64,000 bases of DNA. Source: Microbacterium murale (GTDB taxonomy: Bacteria; Actinomycetota; Actinomycetes; Actinomycetales; Microbacteriaceae). The translations under genes were made by a program, and so were the position numbers. The stretch covers positions 1,612,001 to 1,676,000 of the forward strand of contig NZ_JAUSXK010000001.1 in the NCBI RefSeq assembly GCF_030815955.1. Direction: 5' to 3'. A model generated the notes under the pieces. It saw only the letters and a program-made list of their open reading frames with translations, made no database searches and was not told the origin of the DNA. Positions 1 to 64,000 of the stretch are shown piece after piece; position 1 is the first letter of the stretch, and each line of letters begins with the position of its first letter.

Positions 1-55
1 TCGATCTCCCACCCTCGCGACAATCCTACGATCCTCGACTGCGATGCAAATCGGG

Positions 56-89
56 TTGACGTGTTTGTACAACTCATACATACTAGTTG
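56..89 (+). promoter_or_regulatory. Promoter and operator of the sugar-acid operon
   Basis: TTGACG (56-61) and CATACT (79-84) are 17 bases apart and resemble a sigma-70 promoter. TTGTACAA (65-72) is a perfect palindrome, and CAACT (70-74) with AGTTG (85-89) forms an inverted repeat across the -10 box, so a repressor could block this promoter. GntR- or LacI-type regulators are usual for such operons, but none is encoded nearby in the window. Confidence 0.45.
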
Positions 90-147
90 CACGACGATCA
101 ACGCCGATCACCTCAGCGGTGCGCGGCCCAAGCGAAGGAGCCACTGC

Positions 148-1662
148 GTGAGCCTCGAAGCCCCAGTCCTGCGCCGCGCTACCTCGGCGACTGCGGAGCC
201 GCTGGTATCCCCCACAGGCTCCGGCATCCTGCACCTCGGCCTCGGTAGCTTCCACCGAGCGCATCAGGCCGTCTACACGGCTGCCGCACTCCGGGCCGCC
301 GGCGGCGACTGGGGAATCATCGGCGTCGCCTCGCGTTCCCGCTCGATCGCCGATGCACTGCATGCACAGGACTTTCTCTATTCGGTCGCCACGATCGCCC
401 CAGGAAGCACGTCGCTGGTCATCCCCGGCGTGCACACCGACGCCTTCGTCGGTGCCGAGCAACCCGAGCGCGTCGTCGCGCAGATCGCCGACCCCGGCAT
501 CCGGATCGTGACCCTGACGGTCACGGAGAACGGCTACAGCTACTCCCCCGCGACACAGCACCTCGACCTCGATGACGAGACCGTGCGAGCCGATCTGCGT
601 GGTGGCGCGCCCCGCTCGACGATCGGTCAGCTCGCCCGCGGCCTTCAGGCCCGTGCCGCGGCTGGCGGCGCACCGATCTCGATCCTCAGCTGTGACAACC
701 TCGCATCCAACGGCACCCACACCGAGAAGCTCGTCCGCGAATTCCTGCACGAGCTCCCTGGGTCCGACGGAGCAGAAGCCCTGGAGTTCCTCGACCGCGC
801 CGTGTCGTTCCCCTCGAGCATGGTCGACCGCATCGTGCCGGCGACCACAGCCGAGCTGCGCACACGGGTCAGCACGCTGCTCGGCGCTCGCGACGACATC
901 CCCGTGCCGGCAGAGCCGTTCACGATGTGGGCGATCGAAGATCGCTTCGCCGGCGGCCGCCCGGCCTGGGAAGCGGGTGGCGCCGTGTTCACCGACGAGG
1001 TCGGACGCTACGAGCAGATGAAGGTGCGGCTCCTCAACGGCACGCACTCCCTCATCGCCTACCTCGGCGCGCTGAGCGGCGTCGGCACGATCCCCGAGGC
1101 CATCGGACTCGAGAGCATCGAGAGTGCCGCCCGCGCCGTGCTGCGCGACGAGTACGAACCCTCGGTCGAGGTGCCATCGGGATTCGACATCCGCGCGTAT
1201 GAGAGCGAGCTGTTCGAGCGCTGGGCCAACAGCGCCCTGGGTCACCGCACCAGCCAGGTGGGAACCGACGGCTCGGTCAAGCTGCGCCAGCGCATCCCGG
1301 AGCCGGCGCTGCGCGCACTCCGCATGGGCCAGATGCCGCACCTGATCGCGCTGACCGTCGCCGGATATCTGTCGTGCATCGCGCCGCTTGCCGGATTCGA
1401 CCCCGGACGGCACGCCGCCGCCATGACCGACAGCGCCCGTGAGCGCCTCGCCGGATACGCGGCGAGCGCACGCAACGGCCGCGAGCTGGCGCAGCGCGTG
1501 ATCGGCGAACTGCACCTCTTCGGTGATGGACTCGGATCACAGGACGCGTTCATCGACCGCGTCGGCGATCTGATCGACATCATTCAGCGGCGCGGCGTCG
1601 ATGCCGCGATCGCCGATGCCACTTCGGCATCCGAGACCACCACGAAGGAGCTGCAGCCATGA
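148..1662 (+). CDS. uxuB: Mannitol dehydrogenase family protein (D-mannonate oxidoreductase / fructuronate reductase-like)
   Basis: NAD-dependent polyol/uronate oxidoreductase of about 504 residues, normal for the family. The N-terminus has the Rossmann-type family motif (GLGSFHRAHQAVY), followed by the MVDRIVPATT segment and the substrate-site segment KVRLLNGTHS. The start is GTG 148, with GAAGGAG seven bases upstream; the frame stays open to 61, but that part contains the promoter. It overlaps the next gene by ATGA. Alongside ManD and a zinc dehydrogenase, interconversion of D-fructuronate and D-mannonate is the likely reaction. Mannitol or altronate activity cannot be excluded, so the symbol is tentative. 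Confidence 0.85.
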   Translation: MSLEAPVLRRATSATAEPLVSPTGSGILHLGLGSFHRAHQAVYTAAALRAAGGDWGIIGVASRSRSIADALHAQDFLYSVATIAPGSTSLVIPGVHTDAFVGAEQPERVVAQIADPGIRIVTLTVTENGYSYSPATQHLDLDDETVRADLRGGAPRSTIGQLARGLQARAAAGGAPISILSCDNLASNGTHTEKLVREFLHELPGSDGAEALEFLDRAVSFPSSMVDRIVPATTAELRTRVSTLLGARDDIPVPAEPFTMWAIEDRFAGGRPAWEAGGAVFTDEVGRYEQMKVRLLNGTHSLIAYLGALSGVGTIPEAIGLESIESAARAVLRDEYEPSVEVPSGFDIRAYESELFERWANSALGHRTSQVGTDGSVKLRQRIPEPALRALRMGQMPHLIALTVAGYLSCIAPLAGFDPGRHAAAMTDSARERLAGYAASARNGRELAQRVIGELHLFGDGLGSQDAFIDRVGDLIDIIQRRGVDAAIADATSASETTTKELQP

Positions 1663-2663
1663 AGGCTCTCGCCATCCACGGCAAGGAAGACATTCGCTGG
1701 GAGGACCGCGAGGTTCCGACCCCCGGCAACGGCGAGGTGCGCCTCCGCGTGAGCTACGTGGGCATCTGCGGTTCCGACCTGCACTACTACTTTCACGGCG
1801 CCAACGGCGAGTACACGATCCGCGAACCCCTGACCCCGGGTCACGAGATCTCCGGTGTCGTCGACCTCGACCCGTCCGGCCGCCTGGCCCCCGGCACTCC
1901 GGTCACGGTGCACCCCGCGCGTTACGGTCCCGCGGTGCCCGGCCTCGAGGAGCACCCGCATCTGCGCTCCGGCGGCGACTACTTCGGCAGCGCCGCAGCG
2001 AACCCGCACCGTCAGGGCGGAGCATCCGAGCTGCTGATCGTCGAGGACCACATGATCCGCGTGCTCCCCACCTCGCTGCCCCTCGAACGCGCCGCCCTCG
2101 CGGAGCCGCTCGCCGTCGCGATCCACGCCGTGAGCCTCGCCGGCGACATCGGCGGCAAGCGCGTCCTCGTGATCGGCGCCGGCCCCATCGGCCTGCTCGT
2201 CGTGGCCGCTGCGATGCACGCGGGGGCTGCCGTCGTCGGCGCCAGCGACGTGCGTCCCGAGCCGCTCGATCGGGCGCGGTCGCTCGGCGCCTCGGAGCTC
2301 GCCCTCGTCGGCCGCGACACGATCGAGAGCGAGTCCTACGACGTCGTCTTCGAATGCTCCGGCGTCGGCGTCGCCCTCACTCAGGCCGTCCGTGCCGCCC
2401 GCCGCGCGGGAGCCATCGTGCAGGTCGGGATGCTCCCCGACGCCGAGATCGGCGTGAACCTCGCACCCCTGCTGGCCAAAGAGCTCACGATCCGCGGCGC
2501 CTTCCGCTTCTCCACCGAAATCGACGACGCCGTCGCCCTGCTGGCCGAATCCGATGCGCTCGATCCGGTCATCTCCCACGTCCTCGCGGCATCCGATGCC
2601 GTGCAGGCGTTCGAACTCGCCCGCGACTCGTCCGCTTCGGCCAAGGTCCTCCTGGCCCTCTAG
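1659..2663 (+). CDS. Zinc-binding alcohol dehydrogenase (L-idonate/L-gulonate 5-dehydrogenase-like)
   Basis: Medium-chain zinc dehydrogenase of 334 residues. The catalytic-zinc region is GICGSDLHYYFHG, with the downstream GHE segment (PGHEISG). The Rossmann glycine motif is VIGAGPIGLL. The CGSDLHYYFHG form is typical of the L-idonate 5-dehydrogenase/RspB branch. The structural-zinc cysteine cluster seen in many relatives is not evident, as in other IdnD-like proteins. It is translationally coupled to the preceding gene. The likely role is oxidation of L-gulonate or L-idonate at C5 to a keto-uronate that the neighbouring reductase and ManD process. Substrate is inferred from context only. Confidence 0.82.
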   Translation: MKALAIHGKEDIRWEDREVPTPGNGEVRLRVSYVGICGSDLHYYFHGANGEYTIREPLTPGHEISGVVDLDPSGRLAPGTPVTVHPARYGPAVPGLEEHPHLRSGGDYFGSAAANPHRQGGASELLIVEDHMIRVLPTSLPLERAALAEPLAVAIHAVSLAGDIGGKRVLVIGAGPIGLLVVAAAMHAGAAVVGASDVRPEPLDRARSLGASELALVGRDTIESESYDVVFECSGVGVALTQAVRAARRAGAIVQVGMLPDAEIGVNLAPLLAKELTIRGAFRFSTEIDDAVALLAESDALDPVISHVLAASDAVQAFELARDSSASAKVLLAL

Positions 2664-2737
2664 CCCGTTCCCTCCACCCGGCGGCCCCGCCGCACCGTCA
2701 CACCCCACACCGTTCCTGGTCCGAAGGAGTACCTCCC

Positions 2738-4129
2738 ATGTCAGAACCGCAGATGACGGCCCCGGCCGTCGACCCAGCCGCGAAGAGGTCGGTGCGCGAC
2801 CTCGTCAGGGCCGCCATCTCCGGATGGCTCGGCACCGCCCTCGAGTTCATGGACTACCAGCTCTATTCGCTGGCTGCAGCGCTCGTCTTCGCCGATCTGT
2901 TCTTCTCGTCCGAGAACCCGGCGATCGCGGTCGTCGCGGCGATGGCCACCTACGGCGTCGGCTACGTCGCCCGTCCGGTCGGCGCCTTCTTCTTCGCTCG
3001 GCTCGGCGACAAGACCGGCCGCACGAAGGTGCTGTTCTACACGATCCTGCTGATGGGTCTCGCGACCACGCTCATCGGCTTCCTGCCGACGTACTCGCAG
3101 GTGGGCATCCTCGCCCCGATCCTTCTCGTGCTGCTGCGCATCGCGCAGGGCTTCGGTGCCGGAGCGGAGATCTCCGGTGCCGGTGTCATGCTCGCCGAGT
3201 ACGCGCCGGCGAAGCGTCGAGGCATCATCGCCTCGCTCGTCGCCCTCGGCACGAACTGCGGCACGCTGCTGGCCTCGGGCATCTGGGCCATCCTCCTCTT
3301 CGCATACAGCGAGGACGAGGTCATCGCCTGGGCGTGGCGCATACCCTTCATCGCCAGCGCAGTCATCATGCTGTTCGCGATCTGGGTGCGCTTCAACCTC
3401 AAGGAGACCCCGGTCTTCGAGGAACGCGACGACGTCGTCGACGGCAAGGCCCTCTCGCGCGACGAGGCTGTGAAGCTCGCCACCGAGACCAACGACATCC
3501 GCACGCTCGAGGCCATGCAGCGCAAGCCATGGAAGGCGTTCTCGATCGCGCTCCTGCTGCGCTTCGGCCAGGCCGGCAACTCGGGAATGATCCAGACCTA
3601 CCTCATCAGCTACATCACCGTCGTGCTGCTGCTGGATCGCTCGATCGGCGTGAACGCCGTGATCGTCTCCTCGCTCGTCGCCTTCATCACGGTGCCGCTG
3701 TCGGGCTGGCTCGGCGACCGCTTCGGCCGCAAGCGGATGTACCTGATCTGGGCGATCATCGCGCTGATCGTCATCGTCCCGACGATGCTCATGATCAGCA
3801 GCAAGGACACCGTGCAGGTCTTCGTCGGCTATGTCGTGCTGCACAACCTCGCCGTGATGAGCTTCGCGTCGCTGGAGAACCTGACGCTGCCCGAGCTCTT
3901 CGGTTCCCGCAACCGGTACACCTTCACGGCCATGGCCCGTGAGATCGCCGCGATCGTCGCGACCGGCGCAGGCCCCGTCATCGCCGCCGCGTGGGTCTCG
4001 GCCGTCACCGGCTCGTTCATCCCGATCATCATCATGCTCATGATCTTCACGCTGAGCGCACTCATCGCCGCCATCTGGATGCCCGAGGTCGCCGGACGCG
4101 ACCTCACGGACCCGCGCGACGCGATCTGA
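2738..4129 (+). CDS. MFS transporter, metabolite:H+ symporter (MHS) family
   Basis: 463-residue inner-membrane transporter with about 12 hydrophobic segments. The N-terminal region ([17 protein letters not shown]) and the loop after TM2 ([15 protein letters not shown]) are typical of the MHS subfamily, related to ShiA, ProP and KgtP; a second DRFGRKR loop lies mid-protein. The ATG at 2738 follows GAAGGAG and begins the transporter domain. The same frame is open back to 1601 through the preceding gene, but that part is a shadow. It probably imports the sugar acid used by this operon. Confidence 0.87.
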
Positions 4130-4199
4130 CCGAGCAGCTCACCACGACCACGGGTGCGGGCGCCCGAACGCCCGCACCCCGCACTTCCAGGAGAACGAC

Positions 4200-5426
4200 A
4201 TGACCATCGAGATCGCCGACGTCATCATCACCAGCCCCGGCCGCAACTTCGTCACGCTCAAGATCACGACCTCCGACGGTATCGTCGGCTGGGGCGACGC
4301 GACGCTCAACGGACGCGAGCTCGCCGTCGCGTCGTACCTCTCCGACCACGTCGCATCGACGCTCGTCGGCCGCGACGAAGACCGCATCGAGGACACCTGG
4401 CAGTACCTCTACCGCGGACCGTACTGGCGCCGTGGTCCGGTCACGATGGCCGCGATCGCCGCAGTCGACATGGCACTGTGGGACATCAAGGCCAAGAAGG
4501 CCGGGATGCCGCTGTACCAGCTGCTCGGCGGCGCGAGCCGCGAGGGCGTCCGCGTCTACGCGCACGCCTCGGGCACGGACTACGCCGCCCTCAAGAACGC
4601 GATCTCGGGATACGAGGAGCTGGGCTTCACCGCCGTACGCGTGCAGACGGGCGTGCCAGGGCTCGGCCAGATCTACGGCGTCTCAGCCGCAGGCCCCGGC
4701 GTGCGCTACGACTACGAGCCCGCCAAGCGCTCCGGCGACCGCCCGAGCGAGGAGTCGTGGGACACCCGCAACTACCTCAACCACATGCCGGGAATCTTCG
4801 CGCAGATCCGCGAGGACTTCGGCAGCGATCTGCGCATCCTCCACGACGGGCACCACCGGATGTCCCCGATCGAGGCCGCCCGATTCGCGAAGGACATCGA
4901 GCCGTACGACCTTTTCTGGCTCGAGGACTGCACCCCTGGTGAGGACCAGACGGCACTGCGTCTCGTGCGCCAGCACTCCACGACGCCGCTCGCGATCGGC
5001 GAGGTCTTCAACTCGGTCTTCGACTACCAGACCCTCATCACTGAGCGTCTGATCGACTACGTGCGTTCGGCCGTCACCCACACCGGCGGCATCACCGCGA
5101 TGAAGAAGCTGCTCGACTTCGCCGCGATCTACGGCATCAAGTCCGGCATCCACGGGCCGACCGACATCTCGCCGGTCGGCATGGCCGCCGCCCTGCACCT
5201 CGATCTTGCGATCCACAACTTCGGCATTCAGGAGTACATGCCGCACAACGAGCAGACGCTCGAGGTGTTCCAGACCTCGTTCACGTTCGATCGGGGCTTC
5301 CTGCACCCCGGCGACCAGCCCGGTCTCGGCGTCGAACTCGACGAGGATGCCGCCGCCGGCCACGAGTACACCAAGGCCTACCTGCCGGTGAACCGCCTGC
5401 TCGACGGCACTGTGCACGATTGGTGA
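4200..5426 (+). CDS. manD: D-mannonate dehydratase family protein (ManD/RspA, enolase superfamily)
   Basis: 408-residue enolase-superfamily dehydratase. The N-terminal capping domain is followed by a barrel with [13 protein letters not shown] and AIGEVFNS, which supply the metal-ligand Asp/Glu/Glu series, and IHGPTD with the late-barrel histidine. The long loop after VYAHASG is typical of the ManD subgroup, which includes starvation-sensing protein RspA. The known reaction is D-mannonate (or D-gluconate) to 2-keto-3-deoxygluconate with Mg2+. Some members are inefficient in vitro and act in L-gulonate/L-idonate pathways, which fits the two dehydrogenases upstream. Confidence 0.88.
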
Positions 5427-5463
5427 TGACGGTTTCGCCGAGCACGACCATCCGGTGCTGCGA

Positions 5464-5480
5464 GTCCGTCAGCGACGGAC
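5464..5480. terminator. Hairpin between convergent genes
   Basis: GTCCGTC (5464-5470) and GACGGAC (5474-5480) pair perfectly around a 3-base loop. The hairpin sits at the converging ends of manD and the DHFR-fold gene and includes the latter's stop codon. There is no T-run, as is common in actinobacteria. A bidirectional terminator is likely but unproven. Confidence 0.4.
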
Positions 5481-6023
5481 GTCGTAGACGAGCTTCACCA
5501 CTCCATTGGCGTAGACCGCGGAGTCGCGCAGCCTCAGCCCGCGGCGATCGGCACCGCTCGCGCTGAAGATCGTCTTGCCCCCTGGCAGGAGATACGGGAA
5601 CATCAGCAGGTTGTAGCGGTCGATGAGGCCCGCTTCACCCAGGTGAAGGGCGAGATCGGCGCTGCCGTGGATGAAGATGGCACCCCCGTCGGTCTGCTTC
5701 AGGTCGGCGACGTCCTCGGTGGTGCGCAGGACTTTCGTCGTACCCCAGCCGTCGACCAGAGCGTCGTCGGCGAGCGTCGTGGATGCGACGTACTTCGGCA
5801 GGTCCCGGTAGGCCGCGTGATCGGGCGACGTCGGCCAGAAGGTCGAGAACGCCTCGTAACTGTTACGGCCGAACAGCAGAGCCGTCGTCTCCTCGAGCTC
5901 TTCCGCCTTCAGCGAGTACGCATCGGGCACGAACTCGGTGTCGAATACCCAGCCTCCGCCCTGGTGCCCCTCGGCCGTGCTGCCGGGAGAGTCGATCGCG
6001 CCGTCGAGGGCATGGTCCGACAC
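5469..6023 (-). CDS. Dihydrofolate reductase/RibD C-terminal fold protein, 5' end apparently frameshifted
   Basis: 184 residues as written, from a GTG that begins directly at the SDHALDG segment. The family (DHFR/RibD C-terminal domain) usually has a short first strand before this LDG motif. The reading frame upstream is closed by TGA, yet GGAAAGG followed by ATG (6051-6049) lies just upstream in another frame. Removing one G from the four at 6037-6040 joins that ATG in frame and gives a plausible first strand before VSDHALDG. The body retains LFGRNSYEAF, FIHGSADLALHL and the LPGGKTIF segment. Function is unknown; it may be an NADPH-dependent reductase. Confidence 0.75.
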   Translation of the reverse strand: MSDHALDGAIDSPGSTAEGHQGGGWVFDTEFVPDAYSLKAEELEETTALLFGRNSYEAFSTFWPTSPDHAAYRDLPKYVASTTLADDALVDGWGTTKVLRTTEDVADLKQTDGGAIFIHGSADLALHLGEAGLIDRYNLLMFPYLLPGGKTIFSASGADRRGLRLRDSAVYANGVVKLVYDVRR

Positions 6024-6056
6024 GCACTTGACCGCGCCCCGAGTCCGTCATATCCT

Positions 6057-6094
6057 TTCCATGGAACAGAATAGTGTTTCCGAATAACGGAAAC
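6057..6094. promoter_or_regulatory. Operator-like inverted repeats upstream of xdhA
   Basis: GTTTCCG (6076-6082) and CGGAAAC (6088-6094) form a perfect 7-bp dyad with a 5-base spacer, and TTCCATGGAA (6057-6066) is a palindrome with the same TTCC/GGAA half-sites. TTCC-GGAA operators are typical of IclR-family repressors, which often control purine and allantoin catabolism. The site lies in the 155-base divergent region between the DHFR-fold gene and xdhA. The regulator is not encoded here. Confidence 0.5.
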
Positions 6095-6206
6095 AGGACA
6101 ATCTGTTTGGCCCCCACCCGGCATCGTCGGGCGCTTAGACTCGCATCATTGGATCCGGATCGGCGCCCGCGCCCTGCAGCAACGCCGGATCTGAGGAGAT
6201 CTACCA

Positions 6207-7682
6207 ATGAATGACATCGCCGTCAACGTCAACGGGAACAGCCGGCCGCTCGCGGGCACCCCCGCCCACACCACCGCCTTGGACTGGCTGCGCAGCACCG
6301 GACTCTCCGGCGCCAAAGAAGGCTGCGCCGAGGGCGAATGCGGCGCGTGCGCCGTGCTCCTGGCAACGCCGACCACCGAAGGCGGCACCGCGTGGACGTC
6401 GGTGAACTCCTGCCTGGTACCGGTGTACGCCTTGAACGGTCAGGAGATCGTCACCTCCGAAGGGCTCGGCAGCCCTGATGCGCTGCATCCCGTCCAGGAG
6501 AAGCTCGCCGAGGCCGGCGGCTCGCAGTGCGGTTACTGCACTCCGGGGTTCGCCTGCAGCATGGCCGGCGAGTTCTACCGCGGCGATCGCAAGGCAGTGG
6601 ATGCGAACGACGCTGAGGCCGACGAGGACTGCCCGGTGCACGATGCGGAGCACGGACCGAACGGATTCGACCTGCACGCGCTGAGCGGGAACCTCTGCCG
6701 ATGCACCGGCTATCGCCCGATCCGCGACGCCGCGTATGCCTTGGGCTCGCCGGAGAGCGACGATCCCCTCCAGCAGCGGCTCGCCGATCCTGCACCCGTG
6801 CCGGTCGCCACGGCCGCGACGGTCGACGGGTCCCGCTTCATCCGTCCGGCATCCCTCGACGAGACCCTGCGCCTCCTGCGGGACGAACCGGATGCCCTCC
6901 TCGTCGCCGGTTCGACCGACTGGGGCGTCGAGGTGAACATCCGCGGCTCCCGTGCACCGCTCGTGGTCGCGATCGAGCATCACGAAGAACTGCGCACGCT
7001 CGTCGTCGGCGACGATGAGATCGAGATCGGCGCGGCCCTCCCGCTCTCAGAAGTCGAGACGCGCCTGAACGGCAGCGTGCCGCTGCTCGCGCAGCTGTTC
7101 CCGCAGTTCGCGTCCCGGTTGATCCGCAACCGCGGAACCTTCGGCGGCAACCTCGGCACCGGATCGCCGATCGGCGACACTCCACCAGCCCTGCTCGCTC
7201 TCGGCGCCCGCGTGGTGCTGACGTCCGTTGACGGTGAGCGCGAGGTCGACCTGGCCGAGTACTTCACCGGATACCGCCAGTCGGTCAGGCGTGCAGACGA
7301 GCTGATCCGCGCCGTGCGCATCCCCCTGCCACTGGCCAAGGTGACCTCCTTCCAGAAGATCGCGAAGCGCCGCTTCGACGACATCTCCAGCGTCGCCGTC
7401 GCGTTCGCCCTCGACATCGAGGACGGCATCGTCACGGCGGCGAAGATCGGACTCGGCGGTGTGGCCGCTACTCCGCTGCGCGCACGTGCGACGGAAGAGA
7501 TGCTGATCGGTCGAGAGTGGAACGTCGCAACAGTCCGCGCAGCATCCGAGATCCTCGGCGGCGAAGGCACCCCGATGTCCGACCACCGTGCGAGCTCGGA
7601 GTACCGCGCGCTCATGCTCAACACCGCGCTGCTGAAGCTGTACAGCACGGCCGTCATCGAGTCGAAGGAGGTGTCGGCATGA
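6207..7682 (+). CDS. xdhA: Xanthine dehydrogenase small subunit (2Fe-2S and FAD domains)
   Basis: 491-residue electron-transfer subunit. A plant-type 2Fe-2S cluster is formed by C40, C45, C48 and C69 (GCAEGECGAC). The second cluster uses C108 and C111 (CGYC) with C164 and C166 (LCRC), and has an acidic insertion of about 30 residues between the pairs. The FAD-binding domain starts near residue 205 (FIRPASLDETLRLL, VAGSTDWGVEVN) and is followed by the CO-dehydrogenase flavoprotein C-terminal domain. It passes electrons from XdhB to NAD+. The start ATG has a GAGGAG box about eight bases upstream. It overlaps xdhB by ATGA. Confidence 0.95.
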   Translation: MNDIAVNVNGNSRPLAGTPAHTTALDWLRSTGLSGAKEGCAEGECGACAVLLATPTTEGGTAWTSVNSCLVPVYALNGQEIVTSEGLGSPDALHPVQEKLAEAGGSQCGYCTPGFACSMAGEFYRGDRKAVDANDAEADEDCPVHDAEHGPNGFDLHALSGNLCRCTGYRPIRDAAYALGSPESDDPLQQRLADPAPVPVATAATVDGSRFIRPASLDETLRLLRDEPDALLVAGSTDWGVEVNIRGSRAPLVVAIEHHEELRTLVVGDDEIEIGAALPLSEVETRLNGSVPLLAQLFPQFASRLIRNRGTFGGNLGTGSPIGDTPPALLALGARVVLTSVDGEREVDLAEYFTGYRQSVRRADELIRAVRIPLPLAKVTSFQKIAKRRFDDISSVAVAFALDIEDGIVTAAKIGLGGVAATPLRARATEEMLIGREWNVATVRAASEILGGEGTPMSDHRASSEYRALMLNTALLKLYSTAVIESKEVSA

Positions 7683-10066
7683 GTGCTCTCGCCGACCGTC
7701 CGGCCAACCCCGTCGTCGGGATCCGCGCCGCCCACGAGAGCGCCGCACTGCACGTCACCGGTGCCGCCATGTACACCGACGATCTCGCCGCGCACACCGC
7801 CGGCGTGCTCACGGCCTGGCCGGTGCAGTCCACGAACGCGCACGCCAAAGTCACCCTTGACGTCTCCGGCGCATACGAAGTGCCAGGGGTCGTCCGCGTG
7901 CTCACCGCCGACGACGTTCCCGGCGTCAACGACGCAGGCATCAAGCACGACGAACCGCTCTTCCCCGACGAGGCGATGTTCTACGGACACGCCCTGGTCT
8001 GGGTGCTCGGCGAGACTCAGGAGGCCGCCAGGCTCGGTGCCGCCGCCGTCAAGGTCGAGTACGACCCCCTGCCGTCGTTGATCACCGTGCAGGACGCCAT
8101 CGACGCCGACTCGTTCCAAGGCATCGCGCGCACCGTCGAACGCGGAGACGCGGCATCCGCCCTGGCATCCGCTGCGCACGTCTTCGAAGGCGTGAGCGAG
8201 TTCGGCGGCCAGGAGCACTTCTACCTCGAGACGCAGGCATCGTTCGCGACGCTCGACTCAGAGGGCCAGTACTTCGTGCAGTGCTCGACGCAGCACCCGT
8301 CCGAGACGCAGGACATCGTCGCGCACGTGCTCGACCTGCCGGCGAACCAGGTCACCGTGCAGTCGCTGCGCATGGGCGGCGCGTTCGGCGGCAAGGAGAT
8401 GCAGTCGCACGGTTTCGCGGCGATCGCCGCGCTCGGCGCCAAGCTCACCGGCCGGCCGGTGCGGCTGCGCCTGAACCGCACGCAGGACATCACGATGACC
8501 GGCAAGCGGCATCCGTTCCACATCTCCTGGAAGGTCGGCTTCGACGCCGACGGCATGCTGCAGGGCCTGGATGCCGTGCTCACCTGCGACGGCGGCTGGA
8601 GCCTCGACCTCTCCGAGCCGGTGCTCGGCCGGGCGCTCTGCCACCTCGACAACGCCTACTGGATCCCCAACGTGCATGCCCACGGACGGATCGTGAAGAC
8701 CAACAAGGCGTCGAACACCGCCTTCCGCGGCTTCGGCGGCCCCCAGGGAGTGTTCCTCATCGAGGACATCCTCGGCCGCGTCGCCCCCGCGCTCGGAATC
8801 GACCCGCTCGCACTCCGGGAGAAGAATTTCTACCGGGCGGGTCAGAGCACGCCGTACGGACAGCTCGTGAAGGATGCTGATCGCCTCGGCACGATCTGGA
8901 ACCAGCTGCGCGACGAAGCGGACATCGATGAGCGCCGGGCGGAGATCGCGAAGTTCAATGCAGGCAGTGCCCACTCCAAGCGCGCGCTCTCGGTGACGCC
9001 GATCAAGTTCGGCATCTCATTCAACTTCGCCGCCTTCAACCAGGCCGGCGCCCTCGTGCACGTGTACAAGGACGGATCGGTGCTGATCAATCACGGCGGC
9101 ACCGAAATGGGCCAGGGGCTGCACACCAAGATGATGCAGGTCGCGGCCACCGCGCTGGGCCTCGAGCTTCACCAGGTGCGGCTCGCGCCCACTCGTACCG
9201 ACAAGGTTCCCAACACCTCTGCCACTGCGGCATCATCCGGCGCCGACCTCAACGGCGGTGCCGTGAAGAACGCCTGCGAGCAGATCCGTGAGCGCATGGC
9301 GGCTGTCGCAGGGCGCCTGCTGAACGTCGATGAGCGCGATGTCCGCTTCGAAGGCGGCTACGTGACGGGGCTCGGCAACATCGAGCAGCGCCTGACGTTC
9401 GGCGAGGTCGCTAATGCCGCCTACCTGCAGCGCGTGCAGCTGTTCGCGGCCGGCTATTACCGCACAGAGGGCCTGCACTGGAATCCCGAGATCATGCAGG
9501 GCTCGCCGTTCAAGTACTTCGCGTACGGCAGTGCGGCCACCGAGGTCGAGGTGGACGAGTTCACCGGTGCGTACACCGTGCGGCGCGTGGACATCGTGCA
9601 CGATGTGGGCGACTCGCTCTCGCCCATGCTCGACATCGGCCAGATCGAGGGCGCGTACGTGCAAGGCGTCGGCTGGCTGACGCTCGAGGAACTGCGCTGG
9701 GACACCAGCGACGGCCCGAACCGCGGACGCCTGCAGACGCAGTCGGCGTCGACGTACAAGCTGCCGAGTTTCTCGGAGATGCCCTCGGAGTTCAATGTGC
9801 GGCTGTTCGAGGACGCCCGCGAGGACGGCGCGGTCTACGGATCCAAGGCCGTCGGAGAGCCGCCGTTCATGCTCGCGTTCAGCGCGCGTGAGGCGATCCG
9901 CGAAGCCGTCGGCGCGTTCGGGCCCGAGGGCCACATGGTCGAGCTGGGGTCGCCTGCGACACCGGAGGCCGTGTTCTGGGCCGTCCGCGCCGTGCAGCAG
10001 GCTGCCACGGACGCGGCCGTCACGCCGGATCGCGCCGGCGCCCACGAACTCGCCGCCATTCGCTGA
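7679..10066 (+). CDS. xdhB: Xanthine dehydrogenase molybdopterin-binding subunit
   Basis: 795-residue catalytic subunit that hydroxylates hypoxanthine and xanthine to urate at the Mo centre. Landmarks are the N-terminal hammerhead domain (HVTGAAMYTDD), GQEHFYLETQ, the Moco-binding MGGAFGGKE, FRGFGGPQG, the MGQGLHTK motif and the late GEPPFML with the catalytic glutamate. The ATG at 7679 lies inside the xdhA stop; the frame is open back to 7517, but that part is an xdhA shadow. Twelve bases separate it from xdhC. The complete Moco pathway lies downstream. Confidence 0.95.
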   Translation: MSALADRPANPVVGIRAAHESAALHVTGAAMYTDDLAAHTAGVLTAWPVQSTNAHAKVTLDVSGAYEVPGVVRVLTADDVPGVNDAGIKHDEPLFPDEAMFYGHALVWVLGETQEAARLGAAAVKVEYDPLPSLITVQDAIDADSFQGIARTVERGDAASALASAAHVFEGVSEFGGQEHFYLETQASFATLDSEGQYFVQCSTQHPSETQDIVAHVLDLPANQVTVQSLRMGGAFGGKEMQSHGFAAIAALGAKLTGRPVRLRLNRTQDITMTGKRHPFHISWKVGFDADGMLQGLDAVLTCDGGWSLDLSEPVLGRALCHLDNAYWIPNVHAHGRIVKTNKASNTAFRGFGGPQGVFLIEDILGRVAPALGIDPLALREKNFYRAGQSTPYGQLVKDADRLGTIWNQLRDEADIDERRAEIAKFNAGSAHSKRALSVTPIKFGISFNFAAFNQAGALVHVYKDGSVLINHGGTEMGQGLHTKMMQVAATALGLELHQVRLAPTRTDKVPNTSATAASSGADLNGGAVKNACEQIRERMAAVAGRLLNVDERDVRFEGGYVTGLGNIEQRLTFGEVANAAYLQRVQLFAAGYYRTEGLHWNPEIMQGSPFKYFAYGSAATEVEVDEFTGAYTVRRVDIVHDVGDSLSPMLDIGQIEGAYVQGVGWLTLEELRWDTSDGPNRGRLQTQSASTYKLPSFSEMPSEFNVRLFEDAREDGAVYGSKAVGEPPFMLAFSAREAIREAVGAFGPEGHMVELGSPATPEAVFWAVRAVQQAATDAAVTPDRAGAHELAAIR

Positions 10067-10078
10067 ACGGGGCACGGG

Positions 10079-10957
10079 ATGGACTGGCTCGACGCTCTTC
10101 AGGATCTGCGCACGCGGCGCGTTCCTGCCGTCGTCGTGACCATGGCCCTCGTACGCGGTCACGCGCCCCGCAACGGCGGCGCGAAGATGGTGGTCTCCCC
10201 TGATGACGTGTTCGGCACGATCGGTGGCGGCAATCTCGAGGCCACCGCGATCGATCGAGCCCGTGCGATGCTCGCCTCCGGCGCGGCTGAGCCTGAGCTG
10301 CTCACGCTCACGCTCAGCGACAAGGCGACGACGGAGTACGGCGTGCAGTGCTGCGGAGGAGAGGTCACGATGATGCTCGAGCCGATGCGGGTGGTACCCG
10401 TGGTCGCGATCTTCGGCGTGGGCCACGTCGGGCTGGAGCTCGCGCGCGTGCTCGCGCGGCACGAGATCGATCTGCACCTGATCGATTCCCGACCCGAGAT
10501 GCTCGCGCCTTCGCGGCTGGGCGAGCCGGGGCGCGACGGCGTCTTCGGCGATGCTGTCGCACGGGTCCGCATCACGCACTCGCCCGTCCCCGAGGCTGCG
10601 CTCTCCGCGCTGCCGGCCGGCGCGCACGTGCTGGTGATGACCCACGATCATGTCGAAGACCTCGCCGTCGTCGACCAGTCGCTCCGCACCGACGGCATCC
10701 GCTCGATCGGCCTGATCGGCTCATCCTCGAAATGGGCGCGCTTCCGCAAGAAACTCACCGAGCTCGGCCAGAGCGACGCCGACCTCGCTCGTGTCACCAC
10801 ACCGATCGGCGTGCCGGAGGTGACGGGAAAGCAGCCGGCGGTCATCGCCGTCAGCGTCGCCGCCCGAATCCTTCAGCTCATCGACGAGGCGGCTCCGGTC
10901 GCCGTCCAGGATGATCAGGGCGATGAACCGGATGCCGTGAACGAGGCCGCTTCATGA
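10079..10957 (+). CDS. xdhC: XdhC family accessory protein
   Basis: 292 residues, normal length. It has the N-terminal XdhC/CoxI domain (RGHAPRNGGAKMVV, GTIGGGNLEA), the QCCGGEV cysteine motif near residue 95, and a C-terminal Rossmann domain (FGVGHVGLELAR, IGLIGSSSKW). Family members bind Moco, oversee its sulfuration and insert it into xanthine dehydrogenase. It is last of the xdhABC genes and overlaps the following SDR by ATGA, so it is co-transcribed. Confidence 0.94.
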   Translation: MDWLDALQDLRTRRVPAVVVTMALVRGHAPRNGGAKMVVSPDDVFGTIGGGNLEATAIDRARAMLASGAAEPELLTLTLSDKATTEYGVQCCGGEVTMMLEPMRVVPVVAIFGVGHVGLELARVLARHEIDLHLIDSRPEMLAPSRLGEPGRDGVFGDAVARVRITHSPVPEAALSALPAGAHVLVMTHDHVEDLAVVDQSLRTDGIRSIGLIGSSSKWARFRKKLTELGQSDADLARVTTPIGVPEVTGKQPAVIAVSVAARILQLIDEAAPVAVQDDQGDEPDAVNEAAS

Positions 10958-11718
10958 GCGACGCCCCGCTCGCCTCTGCGATCGTCACGGGCGCGGGCAG
11001 CGGCATCGGACGCGCCATTGCGCGCGCCCTTCTCGCTGCCGGCTTCGGCGTGACCCTGGCAGGGCGGCGCAGCGCTCCGTTGCGGGAAACGGCCGCGGTC
11101 GACGGCGCCCCGCACACCGACGGCCTCATCGTCGAGACCGACATCACCGACCGTGCGCAGGTGGAGCGGCTCCTCGGCCGCCATGTGGAGCGCTTCGGCC
11201 GCCTCGACGTGCTGGTGAACAATGCCGGCGTCTTCGGCCCGAACGCCGACATCGGCGACCTCGCACCCTCCGAGTGGGAATCGACGCTCGCGGTCAATCT
11301 CACCGGGGCGATGCTCTGCGCAGGGGCGGCCTTCCGGCAGATGCGGTCGCAGTCCCCCGCGGGTGGTCGCATCATCAACAACGGGTCGATCTCGGCGCAG
11401 ACGCCGCGCCCACGTTCGGTCGCCTATACGACGACCAAGCATGCGATCGCGGGGCTGACGAAGTCCATCGAGCTCGACGGACGCCCGCACCGGATCACTG
11501 CGACCCAGCTCGACATCGGCAACGCCCGCACCGAGCTGATCGATCGGCTCGTCGCAGACGGCGCTCTGCAGGCCGACGGGTCACGTCGTCAGGAGCCGAC
11601 GATGGATGCCACCCACGTCGCCGACTTCGTGGTCCAGCTCGCACGCATGCCGCTCGAGGTCAGCGTGCCCCAGCTGACGGTCACCGCAACGGGCATGCCG
11701 TTCATCGGCCGCGGCTGA
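10954..11718 (+). CDS. SDR family NAD(P)-dependent oxidoreductase
   Basis: 254-residue classical short-chain dehydrogenase. The cofactor motif is TGAGSGIGRAIA at the N-terminus, with VLVNNAGVFG in mid-protein. The catalytic series is Ser in NNGSISAQ and Tyr-Lys in AYTTTKHA. It is coupled to xdhC by ATGA, so it belongs to the purine operon, but SDRs are not part of core purine oxidation and the substrate is unknown. The downstream 300 bases hold only repeats and a hairpin. Confidence 0.88.
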   Translation: MSDAPLASAIVTGAGSGIGRAIARALLAAGFGVTLAGRRSAPLRETAAVDGAPHTDGLIVETDITDRAQVERLLGRHVERFGRLDVLVNNAGVFGPNADIGDLAPSEWESTLAVNLTGAMLCAGAAFRQMRSQSPAGGRIINNGSISAQTPRPRSVAYTTTKHAIAGLTKSIELDGRPHRITATQLDIGNARTELIDRLVADGALQADGSRRQEPTMDATHVADFVVQLARMPLEVSVPQLTVTATGMPFIGRG

Positions 11719-11741
11719 CGGCTCGACCTGTGGGGGCACGC

Positions 11742-11792
11742 AAGAACAGTTTCCCGGGTTCGGGTGCGATCGCACCCCGGAAACCCTTCTCC
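11742..11792. repeat. Intergenic palindromic repeat, copy A
   Basis: First of two copies 120 bases apart that align without gaps (32 of 40 matches between 11751-11790 and 11871-11910). Its core, GGGTGCGATCGCACCC (11762-11777), is a perfect 16-bp palindrome, flanked by GTTTCC (11749-11754) and GGAAAC (11779-11784). It lies in the only stretch of about 300 bases without a gene in this block, between the SDR and the purine permease. Function unknown: candidates are a REP-like element, a terminator or a protein site. Confidence 0.6.
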
Positions 11793-11861
11793 CATCCGTG
11801 GCCATCCCGAGAACGGCCACAGCACGAACTGCCCCAGCAGACCCGATCTCCGGCCGGATGC

Positions 11862-11912
11862 GGGAAGAGTTTCCGGGGTCCCGGTGCGTTCGGAGCCGGG
11901 AAATCCTTCTCG
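11862..11912. repeat. Intergenic palindromic repeat, copy B
   Basis: Second copy, at a fixed offset of 120 bases from copy A, with the same outer parts (GAGTTTCCGGGG at the left, GGGAAATCCTTCTC at the right) but a decayed central palindrome. Just beyond it (11932-11962) are short direct repeats of ACACGCGGATGCCG. I could not tell whether the family occurs elsewhere in the genome. Confidence 0.55.
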
Positions 11913-11973
11913 GCTGGGTTCGGATGCCGGAACACGCGGATGCCGTGGACACGCGGATGCCGCGTACGCGACT

Positions 11974-12005
11974 GTGCCCGGCACCACGCGAGCGGAACCG
12001 GGCAC
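11974..12005 (-). terminator. Hairpin downstream of the purine permease gene
   Basis: GTGCCCGG (11974-11981) and CCGGGCAC (11998-12005) pair perfectly over 8 bp with a 16-base loop. The hairpin lies 15 bases past the stop of the minus-strand permease gene, and no T-run follows. It could also end the converging xdh operon. Confidence 0.45.
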
Positions 12006-12019
12006 AGAGCGGGACCTAC

Positions 12020-13534
12020 TCAGCCGCCGAGAAGCGTCTCGATAGGCCCGCGCACGAAATAGAGCGTGAAGCCCGCCGCGACGATCCACATCAGCCAGTG
12101 CACCTTCCTGGCGCGGCCGGAGAGCGCATTGACCAGGGCCCAGGAGATGAAGCCGACGCCGATGCCGTTGGCGATCGAGTAGGTCAGCGGCATCGTCACG
12201 ATCGTGAGGAAGACCGGAAGCGCCACAGCGAACTTGGTGAACTTGATCTCCTTCACCTGTGCCATCATCATCGCGCCCACGACCACCAGCGCCGCAGATC
12301 CGACTTCGATCGGCACCACGAGCGTGAGCGGCGTGAAGAACATCGACAGCAGGAACAGCACACCGACGACGACCGACGAGAGACCGGTGCGGGCACCCTC
12401 GCCGATACCGGAAGCGCTGTCGACGAAGACCGTGTTCGACGACGTCGACGTCGCACCACCGGCGACCGCACCCAGACCCTCGACGACGAAGGCGGAGCGC
12501 AGACGAGGGAAAGTGCCGTCCTTGTACGCGAGACCCGAGTTCTTGGCGAGACCGGTCATCGTGCCCATGGCGTCGAAGAAGTTCGAGAACACGAGGGTGA
12601 ACACCAGCATCGTCGCGGCAAGGGCGCCGATGCGCCCGAACGAACCGAACAGGTCGAACTGGCCGACCAGTCCGAAGTCGGGGATCGTGACGAACGACGT
12701 CGGAAGCTCTGGGATGGTCATGTGCCATCCGCCCGGGCCGTCTGCGCTCGAGCCGAGCTTGAGGAAGGACTGCGCGACGATCGCGATGACCGTCGACGCG
12801 ACGATGCCGATCAGGATGCCGCCAGGCACCTTGCGCGCCACCAGCACACCGATGAGGATCAGGCCGATGAGGAAGATGAACGTCGGCACTGAAGTGATAG
12901 AGCCGCCGTCGCCGAGCTGCACCGGCGGGCCACCGGGAGTGCGACTCACGAAGCCCGAGTCGACGAAGCCGATGAACGCGATGAACAAGCCGATGCCGAC
13001 CGTGATGGCCGCCTTCAGCGCGTGCGGCACGGCGTTGAAGATCGCTGTCCGGATGCCGGTGGCTCCGAACAGCACGATGAGGATGCCGTTGATCACGACG
13101 AGTCCCATGGCCTCCGGCCAGGTCACCTGACCGACGACGGCCACCGCGAGGAAGGAGTTGATGCCGAGGCCCGCGGCGAGCGCGAACGGAAGGCGGGCGA
13201 TCACGCCGAAGAGGATCGTCATGACGCCGGCGGTGAGACCGGTCGCGGCACCGATCTGCGCACTCTGCAGCGCGTTTCCTGCGACATCCTCCACGCCGCC
13301 GAGGATGAGCGGATTCAGTATGACGATGTACGCCATGGTGACGAACGTGACGACGCCCCCGCGGATCTCACGAGCGACGGTGGAGCCGCGCTGAGTGATC
13401 TCGAAGAACCGGTCGAGCGCGTTCTTCGGCTTCGCATCGACCGTGGTCGTGGCGCCGGTGGGCAGCGGTGGATGCTCCGGTGGAAGCGACGAGGCTTCGC
13501 CGGAGTCGTCGCGCGTTGAAGTTGGTGAAGACAT
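12020..13534 (-). CDS. NCS2 family purine permease (AzgA/guanine-hypoxanthine type)
   Basis: 504-residue polytopic membrane protein. After a polar N-terminus, DRFFEITQRGSTVAREIRGG and FVTMAYIVILNP are hallmarks of the AzgA-like branch of the NCS2 nucleobase transporters (guanine, hypoxanthine, adenine). The conserved NTVFVDSASGIGEGARTG segment lies in the second half. It is predicted to import purine bases by proton symport. It lies 39 bases downstream of the guanine deaminase gene on the same strand, so the two probably form one transcript feeding xanthine dehydrogenase. Confidence 0.9.
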   Translation of the reverse strand: MSSPTSTRDDSGEASSLPPEHPPLPTGATTTVDAKPKNALDRFFEITQRGSTVAREIRGGVVTFVTMAYIVILNPLILGGVEDVAGNALQSAQIGAATGLTAGVMTILFGVIARLPFALAAGLGINSFLAVAVVGQVTWPEAMGLVVINGILIVLFGATGIRTAIFNAVPHALKAAITVGIGLFIAFIGFVDSGFVSRTPGGPPVQLGDGGSITSVPTFIFLIGLILIGVLVARKVPGGILIGIVASTVIAIVAQSFLKLGSSADGPGGWHMTIPELPTSFVTIPDFGLVGQFDLFGSFGRIGALAATMLVFTLVFSNFFDAMGTMTGLAKNSGLAYKDGTFPRLRSAFVVEGLGAVAGGATSTSSNTVFVDSASGIGEGARTGLSSVVVGVLFLLSMFFTPLTLVVPIEVGSAALVVVGAMMMAQVKEIKFTKFAVALPVFLTIVTMPLTYSIANGIGVGFISWALVNALSGRARKVHWLMWIVAAGFTLYFVRGPIETLLGG

Positions 13535-13573
13535 CGTTGGCTCCAGTCGGTGGATCGGGTAGGCAGTCGGGGG

Positions 13574-14104
13574 TCAGTACTCGGTACGAGTGGCCGTCTG
13601 CGTCCATTCGGTGAAAGCGGCGACGCGCTGTGCCGGCGGAAGAGGCTCCTGTGCGACCGGCATGATCGCCCGGTCTTGCGCTCCCCCTTCGAAATAGCGG
13701 TAGAAGACGGCATCATCGAAGCCTGCGTCGGCGGCGTCGTTGCGGTCGGCGGCGAAATAGACCTTCTCGACCCGCGCCCACAGCGAGGAGGCGAGACACA
13801 TCGGGCACGGCTCGCAGCTCGTGTAGAGCACGGCACCGCTCAGGTCGAAGGTGCCCAGCGCCTGACAGGCATTCCGAATGGCGGTGACCTCGGCATGGGC
13901 TGAAGGGTCGAGGTTGGCGGTGACGCGGTTGACGCCTTCGAAGACGCGCCCGTCGGCCGAGACGATGATGGCGCCGAACGGCCCGCCTTCGTTCCGGACG
14001 TTCTCGGTCGCGAGCTCCACTGCACGGGCCAGGTATTCAGCCGGTGTCGGTTCGGCGTCTGCGGCCGCTGATTCAGTGGACGTGGTGATACCGATCGTGT
14101 CCAT
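13574..14104 (-). CDS. guaD: Guanine deaminase (CMP/dCMP deaminase fold)
   Basis: 176-residue zinc-dependent deaminase. The zinc site is HAEVTAIR (His, catalytic Glu) and TSCEPCPMCLAS (two Cys). The length and the C-terminal acidic/aromatic tail (VYFAADRNDAADAGFDD) match the B. subtilis-type guanine deaminase rather than tRNA or cytosine deaminases. It converts guanine to xanthine, the substrate of the adjacent xanthine dehydrogenase. AAGGGA lies about eight bases before the ATG. The leader from the predicted promoter is about 120 bases long. Confidence 0.86.
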   Translation of the reverse strand: MDTIGITTSTESAAADAEPTPAEYLARAVELATENVRNEGGPFGAIIVSADGRVFEGVNRVTANLDPSAHAEVTAIRNACQALGTFDLSGAVLYTSCEPCPMCLASSLWARVEKVYFAADRNDAADAGFDDAVFYRYFEGGAQDRAIMPVAQEPLPPAQRVAAFTEWTQTATRTEY

Positions 14105-14231
14105 GTTGGAGAGTCCCTTGCGTTGAACGCTGATGCAACGAGGTCACGCCGGGTGTTTCGCGCGATCCTCGTCGATCCGCTGGATTCTGGTTTCTTCCCT
14201 GCCCGTTCTTCGCGGGTCGCGGGGCTATCCG

Positions 14232-14260
14232 ACACTAACAGCGAAACGGCCCCTCGTCCA
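14232..14260 (-). promoter_or_regulatory. Predicted promoter of the guaD-permease transcript
   Basis: On the minus strand, TGGACG (14260-14255) and TAGTGT (14237-14232) are 17 bases apart. The start would fall near 14225, leaving a leader of about 120 bases before guaD. I see no recognisable riboswitch in that leader. Confidence 0.4.
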
Positions 14261-14300
14261 CCTTTTTTGGAATCGGTTTTCCGCTAGACGATATTCGTGA

Positions 14301-14329
14301 TTGTAGTTCCGCAGATGCGGGGCTAGTGT
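14301..14329 (+). promoter_or_regulatory. Promoter of the modE-like/mod operon, leaderless
   Basis: TTGTAG (14301-14306), a 17-base spacer and TAGTGT (14324-14329) are followed by the ATG after seven bases, so the transcript should begin at or next to the start codon. CCGCA-GA-TGCGG (14309-14320) is a perfect dyad between the two boxes and may bind a regulator, possibly the encoded HTH-TOBE protein itself. Confidence 0.5.
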
Positions 14330-14336
14330 TCGTTGT

Positions 14337-14744
14337 ATGACGCATTTTCGGATCAGCGAAGCGGCCGCTCTCCTCGGCGTGAGCGATGACACTCTTCGCA
14401 GATGGTGCGCGGACGGCATCCTCTCGGTGTCTCTTGACGAATCGGGTCGGCAGGTCGTCGAGGGGGCCGAACTCGCCGCGCGCGCCAAAGTACTGGCGAC
14501 CGAGGTCGCCGACGTCGGCGATGTCCGCCGCAGCGCGCGCAACCGTTTCACGGGACTCGTGACGAAGGTCGAGATCGACGGGCTCATGGCCCAGGTCGAG
14601 CTGCAGTGCGGCCCGAACCGGGTGATCTCGCTGATGTCGTCCGAGGCCGCCCGAGAGATGAAGCTCGATGTCGGGTCCAAGGCCGTCGCGGTCGTCAAGG
14701 CGACCATGGTCATCCTCGAGACCGAGAAGGACGCACGACAGTGA
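14337..14744 (+). CDS. HTH and TOBE domain protein, molybdate-responsive regulator or molbindin
   Basis: 135 residues. The N-terminal MerR/excisionase-like helix-turn-helix (residues 3-40, ISEAAALLGVSDDTLRRWC) is followed by one TOBE/Mop domain (residues 68-131, RNRFTGLVTKVEIDGLMAQV, SLMSSEAAREMKLDVG) that binds molybdate. This HTH-TOBE form is common in actinobacteria in front of modA. It probably senses molybdate and controls modABC. It overlaps modA by GTGA and appears leaderless. Confidence 0.85.
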   Translation: MTHFRISEAAALLGVSDDTLRRWCADGILSVSLDESGRQVVEGAELAARAKVLATEVADVGDVRRSARNRFTGLVTKVEIDGLMAQVELQCGPNRVISLMSSEAAREMKLDVGSKAVAVVKATMVILETEKDARQ

Positions 14745-15532
14745 GCACTCCCGGTCGGCGTGCAGCCGTGATCACGGCGCTGGTCGGTGCGCTCGTTCTC
14801 ACCGGGTGCACGGGGGCAGGAGACGGTGCGGTGGAGAACGGCACCGCTGACGGGCCGAGCGGCGAGCTCACGATCTTCGCTGCGGCGTCCCTCTCCGGTG
14901 CCTTCGATGAACTCTCCACGCGGTTCGAGGAACAGCATCCGGATGTCGACGTGCTTCCGATCAGCTACGACGGCTCCTCCGTCCTGGCGACCCAGCTGAT
15001 CGAGGGCGCGTCCGCCGATGTGTTCGCGTCAGCCGACGAGCGGAACATGACCAAGGTGATCGATGCGGGGCTGACCCCTGACGCAGAGGCATTCGCGACG
15101 AACACCATGCAGATCGCTGTCGCGCCCGACAACCCTGACGACATCGACTCTCTTGCCTCCCTCGCAGAAGACGACCTGCTCGTCGTGATGTGCGCTGCGG
15201 AGGTTCCGTGCGGTGCTGCGGCGCACACGCTGCTCGATGCCGCCCAGATCGCGGTGACACCGGTCAGCGAGGAGCAGAACGTGACGGCGGTTCTGGCGAA
15301 GGTGAAATCCGGTGAGGCCGATGCCGGCCTGGTCTATAGAACCGACATCGCGGCCGCCGGTGATGCAGTGGACGCCGTCGACATCGAGGGCGCCGAGCAG
15401 GCGACGAACGTGTATCCGTTGTCGGCGTTGACGGATGCCGCGAACCCGGAAGCCGCGGAGGCGTTCGTCGCCTTCGTGCTCTCGGATGCCGGGCAGGCGG
15501 TCCTGCGCGACTTCGGCTTCGGCGCACCATGA
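14741..15532 (+). CDS. modA: Molybdate ABC transporter substrate-binding lipoprotein
   Basis: 263-residue lipoprotein. The signal sequence ends in the lipobox LVLTGC. The mature part starts with ELTIFAAASLSGAFDEL and contains YDGSSVLATQLIEGASADVFASAD, the conserved ModA core, with the VYRTD segment late in the protein. The start is GTG 14741, overlapping the previous stop; the open frame back to 14606 is a shadow. It binds molybdate or tungstate outside the membrane for ModBC. Confidence 0.93.
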   Translation: MSTPGRRAAVITALVGALVLTGCTGAGDGAVENGTADGPSGELTIFAAASLSGAFDELSTRFEEQHPDVDVLPISYDGSSVLATQLIEGASADVFASADERNMTKVIDAGLTPDAEAFATNTMQIAVAPDNPDDIDSLASLAEDDLLVVMCAAEVPCGAAAHTLLDAAQIAVTPVSEEQNVTAVLAKVKSGEADAGLVYRTDIAAAGDAVDAVDIEGAEQATNVYPLSALTDAANPEAAEAFVAFVLSDAGQAVLRDFGFGAP

Positions 15533-16368
15533 GCGTGACGGCCGAGGCAGGGCTCCAGACCAGGGCGAGCGGCTCGGTGCTGAGGCGCATTCCGCCGTGG
15601 TTGGCGGTACCGGCCGCGCTCGGCGCGCTCGTGCTGGTGCTGCCATTCGTCGCCCTGCTGGTGCGCCTGGACTGGGCGGGAGTTCCTGCGGCGATCACCT
15701 CTCCGGCGGCGATGCAGGCGCTCACGCTGTCCCTGTCGACGGCCTCGATCGCGACAATCACGTGCGTGATACTCGGCGTGCCGCTCGCCCTCGTGATCGC
15801 GCGCAGTCCGCAGTGGCTCGCCGCGATCCTGCGCACCCTGACGACCCTGCCGCTCGTGCTGCCCCCGCTGGTCGGCGGCATCGCACTGCTCTCGCTCCTC
15901 GGAAGGGGCGGACTGTTCGGATCGGCGCTTGCCGCGGCCGGACTGCAGATCCCGTTCACGACCACCGCCGTCGTGATCGCGCAGGTGTTCGTCGCCCTGC
16001 CCTTTCTCGTGATCTCAGCCGAGGGCGCCCTGCGCACTGCGGGGACCGGCCATGAACTCGTGGCCGCATCGCTGGGTGCGAGTCGGTTCACCGTGTTCCG
16101 GAGGGTCACACTCCCCCTGGTCGCGCCGGGGCTGGTGGCCGGCACCGTGCTCTGCTTCGCCCGCGCTCTCGGCGAGTTCGGCGCAACCGCGCTCTTCGCC
16201 GGCAATGCCCCCGGCGTCACCCGCACCATGCCGCTCGCCATCTACACGGCGTTCAATGGCGCAGGCGTGCAGGAGGACACCGCGATCGCCCTGTCGCTGC
16301 TGCTCATCATGGTCGCGGTCGCGGTTCTCCTGCTGATGCGGGGCTGGCGAGCGGATGCCGTCCGATGA
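15529..16368 (+). CDS. modB: Molybdate ABC transporter permease
   Basis: 279-residue inner-membrane permease with about six transmembrane segments. The binding-protein-dependent transport signature is near residues 180-200 (EGALRTAGTGHELVAASLGA, then FRRVTLPLVAPG), followed by ALGEFGATALFAG, typical of ModB and CysT. It overlaps modA and modC by ATGA at both ends, so the three genes are translated as a unit. Confidence 0.94.
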   Translation: MSVTAEAGLQTRASGSVLRRIPPWLAVPAALGALVLVLPFVALLVRLDWAGVPAAITSPAAMQALTLSLSTASIATITCVILGVPLALVIARSPQWLAAILRTLTTLPLVLPPLVGGIALLSLLGRGGLFGSALAAAGLQIPFTTTAVVIAQVFVALPFLVISAEGALRTAGTGHELVAASLGASRFTVFRRVTLPLVAPGLVAGTVLCFARALGEFGATALFAGNAPGVTRTMPLAIYTAFNGAGVQEDTAIALSLLLIMVAVAVLLLMRGWRADAVR

Positions 16369-17462
16369 CGCTCAACGTCGACATCCGCGCCCGTGTCGGA
16401 AGCTTCACCCTCGAGGCGGCGATCACCGCCGCCGAGGGCGAGGTGCTCGCCGTTCTCGGCCCCAACGGCTCGGGTAAATCGACCCTGCTCGGCGCGATCG
16501 CCGGCCACCTCGATCACGCAGGCCGTCACAGCGAGGTCACCGGCCGGATCGCGCTGGGCGATCGCGAACTGGATCGCTCGGTGCCACCCGAGCGCAGGCG
16601 GATCGGGTTGCTCGGTCAGCACACCACACTGTTCCCTCATCTGAGCGCGTTGGACAATGTGGCGTTCGGTCCGCGAGCGCAGCGGATGCCGCGTGCCGAG
16701 GCCGACGACATCGCTCGCCGACACCTCGCCGACGTCGGGCTCAGCGATCTTGCCGAGCGGCGGCCCGCGCAGCTTTCCGGCGGACAGCGCCAGCGCGTCG
16801 CGCTCGCTCGTGCGCTGGCCGCGGCGCCGGATGCCCTGCTGCTGGATGAGCCGTTCGCCGCTCTCGACGTGCAGACCTCGGCACAGGCCAGGCGCCTGGT
16901 GTCCGAGTTGCGCGACAAGGTCAGTGTGCCGATGGTGCTGGTGACACACGATCCAATGGATGCTGTCATGCTCGCGTCGCGCACCGTGGTGCTGCATGAG
17001 GGGCGGGTCGTGCAGCAGGGCCCGACCGGAGAGGTGCTCGGTCACCCGAACTCGCCGTTCGTCGCGGCGATCGCAGGCGTGGATCTCGTGTCGGGTGTGG
17101 GCGATCGGCACGGGTTGCTCCAGACGGATCACGGCACGGCTGGCGCGATCCGTTGGAGCGGCCGCGGCGACGAACTGCGTCCTGGCGATGCGGGCACGGC
17201 GGTGTTCTCCCCCGGTGCCGTCCGGATCCATCAGGCTGCGCATCGCGACATCACCATGATCGACACACCGCCCAACACCTGGACCGGCACCGTCGCGCAC
17301 CTCGAGTCGATCCCCGGCGGAGTGCGTCTGTTCACCACCGAGCATCCGAGCATCGCCGTCGACTGTTCGTCCATGACAGCGGTCGAGGCGGGCGTTCGGC
17401 CCGATGCGGTGCTGTCCTTCTCGATCCTCGCGCAGGACGTCTCTGTGCGCCGTTCGCGTTGA
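16365..17462 (+). CDS. modC: Molybdate ABC transporter ATP-binding protein
   Basis: 365-residue ATPase. Walker A is GPNGSGKST near residue 37, the signature is [15 protein letters not shown], and Walker B is [12 protein letters not shown], followed by the VTHD switch. The C-terminal third holds TOBE-type molybdate-binding sequence ([18 protein letters not shown]) that can regulate transport. It is the last gene of the mod transcript; 35 bases separate it from moaA. Confidence 0.94.
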
Positions 17463-17497
17463 GCGGTGCTACCGTTGCCCACACGAAAGGGACGGCG

Positions 17498-18592
17498 ATG
17501 GCGATCATTCCGATTCCCGCACCTGAGCGGGCGACAGGGGCGTCGCGCCTGCCCTCGACGGGTGGCCTGGTCGACAGGTTCGCACGCCCGATGCGCGACC
17601 TGCGGATCTCCGTGACCGACCGCTGCAACTTCCGTTGCGTCTACTGCATGCCGCGAACGGTATTCGGCCGGGACTACGCATTCCTGGATCGTGATGAACT
17701 GCTCAGTTTCGAGGAGATCGAGCGGATCGCACGAGTCGCAGCCGCCCACGGCGTGCGCAAACTGCGCCTGACCGGCGGCGAACCGCTGCTGCGCCGCGGC
17801 ATCGAGGATCTCATCGCCCGCCTGGCGGCGCTGCGCACACCGGACGGCGAGAAGCTCGAGATCGCCCTCACCACGAACGGCTCCGCGCTGACCGTGAAGG
17901 CGCAGGCCCTCAAGGATGCCGGCCTCGGCCGTCTCACCGTCTCGATCGACTCGCTCGACGATGAGCTGTTCCAACGGATGAACGACGTGCGCTTCCCCGT
18001 CTCGCGGGTGCTCGACGGTCTTGATGCCGCCGATGCGGTGGGGCTGGGGCCGATCAAGCTGAACATGGTGGTCAAGCGCGGATTGAACGACGGCGAGATC
18101 GAGGCGATGGCCTCCCACTTCAAGGGCACGCCCTACACGCTGCGCTTCATCGAGTACATGGACGTCGGCACGTCCAACGGGTGGTCGCTCGATGAAGTGG
18201 TGCCATCCGCAGAGATCGTCAGGCGGATCAGCGCGCAGCATCCGCTCGTGCCGATGGATGCCGTGACCAAGGGCGAGACCGCGCAGCGCTGGCGCTACGC
18301 GGATGGCACTGGCGAGATCGGCGTGATCTCGTCAGTGACCAATACCTTCTGCGGCACGTGCAACCGCGCGCGCATCTCCACGGAGGGCAAGCTCTTCACC
18401 TGCCTCTTCGCGACAGAGGGGCATGACCTGCGCGCGCTGCTGCGCGATGGCGCCGACGACGAGCAGCTCGCCGCGGCGATGGCCTCGATCTGGGGCGCTC
18501 GCGACGACCGGTACTCCGAGATCCGGTCGAGTCTCACCCCTGAGCTGCGCGCCTCGCGCCAGCGGGTCGAGATGAGCTACATCGGCGGCTGA
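17498..18592 (+). CDS. moaA: GTP 3',8-cyclase (radical SAM)
   Basis: 364-residue radical SAM enzyme that converts GTP to 3',8-cyclo-GTP, the first step of Moco synthesis. The SAM 4Fe-4S cluster is bound by C43, C47 and C50 ([10 protein letters not shown]), and the C-terminal cluster by CGTCNRARI and the later Cys in [17 protein letters not shown] is the GGE motif. The C-terminus ends in IGG, the usual double-glycine tail. ATG 17498 follows GAAAGGGA; the frame continues upstream as a modC shadow. Confidence 0.94.
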
Positions 18593-18621
18593 CCGACCGG
18601 CCATTCACCGACGGGCACGGC

Positions 18622-19035
18622 TCAGAGCCCCACCCACTCCGAGACGCCGTCGTCGTAGTGCTGGCGCTTCCAGATCGGCACGCCTCTTTTGATCTCCTCG
18701 ACCACCAGCTCGCACGCGCGGAACGCCTCGGCCCGATGGCCGCCGGAGGCCGCGGCGTACAGCGCGATGTCGCCGATGCGCAGATCGCCGACGCGATGGG
18801 CGGCCGCCACCAGCAGCCCGGTCTCCGCACGCACGCGCTCGACGATCTCCGCCAGGAACCGCGCAGCATCCGGATGCGCGCGATAGTCGAGCGCGCGCAC
18901 CGCTCGCCCGCCGTCGTGATCGCGCACGACGCCGCAGAATGTGACGACGGCACCGTGCTCGTCCGAACCAACGGCGGCGCGGACGGCCTCCTCGTCGATC
19001 GGGTTCTCGGAGATCAGCGCGAAGGTGTTCGTCAT
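18622..19035 (-). CDS. moaE: Molybdopterin synthase catalytic subunit
   Basis: 137-residue large subunit of molybdopterin synthase. It shows VTFCGVVRDHDGGRAVRALDYRAHPDA at the N-terminus (described in parts: VRDHDGG, LDYRAH) and the C-terminal active-site segment VEEIKRGVPIWKRQHYDDG with the catalytic lysine region. It transfers sulfur from MoaD thiocarboxylate to cPMP. It is translationally coupled to moeB (ATGA) and convergent with moaA. Confidence 0.94.
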   Translation of the reverse strand: MTNTFALISENPIDEEAVRAAVGSDEHGAVVTFCGVVRDHDGGRAVRALDYRAHPDAARFLAEIVERVRAETGLLVAAAHRVGDLRIGDIALYAAASGGHRAEAFRACELVVEEIKRGVPIWKRQHYDDGVSEWVGL

Positions 19036-20225
19036 GAGGTCACAGGCTCCATCTGGGCGGCTGTCTGACTCGCGTCATCCGGTACCGCATCTCCGACCAC
19101 ATCTCCGCCGACGGCAGCGAAGGCCTGAATGCCGCCGGCGAGATACGTCACGCGGAACCCGCGCTCGGTGAGCGTCCGCGCAGCGCGCTGCGAGCGCGGG
19201 TCGCGCTCGCAGTAGATGACGACCGACTCGCCGCTCGGGTCTTCGGGGCTCTCCCCCGCGTCGATCCGGCCGATCGGCAGCAGCTGCCCGCCGGGGATGC
19301 GACGCGCACGCGCTTCGTGAGGCTCGCGTACGTCGATCAATCGCACCGGGGTCCGCTCTCTCATCCATTGCAGCAGCTCGGCAGCGGATGTGGCGGCGAT
19401 ATCGTCGGCAGCCGTTTCGGTGCGAACACCGCAGAACTCGTCGTAGTCGATGAGTTCTGTGACCGGCGCACGCATCTCGTCAGCGGCATACGCGATCTCC
19501 CGCGTGCGGGCGCTGAGCGCATCGTAGAAGAGCACCCGTCCCAGCAGGGGTTCGCCGATTCCGACGACGAGCTTGACGACCTCGGTCGCCATGAGCGATC
19601 CGATCGCGGTGCAGAGGCTGGGCAGGACTCCGCCCAACTCGCACGACAGCGTCTCGTCTGCCGGGGGCGGCGAGGGAAACAGGTCGCGGAACGTCGGTCC
19701 ATGCCCGCGCCACGCCACTCCGATCTGCCCGTGGAAGCGCAGGATGCTACCCCAGACGAGGGGCTTGCCCGCGAGTTCTGCGGCGTCATTGGCGAGGTAG
19801 CGCGTCGGGAAGTTGTCACTGCCGTCGACGATGAGGTCGTAGTCCTCGAGCATGGCCGGCAGATTCTCGGAGGTCAGCCGCTCGCGATGGACGATCAGCT
19901 CGTGCTGCGGGTCGATGGCCCGCACCGTGTCGGCGAGCGAGTCGACCTTGGGCCGGCCGATGTCCTCGACACCATGGCTCAGCTGACGATGGAGATTCGA
20001 CAGCTCGACGACGTCGTCATCGACCACGCCGATCGTGCCGATTCCGGAGCCCGCGAGAACTGGCACGATGGCACTGCCCAGACCGCCGGCACCGATGACG
20101 AGAACACGGGCAGCGTTGAGCCGGCGTTGCGCACTCTCACCGAACCCGGGCAGCATCAGCTGACGGCTGTAACGTGTGATGCGCTCGGGCTCCAGCGCGG
20201 GGCCCGGCTCGACGAGCGGGATCAT
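19032..20225 (-). CDS. moeB: MoeB/ThiF-type adenylyltransferase with C-terminal rhodanese domain
   Basis: 397 residues. The E1-like domain has the nucleotide motif GAGGLGSAIVP and the RQLSH segment, then DGSDNFPTRYL, with catalytic Asp in VDDDVVELSNLHR. The rhodanese domain (from about residue 300) has VRLIDVREPHEA and the active loop CERDPRS. Such fusions activate MoaD by adenylation and sulfuration. The two CxxC zinc pairs of E. coli MoeB are not evident, as in many actinobacterial members. The start is ATG 20225, preceded six bases earlier by TACTAT, suggesting a leaderless transcript. Confidence 0.9.
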   Translation of the reverse strand: MIPLVEPGPALEPERITRYSRQLMLPGFGESAQRRLNAARVLVIGAGGLGSAIVPVLAGSGIGTIGVVDDDVVELSNLHRQLSHGVEDIGRPKVDSLADTVRAIDPQHELIVHRERLTSENLPAMLEDYDLIVDGSDNFPTRYLANDAAELAGKPLVWGSILRFHGQIGVAWRGHGPTFRDLFPSPPPADETLSCELGGVLPSLCTAIGSLMATEVVKLVVGIGEPLLGRVLFYDALSARTREIAYAADEMRAPVTELIDYDEFCGVRTETAADDIAATSAAELLQWMRERTPVRLIDVREPHEARARRIPGGQLLPIGRIDAGESPEDPSGESVVIYCERDPRSQRAARTLTERGFRVTYLAGGIQAFAAVGGDVVGDAVPDDASQTAAQMEPVTS

Positions 20226-20231
20226 GTTGCA

Positions 20232-20237
20232 ATAGTA
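20232..20237 (-). promoter_or_regulatory. -10 box of the moeB-moaE transcript
   Basis: TACTAT on the minus strand (20237-20232) is separated from the moeB ATG by six bases, so transcription should start at the start codon. No clear -35 box is seen. The divergent moaD gene starts 80 bases away, with TAGGAT (20304-20309) as a possible -10 box on the plus strand. Confidence 0.4.
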
Positions 20238-20316
20238 CGCGTCGAACTCCGCTCCACGACAGACAGTTTCCACGATACGAAGTTTTATTTCCGCCTTGCG
20301 AGCTAGGATGGTCAGT

Positions 20317-20565
20317 ATGGCAATCGTGAAGGTGCGATACTTCGCTGCCGCCTCAGAAGCAGCGGGTCGCGAGCAGGAAGAGCTCGACCTCGGCTCCGAT
20401 CCGACACTCGGCGGGCTTCGCGAGGTTCTGGAGCACGCATACGGCGCGCCGATGTCGCGCGTCCTCCGCTCGGGCTCGTTCCTCGTCGACGGCGTCGTGC
20501 GGCGTGATCCTTCGCACCCGGTCGGCGCGCAGGTCGATATCCTTCCGCCGTTCGCCGGAGGATGA
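20317..20565 (+). CDS. moaD: Molybdopterin synthase sulfur carrier subunit
   Basis: 82-residue ubiquitin-like protein (MAIVKVRYFAAASEAAG at the start) ending in FAGG, the C-terminal double glycine that is adenylated by MoeB and carries the thiocarboxylate. AGCTAGG lies about nine bases before ATG 20317; an in-frame ATG at 20308 and an earlier start at 20296 are less likely. The stop overlaps the first possible moeA start. Confidence 0.9.
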   Translation: MAIVKVRYFAAASEAAGREQEELDLGSDPTLGGLREVLEHAYGAPMSRVLRSGSFLVDGVVRRDPSHPVGAQVDILPPFAGG

Positions 20566-21878
20566 TCGAACCCATGACCTCGAATCCGACCACCCCCGCC
20601 GAGCACGCCGACGCCGTCTCCACGCTGCTCGCTCCGGTGCTCGAGCGACTCGCCGATGAGGCGCGCGCCGAACTGGTCACTCTGACGCCCGGTGCCGCGG
20701 CGGGTCGCGTGCTGTCGGTGGATGTGCTCAGCCCGATCACGGTGCCACCGTTCACCAACTCGCAGATGGACGGGTACGCCGTTCGCGCCGCTGATCTGGC
20801 ATCCGCGACTGCCGATTCGCCGGTGCGTCTGCGCATCGGCGAGACGAGTGCTGCCGGTGACGCCGTGCACGCGCACATCGCCGGCACCGCAGCTCCGGTG
20901 ATGACGGGCGCGCCGATCCCCTCAGGGGCCGACGCCGTCGTGCCGATCGAACTCGCCGACCCTCCGCGGTTCATCGGGATCGGCAACGACGCCGGTGGCG
21001 ATGACCAACCCGAGAGTCCCGCAGATACCACCGTGGGCTTTCACGCCACCGTCGAACCCGGCGCCTTCGTGCGCGAAGCGGGCGCCGACCTCGCCGAAGG
21101 GTCGATGATCCTGCCCGCCGGCACTCGGCTCGGCCCCGCCCAATTGGGGTCACTCGCCTCCGCCGGAGTCACCGAGGTGCGGGTGTGCGCGCGTCCCGTC
21201 GTGCTGCTGCTCTCCACCGGACACGAGCTGCGCGCACCAGGCGATGCACTGCAGCCCGGGCAGATCTACGATGCGAACACCGCCTCGCTCACGGCCGCCA
21301 TGGAGGAGGCGGGGGCCATGGTGCACTGCGCCTTCGCTCCTGACGATGCCCCAGCCGTGCTCGACGCGATAGCGCAGCATCCGGATATCGACGTGATCGT
21401 CACCACCGGCGGGGTCAGCGCCGGTGCTTTCGAGGTGGTGCGCGACGCTCTGGAGCCGGCCGGCGTGCGCTTCGGGAAGGTCGCGATGCAGCCGGGTGGC
21501 CCGCAGGGCCTCGGTGCTGCACGGGTGCTCATGGGCGAGGTGGAGCGCGTGGTGCCGGTGATCGCGTTCCCCGGAAATCCCGTCTCGGCGCTGCTGTCAT
21601 TCGAGATGTTCCTGCGCCCGGTGCTGCGGGCTGCTGCGGGCCTGGCTCCCTCTCGTCGTATGCACCGCGCCGCACTGGCCGAAGCGCTCAGCTCGCCTCA
21701 GGACAAGCATCAGATCCGTCGCGGAAGGCTCCGTGCAGACGGTAGCGTCGAGGTGGGGGCTCCCGGATCGCATCTGCTGCATGACTACGCGCGGGCGACG
21801 GTCCTGGTGCATGTTCCGATCAGTGTCGCGGCGCTCCCGGCCGGCGCTGAGGTCGAGGTATGGAGAATCGATGAGTGA
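20562..21878 (+). CDS. moeA: Molybdopterin molybdotransferase
   Basis: 438 residues. The N-terminal domain has TVPPFTNSQMDGYAVRA, followed by TGAPIPSGADAVVPIE. The central MogA-like domain has VLLLSTGHEL, YDANTASL and VTTGGVSAG, then the ALPGNP-equivalent VIAFPGNPVSALLSFEMFL. A C-terminal beta-barrel domain follows. It inserts molybdate into adenylated molybdopterin. A 20-residue acidic insertion lies after VVPIELADPPRF. The start is either ATG 20562 (overlapping moaD) or ATG 20574, which is 12 bases after GGAGG. Confidence 0.93.
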   Translation: MIEPMTSNPTTPAEHADAVSTLLAPVLERLADEARAELVTLTPGAAAGRVLSVDVLSPITVPPFTNSQMDGYAVRAADLASATADSPVRLRIGETSAAGDAVHAHIAGTAAPVMTGAPIPSGADAVVPIELADPPRFIGIGNDAGGDDQPESPADTTVGFHATVEPGAFVREAGADLAEGSMILPAGTRLGPAQLGSLASAGVTEVRVCARPVVLLLSTGHELRAPGDALQPGQIYDANTASLTAAMEEAGAMVHCAFAPDDAPAVLDAIAQHPDIDVIVTTGGVSAGAFEVVRDALEPAGVRFGKVAMQPGGPQGLGAARVLMGEVERVVPVIAFPGNPVSALLSFEMFLRPVLRAAAGLAPSRRMHRAALAEALSSPQDKHQIRRGRLRADGSVEVGAPGSHLLHDYARATVLVHVPISVAALPAGAEVEVWRIDE

Positions 21879-22341
21879 CCTGACGCATCTGCGTTCTGAC
21901 GGCTCGGCGCACATGGTCGACGTCACCGACAAGGCAGTCACACGGCGCGAAGCGCGCGCGCAGGCGGTACTCATCACGACCGAAGACGTCGTGGCGAAGA
22001 TCGCCGACGGATCGCTGCCCAAGGGCGAGGCCCTCGGAACGGCGCGGCTGGCGGGCATCATGGGCGCGAAGCAGACGTCGAACCTGATTCCGCTCTGCCA
22101 CCCTCTGCCACTGACCAAGCTCTCCGTCGACCTCGAGCCGCAGGGCGACCGGGTGCGGATCCTCGCGACCGCCGTGACGAACGGTGTCACCGGCGTCGAG
22201 ATGGAGGCGCTGACCGCGGCGAGCGTCGCGGCGCTCACCCTCTACGACATGATCAAGGCCGTCGACAACCGCGCCGTGATCACCGACGTGCTCGTGCTCT
22301 CGAAGTCGGGCGGCAAGAGCGGCGACTGGTCTCGCGAATGA
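21871..22341 (+). CDS. moaC: Cyclic pyranopterin monophosphate synthase
   Basis: 156 residues, normal for MoaC. MVDVTDKAVTRREA opens the domain, followed by the active-site PLCHPLPLTK and GVEMEALTAASVAALTLYDM, then DVLVLSKSGGKSG at the C-terminus. It rearranges cyclo-GTP to cPMP. It overlaps moeA by eight bases and mog by ATGA. Confidence 0.95.
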   Translation: MSDLTHLRSDGSAHMVDVTDKAVTRREARAQAVLITTEDVVAKIADGSLPKGEALGTARLAGIMGAKQTSNLIPLCHPLPLTKLSVDLEPQGDRVRILATAVTNGVTGVEMEALTAASVAALTLYDMIKAVDNRAVITDVLVLSKSGGKSGDWSRE

Positions 22342-22808
22342 CTCGGACGGCTGCGGTTCTCGTCGCTTCGACCCGCGCGGCAGCGGGCGCATACGAGGAT
22401 CGCACCGGGCCAGTGATCGCCGAATGGCTGCGCTCTCGCGGATTCGAACTGGTGGGGCCGGTCGTCGTTCCGGATGCCGCGATCGCAGAGTCGCTCGCGG
22501 AACTGCTCGCGCAGCATCCGGATCTGCTCCTCACGACGGGCGGCACCGGCGTCTCGCCCGATGACCGCACCCCGGAGGCGACGAGGGCTCTGCTGGACAT
22601 GGAACTGCCGGGAATCGCCGAGGAGGTGCGTCGACGCGGTGCGGAGGCCGCGCCCGCCGCGATCCTCAGCAGAGCGGTCGCCGGCGTCGCCGGCGCCACG
22701 CTCGTGATGAACCTGCCTGGCTCCAGCGGTGGCGTGCGCGACGGCCTCGCCGTGCTCGAAGGTGTGCTCGACCATCTGCTCGACCAGATCGCCGGTGGGG
22801 ACCACTGA
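22338..22808 (+). CDS. mog: MogA/MoaB-type molybdopterin adenylyltransferase
   Basis: 156-residue MPT-binding fold protein. It has DLLLTTGGTGVSPDD, the conserved TTGGTG loop, then RTPEATRALLDMELPGIAE, LSRAVAGV and the VMNLPGSSGG motif. It adenylates molybdopterin before MoeA adds molybdate. It is the last gene of the moaD-moeA-moaC-mog transcript, with a hairpin following. Confidence 0.92.
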   Translation: MTRTAAVLVASTRAAAGAYEDRTGPVIAEWLRSRGFELVGPVVVPDAAIAESLAELLAQHPDLLLTTGGTGVSPDDRTPEATRALLDMELPGIAEEVRRRGAEAAPAAILSRAVAGVAGATLVMNLPGSSGGVRDGLAVLEGVLDHLLDQIAGGDH

Positions 22809-22840
22809 GCGCACTGAAACCCATGTGACCTGCGGCACCG

Positions 22841-22879
22841 ACCGTCTTCGACCGGACGAGTCCGCCGGCCGAAGACCGT
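22841..22879 (+). terminator. Hairpin after the Moco operon
   Basis: ACCGTCTTCGACCGG (22841-22855) and CCGGCCGAAGACCGT (about 22865-22879) pair with two mismatches around a short loop, 33 bases past the mog stop. There is no T-run. It is the likely end of the Moco transcript. Confidence 0.5.
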
Positions 22880-22974
22880 GACCAATGTCATGCCAATAGG
22901 GGACGGTTTTGCACTTCTTCGCCTTGCGAACCGCTTGTAGCGTCGATCTGACGGACGCCGAACGGGGAAGACGA

Positions 22975-23610
22975 ATGGTGCGCAGGGCCAAGCCAGGAGA
23001 CGATCACCCGCTGCAGCGCTACCGCTGGTGGCAGCTGTTCTCCCGCTCGCTGTTCCATCTGCGTCTCGACGGCGTCGCCGGTGCACCGGAAGTCTGGTCG
23101 GTCGATGTCCGCCATGGTGGCGACTCGAACGGAGAGGTGTGGGCCCTGCTCTACCTCGACGGACGCAACCAGTCCCGCTCCAAGCTTCCCGCGGCGTTCC
23201 GCATCCCAGGTGGCACCATCGAAGTGGCCACGAGCAACTACGGTCTCAAGCGCTGTCACTACGTCACCGACGACGGGAAAGCTCGGATGCTCGTACCTGA
23301 CCCCGCCTCTGCCGAGGGGCGACGCGCTCGCCTCGATCAGACCCGTCCGACCATGAGTCGCGCCATCGGCGTCGTGTCGGTGGTGGTGCTCTTGATCGCA
23401 CTCGTGCTCGGTGTGCCGCAGATAGTCGAAGACATCACACGGATTCCTCCCGTCGCCGACGCTGTCGGCACTTTCGTCAGCCCGTTCCATCTTCCGGCGT
23501 GGGCGAACATCTCACTGGTCGTCGCGGGGCTCGTGGCGAGCACCGAGCGGGCTCTTCGCATGCGCTACAACTGGATACTCGACGGCGGCCTCTTCGACGG
23601 TGATGACTAG
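22975..23610 (+). CDS. Hypothetical membrane protein
   Basis: 211 residues from ATG 22975, with GGGGAAG just upstream; the frame is open to 22909. I recognise no family. The N-terminal 120 residues are soluble and rich in aromatics (HPLQRYRWWQLFSRSLFHLR) with a beta-rich stretch (VWSVDVRHGGDSNGE, YLDGRNQSRSKLP). Two hydrophobic helices follow at about residues 128-148 and 170-190. The C-terminus ends in an acidic GGLFDGDD. Its stop overlaps the HxlR gene stop by four bases (CTAG). Its operon partner, if any, is unclear. Confidence 0.75.
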   Translation: MVRRAKPGDDHPLQRYRWWQLFSRSLFHLRLDGVAGAPEVWSVDVRHGGDSNGEVWALLYLDGRNQSRSKLPAAFRIPGGTIEVATSNYGLKRCHYVTDDGKARMLVPDPASAEGRRARLDQTRPTMSRAIGVVSVVVLLIALVLGVPQIVEDITRIPPVADAVGTFVSPFHLPAWANISLVVAGLVASTERALRMRYNWILDGGLFDGDD

Positions 23611-24107
23611 GCAGCACCCGAGCGCTCGAGCTCCTCGAGATACGCTGCCGTGAGAGCGCCGAGCACGCTGCCGGCGCCGGCGGCGCTCGGGATTCCCAGG
23701 TGCAGTTCCCTGAGCTCATCCATGAACGCGTCCCAGAGGTCGGGACCGCCGTTCTCGAGCAGCTCTGCGCGGATGGCGAGCTCGGGCGAGACCGGAAGGT
23801 GACGCCGGCCCCAGGCGCCGAGGTGGGCGAACACCGGCACGAGCTGAATCGACGGCTCTGTAAGGCTGTAGATCACCTTCTGCTTGTGGGAGGGATCCGC
23901 GGCACGGGAGAGCATGCCCAAGTCGACGAGCCGAGCGAGCCTGTTCGCGAGGATGTTGCTGGCGATGTGCTCATCCGAGTTCGCAAGCAGTTCTCCGAAG
24001 TGCCGGCGGTTTCCGAACATGATGTCGCGAAGCACGAGCAGCGACCATCTATCGCCGAAAACCTCGAGGGAGAGGTTGATCGGGCATCCGGATCGGTGCG
24101 CGTCCAC
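23607..24107 (-). CDS. HxlR family winged-helix transcriptional regulator
   Basis: 166 residues. The HxlR domain begins with the conserved N-terminal Cys region (GCPINLSLEVFGDRWSLLVLRD) and contains RHFGELLAN, then SNILANRLARLVDLGML and the wing SHKQKVIYSLTE. It has an additional C-terminal 50 residues. It faces the DHFR-fold pair across a 90-base region with inverted repeats, so it probably controls that pair and itself, perhaps in response to redox or small electrophiles as in other HxlR proteins. Confidence 0.9.
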   Translation of the reverse strand: MDAHRSGCPINLSLEVFGDRWSLLVLRDIMFGNRRHFGELLANSDEHIASNILANRLARLVDLGMLSRAADPSHKQKVIYSLTEPSIQLVPVFAHLGAWGRRHLPVSPELAIRAELLENGGPDLWDAFMDELRELHLGIPSAAGAGSVLGALTAAYLEELERSGAA

Positions 24108-24125
24108 TGCAGGGTCCTTTCGTAA

Positions 24126-24186
24126 ACCACTTGCAATCTACCACTGGTTATGGTTACTCTCAATCCAATTGCAGAACACAAGTGGT
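24126..24186. promoter_or_regulatory. Operator-like half-sites between hxlR-type gene and DHFR-fold genes
   Basis: ACCACTTGCAA (24126-24136) is mirrored by ACAAGTGGT (24178-24186), and a third ACCACT lies at 24140-24145. The arrangement in the divergent spacer suggests cooperative binding by the HxlR protein. Both genes start within 30 bases of the outer half-sites. Confidence 0.4.
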
Positions 24187-24197
24187 CAGGGGCTGGC

Positions 24198-24794
24198 ATG
24201 ACGTACGTATTCAGTGACATCACGATCTCCATCGACGGGTTCGCGGCGGGCTTGGGCCAGACAGCCCAGAAGCCCTTCGGTGATGGGCCGGTACAGGAGC
24301 TGCACCGTTGGATGTTCGAGGAGCCCGAGTCGAATGCCGCCGAGATCGCGGCGGTCGCCACCGCCGAGGCGTTTGTGATGGGGCGCAACATGTTCGGCCC
24401 AGACCGTGGCGAGCTCGACCCGAACTGGGCTGGGTGGTGGGGACCGAACCCTCCGTATCACGGGCCGGTCTTCGTGCTCAGCCACCACAAGCGCGAACCT
24501 CTCGTGATGGACGGGGGCACGACGTTCACATTCGTCAACGAGGGCATCGATGCCGCCCTCGAGCAGGCTAAAGCGGCGGCCGGGCCCGAAGGGCGGGTGT
24601 CGATCGCGGGCGGAGCATCCACCGTCAATCAGTACCTCAGGGCCGGATCGATCGATGAGCTGCGCACACATATCGCACCAGTGATCCTCGGCGAAGGAGA
24701 GCGTCTCCTGCTTGACGTCCCCGCCCGAACGGTGAGCATCGTGTCCGCTCGGGCGTCGGCGCTCGCCACGCACATCACCTATCGGATCAGTTGA
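24198..24794 (+). CDS. Dihydrofolate reductase/RibD C-terminal fold protein
   Basis: 198-residue reductase-fold protein. The N-terminus YVFSDITISIDGFAAG is the family's first strand and LDG-type loop, followed by AFVMGRNMFGP, a WAGWWGPNPPYHGPVFVLSHH loop (described in parts) and VSIAGGASTVNQYL, the nucleotide-binding GGA segment. It ends with ITYRIS. ATG 24198 begins the conserved strand; the open frame to 24150 crosses the operator. It probably uses NADPH; the substrate is unknown. It is transcribed away from the HxlR regulator and followed after three bases by a second family member. Confidence 0.88.
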   Translation: MTYVFSDITISIDGFAAGLGQTAQKPFGDGPVQELHRWMFEEPESNAAEIAAVATAEAFVMGRNMFGPDRGELDPNWAGWWGPNPPYHGPVFVLSHHKREPLVMDGGTTFTFVNEGIDAALEQAKAAAGPEGRVSIAGGASTVNQYLRAGSIDELRTHIAPVILGEGERLLLDVPARTVSIVSARASALATHITYRIS

Positions 24795-24797
24795 GTC

Positions 24798-25361
24798 ATG
24801 GCCAAGGTCGCGTGGGGATTCACCTGTTCGATCGACGGCTTCATCGCCGGCCCCGATCACGACATGAGCTGGCTGTCGGCGTCGGACCCGATGCCGGAGG
24901 GCATGACGGCGAGCATGGCCGGCAGGGTGGGGGTGATCATCTCCGGCAGATCCGGCTATGACGCCGCGAAAGCGCAGCGGGATGAGCGCGACGAGATGAC
25001 CTCCGAAGCGTACGGCGGCGCGTGGTCGGGAACCGAGTTCATCCTCACGCACCGACCGGAGGAGATCGCAGACGATCCGACGATCGTTCCGCTCAACGTC
25101 GACGTCGTCGAGGCCATCCGCCGGGCGAAGGAGATCGCCGGCGACGAGGACGTGCAGATCATCAGCGCGGACATCGCGCGCCAGGCACTGCAGCACGATC
25201 TCATCGACGAGTTGCAGGTCTTCGTCGCTCCGGTGTTCCTCGGTGACGGCATCCGCATCTTCGACGTTCCCGGCGGGCGCCGCTACGACTGGGAGCTCGT
25301 CGAGATCTACGAGGGCGCGGAGCGGAGTTTCGGGCGCACGTACCGACCGAAACGCAACTGA
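24798..25361 (+). CDS. Dihydrofolate reductase/RibD C-terminal fold protein
   Basis: 187 residues, a divergent tandem partner of the preceding gene. It starts with VAWGFTCSIDGFIAG and contains VGVIISGRSGYDAAK, VQIISADIARQAL in place of the GGA loop, and LQVFVAPVFLGDGIRIF near the C-terminus. The usual glycine-rich nucleotide loop is degenerate, so cofactor binding is uncertain. The three-base spacing implies translational coupling. Confidence 0.86.
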   Translation: MAKVAWGFTCSIDGFIAGPDHDMSWLSASDPMPEGMTASMAGRVGVIISGRSGYDAAKAQRDERDEMTSEAYGGAWSGTEFILTHRPEEIADDPTIVPLNVDVVEAIRRAKEIAGDEDVQIISADIARQALQHDLIDELQVFVAPVFLGDGIRIFDVPGGRRYDWELVEIYEGAERSFGRTYRPKRN

Positions 25362-25370
25362 CGGCCGGAG

Positions 25371-25964
25371 CTATACGACGGCGTCGGTGCGAATGCCGAG
25401 CAGACTGCCTGCGCCGGAATCCGACGGCAACGGACGAAATCCGAGCCGGTGATAGAAGGCCCGGGCGCCGGTGTTCTGCGGCGAGACCCCGAGGTGCACA
25501 CCCGGTACTCCTCGCCCGTGCAGTGCAGCGAGCAGCGCGCGGATCAACCCGCGTCCGACGCCCTGACCTTGGAGTTCTGGCAGGAGATCGATGTGCAGAT
25601 GCGCCGGATACTCGTCCAGTTCGGCGATCATCATCCGCTCCGGATCGCGCCCCATCTCGAGGATGGCGGATGGTGCGAGACGCGCGTACTTCCGCTCGAA
25701 CGCGGGCAACCACTCACGGCGATAGCGGTCGACGAAAGCACGAGTGTCGGCGGCGGCGACCACATAGCCCGACGCCCTGGTGCCGGTGTCGACGACGAAC
25801 GTCAGCTCCGGCTCGAAATCGACGTACGGCAACGCGAAGATGTCGGCCAGCAGGTCGTCGCTGCCGTGCATGCCGGTGGCATCGGCGCCGCCGTTCCCGG
25901 TCTTCAGACAGATCTCCGCGACATCGGAACGGTCGGATTCTCGAAATCGACGGATGGTCGGCAC
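25371..25964 (-). CDS. GNAT family N-acetyltransferase
   Basis: 197 residues from GTG 25964, which begins PTIRRFRESD, the usual first strand. The acetyl-CoA loop is ELQGQGVGRGLIRALL, followed by GVHLGVSPQNTGARAFYHRLGF, the standard C-terminal GNAT pattern. Upstream of the GTG the frame is an M20-gene shadow. It converges with the DHFR-fold pair and lies 53 bases downstream of the M20 gene on the same strand. Substrate unknown. Confidence 0.85.
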   Translation of the reverse strand: MPTIRRFRESDRSDVAEICLKTGNGGADATGMHGSDDLLADIFALPYVDFEPELTFVVDTGTRASGYVVAAADTRAFVDRYRREWLPAFERKYARLAPSAILEMGRDPERMMIAELDEYPAHLHIDLLPELQGQGVGRGLIRALLAALHGRGVPGVHLGVSPQNTGARAFYHRLGFRPLPSDSGAGSLLGIRTDAVV

Positions 25965-26017
25965 TCGTTCATACTGGCATGGACCAGTGACCCCACGACG
26001 ATGAGAAGCCCAGATCC

Positions 26018-27175
26018 TCAGGTGGCATCGCGTTCCTGCGCGATGAGGTCGCGGATCAACTCCGCCAGGAGAGCGGTACGCGGCGGGATCTCCCCGACGA
26101 TCACGTGTTCGTGGTCGGCGTGCGCACCACCGCCGACCGCGCCGAGCCCGTCCAACGTGGGCACGCCCATCCCGGCCGTGAAGTTGCCGTCGGATGCGCC
26201 GCCGACGACGATGCCCACGGGTTGCGGCAGGCCGTGGCGTGCCGCAATTGCCTGCGCCCTGGTCAGAAGAGGTTCTGCCGCCGACGGGTCGAGCGGAGGA
26301 CGGTTGATCCCGCCGTGCACCGTGATCAGTGCGCCCGTCTCGGACGTGAGCCCTCGAATGGCGCGGTCCACCCGCTCCTGCTCCACGAGGCTGAACGCAC
26401 GCGCATCGACACTGAACTCCGCATGGGCGGCCACGGTATTGGTCGTGCTGCCGGAGGAGGCGACGGTCGGAGTGACGGTCGAGCGCATGGCCTCGTCGCC
26501 GAGACCGGCGACCGCCAGCACCTGATGGGCGAGTTCGACCGTTGCGTTGATGCCCTTCTCCGGCTCCAGGCCGGCGTGCGCGGCGCGGCCGTCGATCTGG
26601 ACGCGGTAGAGCGAGACACCCTTGCGACCGACCTTCAGCGCGCCGCCGTCTCCCGACGCCTCGAGCACCAGAGCGGCTCGGCAGCCGCGCGCCTCCTCCT
26701 CGATGAGGAGCCTCGACGACGGAGAACCCATCTCCTCGTCGCCGGTCACCAGCAGGGTCACCGACCCTTGCCCATCGGGTCGAAGACCGAGTGCGCTGAG
26801 CGCATGGACTGCCATGACCAGCCCGGTGAGCATGTCGAAGCATCCGGGGCCACGGAGGATGCCGTCCTGCACCGAGAACGGATGGGTTGCGAGCGATCCG
26901 ACTGGCCAGACCGTGTCGTGATGCGCGAGGACGAGCACGCGCGGTGCACCCGCATCCAAGGATCCGAGCCTCCATCGCAGATGCGTGCAGCCGTCCACCT
27001 CGACGCGCTCCGGCAGTGTGCCGAGGCGTTTCGCGCCGATCAGCGCGACGACTTCCGCCGATCGCGCTACGGCGTCGAGATCGGCCGACGGCGACTCGCA
27101 TCGGACGAGCCGCTCGATGTCATCCAGCATCGCCGGAAGCGCGGCTTCGGCCCACTCGACCGGCCCGGTGCTCAC
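26018..27175 (-). CDS. M20 family metallopeptidase / N-acyl-amino-acid deacylase
   Basis: 385-residue dizinc hydrolase of the M20 family (carboxypeptidase G2, ArgE and DapE relatives). Metal ligands are visible: H85 and D87 (LAHHDT), D114 (GPGCFDM), the catalytic/ligand glutamates in VTGDEEMGS, and the late GGGAHADHEHV histidine. The dimerisation domain lies in the middle. It overlaps the upstream deacylase-like gene by ATGA. Because an N-acylamino-acid racemase and a GNAT lie in the same cluster, it may remove an N-acyl (e.g. succinyl) group from L-amino acids. Peptidase activity is the alternative. Confidence 0.88.
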   Translation of the reverse strand: MSTGPVEWAEAALPAMLDDIERLVRCESPSADLDAVARSAEVVALIGAKRLGTLPERVEVDGCTHLRWRLGSLDAGAPRVLVLAHHDTVWPVGSLATHPFSVQDGILRGPGCFDMLTGLVMAVHALSALGLRPDGQGSVTLLVTGDEEMGSPSSRLLIEEEARGCRAALVLEASGDGGALKVGRKGVSLYRVQIDGRAAHAGLEPEKGINATVELAHQVLAVAGLGDEAMRSTVTPTVASSGSTTNTVAAHAEFSVDARAFSLVEQERVDRAIRGLTSETGALITVHGGINRPPLDPSAAEPLLTRAQAIAARHGLPQPVGIVVGGASDGNFTAGMGVPTLDGLGAVGGGAHADHEHVIVGEIPPRTALLAELIRDLIAQERDAT

Positions 27176-28648
27176 CGGACCTGGCCCCGCAGTCCGCGGC
27201 CGGGGTACGCGTCCAAGACGATGTCGCCGTCACGGACAACGAACTCTCCCCTGACCAGGAGTTGCTCGATGCCCACGGACGGTCTCGTCGAATCGAAGTA
27301 CGTCGCCAGGTCGGTGACGCGCTCAGGGTCGATCACGACGATGTCGGCATCCGCGCCCACCCCGAGGTGCCCCTTGTCCCTGAAGGCGGGAGCGACGAGA
27401 TCGAGCACACGGGCAGGGAGATAGCTGCAGCGCCGGAAGGCCTCAGCCCACGTCCATGCCCCGCGCTCACGAACCATCGTCCGCAGCGAACGGGCGAACG
27501 TGCCTGCGGTGCGCGGGTGGGTCATTCCCCCGGCGGGCAGCGGCCATTCCCTGCTCTCCGTAGATCCATCCGGCCATGTCACGTGCATCGCGTCGGAGGC
27601 GACGATGCTGTCGGGGAAACCGAGCGATCTCTCCAGCAACGCCCTGTCGGCCGGATTCTCCTCGTCGAGGAATTCGACGATGCACGCCGCGCCGGGGTCG
27701 GTGCTGCGGACGTGACGCAGATGCGCCTCATCCCGGATGCGCTCGCCCGTGGCGACGATCACGATGTTGCTCGGAGAGAGTCCCCACACCGGCAATCGCT
27801 CCGGCGCGAGGAAGGCAGCACCGATCCCGGTACTGCCCGCACCATATGGATACGCCTCGACTGTGATGGTCGCACCGCCCGCTCGTGCATCGTCGATGGT
27901 CTGCAGAACCCGATCGATGTGACGGCGGGACGTGCTGTTGACGTGGCAGTGATGAACCTGACCACCGAATTCCATGGCCATCTGCGCGGCCCTCGACGGT
28001 CCCGTCGATGGGGGTGCTCGGGTCCGCCTCGACGATCTCCCGTACGTGCGTGAACGTCGGCGCTCCGGCCCTGGCGGCGAGCTCATTGACGGCCCGGTAC
28101 TCCGCAGGATCAGTCCGTGGTGCGTATCCCTGCAGGATGCCGATGCCGAGGGCGCCGTCACTCAATTCCCTCTCCAATCGGGAGAGCCATGCGGTGAGTT
28201 GAGCGGGCGACGAGTCCTGTTGCCACGCGGGATCGGCCAGAATCGACAGGCCGCCGACGAAGTCCGCATCCGCATCCCGCCCCGCCAGCACCTCAGCCCG
28301 CGCCATGCCCCAGGATGCCGAGAAGCCGAAGTTGATCGGACGTCCCTCCTCGAGAGCCCTGGTGTACGCGCGCTCCACTGGCAGCAGGCCCGCCTCCAGC
28401 TCCAGCGCGGTCGTCACCCCGTCCATCGCCTGAAGACGCTGACCGGCGACGCTGTTCACGTGACTGTGCAGGTCGACGAACCCTGGGCCGACGATCATGC
28501 CGGTGACGTCGACGACACGGGCACCCTCTCGTTCCAGGCCCGAGCCGATCGCCGCGATCCTGCCGTCCTCGACCAGGACGTCGGATGCCTGATCGAGTCC
28601 GCTGCCCGGATCGATGACACGGCCGCCCCTCAGAAGCAACGGTGTCAT
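27172..28648 (-). pseudogene. N-acyl-D-amino-acid deacylase-like amidohydrolase, frameshifted
   Basis: About 490 residues across two frames. The first part (28648 to about 27992) gives GGRVIDPGSGLDQASDVLVEDG and GPGFVDLHSHVN, the HxH-type metal motif of the amidohydrolase superfamily. The second part resumes with AAQMAMEFGGQVHHCHVNSTS and ends after DLVAPAFRDKGHLGVGADADIVVIDP (parts of the D-aminoacylase/dihydroorotase-like C-terminus). One extra G in GAGGGCC (forward CCC, 27990-27992) explains the break: without it, VE joins AAQM smoothly. The gene is complete otherwise, so this may be a sequence error. It is coupled to its neighbours by ATGA at both ends. Confidence 0.82.
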
Positions 28649-30063
28649 GACGCCGCCTGCTCACACCGCGGCAGAGCACGAATGCCGACGTACGCGACGG
28701 GACGGTCTTCAATGGTCGTGAACGACACCGGCGCCCATGGCGTCAGTGGGTCGGGGCGACCGACGAACTGATCCGGTTCCGAACGAGGAAACAGCGCGAA
28801 CGGCTTCGGCGGCTCGGGGGGCGCCGCGACGCCGGTGACGACCACGGTGGCCTGAACCCCACCGTCGTCGGCGCGCTCCACGACGAGGGACGTCGATGCA
28901 TCGGCGTACGTCCCCAGCCACGACTCGTCGAGGACGGCGTCCGCGGCTGGTCCTGACGGCCGCCTCGTCGACGTGGGGACAGCATCCGAGAACTCTCGGG
29001 CGAAGGCCTCGTACACCTCCGCGGCAGCATACGGAGCGACACCGCCGTTGCAGAACACGACGAACACCAGCCCGTCGTCAGGCAGCACCTGCAGCCAGGC
29101 GTTGTTCCCGATCGTCGTTCCACCGTGCCAGAACATGCGATGACCGCCCCAGTCGTCCAGCATCCAGCCCAGGCCCCACTCCGGTGCCGTCGCGGCTGCC
29201 GCCGGGTCGAGCGCCCACTGCGACTGCGTCATCATCTCGACCGTCTCGTCGCTGACCAGACGTGCGCCGTCGCGCGTCCGACCGCCGCGCACGAAGGCGC
29301 CGCCGAACGACAGGAGATCGTCGACCGTGCTCGAGATGAGTCCGGCCGGCCCCATCGAGCGTGTGATCGAAGAGACAGGAGCCGGCACCCAGGACGAGGT
29401 CCCTGGAGCCCGCACGTGACCGTGCTGGTACCGATGGGCCATGACCTCCTCCGGGAGGGTCAGGAAGGTGTCGAGCTCGAGGCGTCCGGTGATCCGCGCA
29501 CGCAGGGATGCGTCCCATGTGCGGCCGTCCAGGACCTCGATGATGCGACCCGCCAGAACGAAGCCTGAGTTGCAGTACGACCAGCCGGCGGACGGGGCGA
29601 ACAGCGCATCGGCCGATTTCAGCGTCGCGACGTACTTCTCTACGCAGTCGTCGCCGCGACCGGTGTCGGTGAAGAGGTCGCCGTCGATCCCCGAGGTGTG
29701 GGTGATCAGATGCTTCACGGTGAGTTCCGACGCATGGGGTGAGTCCAGCTCGACGCCGGGGAGCAGATCGAGTACCGGCGTGTCGAGGTCGAGCTTTCCC
29801 TCCTCCCGGAGCTGCATGATCATGGTGGCGGTGGCCACCTTCGTGATGGAGCCGACCTGACACACGGTGTCCCGATCCGTGGCGACGCCCGTCCGGTTGT
29901 TGGTCACGCCGGTGCGAGCGACGAGGCGGCTCTCACGTCCCGTCTCCTCATCGATGCTCAGCACGCCGGCAACGATTCCCGGCACGTGGTGACGCCGAGC
30001 GATCTCAGCGAGAAGGTGATCCCAGGGCGCCGGATCGAATGCCGTCGGTGAAAGAGGTGTCAT
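28645..30063 (-). CDS. Serine hydrolase, beta-lactamase class C / D-aminopeptidase family
   Basis: 472 residues with the penicillin-recognising fold: S72-ITK (GSITKVAT), YCN (WSYCNSGFVLAG) and an HGGT motif (FWHGGTTIGN) in place of KTG. No signal peptide or lipobox is present, so it should act in the cytosol, unlike true beta-lactamases. Members of this branch include D-aminopeptidases and esterases. ATG 30063 follows GGAG; the open frame to 30489 is a shadow of the binding-protein gene. It lies between the transporter binding protein and the deacylase, so imported D-peptides or D-amino-acid amides are plausible substrates. Confidence 0.85.
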   Translation of the reverse strand: MTPLSPTAFDPAPWDHLLAEIARRHHVPGIVAGVLSIDEETGRESRLVARTGVTNNRTGVATDRDTVCQVGSITKVATATMIMQLREEGKLDLDTPVLDLLPGVELDSPHASELTVKHLITHTSGIDGDLFTDTGRGDDCVEKYVATLKSADALFAPSAGWSYCNSGFVLAGRIIEVLDGRTWDASLRARITGRLELDTFLTLPEEVMAHRYQHGHVRAPGTSSWVPAPVSSITRSMGPAGLISSTVDDLLSFGGAFVRGGRTRDGARLVSDETVEMMTQSQWALDPAAAATAPEWGLGWMLDDWGGHRMFWHGGTTIGNNAWLQVLPDDGLVFVVFCNGGVAPYAAAEVYEAFAREFSDAVPTSTRRPSGPAADAVLDESWLGTYADASTSLVVERADDGGVQATVVVTGVAAPPEPPKPFALFPRSEPDQFVGRPDPLTPWAPVSFTTIEDRPVAYVGIRALPRCEQAAS

Positions 30064-30097
30064 CAGGTTCTCCGATCTCTTTGTCTGCGAAGTGCTG

Positions 30098-31693
30098 TCA
30101 GTCCACCAGGATGAATGACGAGTACATGTCGGGGATCTTCGCCTCGACGCCGTTGGCGTAGGTGACGTCCGGTCGCATGGCGAAGGGCACATAGTCAGCG
30201 GAGGCATACATCTCGGCCTCCGCGTCCTCCCATGCGCCGCAGGCATCCGCTCCCGTGAACTGCGTGGTCTCGGCGACAAGGGCGTCGAAGTCAGGGTTCG
30301 ATATGGCCGCGAAGTTGTTTCCTGTGGGCGGAGTCGGGCCCGAGAGGAAGGCGGTGAGCACGCTGGGCACGGAGTAGTTCGAGGCGATCCAGATGACGTC
30401 GAGGTCGGACGCGGCATTCTCTGCGCGGATCTTCTCGTTGAAGATCGCGTAGTCCGAGCCCTCCTGCGCGACCTCGACACCGATCTCACCCCATTGCTGG
30501 GCGATCATCTCCGCCGTCGCTGACGTCTCGGGCCAGCGCGTGTTCCATGCGAAGTTCAACGTGAGCTTCTCGCCGTCCTTCTCGCGTGTGCCGTCAGCGC
30601 CGACCGTCCAGCCGAGCTCATCGAGCATCGCGGCCGCTTCTTCCGGGTCGTACGACGGGAGGTTCGTGGTGGCTGCGTCGTACTGGCAGATCTGCGGCGC
30701 CAGTACTGCGAGGCGCGTCGCGCGTTCACCCTTGTCAGCCGTCTGCACTCGCATCAGCGCGTCGAGATCGAGCGCCTTCGTCAACGCGATCCGCACCTGC
30801 TCGTCAGCGGTCGCCTGACCTTCGGCCTGGCTATACGCGAAGCCTCCTGTGACGAGAGGCCATTCGATGATGGCATCTGCGGACGCAGCGACCCGATCCT
30901 CATCCGGGCCCTGAACCGCGCTCACATTCAGTTCGCCGGAGAGCAGGAGATTCGCACGGGTGCTCGGGTTCTCGATGATGCGCAGCACGACGCTCTTCGG
31001 GGCGCCGGGTGTCGAGCCGTCGACGCCGCCCTCGGGCGCCCAGTCGTAATCGTCCTTCCGCTCGAACGTGTAGTGATCGCCCTGCACGGCCTCGGTGAGC
31101 TTGTAAAGACCGGTGCCGTTCGTGGCCGATGCCACGCTGTCCGGGTCATCCAGCGCCCCTTGGCAGTAGATGGGATGAATTCCGATCGAGGGAAGCAGGA
31201 ACGAGTTCGGTGTCTCGGTGGTGAGCGTCACCGTCCTGGCCGCTTCGTCGTGCTCGATGACGGCGTCGGGCGGGATCACGAGCCCGACGAAGCTCGACCC
31301 GTTGGCGGGGTCGAGGATCCAGCGGTAGTTGTTCGCCACGGTCTCCGCCGTCAGGTCGCTTCCGTCCTCGCACTTCACGCCCTCCTTGATCGTGAACTGC
31401 AGCGACGTGGGCGTCTCCTCCCAGGACTCGGCCAGCCAGCCCTGCGCCTGGCCGTCCGCGTCGAAGTAGACGGGCGCTTCGTAGGCCCACGGATACACGT
31501 AACTGAGCGTCGCGCTGGAGTTTACGTGCCGGAGCAGATTGCCCGGGTCCTCGTTCAGCGCCACGGTGAGCGTGCCGTCGATGACCGGCTCTCCGGCGTC
31601 TCCGCCGGGCCCGCCACCGGCACCGGTGCACGCGCTGAGTGCGAGAGTCGCCACGGCCAAAGCGGCGGCGCTCAGAAGCAGCTTCTTCTTCAT
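30098..31693 (-). CDS. ABC transporter substrate-binding lipoprotein, family 5 (peptide type)
   Basis: 531-residue lipoprotein with signal MKKKLLLSAAALAV and lipobox LALSAC. The mature protein shows the DppA/OppA pattern: GTLTVALNEDPGNLL, then WLAESWEETPTSLQFTIKEGVK (in parts) and the late YVPFAMRPDVTYAN. ATG 31693 follows GGAGG by seven bases. It probably serves the dipeptide-type permease and ATPases at 36866-40523, which have no other binding protein nearby. The 174-base upstream region holds a TCGGTT-N5-AACCGA dyad (31801-31817). Confidence 0.9.
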   Translation of the reverse strand: MKKKLLLSAAALAVATLALSACTGAGGGPGGDAGEPVIDGTLTVALNEDPGNLLRHVNSSATLSYVYPWAYEAPVYFDADGQAQGWLAESWEETPTSLQFTIKEGVKCEDGSDLTAETVANNYRWILDPANGSSFVGLVIPPDAVIEHDEAARTVTLTTETPNSFLLPSIGIHPIYCQGALDDPDSVASATNGTGLYKLTEAVQGDHYTFERKDDYDWAPEGGVDGSTPGAPKSVVLRIIENPSTRANLLLSGELNVSAVQGPDEDRVAASADAIIEWPLVTGGFAYSQAEGQATADEQVRIALTKALDLDALMRVQTADKGERATRLAVLAPQICQYDAATTNLPSYDPEEAAAMLDELGWTVGADGTREKDGEKLTLNFAWNTRWPETSATAEMIAQQWGEIGVEVAQEGSDYAIFNEKIRAENAASDLDVIWIASNYSVPSVLTAFLSGPTPPTGNNFAAISNPDFDALVAETTQFTGADACGAWEDAEAEMYASADYVPFAMRPDVTYANGVEAKIPDMYSSFILVD

Positions 31694-31800
31694 GAAGGTC
31701 CTCCAGGGTTTGTGATGCACGGAGTCGGGTGAAGGGATGCTCGCACTCTGGCGCGCCCGGAGCCGGGCGGCATCGTCGAATACGACCGAACGTGACAATC

Positions 31801-31817
31801 TCGGTTGGACGAACCGA
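31801..31817. promoter_or_regulatory. Dyad upstream of the binding-protein gene
   Basis: TCGGTT and AACCGA form perfect 6-bp arms with a 5-base spacer, about 108 bases before the lipoprotein start and between it and the class A-like serine hydrolase gene. A repressor or activator site is possible. I could not define a matching promoter. Confidence 0.3.
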
Positions 31818-31868
31818 CAGCCGACAGCCGGAGACGAAGGTACGCGTCGGTCATGGTGAGTCCGATCG

Positions 31869-32750
31869 TCAGGCCGAGCGGAGCTCGGCGACGGCGGCCG
31901 CTGCGATCTCGCCGATCGCGCGGTCGAAGCGCGGCGAGACCGTCGCGGGGCTCGGGGTCCTCAGGAACACGGACACGGCGTAGCGTGCACCGTCGGGGTA
32001 CTCGACGACGGCGGCTTCGTTGCGAACGAACGGGAGCGTCCCCGTCTTTCCGCTCACCAGGATCTCATCGTCAGGGAAGCCGCTGCGCAGTCGGTGCGGC
32101 CAGACCTGAAGGCGCAGGATGCGGCGCGCCTCCGCGCAGGCTTCAGGCGCAATTCCGTCTTCCGTCCAGATGCGGCCCAGCAACTGGGACGTCTCGCGGG
32201 GCGTCGTGCGATTGGTCCGCTCCGCGTCCAGAGCTCGCGCGCCGAGGAGCGCCTCCTCGCCCCGCGCGAGCAGGTCGAACTCGGTGCCGGTCCCCATGCC
32301 GAGATCATCGCTGATCGTCGCGAACAACGCCGCACAGTCGCCCTCGAGAACCGTCCTCGTCAAACCGAGACCGCGCAGCATCTCATTGATGCGATCGAGA
32401 CCGACAGCATCCATCACGACATCGGTCGCACGATTGTCCGACACCGACATCATCGACAGGCACAGGTCACGCAGCGAGATCGAGACGGGATCGACGAAGG
32501 CCGCGATCCCCGTCGAACCCATCACCGGAAAATCCTCAGGAGCCAGTTCGATCATCCGCGTCGCGTCGAGCTCACCGGCTGCCATCTGCCGGCAGGCTTC
32601 AACGAGGACGGGCACTTTGAACACGCTCGCCGCGACGACGGAATCGTCTGGGCGCACCCCCACCTCGCCGCCATCGAACTCCTGCGCGTGCACGTAGGCG
32701 CGCAACCCTGTCGATGCTTCGATCTCCTCGACCACCTGCCGCAATGTCAT
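31869..32750 (-). CDS. Serine hydrolase, beta-lactamase class A-like fold
   Basis: 293 residues from ATG 32750. Active-site motifs are S42-VFK45 (AASVFKVP), S104-DN106 (SVSDNRATD) and K235-TG (SGKTGT). The deacylating Glu motif of the omega loop (ExxLN) is not seen, and there is no signal peptide, so it is unlikely to be a classical resistance enzyme. It may hydrolyse or bind D-amino-acid peptides in the cytosol. A GTG start at 32807 is an alternative. It diverges from the GNAT-racemase-peptidase operon. Confidence 0.82.
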   Translation of the reverse strand: MTLRQVVEEIEASTGLRAYVHAQEFDGGEVGVRPDDSVVAASVFKVPVLVEACRQMAAGELDATRMIELAPEDFPVMGSTGIAAFVDPVSISLRDLCLSMMSVSDNRATDVVMDAVGLDRINEMLRGLGLTRTVLEGDCAALFATISDDLGMGTGTEFDLLARGEEALLGARALDAERTNRTTPRETSQLLGRIWTEDGIAPEACAEARRILRLQVWPHRLRSGFPDDEILVSGKTGTLPFVRNEAAVVEYPDGARYAVSVFLRTPSPATVSPRFDRAIGEIAAAAVAELRSA

Positions 32751-32853
32751 CCTGCAAGCTTCCGCGCCCGTGAGCGCGTCTGCTTCGGCGATCGTCACAG
32801 TGTGCACGCGCGATCTTCGTCGTCGCGCACAGCGCCGCTCTTCGCACCGGCCG

Positions 32854-32875
32854 GGCTTGTCGCGTCGGACAAGCC
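32854..32875. promoter_or_regulatory. Operator between divergent hydrolase and GNAT-racemase operons
   Basis: GGCTTGTC (32854-32861) and GACAAGCC (32868-32875) are perfect 8-bp arms around a 6-base spacer. The TTGTC-GACAA core resembles GntR-type sites. Its central place in the 209-base divergent region suggests joint control of both operons. The PucR-type protein at 40601 or an outside regulator could bind. Confidence 0.5.
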
Positions 32876-32959
32876 GAGGCCTTCCGCATGATCCGCATGA
32901 ACGAAGCACTGGCCCGTTCGAACCGAGACGCTGATACCACCGACTGAAAGGGGCCGTGG

Positions 32960-33823
32960 ATGAAGCCGTCCGCCGGTTCGACGCTCGCTGCACCCGCCGC
33001 GGCCGCGGCATGGAGACTCGCAGATCAGGCCTGTGCCGCTGCAGGGCTCATCATGCACGACGCACACGAACCCGATGCCGCACGGCGCGCGGCCGAAGTG
33101 CTCAGCACCATCTGGGGCAGGCACGGCACCGAGATGATCGATCCCGCGATGCTCGTGGCGATCGCGCACGCCGGCAATCTCGTCACCGTCGCAACCGCTG
33201 ACGGTGAGCCGATCGGGGCAGCGGCAGGTTTCTGCGGGCCGCCCGGCACTCCCTTCCATTCCCACATCGTGGGCCTTCTCCCCTCCGCCACCGGCCGCGG
33301 GCTCGGACGTGCGGTGAAGCTCTATCAGCGCGCCTGGTGCCTGGAGCACGGCATCGACACGATGACCTGGACATACGATCCGCTGGTGGCGCGGAATGCA
33401 TACTTCAACATCCGGCGGCTCGGCGCGCGTGCAGTGCATTACTACGCCGGCTTCTACGGTGAGATGGTCGACGCCATCAATGCAGGCCAGGGATCGGACC
33501 GCATGCTGATCCGCTGGGATCTGACCACCACCCCACCGGAAGCGGGCGCGCCCCTGGTCGATCCGGGCCGGGGTTCCCACTCCGCGATCGAGAACCTCGC
33601 GGGAGCGCCGTCTGCGTACAGCCCTCCTCCCCGCGACACGAACACGACGCTGATCGCGATCCCCCGTGAGATCGAGGAGATGCGTCGCACGGATCCCGAC
33701 CTGGCACGCCGGTGGCGTGCGAGCACGCGCGACGCGCTCGACGACCTCCTCGTCAACGGCTGGATCATCACAGACTTCACCCGCTCATGCCAGTACGTGC
33801 TCCACCGCGAAAGGACGTCATGA
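32960..33823 (+). CDS. GNAT superfamily acyltransferase (COG3375-like)
   Basis: 287 residues. The acyl-CoA loop is LLPSATGRGLGRAVKLYQR, followed by TWTYDPLVARNAYFNIRRLG and HYYAGFYGEMVDAINAG, a pattern I associate with the COG3375 group that sits beside N-acylamino-acid racemases. In Geobacillus a GNAT N-succinyltransferase, a racemase and a desuccinylase convert D- to L-amino acids. The same role is likely here. ATG 32960 follows GAAAGGGG. It overlaps the racemase gene by ATGA. Confidence 0.83.
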   Translation: MKPSAGSTLAAPAAAAAWRLADQACAAAGLIMHDAHEPDAARRAAEVLSTIWGRHGTEMIDPAMLVAIAHAGNLVTVATADGEPIGAAAGFCGPPGTPFHSHIVGLLPSATGRGLGRAVKLYQRAWCLEHGIDTMTWTYDPLVARNAYFNIRRLGARAVHYYAGFYGEMVDAINAGQGSDRMLIRWDLTTTPPEAGAPLVDPGRGSHSAIENLAGAPSAYSPPPRDTNTTLIAIPREIEEMRRTDPDLARRWRASTRDALDDLLVNGWIITDFTRSCQYVLHRERTS

Positions 33824-34945
33824 AACTCCTCGGCCTGCGCCTTCACCACCTCGAGATCCCCCTCGTCTCCCCGTTCACCACGTCGTTCATGACCCAGACG
33901 CACAAGCGCTGCTTCCTCGTCGAGGCTCAGCTCGAGACCGACGCCGGCGATGTGATCACCGGATGGGGTGAGAACGTCGCCCTGGACCGGCCTTACTACT
34001 CCGCGGAGTACCTGGACGGGTCGGCGGATGTCGTGGAGCGATGGATCGCGCCGCTCCTTTTCGACATGGAACACCTCACCGCCGAGACCGTGTTCCACCA
34101 CCTCCGCAAGGTCATCGGAAACCCCATGGCGAAGGCATCGGTGGAGATGGCGATCCTCGACGCCCAGCTCCGCGCCGAGAACCGTTCGTTCGCCTCTTAC
34201 CTCGGTGCGGTGAGCAGCACTGTTCCGTCCGGCGTCTCCGTCGGCATCCAGGACTCCGTCACCGAAACTCTGGGCGTGATCGGCGGTTACCTCGAACAGG
34301 GGTACGCGAGAATCAAGCTCAAGATCCAGCCGGGGGCGGACATCGCGCACGTCGCGGCCGTGCGTCGTGAGTTCGGCGACGATCTGCTGTTCCAGGTCGA
34401 CGCCAACGCCGCGTACACGCTCGTCGACGCCGCCCACCTGCGTCGCCTCGACGACTACGGACTGCTGCTCATCGAGCAGCCGCTGGGCGAGGGCCGACAT
34501 CCGTCAGCACGCGCAGCTCGCCGCTCTGATGACCACGCCGATCTGTCTGGACGAATCGATCGTGTCGGCCGAGGCCGCCGCCGATGCGATCTCTCTGGGG
34601 GCGACATCGGTGATCAACATCAAGCCCGGCCGCGTCGGCGGCTATCTCGAGGCGAGGCGCATCCACGACCTCGCGCGGGCGCACGGCATCGCCGTCTGGT
34701 GCGGCGGCATGCTCGAGACCGGCATCGGAAGGGCCGCGAATGCCGCACTCGCCGCTCTCCCCGGCTTCACGCTCCCCGGTGACATCTCCGGATCGGACCG
34801 CTTCTTCCGCGAGGACATCGTCACCGAACCGCTGCGCATGCACGACGGGGTCGTCGACGTGCCGAACGGTCCAGGGTTCGGGGTCGACATCGACGAGGAC
34901 CACTTGGAGCGGTTCCGCACACAGCTCGTGGAGGTCACCCGATGA
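33820..34945 (+). pseudogene. N-acylamino-acid racemase / o-succinylbenzoate synthase family (enolase superfamily), frameshifted
   Basis: About 375 residues across two frames. First frame: IPLVSPFTTSF, the K166-L-K168 pair (IKLKIQPG), D194 (QVDANAAY) and E219 (LLIEQPLGE). Second frame: ICLDESIV, VINIKPGRVGG with the second catalytic lysine, and WCGGMLETGIG. All catalytic and metal residues of the NSAR/OSBS group are present. One extra G in GAGGGCC (34489-34495) breaks the frame; deleting it joins GE to ADIRQHAQLA. The menaquinone role is unlikely given the neighbours; racemisation of N-succinyl or other N-acyl amino acids fits better. It could be a sequence error rather than decay. Confidence 0.85.
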
Positions 34946-36852
34946 TGCGCCCACCAACCCTTCAGGATCTCTCCGCCCTCGCGGAGCCGGCGAGCCCCGT
35001 GCTCACCCCGGATGCGACGCGCGTCGTGTACGCGCTGAACCGCCACGATGACGGCGACGCCCGGTCAGAGCTGTGGAGCGTCGCGACCGAAGCCCGCGGC
35101 GACGCGATTCGACTGACGTCCGGCTCTCTCGACACGGCACCTGCGGTGTCTCCCGATGGAACGTCCGTGGCGTTCGTGCGGAAGGTCGACGGCACGCCGT
35201 CGATCCATGTCGTACCCCTCAGCGGTGGTGACCCTGTGCGGCTGACACGCGACCTGATGGTCGTCGGTGCACCGGAGTTCTCTCCGGACGGCTCGCGCAT
35301 CGCCTTCGTGGCGCTGGTGGATGACGCTGCGGGGAGTCCGGCCCCGCCGCTGGTGATCAGTGGTGACCCCGTTCACAAGGTCGATGGATTGGGCTGGGTG
35401 GGCACGGCCCGCGCTCAAGTGCACGTCATCGCCATCGCCGGGGGCGACGCCGTGCGCGTGCGCTCCGACGGCCAGTGCGGTGACCCCGCCTGGTCGCCAG
35501 ACGGATCCATGCTGGCGTTCACCCAGATCTCCACCGGTGTGGAGGGACATCGCTTCGCCCTCCGGGTCGGCCTGGTCGACACGGAGACGATGCAGGATTC
35601 GGCACGGTTCCCCTTCGCCGCGACGGGAGTCGGTGGACCCCTCGTCTGGACGCCAGACGGCACCTCGGTGATCGCGATCGGCGACCTGGAGGTTCGGGTC
35701 GGCGTGAATCGTCTTGTGCGCCTGGATCTGGCCGGCGGTGCGGCGACCGTCATGACCGGAGATGTGGATCGCAACGTCATGGGCGGAGGCCCAGGGTATC
35801 CGGGTGGAAAGCCTGCCTTCGGTCCTGAGGGAAGGCTCTTCTTCTGCGTGCGGGACGGAGGGCAGAGCATCCTCCTCTCGATCGATCCCGCATCCTCCGA
35901 GATCCGCCACCATGACACGGGGGAAGGGAGCGTCATCAGTGCTCTCTCGATACGCGGCGGGTTCGCCGCGATCAAGGTGTCCGATCCGACCACACCTGGC
36001 GAGCTCGCCCTCGTGGACCTCGTCGAGGGCGGAACGGTTCGCCTGACCAATTATCTGGCGGATGCCGTGCCGGATGTCGCGTTCGCTCCGACACGCCCCG
36101 TGCGGTTCACGATCTCCGATGGCACGACGGTGCACGGGTGGCTGCTGCGCGCAGACGACACCACCGGACCCGCGCCCACGTTGCTCGATATCCACGGCGG
36201 TCCCCATAACGCGTGGACCGGGACCGCCGACACCGCGCACCTCTACCATCAGTTGCTCGCGGCACAGGGTTGGAACGTGCTCACCCTGAATCCGCGCGGC
36301 TCGGACGGCTATGGTGAACCGTTCTATCGAGCGGCGATCGACGCGTGGGGCGAGGCGGACGAGAAGGACTTCCTGGAGCCGCTCGACCGGCTGGTGGCCG
36401 ACGGCATCGCGGACCCGGATCGGATCGCGGTCACCGGGTACAGTTACGGCGGTTTCATGACGTGCTGGCTCACGAGCCGCACGGATCGCTTCCGCTCAGC
36501 GGTGCCCGGCGGGCTCGTATGCGATCACCATGCGATGAACGCGTCCAGCGACCTCGGCGGCTTCCTGCGCGACCTCGAGATCGGCGGCAGCCGCAACGCC
36601 GTTCGCCTCTCCCCTGTCACGTACGTCGACGCGGTGACCACGCCCACTCTCATCCTCCATGGCCAGGACGATCAGCGCTGCCCGTTGGCACAGGCCGAAC
36701 TCTGGTACGCCAGGCTGCGGGACAATGATGTGGAGACCGAGATGGTCGTGTATCCCGGCGGATCGCACCTGTTCATCCTGAACGGCCCGTTGGCGCACAG
36801 GACCGACTACAACCGACGCGTCGTCGACTGGGTCGTCGGCCACCTCGACTGA
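34942..36852 (+). CDS. S9 family peptidase (acylaminoacyl-peptidase/prolyl oligopeptidase-like)
   Basis: 636 residues. An N-terminal beta-propeller with TolB-like repeats (SPDGSRIAFVAL, SPDGSMLAFTQI, TPDGTSVIAIG) is followed by an alpha/beta hydrolase domain. The nucleophile is S501 (GYSYGGFM), the acid is in LHGQDDQRC and the histidine is in GGSHLFI. No signal peptide, so cytosolic. It overlaps the racemase stop by ATGA and converges with the ATPase gene 13 bases on. It would release acylated or plain residues from imported peptides. Confidence 0.92.
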   Translation: MMRPPTLQDLSALAEPASPVLTPDATRVVYALNRHDDGDARSELWSVATEARGDAIRLTSGSLDTAPAVSPDGTSVAFVRKVDGTPSIHVVPLSGGDPVRLTRDLMVVGAPEFSPDGSRIAFVALVDDAAGSPAPPLVISGDPVHKVDGLGWVGTARAQVHVIAIAGGDAVRVRSDGQCGDPAWSPDGSMLAFTQISTGVEGHRFALRVGLVDTETMQDSARFPFAATGVGGPLVWTPDGTSVIAIGDLEVRVGVNRLVRLDLAGGAATVMTGDVDRNVMGGGPGYPGGKPAFGPEGRLFFCVRDGGQSILLSIDPASSEIRHHDTGEGSVISALSIRGGFAAIKVSDPTTPGELALVDLVEGGTVRLTNYLADAVPDVAFAPTRPVRFTISDGTTVHGWLLRADDTTGPAPTLLDIHGGPHNAWTGTADTAHLYHQLLAAQGWNVLTLNPRGSDGYGEPFYRAAIDAWGEADEKDFLEPLDRLVADGIADPDRIAVTGYSYGGFMTCWLTSRTDRFRSAVPGGLVCDHHAMNASSDLGGFLRDLEIGGSRNAVRLSPVTYVDAVTTPTLILHGQDDQRCPLAQAELWYARLRDNDVETEMVVYPGGSHLFILNGPLAHRTDYNRRVVDWVVGHLD

Positions 36853-36865
36853 CCGCTGCGGCGCC

Positions 36866-37645
36866 TCAGAGGCTGGGCACAGCAGCGATCAGTTCGCGGG
36901 TGTAGTCCTCACGGGGTCGGTCGAGCACCTGGAGGGTGTCGCCGACCTCGATGAGGTCGCCACGACGCATCACTGCGACCCTGTCGCACACGACACGGAC
37001 CACGGCCAGGTTGTGGCTGATGAAGAGAACCGAGAACCCGAGATCGCGCTGAAGATCGCGAAGGAGGTTGAGCACGGCACCCTGCACCGAGACGTCCAGC
37101 GCGGATGTGATCTCGTCGGCGAGCACCACGGAGGGCTTCGCCGCGACGGCACGTGCGATGGCAATGCGCTGACGTTGTCCGCCGGAGAGCTGTGTCGGCA
37201 TCCGTTCTGAGGTGTCTGCCGGCAGCGCCACAGCGCGGAGAAGGTCCGAGATCTCGTCCCGCCGCACTCGTGCGTTCGCCGCGCGGGTGCCTTCACGCCG
37301 CGATGCCTGCACGATCGCCTCATCAAGAGACTGCCCGATCGTGCGTCGCGGGTTGAAGCACGACTGCGGGTCCTGAAAGATCATCTGCACACGGCGACGC
37401 TCGCGCACCGCCGCACGTCTGGCGTGCGAGATCTCGGTCTCACCGAGTCGGATGCGTCCGGAGGTGGGCTCTTCGAGTCCGACGGTCGCGCGGGCAAGGG
37501 TGGATTTTCCCGATCCCGACTCGCCGACGAGCCCGAGCATCTCCCCCGGATGCACGGTGAGGTCGATGGCATTCACAGCGGTGAACGTCGAGGCGCCGTG
37601 ACCGAAGGTGATGCTCACGGACTCGAATGTCAAAGGCTCGGTCAC
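36866..37645 (-). CDS. Oligopeptide/dipeptide ABC transporter ATP-binding protein (DppF-like)
   Basis: 259 residues. Walker A is GESGSGKSTLAR, the signature is [15 protein letters not shown] and Walker B is VVLADEITSALD. QMIFQDPQSCFNPRRT is typical of Dpp/Opp ATPases. It starts at GTG 37645, overlapping the stop of the fused permease-ATPase gene (GTGA). The C-terminal peptide-transporter extension is short. Together with the ATPase half of the fused protein it makes the heterodimeric motor. Confidence 0.92.
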   Translation of the reverse strand: MTEPLTFESVSITFGHGASTFTAVNAIDLTVHPGEMLGLVGESGSGKSTLARATVGLEEPTSGRIRLGETEISHARRAAVRERRRVQMIFQDPQSCFNPRRTIGQSLDEAIVQASRREGTRAANARVRRDEISDLLRAVALPADTSERMPTQLSGGQRQRIAIARAVAAKPSVVLADEITSALDVSVQGAVLNLLRDLQRDLGFSVLFISHNLAVVRVVCDRVAVMRRGDLIEVGDTLQVLDRPREDYTRELIAAVPSL

Positions 37646-39504
37646 GACGCCGTCCCCTCTCGTGATGCCGCGCTGCTGAACTCGGCGATCAGGTCGGGTT
37701 CCTCGCCCGCTCTGAGGATCTCGATACCCGTCGACCCCGTGCCCGATGTGAAGTCGGCATCCTCGGGGATCGACGCCATCGGCCGATCGCGCGGACTCGA
37801 CATGGTCGGCACCGTCGCCAGCAGCGCCTGCGTGTACGGGTGCCGCGCGCGCCCGGCCTTCAAGTCCTCCGTCGTGACGTCCTCGACCAGGCGGCCGCGG
37901 TACATCACGAGAACGCGCGTGCACAGTGACGTGACGACGGCGATATCGTGCGACACGAGCACGATGGCCGTGGAGTACTCCTCATTTACGCGCCGCAATT
38001 GGTCGAGAATCGCCGCCTGCACCGTGACATCGAGAGCCGTCGTCGGCTCGTCGGCCAGGATCAGCGCGGGTGTGCCCATCAGTCCCATCGCGATCATCGC
38101 GCGTTGCCGCATGCCCCCCGAGTACTCGTGCGGATACTGGCGGTAGCGGCGCGCCACATCGGGGATGCGGACCGCTTCCAGGCGTGCCATCGCCGCGGCC
38201 TTCGCCTCCGCTCGGGACATCCCGAGGTGAAGGATGCCGGGTTCTGCGACCTGCGAACCGACGGACAGTGCGGGATTGAGGGACGACATCGGGTCCTGGA
38301 AGATCATGGCCAGACGTCTGCCGAGATGGTGGTCGAGCGACGAGGCGTGAGCACCGGTCTTGAGGGTGAGGGGCTGACCGTCGAACTGCGCGCCATCGGC
38401 CGCGACGCGCAGCGGTGAATCCAGCAGTCCCGCGACCGCCATGAGAGTGACGCTCTTACCCGATCCAGATTCCCCTACGACGCCGACGATCTCTCCCCGA
38501 CCGACGTCGAATGAGACCCCGTGCACCAGCGGCTGCCATCCATCCTCGCCTCCGGGCGCCGCAACGCGAAGATTTCGTACCGAGAGAACCGCACCGCCGT
38601 CGATCGGCGAGACCGACCCGGCGTCCTCGCCCTTCGGTGCATTCCTGCGCAGCCGGGAAGTGAGTCGACGATGCGTCGACGGGGTGAGCGCCTTTCCGAG
38701 GACCTCGCCGAGCAGTACGAACGTCAAACCGGCGAGGATGATCGCGATGCCGGGGACGAGGGCGGCCGCCGGAGTGACGAAGATGCGCGTCATGCCCTCA
38801 TTCAGCATCCTGCCCCAGTCGTACTGGGGCACCTGGATGCCGAGTCCGAGGAAGGACAGTCCAGCGAAAGCGACCAGGGCACCGCCGGCGCTGATGGCAG
38901 CGTTCACCATCAGCGGGTCACGCACGTTCGGCAGCACGTGTCGGAACACCGCCTGGGCGGTGGGCAGACCCAGCACGCGCGCGGCCGAGACGTAGTCCCT
39001 GCCCCAGACGGAGGCAGCGAGGTTGTGGGTGAAGCGGCCGTAATTGGGCACCATGGCGATCGCGATGGCGAAGGTCGCCGCCGTGCCGCTCTGTCCGAGG
39101 ATGACCGAGAACGCGATCGCCAGCAGCAGGCTCGGGAAGGCGACGCCGATGTTGATCGCGGCGACGATCCAGCGCCCGAGCCTGCCTCCGATGATGAGGG
39201 GAAGCAGGCCGAGGAGCACCCCTCCGACCACTCCCACGATCGTGGCGGTGAGCGCCATCACGACCGACAGCTGCGTCGCCACCAGCGTGCGGAGCAGGAT
39301 GTCACGGCCGCTTCCGTCCGTTCCGAAGAGATGGTCAGGACTCGGCCCTTTCGAGATCAGCTCCGTATCCGACACCGCCGCCGCATCGCCCCAGATCGCC
39401 GGCCCGAAAACCGTGAGGAACGCCAGGAGAAGGCACGCGACGAGAGCGACGACCCCCAGCGGAGTGCGCAGGACGGCGAGCAGCCTCTGAGGAGTCTTCT
39501 TCAC
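37642..39504 (-). CDS. Fused dipeptide ABC transporter permease and ATP-binding protein (DppC-DppD)
   Basis: 620 residues from GTG 39504. Residues 1 to about 290 form the DppC-like permease (PDHLFGTDGSGRDILLR, SAARVLGLPTAQAVFRHVLPN, YDWGRMLNEG). After a charged linker (SRLRRNAPKGEDAGS) the ATPase follows, with GESGSGKSVTLMA, MIFQDPMSSLNPAL, YSGGMRQRAMIAM and LILADEPTTALDV. Such permease-ATPase fusions are known in actinobacterial peptide transporters. The frame upstream of 39504 is a DppB shadow. Confidence 0.93.
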   Translation of the reverse strand: MKKTPQRLLAVLRTPLGVVALVACLLLAFLTVFGPAIWGDAAAVSDTELISKGPSPDHLFGTDGSGRDILLRTLVATQLSVVMALTATIVGVVGGVLLGLLPLIIGGRLGRWIVAAINIGVAFPSLLLAIAFSVILGQSGTAATFAIAIAMVPNYGRFTHNLAASVWGRDYVSAARVLGLPTAQAVFRHVLPNVRDPLMVNAAISAGGALVAFAGLSFLGLGIQVPQYDWGRMLNEGMTRIFVTPAAALVPGIAIILAGLTFVLLGEVLGKALTPSTHRRLTSRLRRNAPKGEDAGSVSPIDGGAVLSVRNLRVAAPGGEDGWQPLVHGVSFDVGRGEIVGVVGESGSGKSVTLMAVAGLLDSPLRVAADGAQFDGQPLTLKTGAHASSLDHHLGRRLAMIFQDPMSSLNPALSVGSQVAEPGILHLGMSRAEAKAAAMARLEAVRIPDVARRYRQYPHEYSGGMRQRAMIAMGLMGTPALILADEPTTALDVTVQAAILDQLRRVNEEYSTAIVLVSHDIAVVTSLCTRVLVMYRGRLVEDVTTEDLKAGRARHPYTQALLATVPTMSSPRDRPMASIPEDADFTSGTGSTGIEILRAGEEPDLIAEFSSAASREGTAS

Positions 39505-40523
39505 GACTTGTCCAATGCCGTTCGCGGGTCTAGCAGGATGAGCAGAATGTCGACGACCAGGTTGATCAGCAGCACGACGGCGCCGTAGAAGATGATGATC
39601 GCCTGCACCAGGGGGTAGTCCTTGCCCTGGATGGACGAGACGATGGTGCCGCCCAATCCGGGCCACGCGAAGATGTTCTCGACGAGGACCGTGCCTGCGA
39701 TCATCCCGCCGAGCAGGAGTCCCGAGATCGTCAACGTCGAGGTGAGCAGGTTCGGGAGGACGTGACGCCCGTACAGCCGCGCAGCGCTCATGCGCTTCGC
39801 CCTGGCCGTGCGCACGTAGTCCTGCTCCAGCACAGTGAAGGTCTCGGCCCGCACGATGCGGGTGAGCGCTGCCGTCGGTCCGATGGCCAGTGCCACGACC
39901 GGCAGAATGTACGACGCGAAGTCCGATCGGCCCGCGACGGGGAGCAGTTGCATGTTCACCGCGAACAGGTAGACGAGGATGATGCCGGCGAGGAACTCCG
40001 GTATCACTGCGAGAACGGCCGTGACCCCGGTGAAGGCGGTCTGGGTGAAGGGCCGGCGATCACCTCGGGTCAGGGCGCCGAACGCGAGCCCGAGTGGAAT
40101 CGCGACGATGAGCACGATCGCCACCGCTGCGAGGGCCAGCTCGAGAGTTGCAGGTGCGCGAGTCGCGATGATGTCGATCACCGGGGTGCGGGAGATGAAC
40201 GAGTCCCCGAGCTGACCGGTGAACAGCCCCGCCCAGAAACGGAAGTACTGCACGATCATCGGCAGATCGAGACCGAGCTCCGTGCGACGCGCCTCGACGA
40301 TCTCCGGCGACGCCATCTCTCCCGCGGAGGCGCGGGCGGGGTCGCCGGGGATCAACTGCACGAGCAGGAAGGCAAGGGTCACGAGCACGAACAGCGAGAT
40401 CAGGAAATAGAGCCCCCGCCTCAGGAGGTACGAGACCCAAGGGCTTCTGCGTCGGGTATGAGCCAGAGCCAGCACTGTCGTCGTGGACGCCACTCTCACC
40501 TCGTCTCTCGGGACATCCTTCAC
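39501..40523 (-). CDS. Dipeptide/oligopeptide ABC transporter permease (DppB-like)
   Basis: 340 residues from GTG 40523. The DppB pattern is clear: FLLVQLIPGDPARASAG after TM1, then VRTARAKRMSAARLYGRHVLPN, the coupling-helix EAA-like motif, and VLVENIFAWPGLGG. A GTG ten codons in (after GAGG) is an alternative start. It is first in the transporter transcript and lies 77 bases downstream of the PucR gene on the same strand. Confidence 0.91.
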   Translation of the reverse strand: MKDVPRDEVRVASTTTVLALAHTRRRSPWVSYLLRRGLYFLISLFVLVTLAFLLVQLIPGDPARASAGEMASPEIVEARRTELGLDLPMIVQYFRFWAGLFTGQLGDSFISRTPVIDIIATRAPATLELALAAVAIVLIVAIPLGLAFGALTRGDRRPFTQTAFTGVTAVLAVIPEFLAGIILVYLFAVNMQLLPVAGRSDFASYILPVVALAIGPTAALTRIVRAETFTVLEQDYVRTARAKRMSAARLYGRHVLPNLLTSTLTISGLLLGGMIAGTVLVENIFAWPGLGGTIVSSIQGKDYPLVQAIIIFYGAVVLLINLVVDILLILLDPRTALDKS

Positions 40524-40600
40524 ACTGGAGCCTCCCGCGGGATCAGTTCTGCCGCTTCGTCAGTTTCGCCAGACCGCGGTCGATGTGATTGTCCGGATGC

Positions 40601-42307
40601 TCAATGCTCCCCGGCACCAAGAGGTGATCCACGGCGCACGAGCTCGGGCACGATGCGCAATTGAAGCTGCGCGGCGAAACGAACATCGGCGTCAGTGAGG
40701 TCCATATCGCCGACCTCCGCGAGCCTGCGAAGTCGGTAGCGGAACGTGTTGGGGTGGATGTGCAGGTGCTCTGCGGCGCTCGAGACGTCTCCCATGCTGT
40801 CGAGCCAGACGCGCAGCGTCTCGATGAACTCGGTGTCGTTGTCCTTGTCATGAGCGAACAGCCGAGCGACGGGACCGGTGGCCTGCTCACCGGCCGATCC
40901 GAAGCGATCCCGCATCTCCAGCAGCAACGACTCGACGTGCACATCGCTGAAGAGCGCGACCCTCGCCGGGGATGCCTGTTCCTGCAGCACTCGCAGAGCA
41001 CGCTCGGCGCCGTCTCTGGATGAGACGAGACTGCGCGGACCGCTCGCTACCCGTCCGATGCCGATGGCCACGCCGGAACCGCGGCCGATCCGAGTGACGA
41101 AGTCGTTACCGAGGCGCGCTGCCTGCGCTTCACCCGTCTCGGACGATTGCACGGGCAGCAACCCGTAGATCGTGCCCCCGAGCAGCGCGGCGCACGCCCT
41201 CGGATGCACGGCGGCGAGGTGCACGGCGATGGCGTCAGCCACATGCTGTCTGCGCGCCTGACGGTCGCTCGCCTCGTCGAGGTTTCCGTCGTCGGCCGCG
41301 AGCATCCCCGCTGCGAACACCGCGACAGGCTCATCGGAGATGCCCAAACGCTCGAGTGCGTACGCGGCGCCTTCGCCGCCCTCGAGGGCCGTGCTCAGCA
41401 GATCGGCACGCATGCGGCGCGTGACGTCGGCGCCGGCACGGATGCTCAGCAGATGAAGCGCCACGACCTTGGACGCTTCGCGAAGCGCAGCAGTGCGCTC
41501 CGTGCTCAGCGGACCCGGTACTGCGGCCCAGATCGATCCGAGGATCTCGTCTCCTGCACGCACAGCGACCGCGACACGGGGCTGGATGGGCGTCTCCGCA
41601 GACCGCAGTTCGATGAACACCGGCTCCTCCGAGGAGTACAACTCCTTGAAGAATCCGGCTTCTGCGAGCAGTCGCGAATACTTCTCCGGCACCTGCCGCT
41701 CGAGAATCGTCTCGATGCGCGAGAGGTCGGCCTCACCCTGACGACTCGAGAATGCCAGGACGCGGGAGTTGCGATCCTCGATCGTGATGGGTGCATTCAG
41801 CAGAGCCCCCACTGCGTTCGCGAGAGTGAACAGGTCGCCGCCGGGCAGTCCTGCGATCGTCGTGTCGGCGCGTGATTCATCGGGCGCTGTCAAGAGCGCA
41901 CTCACCATCGCGCTGAGTTGAGTCCAGGATGCCCCGCGCGTGAGGCCGAGGAGCGCCACGTCATGCTCACGCGCCACGAGCACCGTGGCGTCGTCGACCA
42001 GCACGGGCTCGCGCAGCACGAAGGCACTCGCCCCCCGGCTTCCCAATCGCGCGAGCACGTCACGGAGAGTCGGCCCGTCCGAGAGCCCGACTCCGAGGAT
42101 CACCGCGCCGTCAGCGATCGCCTGATCGTCAAGGGGGTCGAAGACGACGGCTCCGCCGATCCGCCTCGACGCGTCCTGCACCGACGTGAGCGGCGTGAGG
42201 AATGTCGATCCGAGTTCATCGAGCATGCGCTCCAGCGTCGGCCTCGCTGGAGAGGCGTGCTTCGAGTATGCGGCGTCGCTCGTGGGCGCGGGAACGGGAC
42301 TGATCAT
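40601..42307 (-). CDS. PucR/CdaR family transcriptional regulator
   Basis: 568 residues. The N-terminal PucR domain (LERMLDELGSTFLTPL, FVLREPVLVDDATVL) is followed by a GGDEF-like central region and the C-terminal PucR helix-turn-helix (LDSMGDVSSAAEHLHIHPNTFRYRLRRL in parts). Family members respond to purine, amino-acid or sugar-acid metabolites. Its place directly upstream of the transporter makes it the best candidate regulator of the peptide cluster. It is coupled to the preceding hydrolase gene by ATGA. Confidence 0.9.
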   Translation of the reverse strand: MISPVPAPTSDAAYSKHASPARPTLERMLDELGSTFLTPLTSVQDASRRIGGAVVFDPLDDQAIADGAVILGVGLSDGPTLRDVLARLGSRGASAFVLREPVLVDDATVLVAREHDVALLGLTRGASWTQLSAMVSALLTAPDESRADTTIAGLPGGDLFTLANAVGALLNAPITIEDRNSRVLAFSSRQGEADLSRIETILERQVPEKYSRLLAEAGFFKELYSSEEPVFIELRSAETPIQPRVAVAVRAGDEILGSIWAAVPGPLSTERTAALREASKVVALHLLSIRAGADVTRRMRADLLSTALEGGEGAAYALERLGISDEPVAVFAAGMLAADDGNLDEASDRQARRQHVADAIAVHLAAVHPRACAALLGGTIYGLLPVQSSETGEAQAARLGNDFVTRIGRGSGVAIGIGRVASGPRSLVSSRDGAERALRVLQEQASPARVALFSDVHVESLLLEMRDRFGSAGEQATGPVARLFAHDKDNDTEFIETLRVWLDSMGDVSSAAEHLHIHPNTFRYRLRRLAEVGDMDLTDADVRFAAQLQLRIVPELVRRGSPLGAGEH

Positions 42308-42975
42308 TCCCCCACGCTAGTGATGACGGTCTCGACCGCGAAGGCGTTCAGCGCTTCAGCCACCGCATCGGGGTGGCTGAGCGTCGCGTAGTGCCCGCCG
42401 GGCACCTCTATCGGCTCGATGCCCAGTCGTTCTCGGATCTGCCGCCTCATGAAGGTCGCGGGGAAGAACTGATCCTCCGTGCACAGCACGGCCATCGTGG
42501 GGATGGTGGGGAGATGGGCGCCCGGCCAGGGACGGGACATCCAGTCGCCCTGCTGGTCGCGTTCTCTCCGGCGCGCTTCCTCGGCGAGCGGCTCGGGCAC
42601 GCCGTTGAAGAAGGACACGGCCTCGTCGTCATCGATCGACTCGAGGTCGTGGCCCGTGTTGGACCACCATTCCATGAAGCTCTCGCCCGGCGCCGGGATC
42701 ATGCTCGCGAAATAGACGAGCCCGTCGGCGCGCAGTGCTTCGGCGGCGAGTGGAGCAGTGAAGCCGCCCAGCGAATGACCGACGACGATGACGCGATCCC
42801 TCGTTCCGACCGCTGTGGCCACAGCATCCGCATAGTCCTCGAGTCCGGCGCCCGGGTCCTCGATGGGAAGGTCGACGGCGAACACCTCGTGGCCGACGCT
42901 CTCGAGCAGAGGAGTGACGAGGTGCCAGTCCCAGGCAGTCGAACCGCCTCCGTGGATCAGTGCGAAGGTCGCCAT
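42304..42975 (-). CDS. Alpha/beta hydrolase (esterase/lipase-like)
   Basis: 223 residues from ATG 42975, which follows GAGGAAG. FALIHGGGSTAWDWHLV gives the oxyanion segment, VVGHSLGGFTAPLAA the nucleophile Ser, CTEDQFFP the acid and GGHYATLSHP the histidine. The closest family is the small cytosolic esterase/salicylate-esterase-like group. It starts 70 bases after the reverse transcriptase stop on the same strand and overlaps pucR. It may belong with the peptide cluster, or be carried on the retron transcript; sequence alone does not decide. Confidence 0.87.
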   Translation of the reverse strand: MATFALIHGGGSTAWDWHLVTPLLESVGHEVFAVDLPIEDPGAGLEDYADAVATAVGTRDRVIVVGHSLGGFTAPLAAEALRADGLVYFASMIPAPGESFMEWWSNTGHDLESIDDDEAVSFFNGVPEPLAEEARRRERDQQGDWMSRPWPGAHLPTIPTMAVLCTEDQFFPATFMRRQIRERLGIEPIEVPGGHYATLSHPDAVAEALNAFAVETVITSVGE

Positions 42976-43045
42976 TTCACTTCCTCTCGGCCGCATGCGC
43001 TCGGAGTCTACTGCAGCTCGGCGTCGGCCCAGCCGGCTTCTCTCG

Positions 43046-44422
43046 CTACCACCGGATGCGCGCGAATTCCTCACGAAGTCTCTCGCCTCGACTGCTGTTC
43101 AAGCTTTCGACCCACGAGATCCGCCCCAGCAGGTGGGCGCGAAAGTCGTCGATCTGGCGACGATTCTGGCTCGTCGGGCCATGCATGACGCAGTTGTGGA
43201 TCGTCGCCTTCAGCCGGTCGTACTCGGATCTCGAGATGTTGACGTGCTGGTTGACGACGATTCCGGTGACGGTCTGCCTGACGCCCTGGCGTCTGACTCT
43301 CGTCTTCCTCGCGTTGACCGAATGCCCCTCGTCCTCGATGATCCGCTCCGCTCCGCGCACGAAGGCATCCGCTCGCTTCGCGAGCGCACGTCCACCGCTG
43401 AACGCGAGGTCGTCGGCGTATCGCGTGTATGTCGCATCGACGGACTCCGCCCATCCGGCGAGGCGCGAGTCGAGACGTCGGATGGCGAGGTTCGCGAGCA
43501 TCGGCGATGACGGTGCACCTTGCGGGAGGTGACTCGTGGCGAGAGCGCGGCGCAGTGCGAAGCGCTCATCCGGCGATCCCCCCGACGGCATCGCCGCGAG
43601 TGCCCACGGCGGGACGGCGTTGGTGCACAGTCCGGTGATGATGTGCGCGACGGATTCTGAATAGCCCGATTGGCGAAGCGTGCCGTAGACGCGACCTGCG
43701 GTCACTCGCGCGAAGAACGTCGTGAGATCGAGGGAGATGACCGCGTCTGACCCGATGTGACGCGCGGCCCCGGTCGCAGCGCTTCGGCCGGGGATGAAGC
43801 CATGGGCTGCGTCATTGGCCGGAATGAGGGCGAGCACGCTCGAGAGCAGCGTGCTCTGGACACGACGAAGCCGCTGCTCCGGAACTTCCAGCAGTCGCGG
43901 GATCCTTCCCGGCCTCGTGCGCCATTCGTAGCGGTAGTGGTGGAGGGGGCCGGGGCGCGCGCGCCGATTCCAGTGCTTCGTGTCGGCGAACCACTGCAAC
44001 TGGCCGATGTCGAGGGCGAGCAGGGCAGCGAGATCTCGGATGCTGTCGATGCTGGGGAGCGCTCCGGACATCTCGCGCGACGCCGAAGCGCTGAGGACGT
44101 GATGGTGCACTCGAAGTGGCGAGCGGCGCTCGTCGGCCTTGCGGACCGCCTCTTGGAATGCGGGGGCGTTGAAGATCAGCGAGGTGAGCAGACGCGGGGC
44201 GTCGTGGGGTGGGCGGACGAACGCGCTCATGACATCGCCGACGAGCGGTAGGAGCCATCGGCGCCGCGCTCCCATGACGTATGCCCCGGACTCGATCAGC
44301 TGACCCGTCGCCCAGACATCTGCTGCGAGGAACGCATCGGCCAGAGCCGCGGCGACCGCGGAGGACGACGGACGCGGCTTCCGCGCGAGCACGCGCGATG
44401 CGACCGTCGCCGCCTCCGTCAT
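43046..44422 (-). CDS. Retron-type reverse transcriptase with N-terminal extension
   Basis: 458 residues. The RT core runs from about residue 160: AHGFIPGRS (207-214), a variant of the retron NAxxH motif (GAARH, 218-222), first catalytic Asp D232 (ISLDLTTFF), LPQGAPSSPMLANL (299-312), the YADD box at 335-338 and the retron VTG motif at 385-387 (QTVTGIVVN). Residues 1-150 match no domain I know and look helical. No maturase or endonuclease domain follows, which argues against a group II intron. An msr-msd-like element lies 44 bases upstream. No clear Shine-Dalgarno is seen. Retrons make RNA-linked DNA for anti-phage defence; the effector here is unidentified. Confidence 0.93.
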   Translation of the reverse strand: MTEAATVASRVLARKPRPSSSAVAAALADAFLAADVWATGQLIESGAYVMGARRRWLLPLVGDVMSAFVRPPHDAPRLLTSLIFNAPAFQEAVRKADERRSPLRVHHHVLSASASREMSGALPSIDSIRDLAALLALDIGQLQWFADTKHWNRRARPGPLHHYRYEWRTRPGRIPRLLEVPEQRLRRVQSTLLSSVLALIPANDAAHGFIPGRSAATGAARHIGSDAVISLDLTTFFARVTAGRVYGTLRQSGYSESVAHIITGLCTNAVPPWALAAMPSGGSPDERFALRRALATSHLPQGAPSSPMLANLAIRRLDSRLAGWAESVDATYTRYADDLAFSGGRALAKRADAFVRGAERIIEDEGHSVNARKTRVRRQGVRQTVTGIVVNQHVNISRSEYDRLKATIHNCVMHGPTSQNRRQIDDFRAHLLGRISWVESLNSSRGERLREEFARIRW

Positions 44423-44466
44423 CAGAAGGCGGCCATCGACGGAGCGGCGGATGGAACGTCGTGCAG

Positions 44467-44481
44467 CGTGCGATGGCTTGC
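44467..44481 (-). repeat. Retron a2 inverted repeat
   Basis: GCAAGCCATCGCACG on the minus strand, perfect partner of a1. It ends 44 bases before the reverse transcriptase start codon, the usual place for a2. Confidence 0.85.
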
Positions 44482-44620
44482 GGACGACCTGTCCATCAGT
44501 GCGGGCACCGGTCTGCGCGAAGCGCAGTGAGGCGCCTGCGGCGTTCGTTCCAGATCAAACTGCGTGCCCCGGGGTGACCCCGGAGAGGGCGGAACACATC
44601 GTGAACCACCCGCCTCGTCT

Positions 44621-44635
44621 GCAAGCCATCGCACG
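44621..44635 (-). repeat. Retron a1 inverted repeat
   Basis: CGTGCGATGGCTTGC on the minus strand pairs perfectly with 44467-44481. It would form the closing stem of the msr-msd transcript. The predicted transcription start falls at or next to its outer edge. Confidence 0.85.
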
Positions 44636-44640
44636 GCGCC

Positions 44641-44649
44641 ACGATAGCA
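44641..44649 (-). promoter_or_regulatory. Extended -10 promoter of the retron
   Basis: On the minus strand TGC-TATCGT (44649-44641) is an extended -10 box. Transcription would start near 44634, at the outer edge of a1. No good -35 box lies 16-18 bases upstream, which is tolerated by extended -10 promoters. Confidence 0.4.
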
Positions 44650-44701
44650 AGGAACACCGACAGCGGGTGGGGCAGTCAGCATCCGCTCCCGCCCAGGCGG
44701 T

Positions 44702-44707
44702 TAGCAT
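44702..44707 (+). promoter_or_regulatory. -10 box of the S4 protein gene, leaderless
   Basis: TAGCAT ends six bases before the ATG at 44714, so the message should begin at the start codon. No clear -35 box. It fires away from the divergent retron. Confidence 0.35.
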
Positions 44708-44713
44708 TCAGGA

Positions 44714-44941
44714 ATGACGAACGCTGATCAGATCGACGACGTGCCCATCGGGGGCGAGGTCATCCGCCTCGGACAGTTCCTCAAGTTCTCCGGCCTGCTC
44801 GACTCCGGCGGAAACGCCAAGGAGGTCATCATCGACGGCTACGTCTCCGTCAACGGCGAAGAGGAGCGCCGCCGCGGGCGGCAGCTGCACGACGGCGATC
44901 TCGTCACGTTCGAGGGACGGACGGTTCGCGTTCGGCCCTGA
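44714..44941 (+). CDS. S4 domain RNA-binding protein (YbcJ-like)
   Basis: 75 residues, an isolated S4 fold: IRLGQFLKFSGLLDSGGNAKEVI (in parts) and DGYVSVNGEEERRRGRQLHDGD, the alpha-L motif that binds structured RNA. YbcJ-type proteins bind rRNA or tRNA with unclear roles. It is transcribed divergently from the retron and appears leaderless. A functional link to the retron RNA is possible but not supported beyond proximity. Confidence 0.88.
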   Translation: MTNADQIDDVPIGGEVIRLGQFLKFSGLLDSGGNAKEVIIDGYVSVNGEEERRRGRQLHDGDLVTFEGRTVRVRP

Positions 44942-44950
44942 CGGGGGCTG

Positions 44951-45556
44951 TCAGGCCACCGGCTTGTGCCAGACCACCAGATAGCGCCACATCGCCAGTC
45001 GTGACCAGGTGGCGCCCGGCAGCACGGTGCGGGCGCTGCGGCGCACCTCGGCATATGTGTGCGGAGGCGGCCACACGATCGGCGCCGAATGCTCCCAGAT
45101 GCCGTGGCGGCGACTGTAGCCGTTCTGCTGCACGAGCCCGGCGAGGTCGTAGAGGAAGTCGATCGGCCCCGACGACCTCGCCAGCCCCACCACGGCCAGC
45201 ACCCCACCCGGGGCGGTGAGCTCAGCCAGGCGGAGGAGCGTCTTGTCGAGGTCCGGCAGATGATGAACGGTGGCCACTGAGGCGACCACATCGAACGACG
45301 CGGGCGGAAACGGATGACTCATCACGTCGCCCTGGATCCAGCGCACACCCGGATCCTCTGACCGTGCGGATTCCAGCACTGCGGCATCGATGTCGATTCC
45401 GGTCACGTCGGGCACACGCGCATGCAGGTCGGCGGCAAGCAGGCCGTTCCCTGTGCCGAAGTCGAGCGCTGTTCGCGCCCCTGCCGGCACCGCATCGAGG
45501 ATACGACGGTGATAGTGGATGTTGTTGTTCCACCGCACCGGCCGCGCATCCGTCAT
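44951..45556 (-). CDS. Class I SAM-dependent methyltransferase
   Basis: 201 residues. The SAM site is LDFGTGNGLLAADL, followed by GIDIDAAVLESA (acidic loop) and FDVVASVATVHHLPDL, the UbiE/Methyltransf_11 pattern. The C-terminal part (SARTVLPGATWSRLAMWRYL) is typical of small actinobacterial methyltransferases. Substrate unknown. It ends nine bases from the S4 gene, convergently. Confidence 0.88.
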   Translation of the reverse strand: MTDARPVRWNNNIHYHRRILDAVPAGARTALDFGTGNGLLAADLHARVPDVTGIDIDAAVLESARSEDPGVRWIQGDVMSHPFPPASFDVVASVATVHHLPDLDKTLLRLAELTAPGGVLAVVGLARSSGPIDFLYDLAGLVQQNGYSRRHGIWEHSAPIVWPPPHTYAEVRRSARTVLPGATWSRLAMWRYLVVWHKPVA

Positions 45557-45589
45557 CCGTCCACCCTTTCACCTGGTTGCGATTCGCGC

Positions 45590-45991
45590 TCACCGCCGGT
45601 TCCAGTGCCGCAGCTTTTCGGGGTTGCAGACGACCCACACGCTGGAGAGCTGACCCGACCGCGTGTCTGCCGTGACCGCTCCGACGACCGTTTCTTCACG
45701 AATGAGAGTGAACCCTGGAACGCTGTTGATCGATGCCATCGTGACAGACGTCTCCGGCGTCATCAGGACCACCAACGACGAAGCCACGGCAGCATGTCCT
45801 CCCACCGGCGTGGGCGCGGCCGGTACCAGCCCGCCACTGTCGATGGTCAGGATCACTTCCGGATGGAGCACGGCACGGATGGCGCCCTCGTCGGCGAAGA
45901 CCATGGCGCGAGCCAGTTCTTCCATCGTGGCGAGATCGGGTGCACCACGACGTCTCCGGCGTATCCACGCCGGGTACTGCCTCCGGATCAT
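45590..45991 (-). CDS. Free-standing SnoaL-like protein resembling an ECF41 sigma C-terminal domain
   Basis: 133 residues. After a very basic start (WIRRRRRG) comes a single SnoaL/NTF2-like fold. It has IDSGG, a counterpart of the DGGGK motif, and VWVVCNPEKLRHW, matching the NPDKL motif that ends ECF41 sigma factors. The preceding sigma gene already has its own C-terminal domain, so this is an additional copy, coupled to it by ATGA. It lacks sigma2/sigma4. It may modulate the sigma factor; a decayed second sigma gene is the alternative. Confidence 0.78.
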   Translation of the reverse strand: MIRRQYPAWIRRRRRGAPDLATMEELARAMVFADEGAIRAVLHPEVILTIDSGGLVPAAPTPVGGHAAVASSLVVLMTPETSVTMASINSVPGFTLIREETVVGAVTADTRSGQLSSVWVVCNPEKLRHWNRR

Positions 45992-46896
45992 GAGCCGACC
46001 GCGGCGAAATGCCGAAGCTTGGGCGGGCTCATCACCCAGAGGAGCTGAAGGATGCCGTCGCTCGAGGTCGTGACCGTCACCATCGTGGTGACCACTCCGT
46101 CCTCGATCAGCGTGGCTGCTGGCTGACCGTTCACCTGCACCCAGCCGATCGATTTTCCGGTCCAGAAATGGTGGGAGAACGCCGCGACGAACTTCGCCAC
46201 CCGGCCGCGCCCGATCACGGGGATCCTGGCTGCGAGCTTCACGCCGTTCCCATCGGTGTAGCTCACGACATCGGCGGCGAAGAGGCTTTCGAGCTCCTGG
46301 GCGTCGCCCTTCTGAGCTGCGATCAGGAACGCCTCCAGCAGCCGACGCTGGTCGGATGGTTCCACCGTCATGCGGCGAGTGGACTCCAGGTGCGAGCGCG
46401 CTCTGCTGACCAGTTGTCTGGCGCTGACGACAGTGGACGAGATCACCTCGGCGATACGCGGATACGGGTAATCGAAGGCCTCGCGGAGGATATAGGCGGC
46501 CCGCTCGGTCGGAGTGAGCTTCTCCAAGGTCAGCAGGATCGCGAACTGCAGCGCCTCGGCGCGCTCTGCTCCGAGGGCAGGGTCGTCGTCCGTGTTCACC
46601 GGCTCAGGGAGCCAGGGACCGATGTACGTCTCGCGCTGCGTGTGAGCGGACTGCAGGACATTGATCGAAAGCCTCGTCGCGATCGTCGCCAGGAAGGCCG
46701 CAGGCTCGAGAACTCCCGTCCGGTCGGTGTTCTGCCACCGGATCCACGTCTCCTGAACGATGTCCTCCGCATCGGCCACCGTACCCAGCATCCGGTAGGC
46801 GATTCCGAACAGGCGTCGTCGATGCGCGGCGAAGATCTCCACCGCGTCGTCGAGGTCCTCGGTTCGCATGTGAGCGTCGTTCGTCACCATCAGCAT
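45988..46896 (-). CDS. RNA polymerase ECF sigma factor, ECF41 (SigJ)-like
   Basis: 302 residues. Sigma2 (residues 20-85, FAAHRRRLFGIAYRMLGTVADAEDIVQETW in parts), sigma4 (about 115-170, LTPTERAAYILREAFDYPYPRIAEVI in parts) and a SnoaL-like C-terminal domain with DGNGVK and MSPPKLRHF, variants of the ECF41 DGGGK and NPDKL motifs. ECF41 factors have no classical anti-sigma; the C-terminal domain does that job. A TGTCACA-N16-GGTC promoter precedes it, so it is probably autoregulated. It diverges from two oxidoreductase genes with matching promoters. Confidence 0.92.
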   Translation of the reverse strand: MLMVTNDAHMRTEDLDDAVEIFAAHRRRLFGIAYRMLGTVADAEDIVQETWIRWQNTDRTGVLEPAAFLATIATRLSINVLQSAHTQRETYIGPWLPEPVNTDDDPALGAERAEALQFAILLTLEKLTPTERAAYILREAFDYPYPRIAEVISSTVVSARQLVSRARSHLESTRRMTVEPSDQRRLLEAFLIAAQKGDAQELESLFAADVVSYTDGNGVKLAARIPVIGRGRVAKFVAAFSHHFWTGKSIGWVQVNGQPAATLIEDGVVTTMVTVTTSSDGILQLLWVMSPPKLRHFAAVGS

Positions 46897-46947
46897 TCGT
46901 CTTTCCCTCTCTCATGATCCATCCGCATGGCTCCTCTCGGAAGCTCT

Positions 46948-46974
46948 GACCGTGCAGCGCGGTGTTCTGTGACA
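46948..46974 (-). promoter_or_regulatory. ECF41-type promoter of the sigma gene
   Basis: On the minus strand TGTCACA (46974-46968) is followed after exactly 16 bases by GGTC (46951-46948), matching the ECF41 consensus as I recall it (TGTCACA and CGTC). It implies autoregulation. Confidence 0.65.
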
Positions 46975-46988
46975 GATCAGCCAGGTTC

Positions 46989-47015
46989 CGTCACAGATGA
47001 GAGGGCTGTCCGGTC
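46989..47015 (+). promoter_or_regulatory. ECF41-type promoter of the first NmrA-like gene
   Basis: CGTCACA (46989-46995), 16 bases, GGTC (47012-47015, followed by TAT). The -35 element faces the sigma gene's own -35 element across a 14-base gap. Confidence 0.65.
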
Positions 47016-47065
47016 TATGGAGTGAGGACAGACGTCCGTGACCAAATGACATTCGAAGGAGCGAC

Positions 47066-47833
47066 ATGAGAATCACAGTCATCGGTGGAACCGGTCTGAT
47101 CGGCGCCAGGCTCGTTCGAACTCTGCAATCGGCCGGTCACGAGATCGTCGTCGCGGCGCGGGCGACGGGCGTCAACTCCTACACCGGCGAGGGCCTGGAG
47201 CAAGCTCTGTCCGGCGCAGAAGTCGTCGTCGACGTCTCCAACTCGTCGTATACCGACGAGGCGGCCGCCCGCGAGTTCTTCTACACCTCCACCATGAATC
47301 TGCTCAGCTACGGTGAGGCCGCCGGCGTGCGCCATCACGTCGCGCTGTCGGTGGTCGGCACCGATCGTCTCGCCCGCGCCGAAGGCGGGTACTTCATCGC
47401 CAAGGAGCAGCAGGAACGTCTCATCTCGGCGTCGCAGCGACCGTTCTCGCTCGTGCACGCGACGCAGTTCTTCGAATTCATCCGGAACATCACGGATCAT
47501 GCAGTGCGCAGCGGCGTCGTGCGGGTCGCCGACGTTCTCGTCCAGCCCATGGCCGCCGACGATGTCGCAGCAGCTGTCGCGCAGACGGCAGTCGGAGAGC
47601 CGATCTACGGCACGGTGGAGTTCGGCGGGCCGGAGGTCTTCAGTCTCAATGAGCTGGCCGTGCTCGATCTGCGGTACCGCCAGGACGAACGCGAGGTCGT
47701 CCCCGACCCGCTCGGCACCTACTTCGGAGCCCATCTGGCTCACCGTGATCTGCTGCCGGAGGCCACGGCCACGATCGCGTCGACCCGGTACCACGACTGG
47801 CGCATCCGGAACGCAGCCGCGTCGCGATCCTGA
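47066..47833 (+). CDS. NmrA-like NAD(P)-binding oxidoreductase/epimerase-type SDR
   Basis: 255 residues of the atypical extended SDR type. The cofactor loop is ITVIGGTGLIGARLV, followed by VVVDVSNSSYTD, HHVALSVVGTDRLA and the active Tyr-type segment YFIAKEQQERLI, then VHATQFFEF. No YxxxK in classical spacing except YFIAK. ECF41 sigma factors are typically linked to oxidoreductase or epimerase genes of this kind. AAGGAG precedes the ATG. Substrate unknown. Confidence 0.9.
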   Translation: MRITVIGGTGLIGARLVRTLQSAGHEIVVAARATGVNSYTGEGLEQALSGAEVVVDVSNSSYTDEAAAREFFYTSTMNLLSYGEAAGVRHHVALSVVGTDRLARAEGGYFIAKEQQERLISASQRPFSLVHATQFFEFIRNITDHAVRSGVVRVADVLVQPMAADDVAAAVAQTAVGEPIYGTVEFGGPEVFSLNELAVLDLRYRQDEREVVPDPLGTYFGAHLAHRDLLPEATATIASTRYHDWRIRNAAASRS

Positions 47834-47852
47834 TCCGAATAGTCGCAGGGTT

Positions 47853-47879
47853 CGTCACATCCGACGAGGAACTCCTGTC
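47853..47879 (+). promoter_or_regulatory. ECF41-type promoter of the second NmrA-like gene
   Basis: CGTCACA (47853-47859), 16 bases, TGTC (47876-47879, followed by TTA). Same spacing and orientation to its gene as the promoter at 46989. Confidence 0.62.
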
Positions 47880-47929
47880 TTAGCTCATGGATGCCACGAC
47901 GGCACTCCCCCAATCAGAAAGGCATGAAA

Positions 47930-48685
47930 ATGGCAAAGATCGTCGTCATCGGAGGCACCGGCCTCATCGGCTCGAAGGTCGTCGCGAAGCTGACCGAGCA
48001 CGGCCACGAGGCCGTCGCCGCTTCGCCCAACACGGGGGTCAACACCCTGACCGGAGAGGGCGTCGCCGAGGTCCTCACAGGGGCGAACGTGGTCGTCGAC
48101 GTGTCCAACTCGCCGTCGTTCGCACCCGATGATGTCCTGGAGTTCTTCACCACCTCCACCAGCAATCTGCTCAAGGCTGAGGCCGCTGCCGGCATCAACC
48201 ACCACGTCGCCCTCACGATCGTCGGCACGAACCGCCCGCAGAGCATCCCCTATTTCGCGGCGAAGGTCGCCCAGGAGAAGCTCATCCGCGAATCCGGCAT
48301 CGAGTACTCGCTCGTGCACGCCACGCAGTTCTTCGAGTTCATCGGGAGCATCGCCGACATCTCGACCGAGGGCGACACTGTTCGCCTTCCCGGGGCGCTC
48401 ATCCGGCCCATCGCCGCGGAAGACGTCGCCACTGCCGTGGCGCGTGCCGCGGCCGGCGCGCCGCTGGGCGATGTCGAGATCGCCGGACCCGAGGCGTTCG
48501 GCATGGACGAGTTCATCCGCCGAGGGCTGACGTTCCGCGGCGACTCCCGCACCGTCGTCCGCGACGACGATGCACCGTACTACGGCGCCAAAATCGAGGA
48601 ACGCACGCTCATCCCACTCGATGGCGCGCAGATCTTCGAGACGCGGCTCGACGAGTGGCTGCCGCTCAACCCGCCTCGCAAGTAA
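47930..48685 (+). CDS. NmrA-like NAD(P)-binding oxidoreductase/epimerase-type SDR
   Basis: 251 residues, a tandem paralogue of the preceding gene: IVVIGGTGLIGSKVV, NTGVNTLTGEGVAEVL, VVVDVSNSPSF, HHVALTIVGTNR, YFAAKVAQEKLI and HATQFFEFIGSIAD occur in the same order. ATG 47930 is seven bases after AGAAAGG; ATG 47924 is also possible. It has its own ECF41-type promoter, so the duplication has kept independent but common control. Confidence 0.9.
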   Translation: MAKIVVIGGTGLIGSKVVAKLTEHGHEAVAASPNTGVNTLTGEGVAEVLTGANVVVDVSNSPSFAPDDVLEFFTTSTSNLLKAEAAAGINHHVALTIVGTNRPQSIPYFAAKVAQEKLIRESGIEYSLVHATQFFEFIGSIADISTEGDTVRLPGALIRPIAAEDVATAVARAAAGAPLGDVEIAGPEAFGMDEFIRRGLTFRGDSRTVVRDDDAPYYGAKIEERTLIPLDGAQIFETRLDEWLPLNPPRK

Positions 48686-48709
48686 CGCACGTGTGACGAG
48701 TGGGCTGCG

Positions 48710-48742
48710 TGGTGGGTGCGCTGGGAGACAGCGCATCCACCA
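48710..48742. terminator. Bidirectional terminator hairpin
   Basis: TGGTGGGTGCGCTG (48710-48723) and CAGCGCATCCACCA (48729-48742) pair over 14 bp with one G-T and a 5-base loop. It lies between convergent genes and is the strongest hairpin in the window. Confidence 0.65.
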
Positions 48743-48746
48743 CAGC

Positions 48747-49829
48747 TCACCAGGGGTCTTCCACTCCCACGCCGAGCCATCCCGCCAGATCGGTGAGCTC
48801 GGCGCGGACCATGTCCTTCTCTTCGGGTTCGAAGGGCGTGAGTTCGTGCACGGCATTGATGCGCAGCATCCCGCGCTCGCGATCGACTTCGGCATCGAGG
48901 AGGCCTGCGAATCGATCGCCCAACAGGATCGGATGCGCGAAATACCCGTACTTGCGCTGGGGCTTGGGCTTGAACTGCTCCAGCACATATGTGAAGTCGA
49001 ACAGCTCGGTGAGCCTCGCGCGGTCGAACAGGAATCCGTCGTAGGGGTTGAGGAATGCCACCCGCCCGCCCGGATCATCATCAAGCACGGCGAGCGCAAC
49101 CGGATCGACGCGGAACTTCCACCGGCTGCCCTCGACCACCGCAGGTTGGCCGGTCTCCTTGCCCACTCCGTTCCAGTGCCGGTGCGGTTTCACGATTCCC
49201 GCGGCCTGCAGATGACGCTCTTCGAGCAGGCGGGCCGCTTCGTCATCGCCGTACTCCGGAAGATCCTTCGGGTACACCCGCTCGGCCAGATCCCACACGC
49301 GTTGGCGGCCCTCGCGTCGCGCGATCGCGACCTCGCCCTGCCGCATCAGGAACTCCAGCATGTGAACCGCCTGGTTCGGCCCGTACCAGCCATCGGGTGC
49401 GCGTCTGACCTGCGCGGTGTCCGGGATGTCGCCGGCCAGCAGCGGGCCCCTCGCACGTAGATGTGCGAGCACCTCGCCGCGGAACTGCTCGTTCGCCGCA
49501 AGCCACTCGCGGCTGCGGTCGTGCGTCGGCCACCGGCGCATGGCGGGCAGCATCAGGGGCAGCAGGCTCATCGGCCGGAACGCGCCATCGAACTCGAACA
49601 GCATCCGATCGTCCTCGACCGCTTTGCGCAGTTGAGATGTCTCGTATCCCCACCCGATGCGCGACCACAGCACAGTGTGCTCGCACGACGCGATCACGGC
49701 TGTCGGATCGATCTTGATCGCACCGAGTCGTTCGGCCACCTCGACGACGTCACCCGGCCGGTCGGCATCCAGTGCCTGCGCGCGCACCGCCAGCCGCCGC
49801 GCCTGCTCCCGCGTCAGCTGATGCGTCAC
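48747..49829 (-). CDS. Winged-helix DNA-binding protein, YcaQ/AlkZ-like (HTH_42)
   Basis: 360 residues of the HTH_42 family, which includes interstrand-crosslink DNA glycosylases. LTREQARRLAVRAQAL opens the protein, and VLWSRIGWGYETSQLRKA and EFDGAFRPMSLLPLMLP follow. In characterised members a Q-x-D or Q-x-Q motif is catalytic; the equivalent position here reads AIKIDPTAV, with Lys in place of the first Gln, so glycosylase activity is uncertain. Later segments (WKFRVDPVALAVLDDD, LLGDRFAGLLDAEVDRE) are normal. Probably a DNA-repair or binding protein. Confidence 0.84.
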   Translation of the reverse strand: MTHQLTREQARRLAVRAQALDADRPGDVVEVAERLGAIKIDPTAVIASCEHTVLWSRIGWGYETSQLRKAVEDDRMLFEFDGAFRPMSLLPLMLPAMRRWPTHDRSREWLAANEQFRGEVLAHLRARGPLLAGDIPDTAQVRRAPDGWYGPNQAVHMLEFLMRQGEVAIARREGRQRVWDLAERVYPKDLPEYGDDEAARLLEERHLQAAGIVKPHRHWNGVGKETGQPAVVEGSRWKFRVDPVALAVLDDDPGGRVAFLNPYDGFLFDRARLTELFDFTYVLEQFKPKPQRKYGYFAHPILLGDRFAGLLDAEVDRERGMLRINAVHELTPFEPEEKDMVRAELTDLAGWLGVGVEDPW

Positions 49830-49879
49830 GGCTCCACAGTAGCCACAGACGGTGATTTAGGCGTCGGCCTCGATCGCGA

Positions 49880-50692
49880 TCATCCCAACGCACCTACCGG
49901 CGACGCCTGATCCGTCACATGGCGCGGAGTCGCCATCACTCGTCGCCACGTGACGAGTATCACCGGAGGAATCACCATCACCGAGGTGCCCGCGATGAAC
50001 AGTGAGACGGCATCGGTCTCGAGGAAGCCCGGAATCGCGAAGTACGCGAAGATAACGCAGGTCGACACCACGAGCACGATCGCCCGCGGCCAGGTGGGAA
50101 GCAGGCCGCACGTGTCGAGGGCGTTCGGCAGCACGTGGCGATAGAAGTCGATGAGCGCCCACAGAACGAGGTACCCCACGATCACATAGAGCAGCCATGG
50201 GGACGCCCCCGTCGCCCAGATGAAGTGACGGAAATCCCCGTCGGCTGCGAAGGCCCGGATCGGGATGTAGCACCACAGGTTCCCGAGATTGACGACGATG
50301 AACCAGAACACGATCCACGCGGCGAACGGCCTCGCCTTGACCCACGCAGTCGTGGACAGTTTCCGGAAGATCAGGAACATGCCTCCATTCGCCAACACTG
50401 GTCCGGAAAGCGCGACGACGGCAACGGTGAAAGTCTTACCAGCGTCCAACGCACTGTGATAGTCGACGTTCTCGTTGATGTGCACGAGCAGCAGAATGTT
50501 GAGCAGGCTGTCCCCGCCCCAATCGATCAGCCACGGATTCTCTTTGATTCCGAGAGCCCAGGCCAGTATCGAGTGCGTGAACTCGTGCGGGAGCACGGCC
50601 AGATAGTGCGTGACGAGAAGCACCAGCGGAGTGCTGGCGAGCATAAGCCCTGCGCCGCGCGAAGTCCGCACTTGTGTCGTTTCGGTGGTCAT
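49880..50692 (-). CDS. Integral membrane protein with HExxH motif (M50-like)
   Basis: 270 residues with about seven hydrophobic segments. An HEFTH motif lies near residue 36-40 inside the first membrane region (AVLPHEFTHSILAWALG), as in site-2-protease-like M50 proteins, but the later NPDG-type motif is not evident, so catalysis is unproven. AAGGAAGGGG precedes the ATG. It is the last gene after the two penicillin-binding-type lipoproteins on the same strand, 41 bases away, and may act at the envelope. Confidence 0.75.
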   Translation of the reverse strand: MTTETTQVRTSRGAGLMLASTPLVLLVTHYLAVLPHEFTHSILAWALGIKENPWLIDWGGDSLLNILLLVHINENVDYHSALDAGKTFTVAVVALSGPVLANGGMFLIFRKLSTTAWVKARPFAAWIVFWFIVVNLGNLWCYIPIRAFAADGDFRHFIWATGASPWLLYVIVGYLVLWALIDFYRHVLPNALDTCGLLPTWPRAIVLVVSTCVIFAYFAIPGFLETDAVSLFIAGTSVMVIPPVILVTWRRVMATPRHVTDQASPVGALG

Positions 50693-50733
50693 CTCAACCC
50701 CTTCCTTGGTCGGCGGCCGTGCACACTGGACGC

Positions 50734-52305
50734 TCAGTAGTGCTGCTGGATACTCGCGGCGACCTCTCCCACGTCATCGTTCGCCTTGAACACCCCGTCG
50801 ATGTCGGAGGTGAATCCCTGGTTCATGATGATGATGAATGCCAGGTTGCGCCCGCTCTTGGTCTCCATGACGCCGCCCAGCGCCTTGGTGTTCAAGCGGA
50901 AGCGTCCGTTGAGTTCGTCGCCGCCCAGCAGCGTTCCGGTCTTGGCGAACACATGGCCGGCAGCAGGGCTTTCGGCCTGCACTTCCGCGAGCGAGCCGTC
51001 GACCCCGAGGATCGGCATGGTCGCCTTCCACGCCTCGGCGTCGGGGCGCTCGGCCATGATCGCCTGGATGGCGACGCCGTTCTGCGGAGTGACGAAGTTG
51101 CCGTTCAGGCCCGAACCGTCCACAAGGGACGCACCCTCGATGTCGAGCCCCGCCTCGGCCCAGATTCGGCCGACCTCACCCACGCCGGTGCTGCAGTCAT
51201 CCGCTCCGGCTTCAGCGGCCAGAAGGCAGACGTAGGTCTGAGCACCACGGTTGTAGCTGATCTTCATCACGTACTTCGCCTGCTCGGCGAGCGGCAGCGA
51301 CTCGAGTTCGGCCACCGATGGCAGCGCGTCCACAGCATCCTTGTCGGCGAGCGCAGCGGTCGAGTTCGCCGCGACCGGGTCACTGCTCACCGTCACACCA
51401 GCCCTGCCCAGGGCTTCGATGAAGGCGGTTCGAGCGAAGGTGGCCGGATCCTCGAGCGCGAATACCTTTAACACTGGCTCGCTGTCGGCGGCGATCGTGC
51501 CGCCGATCGAGATCTCTCCGCGCGTCGAGGATTCCGGGTCAGAGACCGACGCTTCCTCACCAGCGGCCACAGTCTCGATTTCGCCGACGACCCGCCATGG
51601 AGCGACGGCCGGCGTCATCTCCACCGTCGCCGGCTCGCCCGCCGTGCCGGGGGTGACCAGGACATCGATCAGGTTCTGGTTGACGACGATCGGCGTGATC
51701 GGTTCTCCGGCCAATTCGCCTTGGAAGAGGCGGTCGTCGACGATGACATCGCCGGTCACAGTGTCGATGCCCGACGCCTTGACCTGTGCAGCGAGGTCAT
51801 CGATGCCCGTCAGAGGATCTTCGGTCGTGAGGGTGGCGCCAGGCAACGGGTTGGCATCATTGTGGTCGAGATTCGTGTAGTCGACGGTGCCGTCCGGTTT
51901 TGTCCGGCCGCCCAGCGTGAAGTCGCCCTTGCCGACGAGTACGAGGTCGCCTTCCAACGTCGCCCCGACGATCTCGCCAGTGCGTTTCACTGGCGTCACG
52001 ATCTGGTGGTCAGGTCCCCAGTTCAGCCAGGCGGCACCGACACTGTAGGTCTTCACGAATGAAGCGGGCTCGGCCATCTTGTCACCGTCGAGGTCGATGA
52101 GCACCTCGCCCGTGTCGAGGTCGGAAACCGAGATCAACCAGCGCGCGTTGTCGTATTGCGGCTCGTTCATGACTTCGAGCGCCGCGTCCGGAAGACCGGT
52201 CTCATTCGCCTGGCCGGAAGTATCCGCCGTGCACGCTACCGCCGTCGCCGCGATGACGACGAGCGCGAGGGCTCCCGCCACGAGTCGGACTCCGTTGCCG
52301 TTCAT
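50734..52305 (-). CDS. D-alanyl-D-alanine carboxypeptidase, S13/PBP4-like lipoprotein
   Basis: 523 residues with an N-terminal lipobox (TAVACT). Active-site motifs are S82-FVK (EPASFVKTYS), SYN (KISYNRGAQ) and KTG (VFAKTGTLLGG). The long insertion between the first two motifs is typical of the S13 family. GEVLIDLDGDKMAEPASFVK (in parts) matches the DacB start. Predicted to trim or cleave peptidoglycan stem peptides outside the membrane. Coupled by ATGA to the serine hydrolase gene upstream. Confidence 0.9.
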   Translation of the reverse strand: MNGNGVRLVAGALALVVIAATAVACTADTSGQANETGLPDAALEVMNEPQYDNARWLISVSDLDTGEVLIDLDGDKMAEPASFVKTYSVGAAWLNWGPDHQIVTPVKRTGEIVGATLEGDLVLVGKGDFTLGGRTKPDGTVDYTNLDHNDANPLPGATLTTEDPLTGIDDLAAQVKASGIDTVTGDVIVDDRLFQGELAGEPITPIVVNQNLIDVLVTPGTAGEPATVEMTPAVAPWRVVGEIETVAAGEEASVSDPESSTRGEISIGGTIAADSEPVLKVFALEDPATFARTAFIEALGRAGVTVSSDPVAANSTAALADKDAVDALPSVAELESLPLAEQAKYVMKISYNRGAQTYVCLLAAEAGADDCSTGVGEVGRIWAEAGLDIEGASLVDGSGLNGNFVTPQNGVAIQAIMAERPDAEAWKATMPILGVDGSLAEVQAESPAAGHVFAKTGTLLGGDELNGRFRLNTKALGGVMETKSGRNLAFIIIMNQGFTSDIDGVFKANDDVGEVAASIQQHY

Positions 52306-53498
52306 TGTTCTGCTCCTGTCGTCAGAATCTTGGCCACCCGGCGGAACATCTGGTCGGCCGGGTGTGCCTTGTTCGCGAGGTTCGATTCGTTCATGAACGC
52401 CACGACGGTGGCCCCGGAATCGGGGTGATGGAAGACGGCGGCGGTGAATCCGAGGCCTTCGCCGTTATGCCCCCACCATCCGTCGGTTTCGCCGATGCCG
52501 AGCGCATACATGCCGTACGGTGGGCCGACGTCCAGGGGCGCACCATCCTGACGCTCCGCCTGAGTCTCCGGTTGCAGGAATGTGCCGGTGGCGAGGGCCT
52601 GTCCCCACACACGGGCGTCGTCGAGGGTGGTGATCATCGACCCGGCCGGGCCGAAGATGGAGAGGTTCCGGGGTTGCGACGCGAGGGAATCCCCCTCGGG
52701 CGCGTACCCGACAGCGTGAGGTTCCGTCCAGTCCGCGGCGTCCACGATGTATCGCGTGTCATTCTGCCCGAGCGGTGCGAGAATGCGCTCGTCGAGGACC
52801 TCGGCGAACCCCTGTCCTGTCACTTCCTCGATGACCGCGCCGAGCAGATTGGTGTTGGCGTTCGTATAGACCTTCTCAGTGCCAGGGGCGAACTGGGCCG
52901 GCGTGCCGAGCATGAAGCCGTTCAACTGATCGAGGGTGAAGATCGTCTCGGGATCCGCGGTGAAGGCTGCGAGGAAGTCGTCGTTCGTGTAGTCCGCATT
53001 GCCACTGGACATCTCTGCGAGTTCTCGCAGAGTGATCTCGTCGCCCGCCGTCACTCCGTCGACGTACTGCCCGATGGTGTCGTCCAGGCTCACCTCGCCT
53101 TCATCGACCAACTGCAGCAGGAGCGTCACCGTGTAGGACTTCGTGACGCTGCGCAGGGGCCACATCATGTCGAGGTCGACGGGCTCATCGTTCTCGATAT
53201 CGGCCAAACCGGCCGCGGCCGTCCATGTGCCCTCCCCGGGGATCCAGACGCCGACTGCCGCCCCTGGCACGTCGTACTCCGCCATCGTGTCGTCGAGTGC
53301 TGCCTGCAACTGCGACTGCAGCGTGGTGGACAGTTCGCCCTCCGGCGCCGAGGGGCGAAGAATCCCAGGAGTCTCCGACACGGCAGGTTTCGTGGTGGGA
53401 GACGCCGTGCAGCCGACGACGCCCACGACGCCGGCAATGACCGCCGCGACGATAGCAGGTCGCCGCAGCCACGAGCTCTTACGGTCGTACTGGCTCAA
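52302..53498 (-). CDS. Serine hydrolase, class C beta-lactamase/PBP-like lipoprotein
   Basis: 398 residues from TTG 53498, chosen because AGGAGGA lies six bases before it; the ORF is open to a GTG at 53522. The lipobox is VGVVGC. Motifs are S-VTK (LRSVTKSYTVTL), YTN (VYTNANTNLLG) and HNG-type (WWGHNGEGLGF). This is the esterase/D-aminopeptidase/beta-lactamase class C fold. It is anchored outside the membrane with the S13 protein and may act on muropeptides or beta-lactams. Confidence 0.87.
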   Translation of the reverse strand: MSQYDRKSSWLRRPAIVAAVIAGVVGVVGCTASPTTKPAVSETPGILRPSAPEGELSTTLQSQLQAALDDTMAEYDVPGAAVGVWIPGEGTWTAAAGLADIENDEPVDLDMMWPLRSVTKSYTVTLLLQLVDEGEVSLDDTIGQYVDGVTAGDEITLRELAEMSSGNADYTNDDFLAAFTADPETIFTLDQLNGFMLGTPAQFAPGTEKVYTNANTNLLGAVIEEVTGQGFAEVLDERILAPLGQNDTRYIVDAADWTEPHAVGYAPEGDSLASQPRNLSIFGPAGSMITTLDDARVWGQALATGTFLQPETQAERQDGAPLDVGPPYGMYALGIGETDGWWGHNGEGLGFTAAVFHHPDSGATVVAFMNESNLANKAHPADQMFRRVAKILTTGAEQ

Positions 53499-53671
53499 GA
53501 GCGTTCCTCCTGATCGGTTCACACGCGAGGCATGACGTACCGCCTTACCGTTGACGATGACAGGCTCTGGATGCTGTCGCTAGGGATGTAGGTCGCCTAT
53601 CGGCGAGCAGAACGCACAGCAATGGCCGGGCGCGCCACAATGGGAACACCTCGTCCGTCGGAAAGGCCGCG

Positions 53672-55423
53672 ATGCCTGCTGCGTCCCACGTGCAACCCGC
53701 GCTCTCGCGGTCTCTCGGTCGCGCGCTGCTCATCGTGGCGCTGCTGTCGGCGCTGCTGATGATCACGGTGATCGGTCTGATGCCGCTCGACGGGCCTGCC
53801 GGACTGCTGCTGGTGGCGTTGCCGATCATCTTCGGGATCTACGTTGCCGCAGGACTGATCGCCTGGCTGCGGCGCCCTAGCAACGGGATGGGATTCCTCA
53901 TCGTCCTCGCGGGGCTCATGGTCCTAGTCGGCGGCGTCGCGAACACCGAGGTGCCGGTTCTCCTCGCGATCGGGGCCGTCGGGGCGACGCTTGCGCTTCC
54001 CGCGACCGTGCACCTGCTGCTCGCCTTCCCGACCGGGCGACTCTCCGACCGTCACGCACGTGCGATCGTGGCCGCGCTCTACACGACGTCGCTCGTGCTG
54101 CAGATGCCGAAGTACCTCCTCAACCCCGAGGGCTCCTATCCGCCGTTCGCGATCGCCGACGCGCCTGCGGTGGTCGCGCTGACCGGAACGGTACAGACCG
54201 TGGTGGCGACAGCGATCATGATCGTGGTGGCGATCGTATTGCTCCGTCGGCTTCGTCGAGCGGATGCCGTGCACCGTCGCGTGCTGATTCCGCTGTTCTC
54301 ATATGGCATCTTCACGGTGCTCTTCCTGCCCCTCATCGCCATCGCGCTCGACCGGGTGTTCCACGTCGACCCGACGGTGCGAGGGATGCTGCAGTTCACG
54401 GCGGTCGCCGGCATCCCGATCGCATTCACGCTGGGTCTGCTGCGTGGCGGGTTCGCGCGCACGGGAGAGTTGGAAGAGCTCGGGACGTGGCTCGGCACCA
54501 CCCACACATCGCGACAGCCTCTTGTCGTCGCGCTCGCCCGCACATTGGGAGACCCATCGCTGCGGCTCTATTTCTGGGCAGAAGATCGTGCTGAGCTTGT
54601 CGATGCTGAAGGCCGGGCAGCTCCCGAAGCAGTTCGGACAGACCCACGGCGCGGATGGCAGGAGATCGCGCTCGACGAACGTGCGATCGGCGCGATCGAG
54701 TACGACGCGTCGTTGCTCACCGACCGAGAGATCGTGCACACCGCAGGGCGGATCGTGGCGATCGCCGTCGATCGCGAGCGGCTGACGGCCGACCTGCGCG
54801 CGAGCCGGCGCTCTCTCATGCGCTCACGGGAGCGCATCGTCGAAGCCGCAGACCGTGAACGTCGCAGCATCGCGCGCGATCTCCACGATGGACTTCAGGT
54901 TCAACTGGTCCTGCTGGCACTCGAAGCGCAGCAGATCGCCACAGCTTCCGCTTCGACGGTGCCCGAGCGCGCCACCCGGCTTCGTGTCGGCCTCGATGAT
55001 GCCGCCGCCGAAGTGCGTACGCTCGTGCGCGACCTCGTTCCGGCAGCCCTCGTCGAACGCGGCCTCAGCGCCGCAGCGGAAGACCTGACCGATCGCATGC
55101 CGATCTCGACCGTGTTCAAATCCGATGTGAGCGACGGTGGACTCAGCGACCTCGTGGAGACCACCACCTATTTCGTGCTCGCCGAGACACTCGCGAACGT
55201 GGTCAAGCACGCCCGGGCGTCGAGCGTGCGCGTGCGTCTCACCCTCGACGACGGTCGACTTCTTCTCGAAGTTGAGGACAACGGTGTCGGCGGCGCATCG
55301 ATGGAAGCAGGCTCCGGTCTTCGCGGCCTCGCTGACCGCGTGGAGGCCATCGGTGGAACCATCTCGATCTCGAGCCCCCCGGGTCGGGGGACAAGAGTGT
55401 GGACGGAGGTGCCATGCGCGTAG
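53672..55423 (+). CDS. Sensor histidine kinase (NarL-type, HisKA_3)
   Basis: 583 residues. Six or so transmembrane segments fill residues 15-260. A GAF-like or linker region follows ([19 protein letters not shown]). The phosphoacceptor is H405 in [12 protein letters not shown], and the ATPase domain has [10 protein letters not shown] and EVEDNGVGG with [12 protein letters not shown]. It overlaps the response regulator gene. It faces the serine hydrolase operon across 173 bases, suggesting an envelope-related signal, but the stimulus is unknown. Confidence 0.92.
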
Positions 55424-56064
55424 TCATCGCTGAAGACGAGGCCTTGATCAGACGAGGCCTCGAACTCGTCTTGGAAACAGGCGGACACGAGGTCGCCGCC
55501 GCCGTCGGCGACGCTGACCAGATGGCGGATGCCGTCGCCCGTCACCGACCGGACCTCGTGGTGACCGACATCCGGATGCCTCCGACCCACACGGACGAGG
55601 GGCTCGTTGCGGCGCTGCGCATCCGGCGCGAACATCCCGAGACCGCCGTAGTGGTGCTGTCGCAGCATGTGCAGCGCCGCTACGCGAAGGACCTTCTTGC
55701 GCAGGGCAGCGATCGTGTCGGCTATCTGCTCAAACAGCGGATCGCCGATATCGGGACGTTTCTGGCGGATCTGGAGCGCGTCGCCAGTGGCGGTACCGCG
55801 CTGGATCCGGACGTCATCGCTGTCATGATGGGGCGCGCACGTCATTCCGAAAGCGCCGTGGGCAACCTCACGGCTCGTCAGCAGGAGGTGCTCGCTCTCG
55901 TGGCCGAGGGCCGCAGCAATGCCAGCATCGCGACGAAGCTCTTCCTCACTGAGAAGGCTGTCGTGCAGCACGTGTCTCGCATATACAGTGCGCTCGGGCT
56001 TCCGCCCGACGCCGACACGCATCGGCGCGTCCACGCGGTGATGCTCTTCTTGAACCGGGATTGA
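55414..56064 (+). CDS. Response regulator, NarL/LuxR family
   Basis: 216 residues from ATG 55414 after GGAGG. The receiver domain has [13 protein letters not shown] and phosphoacceptor D52 (VVTDIRMPP). The C-terminal LuxR helix-turn-helix is [25 protein letters not shown]. It overlaps the kinase stop by ten bases, so they form a pair. The conserved receiver Lys falls in LLKQRI. Confidence 0.92.
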
Positions 56065-56083
56065 GGTTCCGAGACCACGGGAT

Positions 56084-56117
56084 CGAGCAGCGTCCACGTT
56101 CCGGCGGACGCCGCTCG
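56084..56117. terminator. Terminator hairpin after the two-component pair
   Basis: CGAGC-A-GCGTCC (56084-56095) and GGACGC-C-GCTCG (56106-56117) pair with one internal mismatch around a 10-base loop, between convergent genes. No T-run. Confidence 0.5.
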
Positions 56118-56141
56118 TGAGTCCTCAGGGCGTCGGTGCGA

Positions 56142-57875
56142 TCATCTGCCGGAGCGACGTCGCGCGATTCTCGTCGTAAGCAGCGCCGCGCCCGCCAACG
56201 TTGTCGTGACCGCGACCCACAACATCGTGCCGGTCAGGTCGGCGTCGGTTCCGGTCGCGGCCAATGCTCCTGCCGTTTCAGCCTTCGTCGCCGAGTGGCC
56301 TGTCACTGGGCGTGTCGGATCGAGCGGGGCGGGCGTCGTCGGCGGCTCAGCTCCGACCTCATCGCCGGGGCCTGAGCCGATATCGGCGAACTTGGACGCC
56401 AGCTGTCCATGGAACCTGTCATCGGGGACGGTGAAGGTGCCGCCAGTGACGCGATACCAAGTGCCGTCGACCTCGAACAGGAAGTCCCCTGACATCTTGC
56501 GATACGCCGGCGCGAATTCGAACCAGCCCACTTGCTGCGGAGGGACGTTCATGGTCGCGGTCCATATCCTGGCCGTCTCGTTCGTCACCTGGTAGCCGTA
56601 CGCCAGCTTGATCGAAGCCTTGAACACGTCCAGCACGTTCACTTCGGCGGCGACGCTGACGTTGAAGGAATGCGTGGTCGAGCGATTGCTGGCATAGCGG
56701 AACGAGTAGGGCGCCATCTCCGACCCTGTGTTCGCGTAGGAGGCGCCGAGTACCGTACCCGGCTCGATTATCGCCTCATCCGACGTGGGCACGAAGTAGC
56801 ACGCATCACTCGGATGACTGCAGCCGGCTGTGATGTAGTCGCGCGCCTCGAGTGGTCCGAGGGTCGTGATCGGAGCGACGTGAACCGTGAAGTCGACCCG
56901 GTAGTCAGCGTTGCCGTCTATTTTCGTCGTCGACATGTCGCAGACGTAGGGCGAACCTTTGACGATGAGAGCGCCGGCGAGGGGGTCACCATCGTAGACG
57001 TCACAGTTGTAGTCCCAATTGAATTCGACGCCACGCCAGTTGGAAGCCATGCCCGACACCCAGAACCTGGTCGGTACACCGCCGTCGTAGATCCGGTAGG
57101 AGAAGAGTCCCTCTGCGTTCGCGTCCGACTCGCCGTTGCGACGGAACGCTGCGAAGTTCAGCGTCGCACCCGGCTCGATCGTCACGTAGGGCGTCTGCTC
57201 GCTGGGATCGCTCGGGTACCAGCGTTTATCGACGATGAACCGCGTGCTCGGCGACTCGAGATAGCCGTCCCCGAGCTTCACTGTGCCCTGCGGCATGATC
57301 GCGCCACGTGCCGCCGCCCAGTTCAGCGACGTGATCGTGAACGTTTCGGAGAACAGCCGTCGAGGCTGCTCTCCCGGTGTGTTGTCGTGGCCGGGCGACC
57401 AGCATCGGTACGGAGAGTTGTCCTCACCCAGCGGCGGGCTACCCGTCGCCGGATCGCCGAGGAAGATCTGACAGTCGCTTCCGTAGATCAGGCCGTCTTC
57501 CTGAATGTAGGCGAACGCCTTGATCCAGTAGTCGGTCGTGCGATCGAAGTCGACGATCTGTGCGATCATCTCCGAATGCAGAGATCCGTCGGTCGTGCCA
57601 AGTGACCACGTCGCCGACGAAGTCGTGCTGGCCGGGCCTGGTTCGACGTTGGGACCAGGGGGAGCCGGCTCCTCGTCCTCGCGGAGGTCGTAGCGGATCG
57701 AATGCAGTTGAAGGTCGCCGGCGATCTTCACGGTCGTCACCGTGGCGATATCGCCACCGACGGCGGCCAGCGTCGGCGAAGCGACCAGGATGCTCGCTGC
57801 AACGACGCCGAATCCGAGCGCTCCCGCCACAACACGTCTCAAAGATCGCGCGCCGGCGTCCGAAGTTTCAGTCAT
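56142..57875 (-). CDS. Secreted surface protein with LAxTG sortase motif
   Basis: 577 residues. A signal peptide (GALGFGVVAASILVASPTLA) is followed by a long beta-rich extracellular region with repeated tryptophan-rich segments (DRTTDYWIKAFAYIQ, VDKRWYPSDPSEQTPY, TRFWVSGMASNWRG) and several cysteine pairs. The C-terminus has LAATGTD, a hydrophobic span and RIARRRSGR, the class E sortase signal of actinobacteria. The family is not recognised. It faces the two-component system convergently and may be cell-wall anchored. Confidence 0.85.
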   Translation of the reverse strand: MTETSDAGARSLRRVVAGALGFGVVAASILVASPTLAAVGGDIATVTTVKIAGDLQLHSIRYDLREDEEPAPPGPNVEPGPASTTSSATWSLGTTDGSLHSEMIAQIVDFDRTTDYWIKAFAYIQEDGLIYGSDCQIFLGDPATGSPPLGEDNSPYRCWSPGHDNTPGEQPRRLFSETFTITSLNWAAARGAIMPQGTVKLGDGYLESPSTRFIVDKRWYPSDPSEQTPYVTIEPGATLNFAAFRRNGESDANAEGLFSYRIYDGGVPTRFWVSGMASNWRGVEFNWDYNCDVYDGDPLAGALIVKGSPYVCDMSTTKIDGNADYRVDFTVHVAPITTLGPLEARDYITAGCSHPSDACYFVPTSDEAIIEPGTVLGASYANTGSEMAPYSFRYASNRSTTHSFNVSVAAEVNVLDVFKASIKLAYGYQVTNETARIWTATMNVPPQQVGWFEFAPAYRKMSGDFLFEVDGTWYRVTGGTFTVPDDRFHGQLASKFADIGSGPGDEVGAEPPTTPAPLDPTRPVTGHSATKAETAGALAATGTDADLTGTMLWVAVTTTLAGAALLTTRIARRRSGR

Positions 57876-57985
57876 GAGCCCGACGCTATGGACTGGGCGG
57901 CACCGTTCGCGATGGACCTAAGTCGTCAACCCGGATGGCCTCTCCTGGCTCGTGTAGACCCAGGTCGCCAATATGGCCCGCTCCT

Positions 57986-58014
57986 GTGACACATACGCCC
58001 GCGACGTCTAGCGT
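57986..58014 (+). promoter_or_regulatory. Promoter of the alpha/beta hydrolase gene, leaderless
   Basis: GTGACA (57986-57991), 17 bases, TAGCGT (58009-58014), then six bases to the ATG at 58021, so the mRNA should start at the start codon. Confidence 0.5.
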
Positions 58015-58020
58015 TCAGGC

Positions 58021-59232
58021 ATGAGCGCGTCGCCTGGAGCACTGTTCGCCGATCCGTTCCACGAGGAGTTCGGCACGTGGATGTGGGGATACACGCCGTA
58101 CGGCGGCGGTGGCTATGGGGAGGTCGCCGCCGTCGCTGCGGCGGTCGGGGAAGGCGACGACGGCGCGTTCTTCGACGCCTGGGTCAGTGCGGGTGACCGG
58201 TTGCGCGCGGAGGCGGAGGAGTCTGAGGCGATGGGGCGTCGGAGCGCGTCCGACCTCTACCTGCGAGCGAGCGCCTTCTATGCCAGCGCGTATCACCCGT
58301 TGTTCGGTGATCCTGTCGATCCGCGGCTGCTCGAGGGTTTCCGTCGGCAGATCGAGGCCTTCGAGGCGGGATTGGCCTTGCGCGGTGTTCACCCTGTCGC
58401 CGTGGAGGTGGACGAGGCGCGCATCCCCGCGTACTTGATCCCCGCCTTCGGTCGCGAGGATGAGGTGCGCCCGCTCCTCATCCTCGTGAACGGCTACGAC
58501 GCGACCGTGACCGACTCCTATTTCGCCTCCGCCGTGGCGGCACTGCAGCGGGGGTATCACTGCCTCGTGTTCGATGGTCCAGGGCAGGGCGCAGTCCTGT
58601 TCGAGCAGGGGGTTCCGATGCGACCGGACTGGGAGGTGGTCGTATCAGCCGTGATCGACTACGCGCTCACATCGCCGATCGTGGATCCTGATCGCATCGT
58701 GATCAGCGGATGGAGCCTCGGCGGTTATCTGGCACCGCGTGCGGCGTCGGGCGACTCGCGGATCGCTGCGTGCATCGCTGATCCCGGGCAGTGGGACCTC
58801 GGAGCGGGGCTGGCGGGATTCGCACGGCAGCTCGGCGCGACCGACGACGAGGCGGCGAACCTCACGTCGCTTGATGACGCGGTGCTCGACCGCCTCATGA
58901 GCGCCATCGAAAGCAACAGGAAGCTGCGCTGGTCGATCGTCCAACGGGGGTTCTGGGTGAACGGCGTGAGCGATCTGCGCAGCTTCTTGGCCAAGAGCGC
59001 CGAGTATCGTATCGACGACGTCGACGCCATCCGCTGCCCTGTTCTGCTGACGCAGGCAGAGGGCGACCCGATCGCCTCGGCCGTCCCGGCCTTCGCGGCC
59101 GCACTGCACGATGTCACCGTCGTCGAGTTCACCTCCGCAGAAGGCGCCGGCGGACATTGCTCGATGCGTAACCGGTCGACTCTCAACCGCCGCGTACTCG
59201 ACTGGTTGGATGACACCCTCGGTCTGGACTGA
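58021..59232 (+). CDS. Alpha/beta hydrolase (FrsA/pseudooxynicotine hydrolase-like)
   Basis: 403 residues. An N-terminal helical cap (residues 1-130) precedes the hydrolase core. VFDGPGQGAVLFEQG gives the oxyanion region, ISGWSLGGYLAPRAA the nucleophile Ser, LLTQAEGDPIA the acid, and GAGGHCSMRNRS the histidine. The arrangement matches the C-C bond hydrolase/FrsA-like branch with an N-terminal cap. Substrate unknown. It stands alone, with its own promoter. Confidence 0.88.
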   Translation: MSASPGALFADPFHEEFGTWMWGYTPYGGGGYGEVAAVAAAVGEGDDGAFFDAWVSAGDRLRAEAEESEAMGRRSASDLYLRASAFYASAYHPLFGDPVDPRLLEGFRRQIEAFEAGLALRGVHPVAVEVDEARIPAYLIPAFGREDEVRPLLILVNGYDATVTDSYFASAVAALQRGYHCLVFDGPGQGAVLFEQGVPMRPDWEVVVSAVIDYALTSPIVDPDRIVISGWSLGGYLAPRAASGDSRIAACIADPGQWDLGAGLAGFARQLGATDDEAANLTSLDDAVLDRLMSAIESNRKLRWSIVQRGFWVNGVSDLRSFLAKSAEYRIDDVDAIRCPVLLTQAEGDPIASAVPAFAAALHDVTVVEFTSAEGAGGHCSMRNRSTLNRRVLDWLDDTLGLD

Positions 59233-59289
59233 GCGCAGCCGCAGATCGGCGCTCGAAAGCCAGCGCGAGAAGGCGTACTTCTCAACTGC

Positions 59290-59952
59290 TCAGTGATCGC
59301 GGGTTTCCTCCTCGTCGAGGAGCATCCCGACCGATGTGGCGCATGCGTCGCCCCGCCAGGCTTCGATGCCCTCGCGCACCGCGAAGACGGCGATGACGAG
59401 CCCCGCGACCGCGTCTGCCCACCACCAGCCGAGAAGGCTGTTCAGCACGAGACCGACGAGGACGGCTGCGGAGAGGTAGGTGCAGAGGAGGGTCTGCTTG
59501 GAGTCGGCGATCGCCGTGGCGGATCCGAGCTCCTCCCCTGCGCGGCGCTCGGCGAGGGAGAGGAACGGCATGACGACGACGCTCAGCGCGGTGATCGCGA
59601 TTCCGACGGGCGAATGCTCGACCTCGACACGAACCAGCAACGCAAGAACCGAGCTCGCGCTCACGTAGATCGCCAGGGCGAAGAACGCGACGGCGATGAC
59701 CCTCAGAGTGCCCCGCTCCCACCGTTCGGGGTCGCGGCGAGTGAACTGCCAGGCGACAGCGGCCGCCGAGAGCACCTCGACGGTCGAGTCCAGTCCGAAT
59801 CCGATCAGCGCAGCAGACGAGGCGATCGTTCCGGCGGCGATCGCGACGACAGCCTCGATGAGGTTGTAGACGATCGTGGCGGTGACGATCCAGCGAATAC
59901 GCCGCTGCAGGAGGCGTCTGCGCCTGTCGTCGGCGATGTTCGAGGCGGTCAC
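59290..59952 (-). CDS. Cation diffusion facilitator-like transporter
   Basis: 220 residues from GTG 59952, which overlaps the CmtR-like gene stop by GTGA; ATG 59982 is an alternative. It has about six transmembrane segments. Motifs are AALIGFGLDSTVEVLSA in the second helix and GWWWADAVAGLVIAVFAV late, the paired Asp-containing metal segments. The usual cytosolic C-terminal domain is absent. It probably exports Cd2+, Zn2+ or Pb2+ under control of the linked sensor. Confidence 0.86.
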   Translation of the reverse strand: MTASNIADDRRRRLLQRRIRWIVTATIVYNLIEAVVAIAAGTIASSAALIGFGLDSTVEVLSAAAVAWQFTRRDPERWERGTLRVIAVAFFALAIYVSASSVLALLVRVEVEHSPVGIAITALSVVVMPFLSLAERRAGEELGSATAIADSKQTLLCTYLSAAVLVGLVLNSLLGWWWADAVAGLVIAVFAVREGIEAWRGDACATSVGMLLDEEETRDH

Positions 59953-60287
59953 GCGCAACTGCAGTTCTCGCCGGCGCAGCATCCGGGCTCGACGTAGAGC
60001 ACGACGCGCAGGAGTTCATCGAGTGCGGGCGCCAGATGCGAGTCCGCGAGTCGATACGACGTGCGACGCCCTTCCGGAACAGCCTCGACCAGACCGCAAC
60101 CGCGCAGGCACGCGAGCTGGTTGGACATCACCTGACGTGAGACTCCCAGCGCGTCGGCGAGGTCGGACGGATACGCCGGCGCCTCACGCAGAGCGAGAAG
60201 CACACTGGCTCGGGTCTGGTCCGACATGGCATGCCCGAGCCGCGCGAGGGCGGCAGTGTGCGCCACGGTGGCCGTCGTAGTGAGCAT
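59949..60287 (-). CDS. cmtR: ArsR/SmtB family metal sensor, CmtR-like
   Basis: 112 residues. The winged helix (YPSDLADALGVSRQVMSNQLACLRGCGLVEAV in parts) carries C60 and C64 in its recognition helix, and the C-terminus has CCAGENCSCA (C103, C104, C109, C111). Mycobacterial CmtR binds Cd/Pb through two such helix cysteines and a C-terminal one. It is predicted to release DNA on binding Cd or Pb. TACTAT (60300-60295) ends seven bases before the ATG, so it may be leaderless. Confidence 0.9.
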   Translation of the reverse strand: MLTTTATVAHTAALARLGHAMSDQTRASVLLALREAPAYPSDLADALGVSRQVMSNQLACLRGCGLVEAVPEGRRTSYRLADSHLAPALDELLRVVLYVEPGCCAGENCSCA

Positions 60288-60310
60288 GCAGCCGATAGTA
60301 CATGATTTGC

Positions 60311-60331
60311 TGAACTATTGAACGACTGAAC
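60311..60331. promoter_or_regulatory. Tandem TGAAC repeats upstream of cmtR
   Basis: TGAAC occurs at 60311, 60319 and 60327 with a fixed 8-base period, overlapping the expected -35 position of the predicted promoter (TACTAT, 60300-60295). This is a plausible binding site for the encoded sensor. Confidence 0.45.
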
Positions 60332-60354
60332 CGGCCGCAGCCCGGCGCAGAGGG

Positions 60355-60666
60355 TCAGGAACGCACGAGACGCGCGATCGCGTCGGATGCCTCCTTGATC
60401 TTCTCTTCGGCATCCGCCGAATCCATGCGCGCGGCATCCAGGACGCAGTGCTTCAGGTGGTCGTCGAGGAGTCCGACGGCGACGGCCTGGAGAGCGCTGG
60501 TCAGCGCGCTGATCTGGGTGAGGATGTCGATGCAGTACTTCTCGTCATCGACCATCTTCGTCACGCCGCGGGCCTGCCCCTCGATACGGCGCATCCGGTT
60601 CAGGTACTTCGCCTTGTCGGTGATGTACCCGTGCGCGTGCTCCTCAGACGTCGCCTGCGCGGTCAT
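60355..60666 (-). CDS. csoR: CsoR family copper-sensing repressor
   Basis: 103 residues, all helical. The Cu(I) ligands are C45 (EKYCIDIL), H70 and C74 (DDHLKHCV), the complete Cys-His-Cys set. RIEGQARGV is the DNA-contact helix. It lies downstream of the CopB-like ATPase on the same strand and probably represses the copper operon. AAGGAG precedes the ATG. Confidence 0.94.
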   Translation of the reverse strand: MTAQATSEEHAHGYITDKAKYLNRMRRIEGQARGVTKMVDDEKYCIDILTQISALTSALQAVAVGLLDDHLKHCVLDAARMDSADAEEKIKEASDAIARLVRS

Positions 60667-60696
60667 GTCCAGCTCCTTCGTCTCAGCGGTAGGTGG

Positions 60697-62842
60697 TCAA
60701 CGGTCCAGGATGGCCCGCGTGCTTGCTTCGGGGGTGAGATCGATGCGCCGCAGCAACTGCGCGTTGAGGGCGACGACCACGGTCGACAAAGACATCAGAA
60801 CAGCTCCGATCGACATCGGAAGGACGAAGCCGACCGGCGCCAGGACCCCTGCGGCGAGGGGAACCGAGAGGAGGTTGTACCCGGCCGCCCACCAGAGGTT
60901 CTGTTTCATCTTGCGGTACGCGGCGCGGGACAGCTCGATGACGGAGATCACGGACCGCGGATCGGAGCTGGCGAGGATCACGCCGGCCGAAGCGATGGCG
61001 ACGTCCGTTCCTGCGCCGATGGCGATCCCCACGTCGGCCTGCGCGAGAGCGGGAGCATCGTTCACTCCGTCGCCGACCATCGCGACCTTCTTGCCCTCCG
61101 ACTGCAGTTCCTTGACCTTGGCCGACTTGTCTTCCGGACGCACGCCGGCGAATACACGGTCGATGCCGAGGTCTATCGCCACGGATTCCGCGACCGCCTG
61201 GGCGTCGCCGGTGATCATGACGACCTCGACGCCGAGCCTGTGCAGCGCGTCGACGGCTTGGCGAGATTCGGGACGCACCTCATCGGCGAGCTTCAGGCCC
61301 CCCGCCACCCGTCCGTCGACGATCACGTGGAGGATGATGGCGCCCTCGCGCCGCCATTCCTCCGCAGCCGAGATCTCCTGCCCACCGACCTCGTCGAGGA
61401 GCTTCGGCCCGCCCACGCGCACCTCGCTGCCGTCGACGGCGGCCGTGACACCCACCGCGGGCGATGAGGTGAACCCGGATGCTCGCAAGAGCTTCAGGTT
61501 CTTGTCCTGCGCCGCGCGCACGATGGCGTGAGCCAGCGGGTGCTCGCTGTCGGCTTCGGCTGAGGCGGCGAGGACGAGCAACCGGTCGGCATCGATATCG
61601 CCCGCCGTCTCGATGGACGTGATGGTCGGGGCCCCCTTCGTGAGAGTGCCCGTCTTGTCGAACAGGACCGCGTCGACCGTGCGCATGCTCTCGAGCGCGA
61701 GACGGTCTTTGATGAGCACGCCGCCGCGGGCGGCACGCTCCGTGGCGATCGACACGACCAGAGGGATCGCCAGACCCAGTGCATGAGGGCAGGCGATGAC
61801 CAGCACCGTGATGCTTCGAACGACGGCGGCATCCGGATTGCCGACGAACGTCCACACTGCTGCGGTGACGGCGGCCGACAACAGAGCGAACCAGAACAGA
61901 AGGGCTGCGGCACGATCCGCGATGCGCTGCGCGCGGGACGAGGAATTCTGCGCCTCGGTCACCAGACGCTGGATGCCGGCGAGCGCGGGTGTCGTCACCG
62001 GTCGCGGTGATCTCGATCCGGATGCCGGAGTCGGTCGCGACCGTTCCGGCCGTCACCGTGTCTCCCGACGCCCGGGTGACGGGTCGCGACTCACCGGTCA
62101 CCATCGACTCGTCCATCGCGGCGGCTCCGTCGACGATGCGGCCGTCTGCGGGAACACTCCCACCGGGTCGGACCACGACGAGGTCGCCCACGATGAGCTC
62201 GGTGGGCGAGACTTTGACGATCTCGTCACCCTCGATCCGTTCCGCCTCATCGGGAAGGAGCGCGGCGAGCGAATCGAGCGCGGATGTCGTCTGCGCGAGA
62301 GAGCGCATCTCGATCCAGTGCCCGAGGAGCATGATCACGATCAGGAGTGCGAGCTCCCACCAGAACTCGAGCTCATGATGAAGGATGCCGAGGGTGGCAC
62401 CCCACGATGCGAAGAACGCGACGGTGATGGCAAGCCCGATGAGGAGCATCATCCCGGGCTTGCGCGTCCTGATCTCGCTGACGGCACCGGTGAGGAACGG
62501 CCATCCGCCCCACACGTACATCACGGTGCCGAGCACCGGCGCGACGTAGCGCGCCCATCCGGGCACCTCGTACCCGAAGATCATCGCGAACATCGGCGAG
62601 AACGCCACGACCGGCACCGCGATCAGGAGATTGATCCAGAACAGGCGCCGGAACTGGCCGACGTGGTCGCCATGACCACCGTGACCGCCGTGACCATTCC
62701 CACTGCTGCCACCGTGTCCGCCCTGACCGTGGTCGCCGTGACCGTGGTCGCTGTGACCGTGGGCGTCGTGGGACTGGTGCCCTTGAGGGCCTGCGTGGAC
62801 GTCGGGTTCGAGGTTCATGTGGTGCGCGTGCGGATCGGTCAC
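60697..62842 (-). pseudogene. copB: Copper-translocating P-type ATPase (CopB-like, P1B-3), frameshifted
   Basis: About 714 residues across two frames. From GTG 62842 (AAGGAA upstream) the protein begins with a His/Gly-rich region of about 60 residues and continues through MLLGHWIEMRS and MDESMVTGESRPV. After one extra base (forward GGG at 61987-61989) the second frame resumes with ALAGIQRLVTEAQ, then the membrane metal site CPH (VIACPHALG), the phosphorylation motif DKTGTLTKG, and MVGDGVNDAPALAQAD. CPH and the His-rich tail define the CopB type, exporting Cu. Removing one base restores the gene; a sequence error is likely. Confidence 0.9.
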
Positions 62843-62902
62843 TGGAGTTCCTTCCACTAAGAGTGTCGAACGGGCGAGGGGCCGAAGCCCCCGCCCCGAA
62901 CG

Positions 62903-63196
62903 TCAGGCCACCCTGGCGTAGCGCTCAGGATCTGCGTCGAAGGCCGGGCCGCAGCCGGCGCAGCAGAAGTGGTAACGCTCACCGTCGTGGTCGCGGAACA
63001 GCCCCGCGGCCTCGGCGACGGCCTTGACCACCGGAGTGCCGGCCATGACCGGGCAGGTCGTCATGTCGTCGGTGCCGCCACCGGCGCCGCCGCCGCCGAG
63101 AAGATTTTCGCGCCCGTTACCGGCCGCGGCAGGGTTGACGGCGGAAATGCTGCAACAGCTCGAGGTCGAGGTGTCGCTGCGGTGGTCAGTGCTCAT
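62903..63196 (-). CDS. YHS domain metal-binding protein
   Basis: 97 residues from ATG 63196 (AGAAGG eight bases upstream; ATG 63202 also possible). A Cys-containing N-terminus (SSCCSISA) and a glycine-rich linker lead to the YHS domain: TTCPVMAGTPV and YHFCCAGCGPAFDADPERY. YHS domains bind heavy metals and often sit with Cu ATPases, acting as a chaperone or sensor. It lies between the two ATPase genes on the same strand. Confidence 0.88.
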   Translation of the reverse strand: MSTDHRSDTSTSSCCSISAVNPAAAGNGRENLLGGGGAGGGTDDMTTCPVMAGTPVVKAVAEAAGLFRDHDGERYHFCCAGCGPAFDADPERYARVA

Positions 63197-63226
63197 GTGC
63201 ATGTCCTTCTCTTGTTGGTTCGGAGG

Positions 63227-64000
63227 TTATCGGGTGATGCTCTTGAAGCCGCGCAGTCTGAGGCTGTTGCCGACCACGAAGACACTGGACAGCGCCATGG
63301 CTGCGCCGGCGAGCATCGGGTTGAGCAGTCCGAGAGCTGCCACGGGGATCGCGGCGACGTTGTAGGCGAAGGCCCAGAACAGGTTGGTCTTGATAGTGCT
63401 GAGGGTCTTCCGCGACAAGCGGATGGCGTCGACGGCACTGCGCAGGTCGCCACGGACGAGGGTGATGTCGGATGCTTCGATCGCGACATCGGTTCCCGTA
63501 CCCATCGCTAGGCCGAGGTCGGCCTGGGCGAGCGCGGGTGCGTCGTTCACGCCGTCGCCGATCATCGCTACGACCCGCCCTTCGGACTGCAGTCGGGTGA
63601 TCACCTCGACCTTGTCCTGCGGCAGCACCTCGGCGATCACCTCTTCGATGCCCACCTCGAGCGCGATCTGACGAGCCACGGCCTCGTTGTCGCCGGTGAG
63701 GAGCACCGGGGTGAGCCCGATGGCCTTCAGCTGCGCGATGGCTTCAGCACTCGTGGGCTTCACCGTATCGGCGACCACGAGGATGCCGCGGGCCTGGCCG
63801 TCCCAGCCGACGGCGACGACGGTCTTGCCCTCGCTCTCGGCTCTCGCCTTCGCGGAGGCGACCTCACGGCTGAGTTTCTGCGACCATTCGGCGAGAAGCG
63901 ATTCGCGGCCGACGATGACCGCCCGGCCGTCGACGACCCCCTGCACGCCCTTGCCCTCTATGTTCGCGAAACCCTCGACGGCGGCGAGGATCCCGGCCTC
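63227..64000 (-). CDS. copA: Copper-translocating P-type ATPase (CopA-like), C-terminal part
   Basis: Partial: the frame is open through the window edge, so only the last 257 residues are seen. They include AAVEGFANIEGKGVQG, VLLTGDNEAVARQIALEVGI, MIGDGVNDAPALAQADLGLAMG and the C-terminal pair of membrane helices (AFAYNVAAIPVAALG, MALSSVFVVGNSLRLRGF). This is the P1B Cu+ ATPase pattern; the DKTGT and CPC motifs lie outside. It heads the copper operon in this window. Confidence 0.9.
   Translation of the reverse strand, partial: EAGILAAVEGFANIEGKGVQGVVDGRAVIVGRESLLAEWSQKLSREVASAKARAESEGKTVVAVGWDGQARGILVVADTVKPTSAEAIAQLKAIGLTPVLLTGDNEAVARQIALEVGIEEVIAEVLPQDKVEVITRLQSEGRVVAMIGDGVNDAPALAQADLGLAMGTGTDVAIEASDITLVRGDLRSAVDAIRLSRKTLSTIKTNLFWAFAYNVAAIPVAALGLLNPMLAGAAMALSSVFVVGNSLRLRGFKSITR

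Follow-up and report, generated by a model that had tools for sequence, protein, structure and literature searches.

A probable two-part retron in Microbacterium murale that pairs a conserved structured RNA with a retron-like reverse transcriptase

A locus of Microbacterium murale carries a reverse transcriptase (RT) gene and, directly upstream of it, an msr-msd RNA which covariation among homologues shows to be a conserved structured RNA. We consider, with a probability of about 0.88, that the locus is a two-part retron whose output depends either on a protein from another part of the genome or on the N-terminal domain of the RT itself; these routes are suggested by the lack of a toxin gene alongside. 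The first-pass annotation had called the retron complete. This holds for the RNA and the RT, while no effector gene was found. The RT clade is already known, as PADLOC models for it exist. No description of the RNA was found in Rfam 15 or in the literature searched, the main classification papers lying outside that search.

In the window (the whole stretch of 64,000 nt that was analysed), the RT start codon, an ATG, sits 44 nt past the 3′ end of the msr-msd element, the distance given by the first-pass annotation. The predicted closing sequence CGTGCGATGGCTTGC and its exact complement are both present in the element (Table 1). This a1/a2 repeat is perfect over 15 bp and grows to 21 nt with one mismatch (95% complementarity). 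It had been judged unlikely to arise by chance, and no other perfect 15-mer inverted repeat whose arms start at most 320 nt apart exists in the 64 kb of the window. The predicted fold of the RNA reaches -97.9 kcal/mol (z -6.1), a value equalled by none of 200 shuffles. The GC content of the retron (0.672, compared to 0.668 for the window) and its third-position GC (0.80, compared to 0.81 and 0.78 in two host genes) are close to those of the host, so that its base composition is that of the host.

Table 1. Features of the retron locus, in window coordinates
Feature	Position	Strand	Size or basis
RT open reading frame	43046-44422	-	458 aa
msr-msd non-coding RNA gene	44467-44635	-	169 nt; fold, inverted repeat, covariation, covariance model
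Putative RNA promoter: -10 box TATCGT, TTGC before it	44641-44646	-	Sequence pattern
a1 arm	44615-44635	-	Inverted repeat and consensus helices 1-2
Candidate priming (branch) guanosine, in ..GAGG..	44614	-	Invariant in 44/44 rows; position by analogy (excerpt of PMC6868368)
msr hairpin 1	44587-44611	-	Helices 4-5; two-sided changes at 7/8 pairs
msr hairpin 2 (CTCCGGGG..CCCCGGGG)	44567-44585	-	99.4% of cells paired; two-sided changes at no pair
msd hairpin, putative template of the msDNA hairpin	44501-44539	-	Helices 7-8; two-sided changes at 8/10 pairs
msd hairpin apex, DNA sense CTGCGC-GAA-GCGCAG, GNA triloop	44513-44527	-	GNA in 43/44 and in 17/19 further rows
a2 arm	44467-44487	-	Inverted repeat and consensus helices 1-2

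Homologues were collected from the genus, genome contigs, the family, the order, the phylum and plasmids. Close RT copies were found seven times in 198 genus genomes, and genome contigs provided 17 further loci. The RNA adjoins a homologous RT in 72/74 loci, some species having been fetched twice (7/7 for L001-L007, 16/17 for L019-L035, 30/30 for L036-L065 and 19/20 for L066-L085). Homologous loci lacking the repeat had been named as a possible refutation. The two loci without a match are L032, where the upstream sequence runs past the contig edge, and L071, which is not matched by the model yet carries an inverted repeat that exceeds those of its ten shuffles. The covariance model matches RNA in 7/198 genus genomes, the same seven that carry a close RT. 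In the window it matches 44464-44638 with 181.4 bits, the window's own sequence being part of the model.

At E up to 1e-8, 57 distinct RNA sequences were retained and 9 duplicates dropped; from these, 44 distinct rows were picked by score for the covariation alignment, leaving out the 13 weakest. Standard pairs occupy 95.5% of the pair cells in this 44-row alignment, and two-sided compensatory changes occur at 28 of the 43 consensus pairs. The a1/a2 helix contributes such changes at 12/14 pairs, the compensation between arms that had been looked for in related loci. None of 500 shuffles matched any of the five covariation measures, and pairing in slid controls was merely 39.9-46.3%. Because the consensus structure was derived from the alignment on which it was tested, the test is biased towards it; the margins over slid and shuffled controls are still wide. 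In the consensus fold, the msr part forms two hairpins and the msd part a single long one, reproducing the plan of two small and one large hairpins proposed at first sight. msr hairpin 2 lacks covariation support because it is nearly invariant in sequence.

The RNA was absent beside RTs of other types, as judged by the absence of any match at E <= 1 in 11 loci (L008, L009, L010, L013, L139 and L141-L146). Among these, from other Microbacterium genomes, the top PADLOC model is retron type III-A for the RT of L008 and retron VII-A1 for those of L009, L010 and L013. The covariance search against retron RNA families, suggested as a check by the first-pass annotation, was run with Rfam and returned nothing; the RNA is thus absent from Rfam 15.

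The RT is supported as retron-like by its sequence, predicted fold and position in a tree. It contains the motifs read from the sequence at the outset, YADD (residues 335-338), VTG (385-387) and a variant of NAxxH in region X, here GAARH (218-222) where Ec86 has NATPH. Substitution of the N of NAxxH is also described for Ec48 and Mx65 in an excerpt of PMC6868368. The layout comprises a helical N-terminal domain (residues ~20-98) and an RT part (~118-458). A Pfam search matched RVT_1 alone, and no maturase or endonuclease domain was found by Pfam, as had been stated. The top PADLOC profiles are RT_other and RT_outgroup (PDLC02949, PDLC03740), with 578.9 and 540.4 bits, RT_other spanning residues 6-458 and thus nearly the full length. 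None of the PADLOC types I-XIII is the best match, the untyped RT_other being ahead. In the relatives from Tsukamurella, Burkholderia and Dietzia, RT_other or RT_outgroup is likewise the top profile. The score stays under the curated cut-off of every NCBIfam retron model (156.4 compared to 235 bits for St85), under that of the NCBIfam group II model (47.8 bits, cut-off 300), and is 35.6 bits with Drt2. With such a group II score and RVT_1 as the only Pfam match, the RT does not classify as a group II intron RT.

PDB matches to the predicted RT model are all retron RTs at ranks 1-14. The phylogeny, also named at the outset as a possible refutation, was a tree of retron-type RTs with no named non-retron RT among its sequences; in it the family forms one side of a branch with support 100/99. 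Profiles and fold place the enzyme with retron RTs and not with those of group II introns, DGRs or DRTs, with the NCBIfam cut-offs unreached. The invariant G of the RNA lies directly past the a1 stem in every row of the alignment and is predicted to act as primer. Taken together, covariation, the joint occurrence of RNA and RT, the RT tree and the fold support the original retron reading.

In DNA sense, all 44 rows have a triloop with a closing C-G pair at the apex of the msd hairpin. The loop is GAA in 23, GGA in 18, GCA in 2 and TCC in 1 of these. Among 19 further rows, 17 have GNA and two have AAC (L067 and L072). The first of these two is on a Burkholderia pyrrocinia plasmid, where the RNA match directly upstream of the RT is weak (33.7 bits). 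Since the closing stem varies by compensation while the loop rule is constant, the alignment suggests selection on the GNA triloop. The cause of the rule could also lie at the RNA level, where the loop is the complement UNC. DNA mini-hairpins with a GNA loop and a G-C stem have melting temperatures near 78 C and are nuclease-resistant, according to an excerpt of PMC4686876, with a related account in part of PMC10527192. When folded with general DNA parameters, the predicted 74-nt msDNA strand was no better than shuffles (z -0.29).

A TAnnnT box occurs 28-33 nt ahead of the candidate priming G in 43/44 rows, L058 being the exception. Control bins further upstream contain it in 1, 0, 0, 0, 1 and 0 of the 44 rows. 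As this putative -10 box ends shortly before a1, transcription of the RNA probably begins at a1 or close to it. In three loci (L049, L057 and L062), all from genus g46, the RNA is aimed away from the RT, and these flipped rows form one clade (100/100) in the RT tree. The RNA is present in 12/15 g46 genomes, on the strand opposite to the RT in 10/12 and in the same direction in 2/12 (L154-L165). By eye, all ten opposite rows contain GCCTAGGC, mostly inside CAGCCTAGGCTG, a palindrome that gives TAGGCT on either strand, and the two same-direction rows are without GCCTAGGC. A palindromic -10 box between the divergent RNA and RT could thus possibly serve as a two-way promoter in g46.

No partner gene emerged from the neighbourhood. 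The window retron is surrounded by genes for an alpha/beta hydrolase, an S4-domain protein, a methyltransferase and a PucR-type regulator. The same S4-domain gene stands beside the retron in Microbacterium AK031 (L019) and in G004 (L005), and close relatives carry the retron at different genomic sites. Among ORFs of at least 90 aa in flanks of several kb, no cluster was present in more than 4 of 34 loci, and two of the four loci in the commonest cluster are one locus fetched twice. The 129 neighbour ORFs, from 33 loci, were picked by a base-composition rule, so that partners which are small or of unusual composition could have escaped notice. Among them no PADLOC family was shared by more than 2 ORFs (best 25 of 34 families by members) and no Pfam family by more than 3 (best 25 of 148). 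No integrase or transposase recurs among the neighbour matches listed. Nor was a cis-encoded or fused effector, as in the tripartite types I-XIII, found among ORFs of at least 90 aa. A single 1,632-nt block, 95.5% identical, is common to two Microbacterium loci, MYb45 (L020) and TPD7012 (L034). It runs from ~40 nt ahead of the RNA to ~20 nt past the RT stop and is read as promoter, RNA and RT only; the 11-kb loci compared have no other similarity at E <= 1e-5.

The neighbouring methyltransferase has a mad2 match (60.4 bits, PADLOC), which we read as general methyltransferase similarity. A 252-nt stretch of its gene (45123-45374) has no counterpart in the AK031 locus. Further along, the adjacent ORFs 47066-47833 and 47891-48685 look alike by eye, the former matching NAD(P)-binding epimerase/NmrA families.

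Matches to the PADLOC model were found in 35/299 family genomes (E <= 1e-90), 14/297 order genomes and 5/396 phylum genomes (both E <= 1e-60), the own genome being included each time. Relatives extend to other actinomycetes and to Burkholderia, and are also on some plasmids. The named closest proteins to the Burkholderia relative, among the matches listed, are from Burkholderia and Paraburkholderia, with one from Janthinobacterium. No phage or plasmid record covered 80% of the window RT. In two genomes the family RT is in two pieces, adjacent on one contig (G295) or on two contigs (G343); some copies may therefore be in decay or have been broken up in the assembly.

By analogy with known retrons, the following mechanism can be proposed. 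A promoter just upstream of a1, deduced from the conserved box, would produce an RNA of ~170 nt, which a1 and a2 would close into the structure seen by covariation. The RT would bind this RNA and prime on the 2′-OH of the invariant G, as described for other retrons in parts of PMC6868368 and PMC12887533. Copying of the msd hairpin would then give a branched RNA-DNA hybrid with ~55-75 nt of DNA, its hairpin presumably capped by the GNA triloop, and many copies of this small hybrid are predicted. The product would remain associated with the RT, including its additional helical domain at the N-terminus. The output would most likely be phage defence or another stress response, and it could be delivered by an effector encoded in trans, by the N-terminal domain or by the msDNA acting directly.

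How this output arises can be read in several ways. Tentatively, and at clearly less than even odds, we propose an ancient, widespread and toxin-less retron family, in which the RT, its N-terminal domain and a GNA-capped, nuclease-resistant msDNA would be the whole machine, with RNA and RT fired oppositely from one palindromic -10 box in g46. A tripartite defence retron, with a toxin encoded in trans and silenced by the RT-msDNA complex, seems unlikely to us. It would agree with characterised retrons, which work with an effector (parts of PMC12548924 and PMC12887533), and with the patchy distribution in the genus and the plasmid relatives, as for defence genes. However, the promoter-RNA-RT block stands alone in unrelated contexts of two species, and the toxin would therefore need to be a common host protein.

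Compatible with the differing genomic sites among close relatives would be a minimal selfish or neutral element, an RT-RNA pair spreading by recombination with no host role. We regard this as improbable given that the RNA evolves by compensation, that the RT is conserved across genera and that most g46 genomes carry the RNA; the host-like base composition and the lack of a recurring integrase or transposase among the neighbour matches listed argue in the same direction. Two further readings have very little to recommend them. The RNA could be a cis-regulatory leader of the RT gene instead of a template, as its place just ahead of the RT gene in the majority of loci would allow, but in most g46 loci transcription runs away from the RT, and the a1/a2 plan and invariant G fit retrons. 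As small a chance is left to a non-retron RT (group II intron, DGR or DRT class) beside an unrelated structured RNA. Low NCBIfam scores to the group II and Drt2 models are its support, whereas scores with retron profiles are 3- to 12-fold higher, the top-ranked folds are those of retrons, and the region read showed neither an intron nor a variable repeat nor an accessory gene.

Retrons are now explained as toxin guards, and the two-part retron described here offers an effector-less example that is compact, lies on the chromosome and has a defined RNA. Some retrons without any clear effector are known (excerpt of PMC8867640), to which this family adds Microbacterium and relatives. Its covariance model separates it from other retrons. 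The natural loci in which RNA and RT occupy opposite strands show that the RNA can form a transcription unit of its own. For DNA production and editing, the family offers an msDNA scaffold that is GC-rich and actinobacterial. If the toxin-less reading is true, this would be a retron lineage in which the msDNA-RT particle is the working product itself.

Among known systems, the RT belongs to the clade of PADLOC RT_other and RT_outgroup, which are models of the RT alone and carry no type, RNA or effector. Type XIII, whose retron partner is of SWIM type, is the second-nearest typed profile (294.9 bits). Its representative in Methylobacterium bullatum (L143) scores 583.9 bits with RT_XIII compared to 321.3 with RT_other, adjoins an ORF with a SWIM-like motif (by eye) that has no counterpart beside the window retron, and falls in a different tree branch; profiles and tree thus place the window RT outside type XIII. 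Retron-Eco1 (Ec86) lacks the 120-residue N-terminal part of the window RT and has a cis-encoded effector, according to a PDB entry title, whereas none was found at the window retron. By the retron naming rule, Mx65 would have a DNA of 65 nt, close to the length predicted for the window retron, a likeness by description only. In the excerpted description of Retron-Mxa2 (Mx65) of Myxococcus xanthus (PMC6868368), the RT shares the extended N-terminus and, like the window RT, replaces the asparagine of NAxxH, while the priming G lies in GAGC compared to GAGG or GAGA in the window family.
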